33,447 nucleotides of DNA, taken from assembly GCA_017635675.1 (NCBI GenBank), contig JAGBLA010000052.1, positions 1-33,447 of the forward strand, read 5' to 3'. A program made the translations under genes and the position numbers. Origin of the DNA: Ruminiclostridium sp. (GTDB taxonomy: Bacteria > Bacillota > Clostridia > Oscillospirales > Ruminococcaceae). The notes beneath the pieces were generated by a model. The model was given only the letters and a program-made list of their open reading frames with translations. It did not search any database and had not been told where the DNA came from. Of the stretch, positions 1-33,447 are shown piece after piece (the first letter of the stretch is position 1; every line of letters starts with the position of its first letter).

Positions 1-214
1 AAAAACCGCTTTGAAAAGAGAAAATGAGGTAATTGCGCCGAGAGCAAGGAAAGGCTCCGAAAGCGTGCTGTCGCACGGTGAGGGGACTTGACGGCACGAA
101 GCCGTCAGGAATTGCTCATAGGCGCGCACGACGCGCGCATACAAGGCAATTCCGAGACGCCAGCTATCGGTGCAAGTAGCTCTTTTTCTCTCAAATGGTT
201 TTTTAGAGGTTCCC
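1..214. repeat. MITE-like inverted-repeat element, copy 1 (long form, left end cut by window)
   Basis: Positions 1-60 and about 169-214 match the two arms of the element at 31231-31365. The left arm begins at the window edge and lacks about 10 terminal bases. The right end is CTCTCAAATGG followed by a T-run, AGAGG and TTCCC. The arms are inverted repeats of each other. This copy has roughly 90 extra bases in the middle, holding three hairpins: CGTGC/GCACG at 64-77, TGACGGC/GCCGTCA at 89-107, and GGAATTGC/GCAATTCC at 108-153 enclosing GCGCGC/GCGCGC. No transposase is present, so a non-autonomous mobile element or a dispersed structured-RNA repeat both fit. It lies just beyond the stop codon of the sensor kinase gene, where its folded arms could also help end that transcript (inference). 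Confidence 0.8.
64..153. other. Three consecutive hairpins in the core of repeat copy 1
   Basis: Three perfect inverted repeats follow one another: 64-68/73-77 (5 bp, 4-nt loop), 89-95/101-107 (7 bp, 5-nt loop), and 108-115/146-153 (8 bp) with a nested 6-bp GC-only stem at 122-127/133-138. The short copy near 31231 lacks this core. The density of stems suggests a folded RNA or DNA structure, but no known RNA family is recognised. Confidence 0.6.
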
Positions 215-244
215 TTATACCTCTCTGGATCATATTTCTGTTCA

Positions 245-3200
245 TCAGACAGCTTTTGTGTTTTTCGCCGCGCTTATTGCCGCGTTTATTGAGGCTCCGA
301 GCGCTCTGCATCTTAACAGCAGGTCTTCCATTCCCGAATTTACGGTATCTGCGTCACCCTCGCTGCAGGCGTTCTCAAGCTCTCTCGCGCTCCTGCGTAT
401 CCACTCCGCGCCGACTGTTCTTGACGCGCCTTTAAGGCTGTGTAGCTTTATACCGAGATTTGTTATATCTCCGCCAAGCCAGTAATCCGCAGTATCGTCA
501 ATGTAACCGTTCATCATTTCCGCGTATGCTTTCAGATTTTCAAGATACTGCGCCTCCGAGCCCGCATTCTTTATACCCGATACCGTATCAAGCTCGGTAA
601 GGCTGAATATCCTGTCGGGAACAGCTGCTTTCGGCGGAGCTTTCGGTTTTAATGCCACAGACGCTTTTATCTTCTCGGGCGGCAGATACTCAACTATCAT
701 TTCTTCAAGCTTTGCCGATTCGATAGGCTTAGTAAGATAATCGTCAAAACCCGCATCAAGATACTTCTCCCTCGCCCCTGAGATTGCATTCGCGGTAAGA
801 CATATCACAGGCGTATCCCGGTTCGGGTCATTCTCTGCGGCACGCATCTCATGAAGTGTTTCGATACCGTCCTTCTTCGGCATCATGTGGTCGAGGAATA
901 TTATGTCGTACTTGTTTCGCATAGCAAGCGCGATACCGTCGTCGCCGCTCTCGGCTGTGTCTATCTTCACCTGCGTGCTCTTGAGAAGGCTCGTAAATAC
1001 GAGAAGGTTCATCACCGTGTCATCGACTACAAGTATATGCGCGTCGGGCGCGGTGAACTTCTCATGGTACTTTTTCCGTGAAGCTATGGAACTTCTGTGG
1101 GCTTCCTCGTAATTGCCGAGCTCGTCCCATTTCCTCACCTGCTGCTTAAGTCTGAAACCGAATGTTGAGCCCTCTCCGTAAACGCTCTCAACATCGAGTT
1201 TTGAGCCCATCATTGTAAGAAGGCTCTGGGTAATGGACATTCCGAGTCCCGTTCCCTCTATCGTGCGGTTTCGCTCCTCCTCAATACGCTCGAACTTTGA
1301 GAAGAGCTTCGCCATGTCCTCCGCCTTTATGCCTATTCCGGTATCCTTTATCGCAACACATATCATCACGCTGTCCGGTTCGCCGTCTATACGCTCGAAA
1401 CCCGCCCTGAATGTTACGCTTCCTGTCTCGGTGTACTTCACCGCGTTTGTGAGGATATTGGTAATGACCTGCTTTATGCGCACCTCATCACCGTGCAGCA
1501 GATGCGGCATTGACGGGTCAAACTCCGTGACAAGCATGAGCCCCTTGTTGTCGAGCCTTGTCTGTATCATGTTCACAAGGTCGCTCAGCACTGTGGCAAG
1601 GTCGTAATCAACGGGTATTATCTCCATCTTGCCCGCTTCTATCTTCGAGAAATCAAGTATGTCGTTTATCAGCCCGAGAAGCGTCGTTCCCGCTGTTCTT
1701 ATGCTCTCGGAGTAGGTGATGACCGCGGGGTCGTCACACTCGCGCAGCACCATTTCGTTCATGCCGAGCACCGCGTTGATAGGCGTTCGTATTTCATGCG
1801 ACATATTCGACAGGAACGCGGATTTTGCTTCGTTCGCCGCCACAGCTCTCTCGGACAGGTCTATGAGCTTTTCGCGGTCTTTCTTCTCCTTGTCGATGTT
1901 TTCAAGCATCCACAGCACATGGGTTATCTTTCCGTTCTCGTCACGTTCGGAGACCACATACCGCCCTCTTACCCAGATATTGCCATAGCTCAGATACTCA
2001 CAGGTAAGTGTGTTTTTGTCAGCCATTTTCTCGTCGATATCAGATAGGTCGCAGAAATCTATCGCCGCCTGTTTTGTGGGACTTTCGGGAAGTCCACGCA
2101 TTATCCCGAAGAAGATGTCCTGCATATTGTGGTCACAGGCATCCACCGCCTTTGCGATAGCGGGATTTGCGTTCTTTATTGCAACTACCGAATTATCCCG
2201 TATATCAAGGTCGCACAGTGAGATGTAAATATCCGCTGCCGAGGAAAGCTGTGATGTGAGCTTTTCCGCCTTTTGGGAAAGGATATCTCTTGTGCGCTTT
2301 TCTTCGTCTATATCTTCGAGCATCCACAGCACGTGCGACAGTCTGCCCTCGGGAGTGCGCACAGACTCCACAAATCTTCCTCTCACCCACTTATGCCCGT
2401 GGCTGAGGTATTCGAGAGTAATGCTCCCCTTGTCCGCAATGCGCTCCTCAAGCGTTGAAAGATCCACAAAATCTATCGCCGCCTGTTTGGTGGGGCTTTC
2501 CGGCATACTGTCCATGATGCGGCGGAACGTTCCCTGAACATCGTTCACATCGGGTGCGAACTGCATTATGAACCGAGGATTATAGTCCTTTATCTGAATG
2601 ACCTTCATATTAATAAGGTCGATGTCACTCAATGACATATAAATATCCGCGGCAGACGAGAGCTGATCATTGAGGCGCTTGGCGAGTATCTCGCGGCGTC
2701 CCGAGCGTATGATTATCAGCACGATCGAAGCGAGTATCGCTATCGAAACTATAACGCTTATCATGAACATTATGCGTATGGGCATATACTCGTCCGCGGT
2801 CGCGACGACCGATATGCTGTACCAGCTTCCGTGGACGGGAACTATGTAAACCGTATATCCGTGACCGCCGTATGAAAGGCTAAAGCACTGTTCACTGTTA
2901 TCGCTTATCATCGAAATGATCGCCGCTCCTATGGAGTCCTCGCCTTCTCCGATGTACGACTTGCCGAGTTCGCCGGTATCGGTATGCGCAACTACCGAAA
3001 AACTGCTGTCAAGCACCATTGCGGTAATATTCGCATTTCCTGTTGAATGGTCTTCGATGACCTGCTGTATGCGTTCAAGCGAAACATCGAACATTACTAT
3101 GCTCTCACCGTCAGACATAGTCTTGGCTATTGTCATAAGCGTGTTTCCCGTATGAATGTCACTGCACGGGTCAACAAGCACAAAATTCCCCTTGTCAGCC

Positions 3201-3649
3201 ATGGCTTCGCGATACCACGGACGTTCTGCCGGAACATAGTCGGGAATACGTATTCTCTTCTCGCTCCCGTCGAATATCCTGCCCCCTATGAGAGAATAGA
3301 GCTTTGTGGTCTCCGAGTTTATCATGTTCTTCAGCGACGCGTCCTGCTGTATAATAAATTCAAGAATTTCTTCGTCAGATGCACCGCTCACTATCATATT
3401 ATCAAGAGTGAACTCAACGATCGCCAGTGAATTTGAGCAGTCGTAAAGAAACGTATCCACAGTCTTTGCCGAGCGTTCCGCAGATATCTGTCCTGTATTA
3501 TTCATGTTTTCGCTCACGGAATTCAGAAGAAGGATATTGTATATAACGATTACCCCGGCAACAAATACGATTATGACAGCGGAAAGCAAAAGCCTTCCCT
3601 TGCTCAGTTTTTTCAGTATATCTTTAAGTGGTATCTTGTTCTTATCCAT
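245..3649 (-). CDS. Hybrid sensor histidine kinase (dCache, 2x PAS-like, HisKA, HATPase, REC, HPt)
   Basis: This 1134-residue membrane protein should sense an extracellular signal and pass phosphate along an internal His-Asp-His relay. Residues 19-43 and about 293-316 are membrane segments that flank an extracytoplasmic dCache-like domain. Residues about 325-455 and 463-592 are two similar PAS-like modules, each with SSAADIY, MPESPTKQAAIDF-like and HVLWMLE blocks. HisKA follows with H618 in SHEIRTP, then an HATPase_c domain with N-box NILTNAVKY, DTGIGI and GTGLGM. A receiver domain carries D920 (FLDHMMP) and K974, and the C-terminal HPt carries H1070 (LHSLKGASR). The start is supported by GGGAG 11 nt upstream and a promoter at 3697-3725. 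No partner regulator is adjacent. The HPt resembles that of the HD-GYP protein at 22482. Confidence 0.95.
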   Translation of the reverse strand: MDKNKIPLKDILKKLSKGRLLLSAVIIVFVAGVIVIYNILLLNSVSENMNNTGQISAERSAKTVDTFLYDCSNSLAIVEFTLDNMIVSGASDEEILEFIIQQDASLKNMINSETTKLYSLIGGRIFDGSEKRIRIPDYVPAERPWYREAMADKGNFVLVDPCSDIHTGNTLMTIAKTMSDGESIVMFDVSLERIQQVIEDHSTGNANITAMVLDSSFSVVAHTDTGELGKSYIGEGEDSIGAAIISMISDNSEQCFSLSYGGHGYTVYIVPVHGSWYSISVVATADEYMPIRIMFMISVIVSIAILASIVLIIIRSGRREILAKRLNDQLSSAADIYMSLSDIDLINMKVIQIKDYNPRFIMQFAPDVNDVQGTFRRIMDSMPESPTKQAAIDFVDLSTLEERIADKGSITLEYLSHGHKWVRGRFVESVRTPEGRLSHVLWMLEDIDEEKRTRDILSQKAEKLTSQLSSAADIYISLCDLDIRDNSVVAIKNANPAIAKAVDACDHNMQDIFFGIMRGLPESPTKQAAIDFCDLSDIDEKMADKNTLTCEYLSYGNIWVRGRYVVSERDENGKITHVLWMLENIDKEKKDREKLIDLSERAVAANEAKSAFLSNMSHEIRTPINAVLGMNEMVLRECDDPAVITYSESIRTAGTTLLGLINDILDFSKIEAGKMEIIPVDYDLATVLSDLVNMIQTRLDNKGLMLVTEFDPSMPHLLHGDEVRIKQVITNILTNAVKYTETGSVTFRAGFERIDGEPDSVMICVAIKDTGIGIKAEDMAKLFSKFERIEEERNRTIEGTGLGMSITQSLLTMMGSKLDVESVYGEGSTFGFRLKQQVRKWDELGNYEEAHRSSIASRKKYHEKFTAPDAHILVVDDTVMNLLVFTSLLKSTQVKIDTAESGDDGIALAMRNKYDIIFLDHMMPKKDGIETLHEMRAAENDPNRDTPVICLTANAISGAREKYLDAGFDDYLTKPIESAKLEEMIVEYLPPEKIKASVALKPKAPPKAAVPDRIFSLTELDTVSGIKNAGSEAQYLENLKAYAEMMNGYIDDTADYWLGGDITNLGIKLHSLKGASRTVGAEWIRRSARELENACSEGDADTVNSGMEDLLLRCRALGASINAAISAAKNTKAV

Positions 3650-3696
3650 ACATTAAATGCTCCCGAAAGCAGAAATGATAATAATTTCTTATTATG

Positions 3697-3725
3697 ATTA
3701 TATCATATCTTACATGATTAGTAAA
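3697..3725 (-). promoter_or_regulatory. Sigma-A promoter of the hybrid histidine kinase gene
   Basis: On the minus strand, TTTACT (3720-3725) and a perfect TATAAT (3697-3702) are separated by 17 bp, in an AT-rich gap about 45 nt before the start codon. Confidence 0.75.
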
Positions 3726-3753
3726 GAAAAAAAACAAAAAAGATATTGTCTGA

Positions 3754-3795
3754 CAAAAAAATCAAGGAGAACTTCTTCTCCAGAAAAAGTTCTCC
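3754..3795 (-). terminator. Rho-independent terminator after the transketolase genes
   Basis: Read on the minus strand, a perfect 9-bp stem GGAGAACTT/AAGTTCTCC (3787-3795 with 3766-3774, 12-nt loop) is followed four bases later by a run of seven T (3755-3761). It lies 17 nt past the transketolase C-terminal subunit and is the only strong terminator I see for the long gene cluster upstream. Confidence 0.88.
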
Positions 3796-3812
3796 CGATG
3801 AATTATATTCTA

Positions 3813-4748
3813 TTATTTGCCGAGCGCAGCCTTGACTGTATCCGTGATATTCTCCGCGGAAAGTCCGAACTCCTTCAGAAGCGCGACTGCGGGGCCCGAA
3901 TGTCCGAACACATCCTGTACGCCTATCTTGATCACCGGTACAGGGCAGGTCTCGGTGACAACGGACGCAACAGCTGAACCCAGACCGCCGATAACGCTGT
4001 GCTCCTCAACGGTCACTATCTTACCCGTCTCGCGTGCCGCCTTTTCGATTATCTCGCGGTCGATAGGCTTGATAGTGTGTATATTTATGATACGCGCGTC
4101 GATGCCCTGCTCCATAAGAGCGTTGCCGGCTTCTATCGCTTCCGCCACCATAAGTCCTGTAGCGATTATCGTTATGTCCTTTCCGTCCTTTATGGTCACA
4201 CCCTTTCCGACCTCAAACTTATAGGTCGCGGGATCGTTGAACACAGGCACCGCAAGACGTCCGAAGCGCATGTATGTAGGACCTTTATAATCTGCCATTG
4301 CAAGCACTGCAGCAGTCGCCTCAACATGATCCGCGGGATTTATAACAGTCATGTTCGGTATCACGGACATGAGCGCAATATCCTCACAGCACTGATGAGA
4401 TGCGCCGTCCTCACCTACCGAGATGCCCGCGTGGGTAGCGCCGATCTTGACGTTGAGATTCGGATAACCGATGCTGTTTCTCACTATCTCGAATGCACGT
4501 CCGGCAGCAAACATTGCAAATGAGCTTGCGAACACAAGCTTTCCTGTAGTCGCGATACCAGCCGCAACGCCCATCATATTAGCCTCTGCGATACCGCAGT
4601 CAAAATGCTTTTCGGGGTAAGCTTTCTTAAAGATGCCTGTCTTTGTTGCAGCCGCGAGATCCGCGTCAAGCACGACAAGATCGGGACGTATCTCAGCGAG
4701 CTTGCAGAGAGCTTCGCCGTAGCTTTCACGAGTTGCTTTTTTATCCAT
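3813..4748 (-). CDS. Transketolase, C-terminal (pyrimidine-binding) subunit
   Basis: This 311-residue protein is the second half of a split transketolase. It moves two-carbon units between sugar phosphates in the non-oxidative pentose phosphate pathway, using thiamine diphosphate, in the cytoplasm. The catalytic glutamate region reads CGIAEANMMGVAAGIA near residues 51-66. The pyrimidine-binding domain occupies roughly residues 5-170 and the transketolase C-terminal domain the rest (IHTIKPID near 220). SD GGAG lies 9 nt before the ATG. The gene follows the N-terminal subunit gene after 17 nt, so the two are surely co-transcribed and presumably assemble into the active enzyme. Split transketolases are common in Clostridia and archaea. 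A DXS/TktC-like subunit of another enzyme is less likely given the adjacent partner. Confidence 0.95.
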   Translation of the reverse strand: MDKKATRESYGEALCKLAEIRPDLVVLDADLAAATKTGIFKKAYPEKHFDCGIAEANMMGVAAGIATTGKLVFASSFAMFAAGRAFEIVRNSIGYPNLNVKIGATHAGISVGEDGASHQCCEDIALMSVIPNMTVINPADHVEATAAVLAMADYKGPTYMRFGRLAVPVFNDPATYKFEVGKGVTIKDGKDITIIATGLMVAEAIEAGNALMEQGIDARIINIHTIKPIDREIIEKAARETGKIVTVEEHSVIGGLGSAVASVVTETCPVPVIKIGVQDVFGHSGPAVALLKEFGLSAENITDTVKAALGK

Positions 4749-4765
4749 AGCTTTAATCTCCTCTC

Positions 4766-5608
4766 TTACTTTTCAAGCTCCGCAAGATGCGCCTTAAGCT
4801 CGTTCATCGCGATGTTGTACTGCTCCTCGTTCGGTGCCGCGCCGTGCCACGAAACGTTGTTCTCCATGTAGGAAACGCCCTTGCCCTTTGTGGTCTTGAG
4901 GATTATTACCGTGGGCTGATTTGTGACCTTCTCGGCTTCATCGAACGCCTTTTCGATCTGGTCGAAATCATGACCGTCTATTTTGATAACATACCAGCCG
5001 AACGCCTCAAATTTCTGGTCGATAGGGTATGGGTTCATTACCTTGGAGATCTCACCGTCTATCTGAAGATTATTGTTGTCAACAACATACACAAGATTGT
5101 CAAGCTGATAGTGAGCCGCAAACATAGCGGACTCCCATACCTGACCCTCTTCGAGCTCACCGTCGCCGAGGATAGCGTAAACCTTGTAGTGCTCATCGGA
5201 GATCTTGCCGGAGAGTGCCATTCCGCAGGCTGCCGACACGCCCTGTCCGAGTGAGCCTGTGCTCATGTCGATGCCCGGGCATTTGCCGAGAGAGGGGTGA
5301 CCCTGCAGACGCGAGCCCTGCTTGCGCAGAGTTTTGAGCTCCTCAACAGGGAAAAAACCGCGCTGAGCGAGTACAGAGTAAAGACAGGGGGCTGTGTGTC
5401 CCTTTGACAGTACAAGCCTGTCTCTGTCCTCCATTGTAGGGTTGTTCGGGTCAACGTGCATTCTGTGCATATAAAGGTATGTGAGCGTATCTGCTATCGA
5501 AAGGGACCCGCCCGGGTGTCCTGCTTTCGCGTTGTACACGCCCTCAATGATACCCATGCGTACCTTTGTCGCCGTGATCTCGAGCTGCTTTTTGAGTGTT
5601 GCGTCCAT
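4766..5608 (-). CDS. Transketolase, N-terminal (ThDP diphosphate-binding) subunit
   Basis: This 280-residue protein carries the thiamine-diphosphate motif GDGELEEGQVWE through VVDNNNLQIDG (about residues 148-186), plus the early GHPGGSLS and LSKGHTAP histidine-containing blocks typical of transketolase. It has no pyrimidine-binding domain, which is supplied by the next gene. The ATG at 5608 has AAAGGA 9 nt upstream. The gene starts 32 nt after the PPOX gene ends, and I see no convincing promoter in that gap, so it may be read from upstream. Placement of pentose-phosphate enzymes at the end of a cell-division and lipoprotein cluster is probably incidental. Confidence 0.95.
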   Translation of the reverse strand: MDATLKKQLEITATKVRMGIIEGVYNAKAGHPGGSLSIADTLTYLYMHRMHVDPNNPTMEDRDRLVLSKGHTAPCLYSVLAQRGFFPVEELKTLRKQGSRLQGHPSLGKCPGIDMSTGSLGQGVSAACGMALSGKISDEHYKVYAILGDGELEEGQVWESAMFAAHYQLDNLVYVVDNNNLQIDGEISKVMNPYPIDQKFEAFGWYVIKIDGHDFDQIEKAFDEAEKVTNQPTVIILKTTKGKGVSYMENNVSWHGAAPNEEQYNIAMNELKAHLAELEK

Positions 5609-5640
5609 AATGATTTCCTTTCTGTTATTGATATATTGGT

Positions 5641-6114
5641 TTACTTTTCATGTACTAGCTTTCCCGTAATATGCTCCGGAGTTATTTCGACAAAATTCAC
5701 CCGTGCGAAATCCTTCCGTATCTCTTCATCTACCTCCGACTCTGTTGGGTAATACTTCATGCCGAACTTCTTTATCTTTTCCCGCATTTCCGATTCGTCG
5801 GTCATCACCTTTGCCCTGCCGAAAACGATAACGCTTGTGACATAATATGACCAGTCTTCCTTCTGATAACCGCTGTTGTAAACGGTGAAGCATACCTTGT
5901 CGTCCCGCGTCATGGCGTCGAGCTTATGCCCCTCTTTCGCACAGTGAAAATAAATCCTGTCGGCATCGCTGTCATACCAGAAATTTATCGGCACCCCATA
6001 CGGATACCCGTCGTCGCCGTTTACCGACAGCACCCCGCGCTTTTCCTCCGTCAGTATCTTAACACATTCTTCATGCGATATTTGCTGTTTAAAGCGTCTC
6101 ATCGGTCTGAACAT
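5641..6114 (-). CDS. Pyridoxamine 5'-phosphate oxidase-fold flavoprotein (NimA-like)
   Basis: This 157-residue protein matches the PPOX-fold family of small FMN-binding proteins often annotated as pyridoxamine 5'-phosphate oxidase family or 5-nitroimidazole reductase-like. Visible family blocks are the N-terminal MRRFKQQISHEECVKIL, GVLSVNGDDGYPYGVPINF (residues 27-45), YFHCAKEGHKLDA (about 54-66), and SVIVFGRAKVM (about 93-103). It is probably a cytoplasmic FMN-dependent reductase or flavin-binding protein of unknown substrate, not the true PdxH. SD AAGGA lies 9 nt before the ATG. One base separates it from the HAD gene upstream, so they share a transcript. Substrate cannot be predicted from the sequence. 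Confidence 0.85.
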   Translation of the reverse strand: MFRPMRRFKQQISHEECVKILTEEKRGVLSVNGDDGYPYGVPINFWYDSDADRIYFHCAKEGHKLDAMTRDDKVCFTVYNSGYQKEDWSYYVTSVIVFGRAKVMTDESEMREKIKKFGMKYYPTESEVDEEIRKDFARVNFVEITPEHITGKLVHEK

Positions 6115-6115
6115 T

Positions 6116-6919
6116 TCAAATCTTCCTTATATACTCTATTATCTCGCGCATCGGGGAGTGGTTGTTGTCGCTTACTATGATATCAGCCGCCTCTTTCACG
6201 CTGTCAAGAGCATTTCCCACCGCCACTCCGAGATCCGCTTCCGCAACCATTGCGCGGTCGTTGCCGTAATCCCCTGCCGCAACAATGAATTTATCATCAG
6301 ATCCCAGTATCTCTTTCAGCTTTCGCACTCCCGAAGCCTTGCTTATCCCCTCGGGGAGCATTTCGTAGTACATCGGTGATGAATGTACCCAGTTCACACC
6401 TGCCGCGCAGTTTTCCTGCGTGAAGTCTATGACCGCCTGCATTTTCTCGGGCGGGTATGCGATAAGCACCTTCATTCTTCCGCTGTCCGGCACTTCATCG
6501 AGATCCATGTATGTCGGAGTAAGATTCTCGAACGCCATATGCTCCACAACCGTCTGATTGTTATCGGTAACGAAAACTTCCTTTTCGTGGAGTATCTCTA
6601 TCCCTATATCCGGGAACTCTTTTTCCAGCATACGTATATACTTGTTCGATATCACCGGCATATCGCTGTACCACAGGAACCTGTCGGCTTTGAAATCATA
6701 CACCGCCGCACCGTTGAAAATAACGCTCGGCGTGGTGATGTCCAGCACATCGATTATTCGTCTTGCCATTGCAACGCCGCGCCCCGTGGCAGCCGCGAAC
6801 AGTCCTCCGCCATCACGGAACTCGTTAATGGCACGGATATCATCGTCTGCGATGTTCTTTTCATCGTCCAGCAGCGTACCGTCAAGGTCGGTAACTATCA
6901 ATACGTTTTTAAAATTCAT
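6116..6919 (-). CDS. HAD-superfamily Cof-type phosphatase
   Basis: This 267-residue cytoplasmic hydrolase of the Cof/IIB class of the HAD superfamily probably dephosphorylates sugar phosphates or related small molecules. The nucleophile motif is TDLDGTLLDDE with D11 and D13. Motif II is the AATGRG block (about 42-47). Motif IV is AAGDYGNDRAMV near residue 219, followed by GVAVGNA. The IIB-type cap lies between, at roughly residues 80-190. Its start codon overlaps the stop codon of the upstream pseudouridine synthase gene by 4 bp (ATGA), indicating translational coupling. Specific substrates of this family cannot be read from sequence. Confidence 0.92.
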   Translation of the reverse strand: MNFKNVLIVTDLDGTLLDDEKNIADDDIRAINEFRDGGGLFAAATGRGVAMARRIIDVLDITTPSVIFNGAAVYDFKADRFLWYSDMPVISNKYIRMLEKEFPDIGIEILHEKEVFVTDNNQTVVEHMAFENLTPTYMDLDEVPDSGRMKVLIAYPPEKMQAVIDFTQENCAAGVNWVHSSPMYYEMLPEGISKASGVRKLKEILGSDDKFIVAAGDYGNDRAMVAEADLGVAVGNALDSVKEAADIIVSDNNHSPMREIIEYIRKI

Positions 6920-7824
6920 ACTTTTCTCAGACTTTTCAGAAATTCGGTAAAATAATCGGGCAGCTCGCTTTCAAATCCGAGCTTCTCACCCGTTATCGGG
7001 TGAATGAACCCGATATGCCTGGCGTGAAGACACTGACCGTGCAGCGACGCGGGTTTTCCGCTGCCATATACCTCGTCGCCTGCGACCGGATGTCCGATGT
7101 ACGCCATGTGAACGCGTATCTGGTGTGTCCGCCCTGTTTCAAGCCGCAGCCGAAGATGCGCATAATTATGAAAGTTTTCGATCACGCTGTAATGCGTCAC
7201 CGCTTCACGGCTGTTTTCAGCCGTCACGCACATTTTCTTGCGGTCAGTCCTGCTTCTGCCTATCGGCGCATTTACTGTACCGCTTTCCTTTATATTCCCG
7301 CAGACCACCGCTTCGTATTCACGGTCAAAGCTGTGCGCCTTTATCTGCTCCGCCAGCCCTTTGTGGGCAGCATCACTCTTTGCGACTATCAGAAGTCCGC
7401 TTGTATCCATATCTATTCTGTGTACTATCCCCGGGCGAAGCTCACCGTTTATCCCGGAAAGGCTGCTGCCGCAATGGTACATCAGCGCGTTCACAAGTGT
7501 GCCGCTGTAATGCCCGTGCGCCGGGTGGACTACCATGCCCTTCGGCTTGTTCACCACCAGCAGGTCGCTGTCCTCAAACACGATATCCAGCGGAATATTC
7601 TCGGGTTCGATATCTGTCTCCTGCGGCTCGGGTATCTCTGCCCTAACCACGTCCCCCGTGCGCAGTTTGTAATTCTTTGATACAGTCCCGCCGTTTACTG
7701 TACAGGCTCCGCTTTCTATGAGCTTCACCGCGAAGGAGCGTGTAACCTCTCCCCCGGACGCATCGGACAAAGCCTTGTCGATACGCTCACCGGCGATTTC
7801 AGCGGTAAACTCAAGCGTCTTCAT
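6916..7824 (-). CDS. rluD: RluA/RluD-family pseudouridine synthase
   Basis: This 302-residue enzyme should isomerise specific uridines in 23S rRNA. An S4 RNA-binding domain fills about residues 12-60 (ERIDKALSD to NYKLRTGDVV). The catalytic domain carries HRIDMDTSGLLIVAK with catalytic D138, preceded by VNKPKGMVVHPAHGH. RTHQIRVHMAYIGHPVAGD marks the conserved C-terminal block. An upstream in-frame extension to 7977 is rejected because it would run deep into lspA; the ATG at 7824 has GGAG 10 nt upstream and gives the family's usual length. It overlaps lspA by 14 bp and the HAD gene by 4 bp. Neighbourhood with lspA is classic in Firmicutes (the B. subtilis ylyB position). The exact target uridines are unknown. 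Confidence 0.93.
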   Translation of the reverse strand: MKTLEFTAEIAGERIDKALSDASGGEVTRSFAVKLIESGACTVNGGTVSKNYKLRTGDVVRAEIPEPQETDIEPENIPLDIVFEDSDLLVVNKPKGMVVHPAHGHYSGTLVNALMYHCGSSLSGINGELRPGIVHRIDMDTSGLLIVAKSDAAHKGLAEQIKAHSFDREYEAVVCGNIKESGTVNAPIGRSRTDRKKMCVTAENSREAVTHYSVIENFHNYAHLRLRLETGRTHQIRVHMAYIGHPVAGDEVYGSGKPASLHGQCLHARHIGFIHPITGEKLGFESELPDYFTEFLKSLRKV

Positions 7825-8386
7825 GCTTATCGTTCTCCGGTTCATCTGCCGCAGCTTTCTTTTCACGGTCTTCCTTAATCTCTGTGATAAGCAGTACAGC
7901 TCCGATATAAATGCCGCCGCAGACCGCGCAGATATCGGCAAAATTGAATATCGCGAAATTGATGATGCGAAAATCAATGAAATCGACTACATATCCGAGC
8001 AGGACTCTGTCGATAAGGTTGCCAAGTCCGCCGCCCGCAAGCACCGAAAGCGCGATCATCATGTCATTCCTTTTCACCCTGCCGGAGTATATGAACCAGC
8101 ATACAGCCGTTATCAGCAGTACCGGCACTCCTATAAGTATCAGCCGCTGACCCTCCAGAAGACTGAACGACATTCCCGTGTTCTCACAGTATGTGAGATT
8201 GAGCCACTCCGTACCGTTTATATTAATTAATGGCACAGAACCGACCGGTTTTATATACTCCACCGTCAGCAGCTTGGTAAACTGATCCACGGCTGCAATG
8301 ACTATCATCAGTATAGGCGGCAGGATCTTCATTATGATAGATCTGTTTTTCAAAACCTTCTCCATATACACCGCAGAGCCATACAT
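7811..8386 (-). CDS. lspA: Lipoprotein signal peptidase (signal peptidase II)
   Basis: This 191-residue membrane aspartyl protease removes signal peptides from prolipoproteins after diacylglyceryl addition. Conserved blocks include AVDQFTKLL in the first membrane segment, YCENTGMSFSLLEG, GGGLGNLIDRVLLGYVVDFIDF with the two catalytic aspartates (NLIDR and VVDF), and FNFADICAVCGG. Four hydrophobic membrane segments are visible. The C-terminus has a charged tail (KEDREKKAAADEPENDKHEDA-like) longer than usual. The start is uncertain: the ATG at 8386 is favoured by GGAG 11 nt upstream, but in-frame ATGs at 8365 and 8332 would give a shorter N-terminus nearer the family norm. It follows divIVA after 32 nt without the ileS found between them in B. 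subtilis. Confidence 0.93.
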   Translation of the reverse strand: MYGSAVYMEKVLKNRSIIMKILPPILMIVIAAVDQFTKLLTVEYIKPVGSVPLININGTEWLNLTYCENTGMSFSLLEGQRLILIGVPVLLITAVCWFIYSGRVKRNDMMIALSVLAGGGLGNLIDRVLLGYVVDFIDFRIINFAIFNFADICAVCGGIYIGAVLLITEIKEDREKKAAADEPENDKHEDA

Positions 8387-8418
8387 TCAATGCACGGCTC
8401 CGCATTTAACTATGTAAA

Positions 8419-9402
8419 TTATCTTCTTTTCTTCTTGTGACGAGTATTGTTGTTATTATTGTTATTGTTGTTGCTCCCGAATTCGAGCTTATCATACTTT
8501 GAGTTCTCTCCTGGAGTTCTGTTGGGCTTGCTCTTCAGAAAATCAGGCGTATCGTCGCTGTCTGTGCCGAAAGCATTATCCACAGTGAAGTCCGCGTTTC
8601 CTGTCTCACCGTCATCTTCCTCCTCGATCTCCTCGGACTCGGTCTCGGAAACATCGATGTCGGAGATAGAGTCAACTACCTTGACATCGTCATCGCTCTC
8701 TTCATCATCGTACTCGTCGTCATCATCATCGCCGGGCTCCGGTATCTGCGGAGCGGAAATTCCCTGCTGAGACGCGATAAGCTCACGGAGAGTATTGCTC
8801 GTATGATCGTTCGCAGTGCTTATAACGAACTCGTTGAAGCAGTCTTCGGGTATCTTCTTTATAAAATCTATATGATTTCTGTATTCCACGATGATACGTG
8901 TTCTGAAATCCTCAGCCTCACGCTTGGTTCTTGCAAGGACTTCCTTGTCAAGCTCAGTCTGTATCACCATCTGAGCATGGATGTCATCAGCAGCCTTCTT
9001 TGCCTCGGCTTCAATACGAGCCTTCTCGTCGAGCGCATCCTGGATTATCTTCTCGCCCTCTGCCTTTCTGTCCGCAACGTAGTCGTCAGCGTTCTTCATC
9101 ATCTCGTCGCGCTTGTCCTCGGCTTCCTGAACTATATTCGCAGCCCTTTCCTTCGACTCCGCTATGATAGCGTTACCTGTCTTCTGCGCACCGAGCAGAG
9201 CATCCTTGAGTGCGTCCTCGTCCTCACGGTATTCTCTTATCTTGTCGGCACAGACCTGAAGTTTCTTTTCAAGGTCCTCATTTTCCTTTTTCAGCTGCGA
9301 CATCTCGCGGGCAACATCGGAAAGATATTCCTCGACCTCTTCCTTCTTGTAGCCTCTCATAGCTTCGGTGAAGCTCTTGTCCATTATGCTGTTCGCATCC
9401 AT
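8419..9402 (-). CDS. divIVA: DivIVA-family cell-pole/septum scaffold with low-complexity tail
   Basis: This 327-residue cytoplasmic coiled-coil protein should bind curved membrane at poles and septa and recruit division or growth proteins. The N-terminal DivIVA lipid-binding module is seen as FTEAMRGYKKEEVEEYLSDV (about 11-30). A long coiled coil follows, roughly 32-170, rich in Ala/Glu/Lys heptads. The tail is unusual: an Asp/Glu-rich stretch (about 225-263), nine consecutive asparagines (311-319) coded by mixed AAT/AAC, and a basic end RHKKKRR. SD GGAGG lies 6 nt before the ATG. It follows ylmH after 34 nt in the conserved division cluster. The tail goes well beyond typical DivIVA and probably acts as a disordered interaction region (inference). 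Confidence 0.93.
   Translation of the reverse strand: MDANSIMDKSFTEAMRGYKKEEVEEYLSDVAREMSQLKKENEDLEKKLQVCADKIREYREDEDALKDALLGAQKTGNAIIAESKERAANIVQEAEDKRDEMMKNADDYVADRKAEGEKIIQDALDEKARIEAEAKKAADDIHAQMVIQTELDKEVLARTKREAEDFRTRIIVEYRNHIDFIKKIPEDCFNEFVISTANDHTSNTLRELIASQQGISAPQIPEPGDDDDDEYDDEESDDDVKVVDSISDIDVSETESEEIEEEDDGETGNADFTVDNAFGTDSDDTPDFLKSKPNRTPGENSKYDKLEFGSNNNNNNNNNTRHKKKRR
8446..8472. repeat. Trinucleotide (GTT/ATT) tract coding poly-asparagine in divIVA
   Basis: Nine successive trinucleotides of GTT or ATT on the plus strand give nine AAC/AAT codons on the coding strand. The mixture of two codons makes the tract an imperfect microsatellite that could still vary in length by slippage without shifting frame. 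Confidence 0.8.
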
Positions 9403-9436
9403 TAAGTTCCTCCGTTCTGACGGCTTTTACCGCGCG

Positions 9437-10207
9437 TCATATATATTTTTTCAGTTCTAAACGTAATCTTCCTTTTCGTGTAGTTTCGACGTCCCCGCCA
9501 ACGATGAATTTTCCATATCCGCGGAGAGTGAGAATATCACCCGCGGATACGTTTCTGCTTATATTTTCACACTCGGAATAGTTGAGCATGAACCCACCGG
9601 AGCGAATGAACGTCTGCGCCTTCTCGCGTGACATACCCGTTACAGCCGCAGCTATGCAGTCCGCACGCAGCGATGCCGAATTAACGGAGATCTCCTCAAA
9701 TTGCACGGGCAGTATATACCCCGCAGCTTCATCGGTTATCCCCTCACATACCGAAACGCCGACCCGTCCAACCGATGTGATACACTCGGATATCATATCA
9801 TGGGCAGTTTTTGTGCAGAATACCGCGGCAGCGCCTTCACCGATGAATATATCTCCCACCGTCTCGCGCTTTATCCCGAGAGCCATGAACGCGCCGAGAA
9901 AATCTCTGTGACCCGGCTTGTCCGCTTTTCTAAATGTAATAGTTAGTCCCCATACAGGAAAACCATCAAAACCGTCGGGAACTTTCCCGCTTTCGTCGCA
10001 TACGCGCAGCATTCTTCTCACGCAGGCATCGTTTCCTCCCCAGAAAACGGCTGAAACACCGTATCTCCTGCCGAGGAATACCTGTGCGTCGTACTGCTCT
10101 CGTTCGTTCAGAAAAGACGAATAAACAGGGCATCTCCGCTTTTCCGCAAGAGCGCACATATCGTCAAGCCTTGCGGTAAAATCCTCTCTGTCGTATTCGT
10201 CACTCAT
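9437..10207 (-). CDS. ylmH: YlmH-family S4-domain RNA-binding protein
   Basis: This 256-residue protein has the YlmH layout: an N-terminal alpha/beta domain (about 30-175; RRYGVSAVFWGG, LGAFMALGIKRETVGDIF and FEEISVNSASLRAD) and a C-terminal S4 RNA-binding domain (about 190-250; SREKAQTFIRSGGFMLNY to VSAGDILTLRGYGKF). In B. subtilis the family binds ribosomes and has been linked to rescue of stalled nascent chains, and the gene sits beside sepF and divIVA. Here the start overlaps the sepF stop by 4 bp (ATGA), so the two are translationally coupled. The ylmG (YggT) gene usually found between sepF and ylmH is absent. Confidence 0.93.
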   Translation of the reverse strand: MSDEYDREDFTARLDDMCALAEKRRCPVYSSFLNEREQYDAQVFLGRRYGVSAVFWGGNDACVRRMLRVCDESGKVPDGFDGFPVWGLTITFRKADKPGHRDFLGAFMALGIKRETVGDIFIGEGAAAVFCTKTAHDMISECITSVGRVGVSVCEGITDEAAGYILPVQFEEISVNSASLRADCIAAAVTGMSREKAQTFIRSGGFMLNYSECENISRNVSAGDILTLRGYGKFIVGGDVETTRKGRLRLELKKYI

Positions 10208-10647
10208 CCGAAATCTTCAACATTGCTGAGGTCATCAATTATGTCGCCCGATATATCCACGTTCATAGGAACGATGATATATGTAGTACCGGAGATCCTC
10301 TTGAGGTCGCCGTCAGCAGCGTATGCCACGCCTCCGAGGAAATCTATGAGCCTGTTGGCAACTTCCTTATTTGTCTTATCGAGGTTGAGAACAACCGTCT
10401 TTTTATTCTTGAAGTGGTCCGCTATGGCTGCCGCATCGCCGTACTTTTCGTGCTTTACGACAATTACCTGCAGGTGAGTTGTAGCAGGGATATTGATAGC
10501 TTTTGTGCTCTTTATAGTGGGTTTCGGATTATCGAAATCGTCAAAACTGATAGCCGACGGCATTTCGCTCGTATAATCCCCTTCGTTATCATATCCTTCG
10601 TCCTTCTCCATTCCTGTGAGCTTCTTAAATTGATCCATGAATCCCAT
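10204..10647 (-). CDS. sepF: Cell division protein SepF
   Basis: This 147-residue protein should anchor FtsZ to the membrane and shape the septum. It starts with a short amphipathic segment (MGFMDQFKKLTGM) suited to membrane binding, followed by an acidic flexible linker (about 15-50). The SepF core spans about 55-140, with HLQVIVVKHEKYGDAAAIAD, KKTVVLNLDKTNKEVANRLIDFL-like and AYAADGDLKRISGTTYIIVP blocks. SD AAGGAGG lies 7 nt before the ATG. It sits between yggS (55 nt upstream) and ylmH (4-bp overlap), the conserved Firmicutes division order. The length and layout are normal. Confidence 0.96.
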   Translation of the reverse strand: MGFMDQFKKLTGMEKDEGYDNEGDYTSEMPSAISFDDFDNPKPTIKSTKAINIPATTHLQVIVVKHEKYGDAAAIADHFKNKKTVVLNLDKTNKEVANRLIDFLGGVAYAADGDLKRISGTTYIIVPMNVDISGDIIDDLSNVEDFG

Positions 10648-10702
10648 TACAAATCCTCCTTCTCCCGGCAGTCAGTGCGGGAATTATCGTGAAACTGAGT
10701 GT

Positions 10703-11425
10703 TCATGTATTATAATTTCTGTATCCATAAAGCACGCTTCCTATCCTTACGATAGTTGAGCCGTGCATTATCGCGTGTTCATAGTCGCCGGACATTCCCA
10801 TCGAAAGTGTATCTATCATGAAACGTCCGTCGTCCTTAGTTTTTTCTTTCAGGTCGGAGTAAAGCCTCTGCATCTGTGCAAAGTACCTGTCCGAGCTTCC
10901 GTCAACATCAACGGGCGGTATCGCCATAAGCCCTCTCAGACGCACATTTTCAAGCTCCGCCGTCTTATAGGCGAGCTCGTCGAGCATCTCCGGCTTTATG
11001 CCGCTTTTGCTCTCCTCTCCGCCGATGTTCACTTCGATAAGTATATCCATGCGGAGCCCCGCACCTGCGGCGCGCTTGTTGATCTCCGCAATAAGGTGCT
11101 CGCTGTCGGCGGAATGTATCATCTTCACCTTGTCGATGATATACTTTACCTTGTTGGTCTGGAGACCGCCGATAAAATGTATCTCCGGGTCTCCCACATA
11201 ACGGTCACGCTTATCGAGAAACTCCTGTACCCTGTTCTCACCCAGCAGCGTCACTCCCCTGCTGACCGAGAAATTCACCTTCTCCGGGTCAACGGTCTTT
11301 GTCACGCCCATAAGGCGCACAGTATCCGTCCTTCCCGCACGGAGCTTGGCGTTTTCGATATTCTCCGTTATACGCTTTATGTTATCTTCCACGTCGGAAA
11401 ATTTATCCGATGATCTTTCCTTCAT
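10703..11425 (-). CDS. yggS: YggS/PLPBP pyridoxal-phosphate homeostasis protein
   Basis: This 240-residue PLP-binding protein has the alanine-racemase-like N-terminal fold and no known enzyme activity; the family keeps vitamin B6 and amino-acid pools balanced (B. subtilis YlmE). The PLP lysine lies in LMGVTKTVDPE (K43). Other family blocks are GENRVQEFLDKRD, IHFIGGLQTNKVKYI and LSMGMSGDYEHAIMHGSTIVRIGS. The start at 11425 is chosen because GGAAGGGA lies just upstream; an in-frame start at 11446 lacks this. The gene overlaps the HlyD-like gene by 23 bp. It occupies the ylmE position before sepF, as in other Firmicutes. Confidence 0.95.
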   Translation of the reverse strand: MKERSSDKFSDVEDNIKRITENIENAKLRAGRTDTVRLMGVTKTVDPEKVNFSVSRGVTLLGENRVQEFLDKRDRYVGDPEIHFIGGLQTNKVKYIIDKVKMIHSADSEHLIAEINKRAAGAGLRMDILIEVNIGGEESKSGIKPEMLDELAYKTAELENVRLRGLMAIPPVDVDGSSDRYFAQMQRLYSDLKEKTKDDGRFMIDTLSMGMSGDYEHAIMHGSTIVRIGSVLYGYRNYNT

Positions 11426-12647
11426 GGAGATCCCTTCCTTCCACAATTATATTGTCGTAAAGCGACAGATACCCTTCCTCATCGGAGGTGTCGGCAACAA
11501 GCGTAAAATCCTCCCTGGAAAGTATCTGACGAACTTTTCTGAACTTAGCCACTATACCGTCAAGCACATATACGCCTATCGAGCCGTCCTCATCGCTCAT
11601 GCGAAGCGCCGAGTTCGGGATATTTATGCCGCTGTAATTCTCAAGCAGCAATCTTGCCTGAGTCACTCTTGAATCAATGAAATCCGCAAGGAACATATCA
11701 CATCTGAATACCGCTATGCTCCTGCCGTCCTCAAGGCGCCTGAGACTTACGATATCAGCCTTGACATTCTGATTTGACGCGCCTATGCGAAGCGTTATCT
11801 GCGCGCCTTCAAAAACAGTGCCGAGCTTTACGGTGTCAAGTATCGCAGCCATGTACCACGTATAGTCGCTCACGAGCTTTCCGATAACGCCGGAAGGATT
11901 TTCCTGTCTCGGTTCAGCAGAGGTTATCTTTTCGATGTCTTCGGCAGTGAGCTCATAAACGCTGGTGCTGTTGAGCTTGTCCTCATAGCCGTCGACCTTG
12001 CTTATGAAGTAACCTGTCTCCGGGATCGTGATATTATACGGCTCAGAGGTTATCTGAAGCTTTAAGCGTGATATCTCCGATTCGATCTCGCTTATCTTTG
12101 AGGCGTACGAAGTCTCAGAGCCTCTTACGATCTCACGCTTGCTCTGGAGATTGAGTATGTCGTTTTTAAGGTCAGCCGCGGCGGAGTAATTGCCTGTATA
12201 GATATACTCCATGAGCTGGGAATGTTTTTCGTTTATCTGATTTGAAAAGGATTCAAGCTGTGATGTATCGGCTCCGACAAAGCTCTGAGCGTCAGCGAGT
12301 ACGTCACGCTGTGCCTCCAGGTCTTCGATCCGCTGTCTTACAGCGATGTCTGCGCGGTTCTTATAAACCTGCGCTATGACGGCATTCTTCCCTACCTTTG
12401 AACCGTCGGTATGGGTATAGCTTATGATGCCGTTATAGCTGTTATACGAAACGAGTTTTTCATCTCTCACATATATGCCTTTGAAACCGATAGACTCCGT
12501 CGCGGTATAAATAGTAGCTACTTCTGTCCTGTAATTGGAACTGAAATGGATCACTATCTGGCTCACGACCATAATAAGAAAGAAAATTCCTATGATGCCC
12601 CATATGATGTGAGTGGTAAAAGCTCTGCGCTTGTCGAAGTCGTCCAT
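11403..12647 (-). CDS. HlyD-like membrane-anchored adaptor protein, no transporter partner nearby
   Basis: This 414-residue protein has one membrane segment (about 13-35) after a short cytoplasmic N-terminus and a long external part. Residues about 45-95 look like half of a barrel-sandwich/lipoyl-type domain (FKGIYVRDEKL, NGIISYTHTDGSKVGKNAVIAQVY). A helical hairpin region lies at roughly 98-200. The other half of the barrel (ETGYFISKVDGYE) and beta-barrel domains follow (about 205-405). This matches HlyD family adaptor subunits of efflux pumps. No ABC or RND transporter is encoded nearby; instead it lies directly between hfq (no intergenic bases) and yggS (23-bp overlap), in the division cluster. 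A role in envelope assembly or division is possible but unproven. Confidence 0.8.
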   Translation of the reverse strand: MDDFDKRRAFTTHIIWGIIGIFFLIMVVSQIVIHFSSNYRTEVATIYTATESIGFKGIYVRDEKLVSYNSYNGIISYTHTDGSKVGKNAVIAQVYKNRADIAVRQRIEDLEAQRDVLADAQSFVGADTSQLESFSNQINEKHSQLMEYIYTGNYSAAADLKNDILNLQSKREIVRGSETSYASKISEIESEISRLKLQITSEPYNITIPETGYFISKVDGYEDKLNSTSVYELTAEDIEKITSAEPRQENPSGVIGKLVSDYTWYMAAILDTVKLGTVFEGAQITLRIGASNQNVKADIVSLRRLEDGRSIAVFRCDMFLADFIDSRVTQARLLLENYSGINIPNSALRMSDEDGSIGVYVLDGIVAKFRKVRQILSREDFTLVADTSDEEGYLSLYDNIIVEGRDLHEGKIIG

Positions 12648-12908
12648 TTATGACGGATCCTTTGTATCGGTGATATCCTTGTCAAACGCGTCGAGAAGAG
12701 AGATAGGTCTCAGCGGAGTGATAGTGGATATAGCGTGCTTGTAGATCAAGTTCTGTTTCCCGTCGGTATCGAGTATCACGGTATAGTTGTCAAATCCCTT
12801 GACTATACCTTTGAACTGAAAACCATTCGTGATGTAGATTGTGACCGGGATCCTGTCTTTTCTTGATTGATTGAGAAATACATCCTGAAGATTAAGTTCT
12901 TTTGCCAT
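12648..12908 (-). CDS. hfq: RNA chaperone Hfq
   Basis: This 86-residue Sm-like protein should form a hexamer that binds small RNAs and A-rich mRNA stretches. Sm1 is seen as [20 protein letters not shown] through [13 protein letters not shown], and Sm2 as [10 protein letters not shown], where the YKHA motif is the signature of bacterial Hfq. The C-terminal tail is short (about 18 residues), as is usual in Firmicutes. SD GGAGG lies 5 nt before the ATG, directly after a hairpin. The gene follows miaA with a 128-nt gap, the conserved miaA-hfq order. Confidence 0.97.
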
Positions 12909-12918
12909 TTTGCCCTCC

Positions 12919-12940
12919 GTGCGGATTCAGAGCGCCGCAC
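12919..12940 (-). promoter_or_regulatory. Hairpin abutting the hfq ribosome-binding site
   Basis: On the minus strand GTGCGG (12935-12940) pairs perfectly with CCGCAC (12919-12924) across a 10-nt loop. The next base starts the SD GGAGGG. The stem could limit or gate ribosome access to hfq. Confidence 0.45.
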
Positions 12941-12976
12941 CGCTTCCGATTAAGGCTGTGAAAGGTTCCTGAATGC

Positions 12977-12994
12977 TTTTCCGCACTCGGAAAA
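12977..12994 (-). promoter_or_regulatory. Second hairpin in the hfq leader
   Basis: TTTTCCG and CGGAAAA form a perfect 7-bp stem with a 4-nt loop. No U-run follows on the minus strand, so it is not a standard terminator of miaA. The rest of the 128-nt gap (12909-13036) holds an AT-rich part with a possible -10 (TATAAT, minus strand, near 13020-13025) but no good -35. Confidence 0.4.
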
Positions 12995-13036
12995 CACCAC
13001 TTCACAATACCATACAGATTATTATAACACATTTTT

Positions 13037-13987
13037 TTATAAAAAGCTATATGTTTTTACTAATTTTTTTGCATTTTTGAAAATTTTATCATATTCAACG
13101 TCTTTCGATGCCGAAATATGTACAATTCGACTATCTTTTTTAAACCATGTCAGCTGTCTTTTAGCATATCTGCGTGTATTCCGCTTCAAAGTCCCTACGC
13201 ATTCCTCAAGCGAAAGCTCACCGTCAAGATAGGGTTTAAGCTCCTTGTAGCCGATCGCCTGTGACGCGGTGTAACATTCCCCACGGCTGTAAAACTCCCG
13301 CGCTTCATCGACAAGCCCGGCTTCAAGCATCATATCCACCCGTCGGTCTATGCGCTCATAAAGCTCCTCACGCGGGTAGTCTATCATCATCATGCACGGC
13401 TCGTAGGGCGAGGGCTCAAGTCGGCTGCGCCTTTTCTGCTCAGTCATCGTGAGCCCGCTCAGCTTGTACACCTCAAGAGCGCGGATAATGCGTTTAAGGT
13501 TGTTTTCATGGAGCTGTGACGCGCTTTCCGGGTCTATCGCGCTCAGCATTTCAAGCACAAAGCCGTTACCCCGCTCCGACGCGAGCTTTTCAAGCTCCGC
13601 ACGGTATTCGGGATCGCTCGCCGAGTCATCAAACATGATATTGTCTATCAGCGAATCAATGTAAAGTCCCGTGCCGCCGCAGATTATGGGCAGCTTCCCA
13701 CGGGAGTGTATGTCATATATTGCTTTGCGCGCCAATTCAACGTAGTCTGCCACCGAGAACGGCTGTTTCGGGTCGAGAAAGTCCATGAGATGATGCGGGA
13801 CACCTTTTTTTTCGGCTTCCGTGGGCTTTGCGCTCGCTATATCCATTCCCTTGTATATCTGCATCGAGTCCGCAGACACCACTTCTCCGCCAAGGTCGAG
13901 CGCAAGATCGACAGCAAGCCTTGTTTTCCCGGACGCGGTCGGACCGCAGACCACAACTACAAATATTTTGTTCATGCTATTGTTCAT
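13037..13987 (-). CDS. miaA: tRNA dimethylallyltransferase MiaA
   Basis: This 316-residue enzyme adds dimethylallyl to A37 of tRNAs that read UNN codons; MiaB, encoded at the head of this cluster, then adds methylthio to the product. The P-loop GPTASGKT is at residues 15-22, followed by VSADSMQIYKGMDIASAKPT, the substrate-binding HHLMDFLDP, and the family signature ICGGTGLYI (about 100-108). The C-terminal block QAIGYKEL and RRYAKRQLTWF is present. The start at 13987 is favoured by AGGA 9 nt upstream; a longer in-frame form to 14023 would overlap mutL. One base separates it from the mutL stop. Confidence 0.96.
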   Translation of the reverse strand: MNNSMNKIFVVVVCGPTASGKTRLAVDLALDLGGEVVSADSMQIYKGMDIASAKPTEAEKKGVPHHLMDFLDPKQPFSVADYVELARKAIYDIHSRGKLPIICGGTGLYIDSLIDNIMFDDSASDPEYRAELEKLASERGNGFVLEMLSAIDPESASQLHENNLKRIIRALEVYKLSGLTMTEQKRRSRLEPSPYEPCMMMIDYPREELYERIDRRVDMMLEAGLVDEAREFYSRGECYTASQAIGYKELKPYLDGELSLEECVGTLKRNTRRYAKRQLTWFKKDSRIVHISASKDVEYDKIFKNAKKLVKTYSFL

Positions 13988-13988
13988 A

Positions 13989-16040
13989 TCATTGTATCCT
14001 GCTGAAATACTTTTCAAGCTCATATTCAGAGAGTTTCAGCATTATCGGTCTTCCGTGGGGACAGAACCGTATGCGCTCATCGTTCCACACTTCATTCGCA
14101 AGCGATTCAAGCTCGATAAGCGTGTTGTTGTCATGTGCTTTTATCGCAGCCTTGCAGGCACGGGTATGCTGAAAATCACCGTATATCACCGCGGTTATGT
14201 TCATATCTCCCGAAGCCATGCAGTCCGCGGCGCGGATAAGCATATCCTCAGGGCTCACCGCTCCCTGACCTCCCGTGAAAGCTGACGGCGACGCGGTTAT
14301 CTCGCATTTCAGCCCGTCGGACAGAATGACCTCAAGCCCCACATCGGCAAGCAGGTCGGTATGCTCCTGCACGGCGGCATACTGCTCGGCGGAGAGTGTG
14401 ACCTCAACGCTCTCGGCAAGGAGCTGGGACGAGGTGATGAGCGCGTTCCTGCGCCTTTCAAAGTTTATCCGCTCATGTGCGGCGTGCTTGTCTATCATTA
14501 TCAGCTCGTCACCGCTCGTGCAGACTATGTATGTGTCGAAGACCTCTCCCACCACCTTCAGCCGCGGTCTTACCGGCGCAGCGGTTATCCCCGCGCGCTC
14601 AGCCTCTGCCTCGTTTTCACGTTTCTGTGAAAATGAAGAAGAGTTTATGTATCTGAACGTATTTTCTGATGCTATCTCAGAAATATCGGGCGATTTTCCG
14701 TCTATAGGCGTTTCGTCTGTTTTCTCCGGCTCTTTCGGCTTTTCGGATTCATCGGGTACTTCTTCTTCATACTCGGCTATTATGCTTTTCGGTGCAGTGA
14801 AATGCTGCTGTACAAACGGCGCGTCTTCATGCTGTATGCGAAACGGAGCGACCTCCGCCACTGTATGAACAGGCTTGTGCTCAACAGGTATCACACGCTC
14901 GGGGAATGCGGACTGTTCATTGTTCTCGGTGCCGGGAACGACCCGCTCGACAGCTTTCAGAGCCTTGTCGAGAAGTATCTTTTCACTGCTCCTCGTATCT
15001 GCGGGAACAGTGGGGATATCCTTCTTTTCAAGCTTCACATCACGTTTGCTGTCGGCATTGAGTATCGCGTTCTTGACACCGAAGTTTATCGCGTCGAAAA
15101 CTCCCTTGTCATAGGCGAAACGCACTTCGGTCTTTGACGGGCTCACATTCACATCGCAAAGCTCCGGAGGCATGGTGATGTTCAGTACACAGGCGGGGAA
15201 CTTCCCTACCATGATGCTGTTGCGGAAACCCTCCTCAAGCGCGCTCATGCACACAAGTGACTTCACGCACCGATTGTTCACATAGAAATACTGTAAAGAA
15301 CGATTTCCTCGGGTGAACAGGGGCGAAGATATATACCCCGTCACCGATACGTCGTTCAGAGAGAAATCCACGGGGATAAGACTTAGCGCGAACTGCTTGC
15401 CGAATACCGAGTATATTGCCGAAAAGTAATCTCCGCCGCCGCTCGTATCGCGTACACATTTGTTATCGCGTATGAAACGGAAAGCTATCTCCGGGTGCGC
15501 AAGTGCTAACTTATCCACAAGGGACTGTACCTGATTGCCCTCGGTAACGTCTTTTTTAAGGAACTTCTGACGGGCGGGGACATTGTAAAACAGGTCGCGT
15601 ATTATGATAGTCGTACCGTCCGGACAGCCTGTACGTTCGTGCTCCTCCACCTCGCCGCCGCTTATGCGGAAGCTGCCGCCGATATCCGATCCCGGCTCCT
15701 TTGTGAGCACCTCCACATGAGCCACTGCGGCTACCGACGCGAGCGCTTCACCTCTGAAACCGAGAGTGAATATGCGGTCAAGATCCTTTGCGCTCTTCAC
15801 CTTGCTTGTGGCATGACGAAGAAACGCGGTCGGTATCTCCTCAAACGCCATTCCGCAGCCGTCATCGGTGATACGCATGAAAGACGAGCCGCCGTTCTTT
15901 ATCTCTACGGTTATGTGGGAAGCTCCCGCGTCTATGGAGTTTTCCACAAGCTCCTTTATCACGGAGGCGGGGCGCTCTATGACCTCGCCTGCCGCGATAA
16001 GCTCAAATACGCTCTTGTCGAGCAGATTAATCTTTGCCAA
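13989..16040 (-). CDS. mutL: DNA mismatch repair protein MutL with endonuclease motif
   Basis: This 683-residue GHKL ATPase couples MutS mismatch recognition to strand incision. N-terminal motifs are IKELVENSIDAGA (ATP/Mg site, N34), DDGCGM (59-64), FRGEAL (95-100) and GTTIIIRDLFYNVPAR. A linker of low complexity, rich in Glu/Pro/Lys, spans about 340-490. The C-terminal domain has D517-K-H-A..E523....E528, matching the DQHA(x)2E(x)4E nicking motif with Lys for Gln, plus ACKAAIKAHD and CPHGRPIML metal-site blocks. This fits an organism using MutL endonuclease instead of MutH. The start is TTG at 16040, supported by AAAGGTG 7 nt upstream. It follows the DUF3795 gene after 43 nt. Confidence 0.97.
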   Translation of the reverse strand: MAKINLLDKSVFELIAAGEVIERPASVIKELVENSIDAGASHITVEIKNGGSSFMRITDDGCGMAFEEIPTAFLRHATSKVKSAKDLDRIFTLGFRGEALASVAAVAHVEVLTKEPGSDIGGSFRISGGEVEEHERTGCPDGTTIIIRDLFYNVPARQKFLKKDVTEGNQVQSLVDKLALAHPEIAFRFIRDNKCVRDTSGGGDYFSAIYSVFGKQFALSLIPVDFSLNDVSVTGYISSPLFTRGNRSLQYFYVNNRCVKSLVCMSALEEGFRNSIMVGKFPACVLNITMPPELCDVNVSPSKTEVRFAYDKGVFDAINFGVKNAILNADSKRDVKLEKKDIPTVPADTRSSEKILLDKALKAVERVVPGTENNEQSAFPERVIPVEHKPVHTVAEVAPFRIQHEDAPFVQQHFTAPKSIIAEYEEEVPDESEKPKEPEKTDETPIDGKSPDISEIASENTFRYINSSSFSQKRENEAEAERAGITAAPVRPRLKVVGEVFDTYIVCTSGDELIMIDKHAAHERINFERRRNALITSSQLLAESVEVTLSAEQYAAVQEHTDLLADVGLEVILSDGLKCEITASPSAFTGGQGAVSPEDMLIRAADCMASGDMNITAVIYGDFQHTRACKAAIKAHDNNTLIELESLANEVWNDERIRFCPHGRPIMLKLSEYELEKYFSRIQ

Positions 16041-16083
16041 TTGTACACCTTTCTAAGTTCTGTGAACACAAAATTCCGTAATA

Positions 16084-16482
16084 CTATCTTTTTCCTGTCT
16101 TTATAAACTCGATAAGCTTTTCAGTATCATCGAAATCATCATAATCACCGATAATTCCTTCACGGTGATATATTACACCTGCCCTTTCGTTGCGTTCAAG
16201 GCAGTCAAGAAGCTCCTCCATACCGAAACGTCTGACAAATTCCGCAAAAGCACGGGGCTTTATCTTGTCGGCGTAAAGTCCCTTGCGGCAGTCCGTCGGT
16301 TCGCACTCATAACAGCCCGCCAGCCTTTTTTCGATGACGCACTTTCTGTTTTCACACCATTCTGCGTCCTTACACCACGACAGTTCCAGAAAACCGTCGC
16401 GCCTGCAGCCCTTGCAATCAGCGTTCTCGCTGCACAGACAGCACGCAAGTCCGCAGCGTGCTATCCCGAGTTCACGTTTCAT
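16084..16482 (-). CDS. Cysteine-rich DUF3795-type protein between mutS and mutL
   Basis: This 132-residue protein of unknown function matches the pattern of DUF3795 proteins: RCGLACCLCSENADCKGCRRDG near the N-terminus and repeated short Cys spacing. I count 13 cysteines (10, 14, 15, 17, 23, 26, 37, 43, 48, 57, 60, 65, 94), twelve within the first 65 residues, so it probably binds zinc or an iron-sulfur cluster in the cytoplasm. The second half is acidic and helical. SD GGAG lies 6 nt before the ATG. It starts 18 nt after the mutS stop and precedes mutL by 43 nt, so it is co-transcribed with mismatch repair. Whether it takes part in repair is unknown. Confidence 0.85.
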   Translation of the reverse strand: MKRELGIARCGLACCLCSENADCKGCRRDGFLELSWCKDAEWCENRKCVIEKRLAGCYECEPTDCRKGLYADKIKPRAFAEFVRRFGMEELLDCLERNERAGVIYHREGIIGDYDDFDDTEKLIEFIKTGKR

Positions 16483-16500
16483 AGTTCTCTCCTCACAACG

Positions 16501-19110
16501 CTATTTCAGCATATCCTTGAACTCCGCGAGCTTTGCGTAGGCTTCACGGGGCGTAAGGTCGTCAAGGTCAAGGTTCTTTATCGCCTGTATGACATCGTTC
16601 TTTGCGATCGACGAGAAGTCGTACTGGACCTTGTCCTCCTCCTCATCCTTGAGCCGCTTTTCAAGGTCTATCTTCGAGCCCAGCTCTATATCTCTTAATG
16701 CGGTCTTCGCGGCAGCTATCACCTTCGCGGGAAGTCCCGCGAGCTTCGCTACCTCGATGCCGTAGCTGTTGTCGGTGCCGCCCTCAACTATTTTATGCAG
16801 GAACTTGATGTCATCGCCTTTTTTCATCACCGCGACGCTGTAATTGCGTATGCCCTTGTTGCTTTTTTCGAGCGCAGTCAGCTCATGGTAATGTGTCGCG
16901 AACAAGGTCTTGCAGCCTATCTTGTTGTTGATGTACTCCGCCGTAGCCTTGGCTATGCTCATTCCGTCAAAGGTTGAGGTTCCGCGCCCTATCTCGTCAA
17001 GTATCACGAGGCTGTTTTTCGTAGCGTTTTTGAGTATCTCCGCGACCTCGTTCATCTCCACCATGAACGTTGACTGCCCTGCCGCAAGGTCATCGCTCGC
17101 GCCGACCCTGGTGAATATCTTGTCCACGATGCCTATCCTCGCGGAGCGCGCCGGTACAAAGCAGCCTATCTGCGCCATAAGCGTTATCAGCGCCACCTGC
17201 CGCATGAAGGTCGATTTACCCGCCATGTTCGGACCGGTTATCATCAGAAGCCTGTTGTCACCGATGTCAAGCAGCGCGTCGTTGGGCGTGAATACCGTAT
17301 CAGAGCGTATCTTCTCAATAACAGGGTGTCTTCCGTCTTTGATGTCGATAACTCCCTCCAGAGATATATCCGGACGGACGTAATTGTTCTCGCGGGATGC
17401 CGAAGCATAGCTCTGAAGAACATCGACATAAGCTATCGCGTCGGCAGTCCGCTGAACTATCTCAAGCTTTGATGAGATGAAATCCCGCACCTCCGAGAAT
17501 ATCTCTGCTTCAAGCGCGAGTATCTTGTCGTTTGCGCCGAGTATCTCGTTTTCGGTCTTTTTCAGTTCCTCGGTTATGTATCGCTCACCGTTGGTAAGCG
17601 TCTGCTTTCGTATGTAGGTCTCGGGAACCAGCGGGATATTGCCCTTTGAGACCTCGATATAGTATCCGAATACGCGGTTATAACCCACACGCAGGTTCTT
17701 TATGCCTGTTGCCTCACGTTCCCGCTGTTCTATCTCCGCAAGCACGTCCTTGCCGCCGCTCGCTATCCCGCGGAGCCTGTCCAGCTCCTTGTTGAAACCG
17801 TCGCGGATATATCCGCCGTCCTTAGTGAGCGCGGGCGGGTCGTCCGCTATGGCGTTATCCACAAGCGTAGCTATCTCGATAAGCGGATTTATCAGCCCAT
17901 TGAGCTTTTCAAGCAGCTTCACGCCCTGTGCTTCCGCAAGTTTTTCCTTCAGCGTAGGTATGCAGCGGCAGGTGCGCCCGAGCGACACCACATCACGAGG
18001 TCCCGCCGCACGGTAAACCACCCTCGTTATCAGTCTTTCAAGGTCATATATGCCTGTCAGACACTCACGTATCTCTTCCAGCAAAACGTAGTCCGAGAAT
18101 ATGCGCTCAACCGCGTCAAGCCGTTCAAGCACGGCAGTCACGGAAAGCAGCGGCTGCTCGATGAAGCGGCGCAGCTTACGCCTTCCCATAGCAGTCTTAG
18201 TTTTATCCAGCACCCACATGAGCGAACCCCTGCGCTCACCGTTGCGCATTGTTTCGGTAAGTTCAAGGTTGCGTCTTGCTGTAATGCCGAGATCCATATA
18301 ATCGTCGGACAAATGCACGGTGAGCCGCACCGAACGGCGTATCTGCGCCTTCTGTGTCTCGTTTATATATCTGAACACAGCGAACAGCGCCTTTTTCGCA
18401 AGCGGCGTCTGTTCAAGCCTGTCCGCCTGTGCGGGTTCGTCGAAATACTGCTCTATGAGCGCTTTTCCGTCGTTGAGCGAGAAATCCTCATTGTCAAGAA
18501 GGCTGCCCACAGCCTTCTCCAACCGTGAATGCACGAAACTGTTCACTTCCCTGCAATCGAGGAACGAATCGTTGAATATAAGCTCTGCCGGCACATACCG
18601 CGATACTTCCGCGATTATGTCGCGTTCAAGCTGCTTTCCCCGCTTTTCATAAGCATGGAACTCGCCGGTGGAAATATCCGCGAATACCATGCCGCAGACG
18701 TCCTTCTCCACATAAAAGCAGGAAATATAATTGTTCCTGCCCTCGTCGAGCATACTGTCCTCATACAAAGTACCGGGAGTTATCACGCGTATCACATCAC
18801 GCTCAACAAGTCCCTTGGCAAGCGCGGGGTCTTCAAGCTGCTCACAGATAGCCACCTTATATCCCTTGTCGATAAGGCGCTTGATGTACTGCTCCACCGA
18901 ATGGTACGGAACGCCGCACATAGGCACGCCAGCCCGCGCGGTGAGCGTGAGCTCAAGCTCCTTCGATATATTCTCCGCGTCCTCACCGAACATCTCGTAG
19001 AAATCTCCGAGCCTGAAAAATACTATGCAGTCCTTGTATGCCTCGCGAACTTTCAGATATTGTTCAAGCATCGGCGTGGTCTTTTTTTCGCCCTCGTTCT
19101 TTCCCGGCAC
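16501..19110 (-). CDS. mutS: DNA mismatch repair protein MutS
   Basis: This 869-residue ATPase recognises mismatches and small loops. The mismatch-contact motif is GDFYEMF (F37, E39), followed by the MutS I-V domains. The Walker A motif GPNMAGKSTF lies near residue 625, Walker B is LVILDEIGRGTSTFDG, and the signature FATHYHELTALE follows. The length is normal for bacterial MutS1. The start is GTG at 19110, since an in-frame stop lies 6 nt before it and the conserved TPMLEQY block at residues 12-18 needs a start upstream. AGGAG directly touches the GTG; GAGGGTG 7 nt upstream is the more plausible SD. It lies between ylbF and the DUF3795 gene. Confidence 0.97.
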   Translation of the reverse strand: MPGKNEGEKKTTPMLEQYLKVREAYKDCIVFFRLGDFYEMFGEDAENISKELELTLTARAGVPMCGVPYHSVEQYIKRLIDKGYKVAICEQLEDPALAKGLVERDVIRVITPGTLYEDSMLDEGRNNYISCFYVEKDVCGMVFADISTGEFHAYEKRGKQLERDIIAEVSRYVPAELIFNDSFLDCREVNSFVHSRLEKAVGSLLDNEDFSLNDGKALIEQYFDEPAQADRLEQTPLAKKALFAVFRYINETQKAQIRRSVRLTVHLSDDYMDLGITARRNLELTETMRNGERRGSLMWVLDKTKTAMGRRKLRRFIEQPLLSVTAVLERLDAVERIFSDYVLLEEIRECLTGIYDLERLITRVVYRAAGPRDVVSLGRTCRCIPTLKEKLAEAQGVKLLEKLNGLINPLIEIATLVDNAIADDPPALTKDGGYIRDGFNKELDRLRGIASGGKDVLAEIEQREREATGIKNLRVGYNRVFGYYIEVSKGNIPLVPETYIRKQTLTNGERYITEELKKTENEILGANDKILALEAEIFSEVRDFISSKLEIVQRTADAIAYVDVLQSYASASRENNYVRPDISLEGVIDIKDGRHPVIEKIRSDTVFTPNDALLDIGDNRLLMITGPNMAGKSTFMRQVALITLMAQIGCFVPARSARIGIVDKIFTRVGASDDLAAGQSTFMVEMNEVAEILKNATKNSLVILDEIGRGTSTFDGMSIAKATAEYINNKIGCKTLFATHYHELTALEKSNKGIRNYSVAVMKKGDDIKFLHKIVEGGTDNSYGIEVAKLAGLPAKVIAAAKTALRDIELGSKIDLEKRLKDEEEDKVQYDFSSIAKNDVIQAIKNLDLDDLTPREAYAKLAEFKDMLK

Positions 19111-19149
19111 TCCTGTTCACCCTCTGTCTTAACTGTGATGTTGCTTCTG

Positions 19150-19566
19150 TCAGCCGCAGCCGCCGCAGGTCGCGCAGCTCCCGCCGCAGCCGTGGCTCGC
19201 GTGAGGGTCGCAGGTGTCGGGATCCTCTCCTTCACAGCTCATGGAAATTATCATGTTCACTTCATTGAGCAGGATATCGAACGCGTTCTTGACTACCGCG
19301 AAATTCGCCATGTTTACGTTCTTCATGACCTCTCCGTAAGCGTCCTGCATTTCTTTGTTCATAGTACGGATCTTTTCCCCGTCCTGTTCCTCGGGCTCCT
19401 TTGACATTTCTGTCTGAAGCGCGGCTCTCTTTGCGCTGAAAGCCGAAATGAGCTTCTGAAGCTCCTCGTCGGCATCGTTCGCTTCCTTCGCCGCAACGTA
19501 ATCCTTATAACGCGGATCCGCCTGTATAGCCTTTCCGAGCTCTCTTGCTGCATGTAATGCGTCCAT
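19150..19566 (-). CDS. ylbF: YlbF/YmcA-family regulator with Cys-rich tail
   Basis: This 138-residue protein is mostly helical (residues 1-108), with the YlbF/YmcA pattern AARELGKAIQADPRYKDYVAAKEA at the start and NMANFAVVKNAFDILLNEVN near the end. In B. subtilis YlbF, YmcA and YaaT form an iron-sulfur-bearing complex that assists RNase Y and affects competence, sporulation and biofilms. The tail (111-138) has six cysteines (111, 119, 127, 131, 134, 137), two histidines and many glycines, which could bind a cluster or metal. SD AGGAG lies about 9 nt before the ATG. It follows miaB after 15 nt; miaB also neighbours ymcA in Bacillus. Confidence 0.88.
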   Translation of the reverse strand: MDALHAARELGKAIQADPRYKDYVAAKEANDADEELQKLISAFSAKRAALQTEMSKEPEEQDGEKIRTMNKEMQDAYGEVMKNVNMANFAVVKNAFDILLNEVNMIISMSCEGEDPDTCDPHASHGCGGSCATCGGCG

Positions 19567-19581
19567 AGTTTTATTCTCCTT

Positions 19582-20988
19582 TTATGAATTACACTGTTTT
19601 CCCACCAGCGCCCACGGCAGCGCCTTTGTTATTTTAATATCAACGAACTTACCGATAAGGTCGTCACTTCCCGCGAAATCAACAATGATGTTCTGCCGCG
19701 ACTTGCCCGTAAGCAGGGTTTCATCAGTCCTTCCCCTGCCCTCGCACAGCACTCTCATCGTTCTTCCCACGTACCGCTCGTAGGCTTTCTCGCCTATTGC
19801 GCCCTGTACGTCAAGCAGTTCTCTGAACCACCTTCCCTTTTCCTCGTCGGAGATCGGGTCGTCCATTTCGGCGGCTTTTGTTCCTGCCCGCTTGCTGTAT
19901 ATGAACGTGAACGCGCTGTCGTACTTCACACGGCGCATAAGGTCAAGGGTCTTCGTGAAGTCCTCATAGGTCTCACCGGGAAAACCTACGATTATATCAG
20001 TTGTAAGCTGTATATCCTCTATCCTTGAACGTGCGTAGTCCACCAGCTCCAGATACCGTGCCGTGTCATAATGACGGTTCATAAGCTTAAGTATCCTGTC
20101 GCTGCCGCTCTGAACCGGGAGATGCAGGTGGTGCGAGATATGTCTGCTGTCGACGATCACATCTATCAGCTCATGTGAACAGTCTTTCGGGTGGGAGGTC
20201 ATGAAGCTGATCACAAAATCACCCTCAAGCGCGTCCAGCCGTCTGAGAAGCTCCGGAAAGCTTACCTCGCTGCCATTTCCGTAGGAATTCACGTTCTGTC
20301 CGAGCAGCAATATCTCCTTACAGCCGCCCTCCGTCAGCTCTCTCACCTCGGAGATGACAGCCTCGGGCTCACGCGAACGTTCACGTCCGCGTACCTTCGG
20401 AACGATGCAGTAAGTACAGTAATTATTGCAGCCGTACATGATCGGCACACTCGCCCTGAAACCGCTTGTACGGCGTACAGGTATCCCTTCCGCGACAACG
20501 CCGTCACACTCGGGTATGCTGATGACACGTTCACGTTTTTCATATATACTGTACAGCAATTCGGGAAATTTATGCATGACGTGCGTTCCGAAGATTAGAT
20601 CGACATACGGAAAGCGCTGTTTCATGCGCTCCGCTATATGCTCCTGCTGCACCATACAGCCGCATACGGCTATCACCATGTCAGGTGAACGGCGTTTGAG
20701 CACTTTCAGCGCTCCCACATTGCCGAAAACCCTGTTTTCGGCGTTTTCCCGCACAGCGCAGGTGTTGTACAGTACCAGATCCGCTTTTTCAGGGGTATCA
20801 GTAAAGCCGAACCCCATTTTTTCAAGCATACCGTCAAGCTTCTCGGAGTCCGACACATTCTGCTGACAGCCGTAGCTGTGGGTGTATGCCAGCGGCTTGT
20901 GATCCCACACGTGGGTCACCGCACGTACACGCTGCATAAAAAGGCGCTGCTCTTCAAGCTCCTCGCCGCCTATATTCCTGATAGCCAT
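19582..20988 (-). CDS. miaB: tRNA-2-methylthio-N6-dimethylallyladenosine synthase MiaB
   Basis: This 468-residue radical SAM methylthiotransferase converts i6A37 to ms2i6A37 in tRNA. The N-terminal UPF0004 domain carries three cluster cysteines in YGCQQNVSDSEK, NTCAVRENAE and AVCGCMVQQ. The radical SAM cluster is CNNYCTYC in MYGCNNYCTYCIVPKVRGRE. The C-terminal TRAM domain (about 400-465) binds RNA. The start at 20988 is decided by a perfect GGAGG 10 nt upstream (20999-21003); an in-frame ATG at 21012 lacks any SD. A strong promoter lies at 21024-21052. It is the first gene of the long minus-strand block and shares a pathway with miaA seven genes downstream. Confidence 0.96.
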   Translation of the reverse strand: MAIRNIGGEELEEQRLFMQRVRAVTHVWDHKPLAYTHSYGCQQNVSDSEKLDGMLEKMGFGFTDTPEKADLVLYNTCAVRENAENRVFGNVGALKVLKRRSPDMVIAVCGCMVQQEHIAERMKQRFPYVDLIFGTHVMHKFPELLYSIYEKRERVISIPECDGVVAEGIPVRRTSGFRASVPIMYGCNNYCTYCIVPKVRGRERSREPEAVISEVRELTEGGCKEILLLGQNVNSYGNGSEVSFPELLRRLDALEGDFVISFMTSHPKDCSHELIDVIVDSRHISHHLHLPVQSGSDRILKLMNRHYDTARYLELVDYARSRIEDIQLTTDIIVGFPGETYEDFTKTLDLMRRVKYDSAFTFIYSKRAGTKAAEMDDPISDEEKGRWFRELLDVQGAIGEKAYERYVGRTMRVLCEGRGRTDETLLTGKSRQNIIVDFAGSDDLIGKFVDIKITKALPWALVGKQCNS

Positions 20989-21023
20989 GGGTCCTGATCC
21001 TCCGATCATCAACAGTATCTTAC

Positions 21024-21052
21024 ATTATAACATACATTTGCATTTTTTTCAA
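21024..21052 (-). promoter_or_regulatory. miaB: Sigma-A promoter of miaB and the downstream cluster
   Basis: On the minus strand TTGAAA (21047-21052) and a perfect TATAAT (21024-21029) are 17 bp apart, about 35 nt before the miaB start. The -35 box lies only 5 bases past the capA-like stop codon. No terminator separates the two genes. Confidence 0.85.
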
Positions 21053-21057
21053 GTCTT

Positions 21058-22332
21058 TTATTCATATATCATCGGCACATATTCCTCAGCCATGTACTCC
21101 CTCGGGATATTCTCACGGAACAGTTTCAGCAGGAAGTCCCAGCTCACACCGTCAATAGCGTGCTTTGCCGCCATTTCAGGCGTGTACTTGTCGAGCGGGT
21201 AAACTCCCACATACGAATAAGTACGGTCAAAATGATCCACAAGCGGCACGGCGTCCGGCTGCGTGAGCGTTATCGTACCGTCGGTGCCGCTCTTTTCCAC
21301 GGTAATGCGTCCGAGTATCTCCGCCATTGAAAGAGGGTTGTCCATAGTCGAAATGAAGTTGCCGAGACAATAGAACACGAACGCTCTGCTGCCGTCCGCA
21401 CGGTCTATGTATTCCATACTCTGTATCGTGTGGGGCTGAGTGCCGACGATGATGTCCGCTCCCCAATCCGCGAGCTTGCGCGAGAAGGATCTCTGCTCGT
21501 CGGTGATGATATTGCTCACCTCGATGCCGAAATGCACACTCACTATAACGCAGTCCGCGGCTTCTGCGGCACGGCGCACCTGCTGTTCGATAAGCTCCTC
21601 CTCGGAGGTATATACCACCCTGCACGGTGAGGAAGCGGGAAGCGACAGCCCGTTGGTGTGCTCCATGTACCCGAGAAACGCAAAGGATATGCCGTTCACT
21701 TCGAGAATTCGGAGAATGTTCATATCTTCCTCGCTTTTGTACGCGCCGTAAACCGGTACTCCGGGATAGATGCTCTCCCAGAAGTCAAGCGTCGAGAGAA
21801 GCCCCTTTTCTCCCTTGTCGAGCACGTGATTGTTCGATATGGAGAATGCGTCAAAACCAAGGTCTATCATGTCGTGCGCCATTTCCGTAGGAGTGCAGAA
21901 CGAGGGATAGGTATCAGGCTCAAAATCATCGGAAATTATGGTCTCCTGATTTAGCACTGCGATGTCCGCGTCGCTTATGAGCGTCCCGAGATTTGCGTAG
22001 GCGGGTGAAAAGTCGTACCCATCTCCCCCCGCTGTCTCGTGCGCTATCCTGTATATGGGCGTATGTATAAGATTGTCGCCGGCAAACAGCAGCCGCACGC
22101 TGCTGTCCTCGGGCGGCTGCGGCTCCGGTTCACCCTCTGCGAATACCTCTGCCGCTATCGTGCGTATCTCTTCGTAAGACGACGCAGCGGGCGTTTCCTG
22201 CGGAGCTGTCGCTGCCGCGGTCGATGAGACCGCTGACTTTGTTGACATCGGTACATTTTCAAGGCTCCCGCAGCCTGCCGTAAGTGCAGCCGCCGCAATA
22301 AGGCACGCCGCCGTAAGCTTTTTGAACTTCAT
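21058..22332 (-). CDS. CapA/PgsA-family lipoprotein (poly-gamma-glutamate or polysaccharide-related)
   Basis: This 424-residue protein is an exported lipoprotein: basic N-terminus, hydrophobic stretch and lipobox LTAG-C21. A low-complexity Ala/Thr/Ser/Pro linker follows (about 28-75). The CapA metallophosphoesterase-like domain covers about 82-400, with LLFAGDNLIHTPIY, SISNNHVLDKGEKG, IVSVHFGIEVSN and IVGTQPHTIQ motifs carrying metal-ligand Asp, Asn and His residues. CapA/PgsA proteins are tied to capsule or poly-gamma-glutamate export, but many homologues stand alone as here. The ATG at 22332 has GGAG 11 nt upstream; an in-frame GTG at 22344 has no room for an SD. It has a strong promoter and is divergent from the HD-GYP gene. 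It lies downstream of no other capsule gene. Confidence 0.9.
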   Translation of the reverse strand: MKFKKLTAACLIAAAALTAGCGSLENVPMSTKSAVSSTAAATAPQETPAASSYEEIRTIAAEVFAEGEPEPQPPEDSSVRLLFAGDNLIHTPIYRIAHETAGGDGYDFSPAYANLGTLISDADIAVLNQETIISDDFEPDTYPSFCTPTEMAHDMIDLGFDAFSISNNHVLDKGEKGLLSTLDFWESIYPGVPVYGAYKSEEDMNILRILEVNGISFAFLGYMEHTNGLSLPASSPCRVVYTSEEELIEQQVRRAAEAADCVIVSVHFGIEVSNIITDEQRSFSRKLADWGADIIVGTQPHTIQSMEYIDRADGSRAFVFYCLGNFISTMDNPLSMAEILGRITVEKSGTDGTITLTQPDAVPLVDHFDRTYSYVGVYPLDKYTPEMAAKHAIDGVSWDFLLKLFRENIPREYMAEEYVPMIYE

Positions 22333-22365
22333 TATCACAGTCACTCCTCGATGAATACTTATTCT

Positions 22366-22394
22366 ATTTTATCACATTCGCAGCAGTATGTCAA
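22366..22394 (-). promoter_or_regulatory. Sigma-A promoter of the capA-like gene
   Basis: On the minus strand a perfect TTGACA (22389-22394) and TAAAAT (22366-22371) are 17 bp apart, about 34 nt before the start codon. Its -35 box is 28 bp from that of the divergent promoter at 22423. Confidence 0.85.
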
Positions 22395-22422
22395 CGTCCT
22401 GTGAAAGGCTGAAACCGCCGTA

Positions 22423-22451
22423 TTGACAAAAGGAAATATGTGTAGTATAAT
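22423..22451 (+). promoter_or_regulatory. Consensus sigma-A promoter of the REC-HD-GYP-HPt gene
   Basis: TTGACA (22423-22428) and TATAAT (22446-22451) are both perfect and 17 bp apart, 30 nt before the ATG at 22482. Confidence 0.92.
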
Positions 22452-22481
22452 CATAATCAGCAATGAAAGGCGGGAAATGAT

Positions 22482-24233
22482 ATGCAGCAAACCACACCGG
22501 ACAATATCCGCCGCAGACAGACGACAGTCCTGGTCATAGATGATGATAAGCTGATACGTGATACGGCGCAGAGGATACTTGCGCCTTTTTTTCGTGTGAT
22601 ATGCCGCGCCGATGATACCGACGGTATCGCTGCTGCGGAAGAAGAGCTGCCTGATCTGATACTGCTGGATATAAACCTGGAGGGAAAATCGGGATTCGAT
22701 GTGCTGAAAGCTCTGAAAAGCTCGGTGACGACCCGCGATATACCCGTGATGTTCATAACCGGCGAGACCAGCGAGGATATGGAGGTCAGAGCCTTCCGCT
22801 GCGGAGCGTCAGACTATGTCCGCAAGCCCTTTGTGCCGGAGGTGCTTATCCAGCGCTCAAAACGCGTTATCGACCTGTATCACTATCAATCGGGCTTGAA
22901 AAGCGAGGTCACACGGCAGACCGCAAGAGCCGACAGGCTATCCCTCGAAATGATGATAGCCCTGTCAAAGACGGTCGATGCGAAAGACCATTATACCAAC
23001 GGTCATTCCGGAAGAGTCGCGGACTATTCGGCGGAGATAGCCCGCAGAATGGGCAAAAGCTTTGCCGAACAGGAAAAGATATTCGAAATGGGGCTCATGC
23101 ACGATATAGGAAAGATCGGCGTGAGCGAGGAAATACTGAACAAGACCTCCCGTCTTACGGACGAGGAATTCGCGCAGATAAAGAAACACACCGTCATAGG
23201 CTATGACATTCTGAGCTCTATCGAGGAAATGCCCGATCTGTCGGTGGGTGCGCGCTCACACCATGAGAAGTTCAACGGCACGGGCTACCCCGACGGGCTC
23301 GCGGGGAGCGATATCCCCGAAGCCGCGCGGATAATATGTCTCGCGGACTGTTATGACGCTATGACATCGCGGCGCACATACTCCACTCCCCGCTCACAGG
23401 AGGCGGTAAGAGCCGAGATAGAGCGCTGCAGCGGCACACAGTTTGACCCGGATATCGCAAAGATCCTGCTCGGTATGATAGACGACGACCCGGAATACAA
23501 GATGAACCAGGAAGGCGGCATCATGGTCTGGAAAAACAGGGATATGCTGTGGAACATCAGACCGGACACGGACAGCGCAGCCGACGATACCGCCGAGCAG
23601 GAAAACAGCGAAATTCCCACAGATACCGGGATCATGCTCCCGGAATGGCTCAGCGAGATCGGGGAGATAGATGTGAGCAGCGGCCTGCTGCACTGCGGTT
23701 CTGATGATACATACCTCTCTGCGCTCACAACTTATGCCGGGTCTGTGATATCCGCCGCAGACGACGCGGAAGCTATGCTGAAAAACGGAGATATCCGGGG
23801 CGCGACAGTCAGGATACATTCTCTCAAAAGCACATCGCGGGTCATAGGTGCCATGAAGCTGGGCGCGCTCGCGGAGGAGCTTGAAGCGGCGGGAAACGCG
23901 AATGACACGGAAAAGCTGAACTCCCGCTGCGGCGAGCTGTTCTCGCGGTGCAGAGCTCTCGGCAAGCAGCTTGCCCCGCTGCTCGTCAGCGACAGTCTTC
24001 CGCTTATAACCGGGGACGGGCTCAATGAAGCATACACGCTGATACGCGAGTTTCTCTCGGTGGAGGATTATGAAAGCGCGATGCAGATAGTCGGCGGTCT
24101 GGAGGGATTCAGTTTCCCCGACAGCGACAAAAAACGCTGTGAGGCACTTATACGGGCGGCAAAGGAATTTGACTACGACGCCATGAGCAGAATCATGAAC
24201 AGTAATGACAGCGCTGCTGCCCATATCGGATAA
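22482..24233 (+). CDS. Response regulator with HD-GYP phosphodiesterase and C-terminal HPt domain
   Basis: This 583-residue cytoplasmic protein joins three modules. A receiver (about 15-130) has acidic residues D20-D22, phospho-acceptor D63 (LLDINLEG) and K115 (RKPF). An HD-GYP domain (about 150-345) has H207-D208 in MHDIGKIG, HHEKFNGTGYP (260-270), and LADCYDAMTSRRTY, so it should hydrolyse cyclic di-GMP or a related dinucleotide. A C-terminal HPt (about 395-505) has H446 in RIHSLKSTSR. The final 75 residues look helical and are unassigned. The ATG has AAAGGCGGGA upstream and a consensus promoter. No kinase is adjacent, so phosphate may come from the hybrid kinase at 245-3649, whose HPt is similar (inference). 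Confidence 0.93.
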   Translation: MQQTTPDNIRRRQTTVLVIDDDKLIRDTAQRILAPFFRVICRADDTDGIAAAEEELPDLILLDINLEGKSGFDVLKALKSSVTTRDIPVMFITGETSEDMEVRAFRCGASDYVRKPFVPEVLIQRSKRVIDLYHYQSGLKSEVTRQTARADRLSLEMMIALSKTVDAKDHYTNGHSGRVADYSAEIARRMGKSFAEQEKIFEMGLMHDIGKIGVSEEILNKTSRLTDEEFAQIKKHTVIGYDILSSIEEMPDLSVGARSHHEKFNGTGYPDGLAGSDIPEAARIICLADCYDAMTSRRTYSTPRSQEAVRAEIERCSGTQFDPDIAKILLGMIDDDPEYKMNQEGGIMVWKNRDMLWNIRPDTDSAADDTAEQENSEIPTDTGIMLPEWLSEIGEIDVSSGLLHCGSDDTYLSALTTYAGSVISAADDAEAMLKNGDIRGATVRIHSLKSTSRVIGAMKLGALAEELEAAGNANDTEKLNSRCGELFSRCRALGKQLAPLLVSDSLPLITGDGLNEAYTLIREFLSVEDYESAMQIVGGLEGFSFPDSDKKRCEALIRAAKEFDYDAMSRIMNSNDSAAAHIG

Positions 24234-24245
24234 CAGCGCTTTTTC
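24210..24245 (+). terminator. Possible terminator overlapping the end of the HD-GYP gene
   Basis: AGCGCTG (24210-24216) pairs with CAGCGCT (24234-24240), followed at once by TTTTT. The stem is 7 bp with a 17-nt loop and its left arm is in the coding region, so it is only moderately convincing. Confidence 0.45.
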
Positions 24246-24270
24246 AAATTATTGTAAACTATCTGAGGAT

Positions 24271-24287
24271 ATGCTTGCAATAAGCAT
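24271..24287. promoter_or_regulatory. Inverted repeat over the -35 box of the sensor-phosphatase gene
   Basis: ATGCTT and AAGCAT form a perfect 6-bp inverted repeat with a 5-nt spacer, covering the -35 hexamer at 24275-24280. This is a plausible repressor operator; the binding protein is unknown. Confidence 0.4.
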
Positions 24288-24303
24288 CGAAACATGATAT
24301 AAT
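24275..24303 (+). promoter_or_regulatory. Sigma-A promoter of the sensor-phosphatase gene
   Basis: TTGCAA (24275-24280) and a perfect TATAAT (24298-24303) are 17 bp apart, 31 nt before the ATG at 24335. Confidence 0.85.
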
Positions 24304-24334
24304 ATGATAAGTATGCAGTTTGGCGGTGAACATT

Positions 24335-26446
24335 ATGATAAACGGAAAAAAAGTGATTGCGGTATGTACATCAAGAATATCGGACAACCAGCTTCACAAC
24401 TTTCTCGAACAGCTCAACGAGTATCTCAGACCTCTTGACTGCTGCGTAATGATATTTGCTCTGAATACCGATCTGTACTGGATAGAGGAGCGAAAATCCC
24501 CGGAAAGCTATGTTTTTGACATAATCCCTTACGACAGGATAGAATGTCTTGTTTTAATGGACGAAAAGATCAAAAGCGACAAAGTTTCAAGAAGACTTAT
24601 CGAAAGAGCGTCGGAATATTCCTGCCCTGTGATAGTCATCGACGGAAAATATGAAGGGACTGTCAGCATCTCATTTGACTACGAAAAGGGATTTGAGCAG
24701 GTGGTGCGCCATGTTATCGAGGTGCATCATGTCAGAAAGCCTCACTTTATCGCAGGAGCCAGAAACAACAAATTCTCCGACGCGAGGATAGAAATATTCA
24801 GAAATGTCATCACGGAAAACGGCATAGCTTTCGATGACAGCATGGTAAGCTACGGTGAATTCTGGTCGCTTCCCGCCCGTGAAGCCGCTCAGAAACTTAT
24901 CGACAGCGGTAATATCCCCGAGGCTGTCATCTGTGCCAATGACGTTATGGCTATCAATGTCTGTGATGTGTTCATACAGGCAGGAATAAAGGTGCCGGAA
25001 CAGGTCATCGTCACCGGGTTCGACGGTATCGAGGAGGCTCTTATGTGCTCACCTCAGCTTTCTACCGCCGGCTGCGACAGCACAGACCTCGCAGAAGCCG
25101 CGGCTCAATGTATCGCCGCTATACTCGACGGTCAGACGCCCCACGACAGTTTCGTTATCCCGAGGATAGCACCCAACGCCTCCTGCGGCTGTGAATATGT
25201 TCCGACCGATTACAGCATAAAGGTGAAAGGTATCAACAACAAGTTTTACCGCTATCAGGACGATATCCGTATGCTTTACGACGTATCTACAAGCATTCAG
25301 ATGTCCGAATCCCCGGAGCAGGCTTCCGCCTCACTTAAACATTATCTTATGCACGATATGTGCTGCATCATGGACACGAAATGTTTCAACACCGGCAGGA
25401 ACTTCTTCAATACCGAGGAAATGGGTGAGAAACACTGTGTTCTGTACGACGCGTACCACGAAGATACGCCTTGTATAAAGCTCGCTCCCGGAGAGCTTGT
25501 ACCTGACATCGAACGGCGGCTTAACACCGGGTACCCCATTATCTTCAATGCCCTTGATTTCATGTCGAAACCGTTCGGGTATATCTGCTACTCTTACAGC
25601 GGCTATGACATCAACGAATATTCAAGGACATCGAGCATCACCAATACCGTGAGCATGGGATTCGGCGGATTTGTAACACTGAATTACCAGCGTTTCCTCA
25701 GAGAAAAGATAACCAAAGAGCTCAAAGTCGCCGCTGAAATGCAGAAGAACATGATGCCTTCGGACTTTGAGTTCCATGACAGATTTGAGATGAACGCGTC
25801 CATGATACCCGCAAAGAATGTCGGCGGAGATTTCTACGATTTCTTCAACATCGACCGTGACCACCTTGCCCTCGTCATGGCAGACGTATCGGGCAAGGGC
25901 GTTCCCGCGGCGCTTTTCATGGCAGTATCAAAGAATATACTTCATGACCGGGCACTGCTTTCCGGAACTCCCGCCGAGATACTGCGCGATGTGAACCGAC
26001 AGATCTGCGAAGACAACAAAATGGGACTGTTCATCACCGTGTGGCTTGGCATACTTGATCTCAATTCCGGTATCATAACCTATGCGAACGCAGGACATGA
26101 ATACCCCGCCATAAATGACGGGAGCGGGAAATTCTCGCTCGTGACAGGTGACAATATGCCTCCTGTGGGTACTATGGACGATCTGACATACGAGGATCAT
26201 ACTATAGATATAAGCGGCGGCGGTTATCTGTTCATTTACACCGACGGAGTCACAGATGTCAAAAACGCTGAGGGCGAGCATTTCGGCATCGACAGAATGT
26301 TAAAACTGCTCGACGGCACGGACGGCAAGTCCCCGAAGGATATCATAATCGGTATGAACCGCGGTATCGACAGCTTTGCCCAAGATACCGAGCGGTTTGA
26401 TGATACTACCATGATGTGCCTGTGGTACAAGGGCGCGGGTAATTGA
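24335..26446 (+). CDS. LacI-type ligand-binding domain fused to a SpoIIE-type serine phosphatase
   Basis: This 703-residue protein starts directly with a periplasmic-binding-protein-like fold of the LacI/GalR sensor type (about 5-285): VIAVCTSRI, AVICANDVMAINVCDVF, and VIVTGFDGIEEALMCSPQLSTA. There is no helix-turn-helix, signal peptide or membrane segment, so the ligand should be cytoplasmic. NASCGCEYV ends this domain. A region of about 300-455 may be GAF-like, followed by a helical linker. The C-terminal PP2C/SpoIIE phosphatase (about 460-700) has VGGDFYDFF, MADVSGKGVPAALF, NAGHEYPAI, YTDGVTD and FDDTTMM with the metal-binding aspartates. A sugar or similar ligand may thus switch a serine phosphatase acting on an anti-sigma antagonist-like target. 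The ATG is chosen because GGCGGTG lies 6 nt upstream. The target is unknown. Confidence 0.9.
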   Translation: MINGKKVIAVCTSRISDNQLHNFLEQLNEYLRPLDCCVMIFALNTDLYWIEERKSPESYVFDIIPYDRIECLVLMDEKIKSDKVSRRLIERASEYSCPVIVIDGKYEGTVSISFDYEKGFEQVVRHVIEVHHVRKPHFIAGARNNKFSDARIEIFRNVITENGIAFDDSMVSYGEFWSLPAREAAQKLIDSGNIPEAVICANDVMAINVCDVFIQAGIKVPEQVIVTGFDGIEEALMCSPQLSTAGCDSTDLAEAAAQCIAAILDGQTPHDSFVIPRIAPNASCGCEYVPTDYSIKVKGINNKFYRYQDDIRMLYDVSTSIQMSESPEQASASLKHYLMHDMCCIMDTKCFNTGRNFFNTEEMGEKHCVLYDAYHEDTPCIKLAPGELVPDIERRLNTGYPIIFNALDFMSKPFGYICYSYSGYDINEYSRTSSITNTVSMGFGGFVTLNYQRFLREKITKELKVAAEMQKNMMPSDFEFHDRFEMNASMIPAKNVGGDFYDFFNIDRDHLALVMADVSGKGVPAALFMAVSKNILHDRALLSGTPAEILRDVNRQICEDNKMGLFITVWLGILDLNSGIITYANAGHEYPAINDGSGKFSLVTGDNMPPVGTMDDLTYEDHTIDISGGGYLFIYTDGVTDVKNAEGEHFGIDRMLKLLDGTDGKSPKDIIIGMNRGIDSFAQDTERFDDTTMMCLWYKGAGN

Positions 26447-26461
26447 AAAAACAATAACGGT

Positions 26462-26497
26462 AAAAAAGACGCAGGACATTGAGCCTGCGTCTTATTC
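26462..26497. terminator. Bidirectional terminator between sensor-phosphatase and galE genes
   Basis: AAGACGCAGG (26466-26475) and CCTGCGTCTT (26484-26493) form a perfect 10-bp stem with an 8-nt loop. On the minus strand it ends in a run of six T after galE; on the plus strand a T-rich ATTCTTATT follows the stem. Confidence 0.93.
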
Positions 26498-26510
26498 TTA
26501 TTCGTTGAAG

Positions 26511-27527
26511 TCAGTCCTCAAAACCGTTGGGGTTCATGGACTGCCAGCGCCATGAGTCTTCGCACATTTCCTTTATGCCGTACTTCGCAGTCCAGCCGAG
26601 TTCTTTTTCGGCAAGCTCCGCGGAAGCGTAGCAGGTTGCGATATCACCTGCGCGGCGGGGCTTTATGGAATACGGCACCTTCTGCCCTGTTGCCTCTTCA
26701 AAAGCCTTGACGAGCTGAAGAACGCTCACGCCGTTTCCTGTGCCGAGATTGTATATCTTGAGCCCGCAGTTCTCCTTTATCTTGTCAAGTGCTTTAACGT
26801 GTCCGTCGGCAAGGTCAACTACATGAATGTAATCGCGCACTCCCGTGCCGTCCGGCGTATCATAGTCATTGCCGAACACGCCCAGCTCTTTGAGCTTGCC
26901 CACAGCCACCTGTGTGATATAAGGCATAAGGTTATTCGGTATGCCGTTGGGATTGTCACCGATAAGCCCCGACTTGTGCGCGCCGATAGGATTGAAATAG
27001 CGCAGAAGGATAACGTTCCACTCGGGGTCAGCCTTCTGTATATCGGTAAGTATCTGCTCCAGCATGGATTTCGTCCAGCCGTATGGGTTGGTGCAGGACT
27101 TCTTCGGACACTGCTCTGTTATCGGTATGAATTCGGGGTCTCCGTAAACTGTTGCGGAGGAAGAGAAGATGATGTTCTTCACATTGTGCTTTCTGAGCTC
27201 ATCGACCAGCACAAGCGTTCCCTGCAGATTGTTCTCGTAGTATTCCCACGGCTTTTTCACCGACTCGCCCACGGCTTTAAGACCGGCGAAATGTATGCAG
27301 GCATCTACCTTTTCGGTGTCGAGTATGCGTTTCATAGCCTCACGGTCAAGTGTATCCGCCTCATAGAACGTAACCTTTTTCCCTGTTATCTGCTCTACGC
27401 GCTCAATGCTTTTCCTCGAAGCGTTCACAAGGTTATCCACCACTACCGCTTCATATCCGTTCTCCAAAAGCGATACTACCGTATGTGAGCCGATGTAGCC
27501 CGCTCCGCCTGTTACCAGTATCCTCAT
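26511..27527 (-). CDS. galE: UDP-glucose 4-epimerase GalE
   Basis: This 338-residue NAD-dependent epimerase interconverts UDP-glucose and UDP-galactose in the Leloir pathway and supplies UDP-galactose for surface glycans. The Rossmann motif GGAGYIGSH is at residues 7-15. The catalytic residues are in SSSATVYGD and the YxxxK motif YGWTK. RYFNPIGAH and RDYIHVVDLADGHV are further GalE signatures. The length is normal. SD GGAGG lies 10 nt before the ATG, and a perfect promoter at 27590-27618 sits behind it. It follows the beta-galactosidase gene in the same direction, which fits lactose or galactoside use. Confidence 0.97.
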   Translation of the reverse strand: MRILVTGGAGYIGSHTVVSLLENGYEAVVVDNLVNASRKSIERVEQITGKKVTFYEADTLDREAMKRILDTEKVDACIHFAGLKAVGESVKKPWEYYENNLQGTLVLVDELRKHNVKNIIFSSSATVYGDPEFIPITEQCPKKSCTNPYGWTKSMLEQILTDIQKADPEWNVILLRYFNPIGAHKSGLIGDNPNGIPNNLMPYITQVAVGKLKELGVFGNDYDTPDGTGVRDYIHVVDLADGHVKALDKIKENCGLKIYNLGTGNGVSVLQLVKAFEEATGQKVPYSIKPRRAGDIATCYASAELAEKELGWTAKYGIKEMCEDSWRWQSMNPNGFED

Positions 27528-27551
27528 ATATATCCTGCCTCCTGTTCTGCC

Positions 27552-27567
27552 CGGCGCAGCCGCGCCG
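27552..27567 (-). promoter_or_regulatory. galE: Small GC-rich hairpin in the galE leader
   Basis: CGGCGC and GCGCCG form a perfect 6-bp stem with a 4-nt loop in the galE 5' leader, between the promoter and the SD. No T-run follows, so it is not an obvious terminator. Confidence 0.4.
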
Positions 27568-27589
27568 AAAGCATTTCCGTTATGCTGCT

Positions 27590-27618
27590 ATTATACCATA
27601 TTTAACAACGGCTGTCAA
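27590..27618 (-). promoter_or_regulatory. galE: Consensus sigma-A promoter of galE
   Basis: On the minus strand TTGACA (27613-27618) and TATAAT (27590-27595) are both perfect and 17 bp apart. The -35 box lies 8 bases beyond the stop of the beta-galactosidase gene. Confidence 0.92.
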
Positions 27619-27626
27619 CTCGGATA

Positions 27627-30650
<3,024 letters not shown>

Positions 30651-30668
30651 TCAGCAGTCCAGTATATC

Positions 30669-30701
30669 TAAAAAAACAGAGGTCACATAGCGTGACCTCC
30701 G
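30669..30701 (-). terminator. Rho-independent terminator after the HU gene
   Basis: On the minus strand GAGGTCAC/GTGACCTC forms an 8-bp stem (30679-30686 with 30692-30699, 5-nt loop) followed by a run of T (30671-30676). It lies 20 nt past the HU stop codon and 40 nt before the lacZ start. Confidence 0.92.
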
Positions 30702-30720
30702 TTGTGCCGGTCTTAAAACC

Positions 30721-30996
30721 TTACTTTGCAACAGCGTCCTTAAGAGCCTTACCTGCCTTGAATGCGGGAACCTTAGTAGCGCTGATCTTTATCTTCTTCT
30801 TTGTCTGGGGGTTGATACCTGTTCTTGCTGCACGCTCACGTGTCTCAAAAGTACCGAAACCTACAAGCTGGATCTTGCCGCCCTTTGCAAGCTCATCAGT
30901 GATGATAGATGTAATAGCGTCAAGTGCAAGACCGGAATCCTTCTTAGTGAGTTCTGTCTTCTCTGCGATAGCAGAAATAAGCTCTGTCTTTGTCAT
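30721..30996 (-). CDS. hup: HU-family DNA-binding protein
   Basis: This 91-residue histone-like protein bends and compacts DNA as a dimer. It begins [20 protein letters not shown], with the arm motif [23 protein letters not shown] and C-terminal [14 protein letters not shown], all HU signatures. A longer in-frame reading to 31071 is rejected because it would begin at or upstream of the expected transcription start; the ATG at 30996 has GGGAG 9 nt upstream and gives the normal HU length. A consensus promoter and a strong terminator make it a single-gene unit, as expected for an abundant protein. Confidence 0.97.
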
Positions 30997-31027
30997 GGAT
31001 AAATACTCCCTTTTGTTGTTTTTTCTT

Positions 31028-31049
31028 TTCCGCGGAACATCTCCCGGGA
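31028..31049. promoter_or_regulatory. Two short palindromes in the HU leader
   Basis: TTCCGCGGAA (31028-31037) and TCCCGGGA (31042-31049) are perfect palindromes inside the first part of the HU leader. They could be a protein site or form a small RNA hairpin; function is unknown. Confidence 0.3.
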
Positions 31050-31059
31050 AATTACAAAT

Positions 31060-31088
31060 ATTATAGCGCATTTATAACTGTTTGTCAA
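31060..31088 (-). promoter_or_regulatory. hup: Consensus sigma-A promoter of the HU gene
   Basis: On the minus strand TTGACA (31083-31088) and TATAAT (31060-31065) are both perfect with a 17-bp spacer, giving a leader of about 55 nt. Confidence 0.93.
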
Positions 31089-31230
31089 CATTTTTCTTCA
31101 AAAAATCGAAAAATATGATAAAACAGACATTTTTTACGTTTGAAAGGCTTATTATCCTGTAACAAACGCAGAAATTTCTATTATAAACAAACGACAGGAA
31201 ACCGACAGCGCACTGTGTCGTTTATCTATA

Positions 31231-31365
31231 GGGTACCTCTAAAAACCGCTTTGAATAGAGAAAATGAGATGATTGCGCCAAATGCAAGGAAAGGCTCTGG
31301 GAGACTTGACGAAGCAGTTGGTGCAAGCAGTTCTTTTTCTCTCAAATGGGTTTTTAGAGGTTCCC
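31231..31365. repeat. MITE-like inverted-repeat element, copy 2 (short form)
   Basis: This 135-bp element has imperfect terminal inverted repeats of about 33-35 bp. Both ends, read inward, run GGG, one variable base, ACCTCTAAAAACC, two variable bases, TTTGA, then AGAGAAAA-like. TATA flanks both sides (31227-31230 and 31366-31369), either a 4-bp target duplication or an extension of the repeats. Its arms match positions 1-60 and 169-214, in the same orientation. It lacks the hairpin core of copy 1, as if internally deleted. No protein is encoded; a short frame reading SSFSLKW on the plus strand is a by-product of the arm sequence. The 354-nt gap between the HU and CDF promoters otherwise holds only AT-rich DNA. 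Confidence 0.85.
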
Positions 31366-31369
31366 TATA

Positions 31370-31398
31370 TTGACTTATTACGGATCTTGTTGTATAAT
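31370..31398 (+). promoter_or_regulatory. Sigma-A promoter of the CDF transporter gene
   Basis: TTGACT (31370-31375) and a perfect TATAAT (31393-31398) are 17 bp apart. The -35 box starts four bases after the end of the repeat element, right after its TATA flank. Confidence 0.88.
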
Positions 31399-31442
31399 AA
31401 TGTATAACTGAAAGATCTGATACCCGGAGGAACTTACTAAAA

Positions 31443-32591
31443 ATGAACGAACAGACAAATGATATCTCCACAGCCTCGTCCGACCGCGAAAAGATAATCG
31501 TAAGAACAAGTGTCATCGGCATAGCGGCAAATGTGCTGCTTGCGGGGTTCAAGGCTTTTGTGGGATTTATTTCCAGTTCGATAGCCGTTATTCTCGACGC
31601 GGTCAACAATCTGTCGGACGCATTCTCGTCGATAGTCACCATAATAGGCGCAAAGCTCGGTGCAAAACCGCCGGACAAAAAACACCCCATGGGCTACGGG
31701 AGAATAGAATACTTAAGCTCGATGATCGTTGCGGCTATCGTGCTTTACGCAGGTCTTACATCTCTGGTGGAGTCGGTGAAGAAGATATTTGAACTCGAAA
31801 CGCCCGATTACAGTATCATATCCCTCGTCATAATCGCTGTTGCGATAGCTGTGAAGCTTATACTCGGCGCATACGTCAAAAAACAGGGCAGAAAGGTCAA
31901 CTCGGGGGCGCTCATAGCATCCGGTTCGGACGCTTCATTTGACGCCATACTTTCTTCCTCCGTGCTTATTTCGGCTATAATATTCTTGATCTGGGGCATT
32001 TCTCTCGAAGCATACGTAGGTGTCATCATTTCGGGATTTATAATCAAAGCCGGTATCGAAATGATGGTCGATACGGTCAACGAGATAATCGGAAAACGCG
32101 GTGACGCCGAAGCCGCAAAAAACCTTAAGCATATAGTCTGCGAGGAAGAAGAAGTGCGGGGAGTTTACGATGTCACATTCTTCAACTACGGTCCCGACAG
32201 GGATTACGCTTCCCTCCATATCGAGCTTCCCGATACCCTGACAGTGGATAAGGTGGATCAGATCACCCGCCGCATACAGCTCAGCGTTTTCCGGAAAACA
32301 GGAATAATCCTTACAGGAATAGGCGTTTATTCCTACAACACGACCGACGATGAAGCAGCGAAGATACGCGATACCATACGCGGCAAGGTGCTTTCCCACG
32401 ACTGGGCTTTACAGATGCACGGCTTTTACGCAGATACGGAGAAAAAGACTATCCGTTTCGATACTGTCGTGAGCTTCGACGTTGACAGAAAAGAAGCGCT
32501 CACGACACTCTACGAGGAGGTCGGAGCGCTGTATCCGGACTATACTCTTCAGATCGTTCCCGATGTGGATATGACCGATCTGCATGAATGA
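31443..32591 (+). CDS. Cation diffusion facilitator, manganese-type metal site
   Basis: This 382-residue membrane antiporter should export divalent metal ions. The membrane domain spans about 20-215, with about six segments, HPMGYGRIEYLSS (81-93) between segments 2 and 3, and a cytoplasmic C-terminal domain. The metal site reads N55xxxD59 in the second segment (AVNNLSDAFSS) and D163xxxD167 in the fifth (GSDASFDAILSS). Zinc exporters normally have a His in the latter, while Asn/Asp-only sites occur in manganese exporters, so Mn(II) (or Fe(II)) is favoured. The C-terminal part is longer than usual, about 165 residues, holding two similar alpha/beta halves (about 235-300 and 325-375). GGAGG lies 12 nt before the ATG. 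The repeat element abuts its promoter. Confidence 0.93.
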   Translation: MNEQTNDISTASSDREKIIVRTSVIGIAANVLLAGFKAFVGFISSSIAVILDAVNNLSDAFSSIVTIIGAKLGAKPPDKKHPMGYGRIEYLSSMIVAAIVLYAGLTSLVESVKKIFELETPDYSIISLVIIAVAIAVKLILGAYVKKQGRKVNSGALIASGSDASFDAILSSSVLISAIIFLIWGISLEAYVGVIISGFIIKAGIEMMVDTVNEIIGKRGDAEAAKNLKHIVCEEEEVRGVYDVTFFNYGPDRDYASLHIELPDTLTVDKVDQITRRIQLSVFRKTGIILTGIGVYSYNTTDDEAAKIRDTIRGKVLSHDWALQMHGFYADTEKKTIRFDTVVSFDVDRKEALTTLYEEVGALYPDYTLQIVPDVDMTDLHE

Positions 32592-32596
32592 CGCTT

Positions 32597-33447
32597 TTAT
32601 TTTGCGGTGTACCATTCTTTAAGGACCGTTTCCGCTTCCTTGCCGTAGATCGTGAAATCGCGGTTCTCCCCCGCCCTTTCATACGGCGGCAGTACCGCTT
32701 TCCAATCCCACCAGAAGAAACCTCTGAAATACGGCTCATTCCACATGGTCTCCATAGCGCTGCGGTAGAAATCCGCCTGCTCGCGCTCATCGGCAGGAAC
32801 ATCAGGGCGGTCTTTGAAATCCCACGGGTACATTGTACAGCCACGCTCATTGCGCACACCTATCTCAGCGAACATTACAGGTCTCCCGTAGTGTTCGCTG
32901 CATTTTTTTACCCTCTCACGGTGCTCTGACCATTTGCGGCGCATCATGTCAAGTGAACGGTCTTCCTTCTCCGAAACGGGATAGTAAGCCGAAATGCCGA
33001 TAATATCAACATCTCCGAGCCACGGGAACCGAAACTCATCGCCGTGGTTTATATTATGCATCACGGTGCCGCTGTACACCTGCCTTACGTCGGAGATAAG
33101 CCTGCGGCAGTATTCAGTCTGTGAATCCATGCCCGCCATTTCACAGCCCGTACACAGCATTTCGCAGCCCTCTTCCTCAGCAAGCTTTGCGTAATAAAGC
33201 ATGAACCTTGTGTATGAAGCGAACCACGACCTCCAGTATTCGCGGTTCTCCGTCGGAAAGTTTATGCGCGCTCTCCATGAGCCGTCAAGACAGTCCACCA
33301 TAGGTTTCAGGCATACTTTAAGTCCGAGAGATCTGGCTTTGCGTACCGCGAAACGAACCTCTTCGTCAGTCTGCGTTCTTCCGAAAAGCGAGAAAACATT
33401 CAGAGAATAAAAAGCCTCCTGAAAGCAGTTCACGGGTATGCATATCC
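32597..33447 (-). CDS. Partial GH113-like TIM-barrel glycosidase (5' end outside window)
   Basis: The reading frame stays open to the window edge, so the N-terminal part is missing; 283 residues are visible. They show a TIM-barrel pattern like glycoside hydrolase family 113 (endo-beta-mannanases and relatives): VCLKPMVDCLDGSWRA, EMLCTGCEMAGMD with a likely acid/base Glu, GISAYYP, MFAEIGVRNERG with a likely nucleophile Glu, and FRGFFWWDWKAVLPP near the end. The gene converges with the CDF gene, with only 5 nt between stops, and no terminator is obvious. A signal peptide cannot be judged. Substrate (mannan or another beta-glycan) is inferred only from family resemblance. Confidence 0.75.
   Translation of the reverse strand, partial: ICIPVNCFQEAFYSLNVFSLFGRTQTDEEVRFAVRKARSLGLKVCLKPMVDCLDGSWRARINFPTENREYWRSWFASYTRFMLYYAKLAEEEGCEMLCTGCEMAGMDSQTEYCRRLISDVRQVYSGTVMHNINHGDEFRFPWLGDVDIIGISAYYPVSEKEDRSLDMMRRKWSEHRERVKKCSEHYGRPVMFAEIGVRNERGCTMYPWDFKDRPDVPADEREQADFYRSAMETMWNEPYFRGFFWWDWKAVLPPYERAGENRDFTIYGKEAETVLKEWYTAK

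What the first reader, a model, noticed from the sequence alone, without database searches (positions are those of the whole stretch)
24335..26446. Cytoplasmic LacI-type sensor wired to a SpoIIE-type phosphatase
The protein starts directly with a LacI/GalR-like ligand-binding fold, has no DNA-binding head, signal peptide or membrane segment, and ends in a complete PP2C/SpoIIE phosphatase with all visible metal-binding aspartates. LacI-like domains normally drive a helix-turn-helix, and SpoIIE-type phosphatases are normally driven by PAS, GAF, REC or membrane sensors. This suggests a route from an intracellular sugar-like ligand to partner-switching control of a sigma factor or other target, possibly for carbon sensing beside galE and lacZ.
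Basis: partly seen in the sequence, partly recalled or inferred. Interest (0 to 1): 0.72.

Follow-up and report, generated by a model that had tools for sequence, protein, structure and literature searches.

The report
LacI-type sensor fused to protein phosphatase
A clostridial bacterium has a one-piece protein in which a sugar-repressor-like sensor, usually attached to an enzyme that makes a second messenger, has been re-attached to a protein phosphatase, a natural example of signalling parts being swapped.

Summary
Window 24335-26446 (+) is one intact 703-aa ORF: LacI/GalR-type ligand-binding domain (1-287), an undescribed ~170-aa middle domain, then a complete SpoIIE/PP2C phosphatase. It has no DNA-binding head and no likely membrane segment. 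Six of 71 genomes of the genus, this one included, carry the full-length fusion (58-69% identical pairwise), so a sequencing join is excluded. Trees place the fusion sensors as one clade among GGDEF-linked sensors, and their phosphatases as one clade beside PAS-SpoIIE paralogues. Identity passes from one parent to the other at residues 456-461, in the linker. This points to a single effector swap. Canonical ligand-pocket residues and four metal-site aspartates are kept in all six. Most likely it is a soluble phosphatase gated by a small ligand through the linker, acting in trans on a STAS-type phosphoprotein. Ligand, direction of control and target are inferred. No STAS/anti-sigma gene is linked here, and the galE/lacZ neighbourhood is not shared by the other five.

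The parts
24335..26446 (+). whole gene, 703 aa (ATG start), LacI-like sensor + middle domain + SpoIIE/PP2C phosphatase
   Evidence: full-length copies in 6 of 71 genus genomes, own included
24275..24303 (+). promoter-like site TTGCAA-17-TATAAT with TG before the second hexamer; suggests its own transcription unit
   Evidence: consensus scan only (8 sites in the region, 3.5 expected)
24322..24329 (+). SD-like GGCGGTGA, 5 bases before the ATG
   Evidence: sequence
24335..25195 (+). residues 1-287: LacI/GalR-type ligand-binding (periplasmic-binding-protein-like) domain; R151, F176, N202, D230 are the canonical pocket positions
   Evidence: R151, N202, D230 in 70 of 70 aligned rows, F176 F or Y in 70 of 70; kept in the six fusions
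25181..25192 (+). residues 283-286, S-C-G-C motif closing the LacI-like domain; C284 and C286 (and C200) invariant
   Evidence: 70 of 70 aligned rows for C200, C284, C286
25196..25708 (+). residues 288-458: undescribed middle domain shared with the GGDEF-linked relatives; GAF-like by position and pattern only
25700..25717 (+). residues 456-461: join between sensor and phosphatase parentage inside the linker
   Evidence: per-residue identities; segments shown
25718..26443 (+). residues 462-703: linker end and SpoIIE/PP2C phosphatase with D499, D517, D637, D690 (Pfam core 25856-26422)
26466..26493 (+). terminator-like stem (10 pairs) just after the gene
   Evidence: consensus scan only (2 found, 2.3 expected)

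Best explanation
It is a soluble one-component signalling phosphatase made by a single effector swap. A LacI-type sensor plus middle domain, which in most relatives is followed by a GGDEF domain, was joined inside its helical linker to the phosphatase half of a PAS-SpoIIE paralogue. Working model: the LacI-like domain, probably as a dimer, binds a cytoplasmic small molecule (sugar-like by analogy). Lobe closure is passed through the middle domain to the linker helix that leads into the PP2C domain, and this changes phosphatase activity, as the coiled-coil linker does in RsbU. The active phosphatase removes phosphate from a Ser/Thr-phosphorylated STAS-type protein encoded elsewhere and so changes its partner. 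Shown: domain content, conserved pocket and catalytic residues, origin by swap, join position. Inferred: dimerisation, helical linker, linker gating, STAS target. Unknown: ligand and whether it switches the enzyme on or off.
For: Domains. Six full-length copies, pairwise 58-69% identical, with the LacI and phosphatase parts better kept (65-69 and 66-69% to the window) than the middle domain (47-58%). Pocket and metal residues invariant in the six. Swap: sensors of the six form one clade (100/100) among GGDEF-linked sensors in a tree of the best 75 of 110 sensor rows (midpoint root); their phosphatases form one clade (99/98) in a tree of 37 rows, beside three SpoIIE proteins (joint support 100/99), two of which were scanned and have a PAS_4 domain (L161, L171; L173 not scanned). 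Identity to the two parents crosses over at residues 456-461, with no indel in residues 437-500 of the six. Linker mechanism: precedent for RsbU and proposed exchange between PPM, GGDEF and kinase outputs (PMC12143880, passages seen). Candidate targets in this genome: STAS proteins at C156, C214, C165 and a STAS-kinase fusion at C93, all with the EYISSAGLRVL motif.
Against: No linked STAS, anti-sigma or sigma gene names the target. No structure model could be made, so dimer and linker geometry are untested. The fold of the middle domain is unknown and it may itself be the sensor. In 2 of 6 fusion genomes (this one and G089) an HD-GYP gene lies next to the fusion, which could point to c-di-GMP rather than sigma control. 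STAS-kinase proteins were not found in one of the six fusion genomes (G088).
Confidence: 0.6

Rival explanations
1. Same architecture, but the LacI-like half only dimerises or holds the protein, and the middle domain (288-458) senses the signal.
For: The middle domain sits directly before the linker, is detected in 70 of 80 sensor-type genes of the set by a simple search and is the most diverged part among the fusions, as a specificity domain might be.
Against: The pocket positions of the LacI-like half are conserved in 70 of 70 aligned rows, which a purely structural domain would not need.
Confidence: 0.15
2. The phosphatase does not act on a STAS protein but on another phosphoprotein, or in c-di-GMP-related signalling, the ancestral output of the sensor.
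For: HD-GYP genes lie next to the fusion in 2 of 6 genomes although each of the six has only 8-19 HD_5 matches; no STAS gene is linked in this window.
Against: The two HD-GYP neighbours differ in architecture and side; beside the non-fusion sensor genes an HD-GYP gene is adjacent in only two loci. Two SpoIIE-type phosphatases of this genome lie beside STAS and RsbW-like genes at C156.
Confidence: 0.2
3. A decaying or non-functional fusion in one lineage.
For: Patchy: 6 of 71 genomes of the genus.
Against: Six diverged intact copies with catalytic and pocket residues kept.
Confidence: 0.03
4. Two genes joined by a sequencing or assembly error.
For: The assembly is in 223 contigs and has 7.03% estimated contamination; nothing else.
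Against: The same fusion in five other assemblies, with a linker of identical length.
Confidence: 0.01

Closest known systems
LacI-like (Peripla_BP_3) + GGDEF proteins of Clostridia
   Same: Same LacI-like domain, SCGC motif, middle domain and linker start; sensors 28-50% identical to the window's (outputs). A review notes Periplas_BP domains, also found in LacI regulators, among sensory domains of c-di-GMP proteins (PMC8846402, passages).
   Different: Output is GGDEF, not a phosphatase.
RsbU/RsbP/RsbZ-type PPM phosphatases
   Same: SpoIIE/PP2C catalytic domain behind an N-terminal sensor and linker.
   Different: Sensors named in the passages seen are RsbU-N, PAS, GAF, response receiver and HAMP (PMC12143880); 'LacI' and 'periplasmic binding' occur 0 times in its main text. 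No linked partner genes here.
SpoIIE paralogues of the same genus with a PAS domain (L161, 520 aa; L171, 533 aa)
   Same: Closest phosphatase domain (58-61% identical; sister group).
   Different: PAS_4 domain instead of LacI + middle domain.
LacI/GalR repressors (CcpA, AscG, PurR, LacI)
   Same: Ligand-binding domain.
   Different: No HTH; output is enzymatic.
RsbQ/PAS sensing module with diverse outputs (PMC3183031: title and abstract start seen in the listing)
   Same: One sensing module coupled to a PPM phosphatase and, as cited in PMC12143880, to histidine kinases and GGDEF domains.
   Different: Different sensor.

Membership tests
SpoIIE/PP2C (PPM) phosphatases | PP2C-type domain over the curated cut-off | tested here: met
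   PF07228 145.8 bits against a cut-off of 25
SpoIIE/PP2C (PPM) phosphatases | metal-binding aspartates in GGD, ADVSGKG, TDGVTD and FDDTT motifs | tested here: met
   all four in all six fusions; the role of the motifs is recalled
SpoIIE/PP2C (PPM) phosphatases | metal-dependent Ser/Thr phosphatase activity | not testable with these tools
   needs an enzyme assay
LacI/GalR transcription factors | N-terminal HTH DNA-binding domain | tested here: not met
   no HTH family in the Pfam scan; the protein starts at the sensor domain
LacI/GalR-type ligand-binding domain | sequence match to the domain and conserved pocket positions | tested here: met
   R151, F176, N202, D230; correspondence to E. coli LacI R197, W220, N246, D274 is recalled
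LacI/GalR-type ligand-binding domain | binds a sugar-like ligand | not testable with these tools
   needs a binding assay
RsbU-type partner-switching systems | linked STAS antagonist / RsbW-type kinase / sigma factor | tested here: not met
   none next to the gene in this window; in the flanks of the other five fusions only a STAS-kinase gene 3.8 kb away in G011, not in an operon with it
RsbU-type partner-switching systems | potential partners in the genome | tested here: met
   6 STAS matches and 9 HATPase_c_2 matches, 5 of them over the cut-off
LacI-like GGDEF proteins | GGDEF output domain | tested here: not met
   output is SpoIIE
GAF domain (middle domain) | significant profile match to GAF | tested here: inconclusive
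   no GAF match among 54 members; hhalign E 0.041, probability 1.3%, best segment on a GAF core strand; 6 shuffled controls E 0.15-0.76, PAS control E 0.44, while GAF against PAS itself gave E 0.00047

The most novel reading that the evidence does not exclude
A naturally occurring, single-event exchange of a whole output domain (GGDEF to PP2C phosphatase) on a conserved LacI-type cytoplasmic sensor, with the cut inside the linker helix. It turns an intracellular metabolite signal from second-messenger synthesis to protein dephosphorylation, and would be a LacI-type-gated PPM phosphatase, which I did not find described in the searches listed.
Probability: 0.6. Interest if true: 0.62.

Novelty: new variant of a known kind. 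Interest (0 to 1): 0.5.

Why it matters
A 2025 proposal (PMC12143880, passages seen) holds that phosphatases, diguanylate cyclases and kinases share a linker mechanism, so that sensors are exchangeable. Here relatives of both parents of a swap, the join and six descendants are in hand. The idea can be tested directly: does one ligand gate a GGDEF relative and the phosphatase with the same sign? It also adds a LacI-type sensor to the inputs of SpoIIE-type phosphatases.

Tried and rejected
The middle domain as a known family: 15 families each matched 1 of 54 members only, best E 0.0066, taken as chance; PDB best E 0.21, taken as chance. A GAF profile built from 25 GAF domains of relatives (7 of them under Pfam's cut-off) was not significant. 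Conserved neighbours of the sensor genes: counted over 79 of 80 loci (L123 failed), three genes per side; in the clusters printed no gene family holds one fixed position in more than 3 loci. A GH3 enrichment near the sensors was considered: 4 of 79 loci share a large gene that looks like GH3 by eye, judged close to background without a test. HD-GYP linkage was considered: next to the fusion in 2 of 6 genomes, and adjacent in two non-fusion loci (L117, L127) as well; left open. STAS-kinase proteins as the dedicated partner: found in 5 of 6 fusion genomes and 11 of 65 others (Fisher P 0.0017), but relatedness and the larger signalling repertoires of those genomes confound this, and one fusion genome gave none. 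Heptad register of the linker was looked at by eye and gave nothing clear.

Rows left out: the 70-row alignment holds 69 of the 80 loci plus the window (11 truncated, near-duplicate or distant loci left out); the middle-domain alignment holds 54 of those 70; the sensor tree 75 of 110 rows; the phosphatase tree 37 rows after 15 of 52 duplicates were removed. In one search only 55 of 104 non-fusion sensor rows could be anchored, and residues 452 and 455 are identical there by construction. One search read several loci on the wrong strand; one search corrected this.

They scored at most 4 and 2 candidates per genome and rank single matches, so an independent, diverged LacI-SpoIIE fusion could be missed. 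Of 13 sensor ORFs taken for a further look (seven of them for their length of about 650-720 aa), ten had GGDEF by a simple search, one is GGDEF-EAL by Pfam (L141), one has HTH_18 (L134) and one (L144) was not followed. Paper searches for this architecture: four returned no paper; in the listings of the others (titles and abstract starts) I saw no LacI-SpoIIE fusion. Only PMC12143880 and PMC8846402 were opened, for passages. Subscription journals and domain-architecture databases were not searched.

Full report
Observation. The ORF is real and is best read from ATG 24335 (703 aa), with an SD-like GGCGGTGA upstream and a promoter-like TTGCAA-17-TATAAT at 24275-24303 (consensus only). Pfam finds Peripla_BP_3 and SpoIIE over their cut-offs and no HTH. 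PDB sequences matched are LacI-family sensor domains and RssB-type PP2C. Hydropathy gives no convincing membrane segment, unlike two SpoIIE paralogues of the same genome. Full-length copies are found in 6 of 71 genomes of the genus, own genome included, so a joining error is excluded.

What the sensor is. Their outputs are: SpoIIE in 2, GGDEF in 75, and no visible output in 3 that run off the contig. The two SpoIIE loci lie on contigs of the same length as those of two of the six genomes (G011, G089) and are not counted as further cases. By record title all but one of the 80 are clostridial or Firmicutes genomes, many of them Ruminococcus or Lachnospiraceae; one is a Spirochaetaceae MAG (L114). 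Other outputs seen on related sensors: GGDEF-EAL (L141, L143) and HTH_18 (L134), HD-GYP (the second gene of L127) and GGDEF plus a GH3 glycosidase (L068, L096). The sensor is therefore a widely used input module. R151, N202, D230, C200, C284 and C286 are invariant in 70 of 70 aligned sensors (69 of the 80 loci plus the window), and F176 is F or Y in all 70. The match of R151, F176, N202 and D230 to the sugar-contacting positions of LacI-family proteins follows from the alignments and recalled residue roles.

The middle domain (288-458) is shared with the relatives. Scanned in 54 of the 70 rows, it matches no Pfam model in more than one member and no PDB sequence convincingly. A GAF-like nature is suggested by its place before the linker and by the best local profile match falling on a GAF core strand, but the score is not significant and is weaker than that of GAF against PAS in the same test.

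How the fusion arose. In a tree of 37 SpoIIE domains the six fusions form one clade (99/98), and with three SpoIIE proteins of the same genus a larger one (100/99). Two of those three were scanned and have a PAS_4 domain (L161, L171); the third (L173) was not scanned but looks alike before its phosphatase. In a tree of the 75 best of 110 sensor domains the six form one clade (100/100) among GGDEF-linked sensors (67 of the other 69 rows have GGDEF by a simple search, 2 are truncated; midpoint root). Residue by residue, the fusions resemble the GGDEF-linked sensors up to about 455 and the PAS-SpoIIE proteins from about 461 (segments). The linker has the same length in all six. The simplest history is one exchange of output domain inside the linker.

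How it may work. RsbU is controlled through a coiled-coil linker that dimerises and activates the phosphatase domains, and the authors propose that sensors are exchangeable between PPM, GGDEF and kinase outputs through such linkers (PMC12143880, passages only). The join found here lies in the corresponding segment. I infer that ligand binding in the LacI-like domain is transmitted in the same way. This was not tested: structure prediction was off.

Target. Nothing next to the gene in this window names a target: upstream is a REC-HD-GYP protein with a weak Hpt match on the same strand, downstream a convergent galE, then lacZ. None of galE, lacZ, PGA_cap, CDF or miaB is found near the other five fusions in the stretches fetched (2.1-9.3 kb per side). 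A search with the HD-GYP neighbour finds another HD-GYP gene next to the fusion in G089 (L054/L167), and a match of its residues 389-572, which hold the Hpt domain, in a 1400-aa protein near the fusion in G088. The genome has 12 SpoIIE matches, one of them a short piece with two stops, 6 STAS and 9 HATPase_c_2 matches, 5 over the cut-off. SpoIIE, STAS and RsbW-like genes cluster at C156, and SpoIIE plus an RsbW-like gene at C165; C131 holds what look like spoIIAA, spoIIAB and a sigma factor (by reading). STAS proteins at C156, C214, C165 and C93 carry EYISSAGLRVL and are the candidate substrates. The C93 protein is a STAS-kinase fusion (STAS + APH); such proteins are found in 5 of 6 fusion genomes and 11 of 65 others, a suggestive but confounded association.

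Verdict. New variant of a known kind: known domains, a rare combination with a clear single origin in what was searched, and a clean natural test of the exchangeable-linker idea. Ligand, sign and target remain open.

Noticed in passing
L068:6001-10308 and L096:6001-10305: One ORF of about 1435 aa joins the LacI-like sensor, a GGDEF domain and a GH3 glycoside hydrolase (N and C domains); a hint that some of these sensors handle glucoside-type sugars.
   Followed up: partly
L127:291-2162 and 2306-4291: Tandem genes with related LacI-like sensors, one ending in GGDEF and the next in HD-GYP: possibly an opposed cyclase/phosphodiesterase pair.
   Followed up: partly
L163:1397-2587 (-), L053:977-2158, L164:2321-3784: STAS domain fused to an APH-type kinase, in L164 also to an RsbW-like HATPase (running to the locus end) directly behind a SpoIIE gene; found in 16 of 71 genus genomes, up to ten matches in one, some to the kinase half only.
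   Followed up: partly
L165:1075-3201 (-): SpoIIE phosphatase fused to an RsbW-like HATPase in one protein.
   Followed up: no
L134:1422-3581: LacI-like domain at the N-terminus and an AraC-type HTH_18 at the C-terminus with about 360 aa between.
   Followed up: no
window 22482-24233 (+): Response regulator with HD-GYP and a weak C-terminal Hpt match; another HD-GYP gene lies next to the fusion in G089 (L167:4375-5925).
   Followed up: partly
window residues 200, 284, 286 of the 24335 ORF: Three cysteines invariant in 70 of 70 aligned sensors (CAND and SCGC); possible redox or metal site in a cytoplasmic sensor.
   Followed up: no
L083:4173-5975 and similar genes in L055, L072, L086, L106: A gene of about 600 aa recurs near GGDEF-linked sensor genes in 5 of 79 loci, directly upstream on the same strand in 3 places; not identified.
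   Followed up: no
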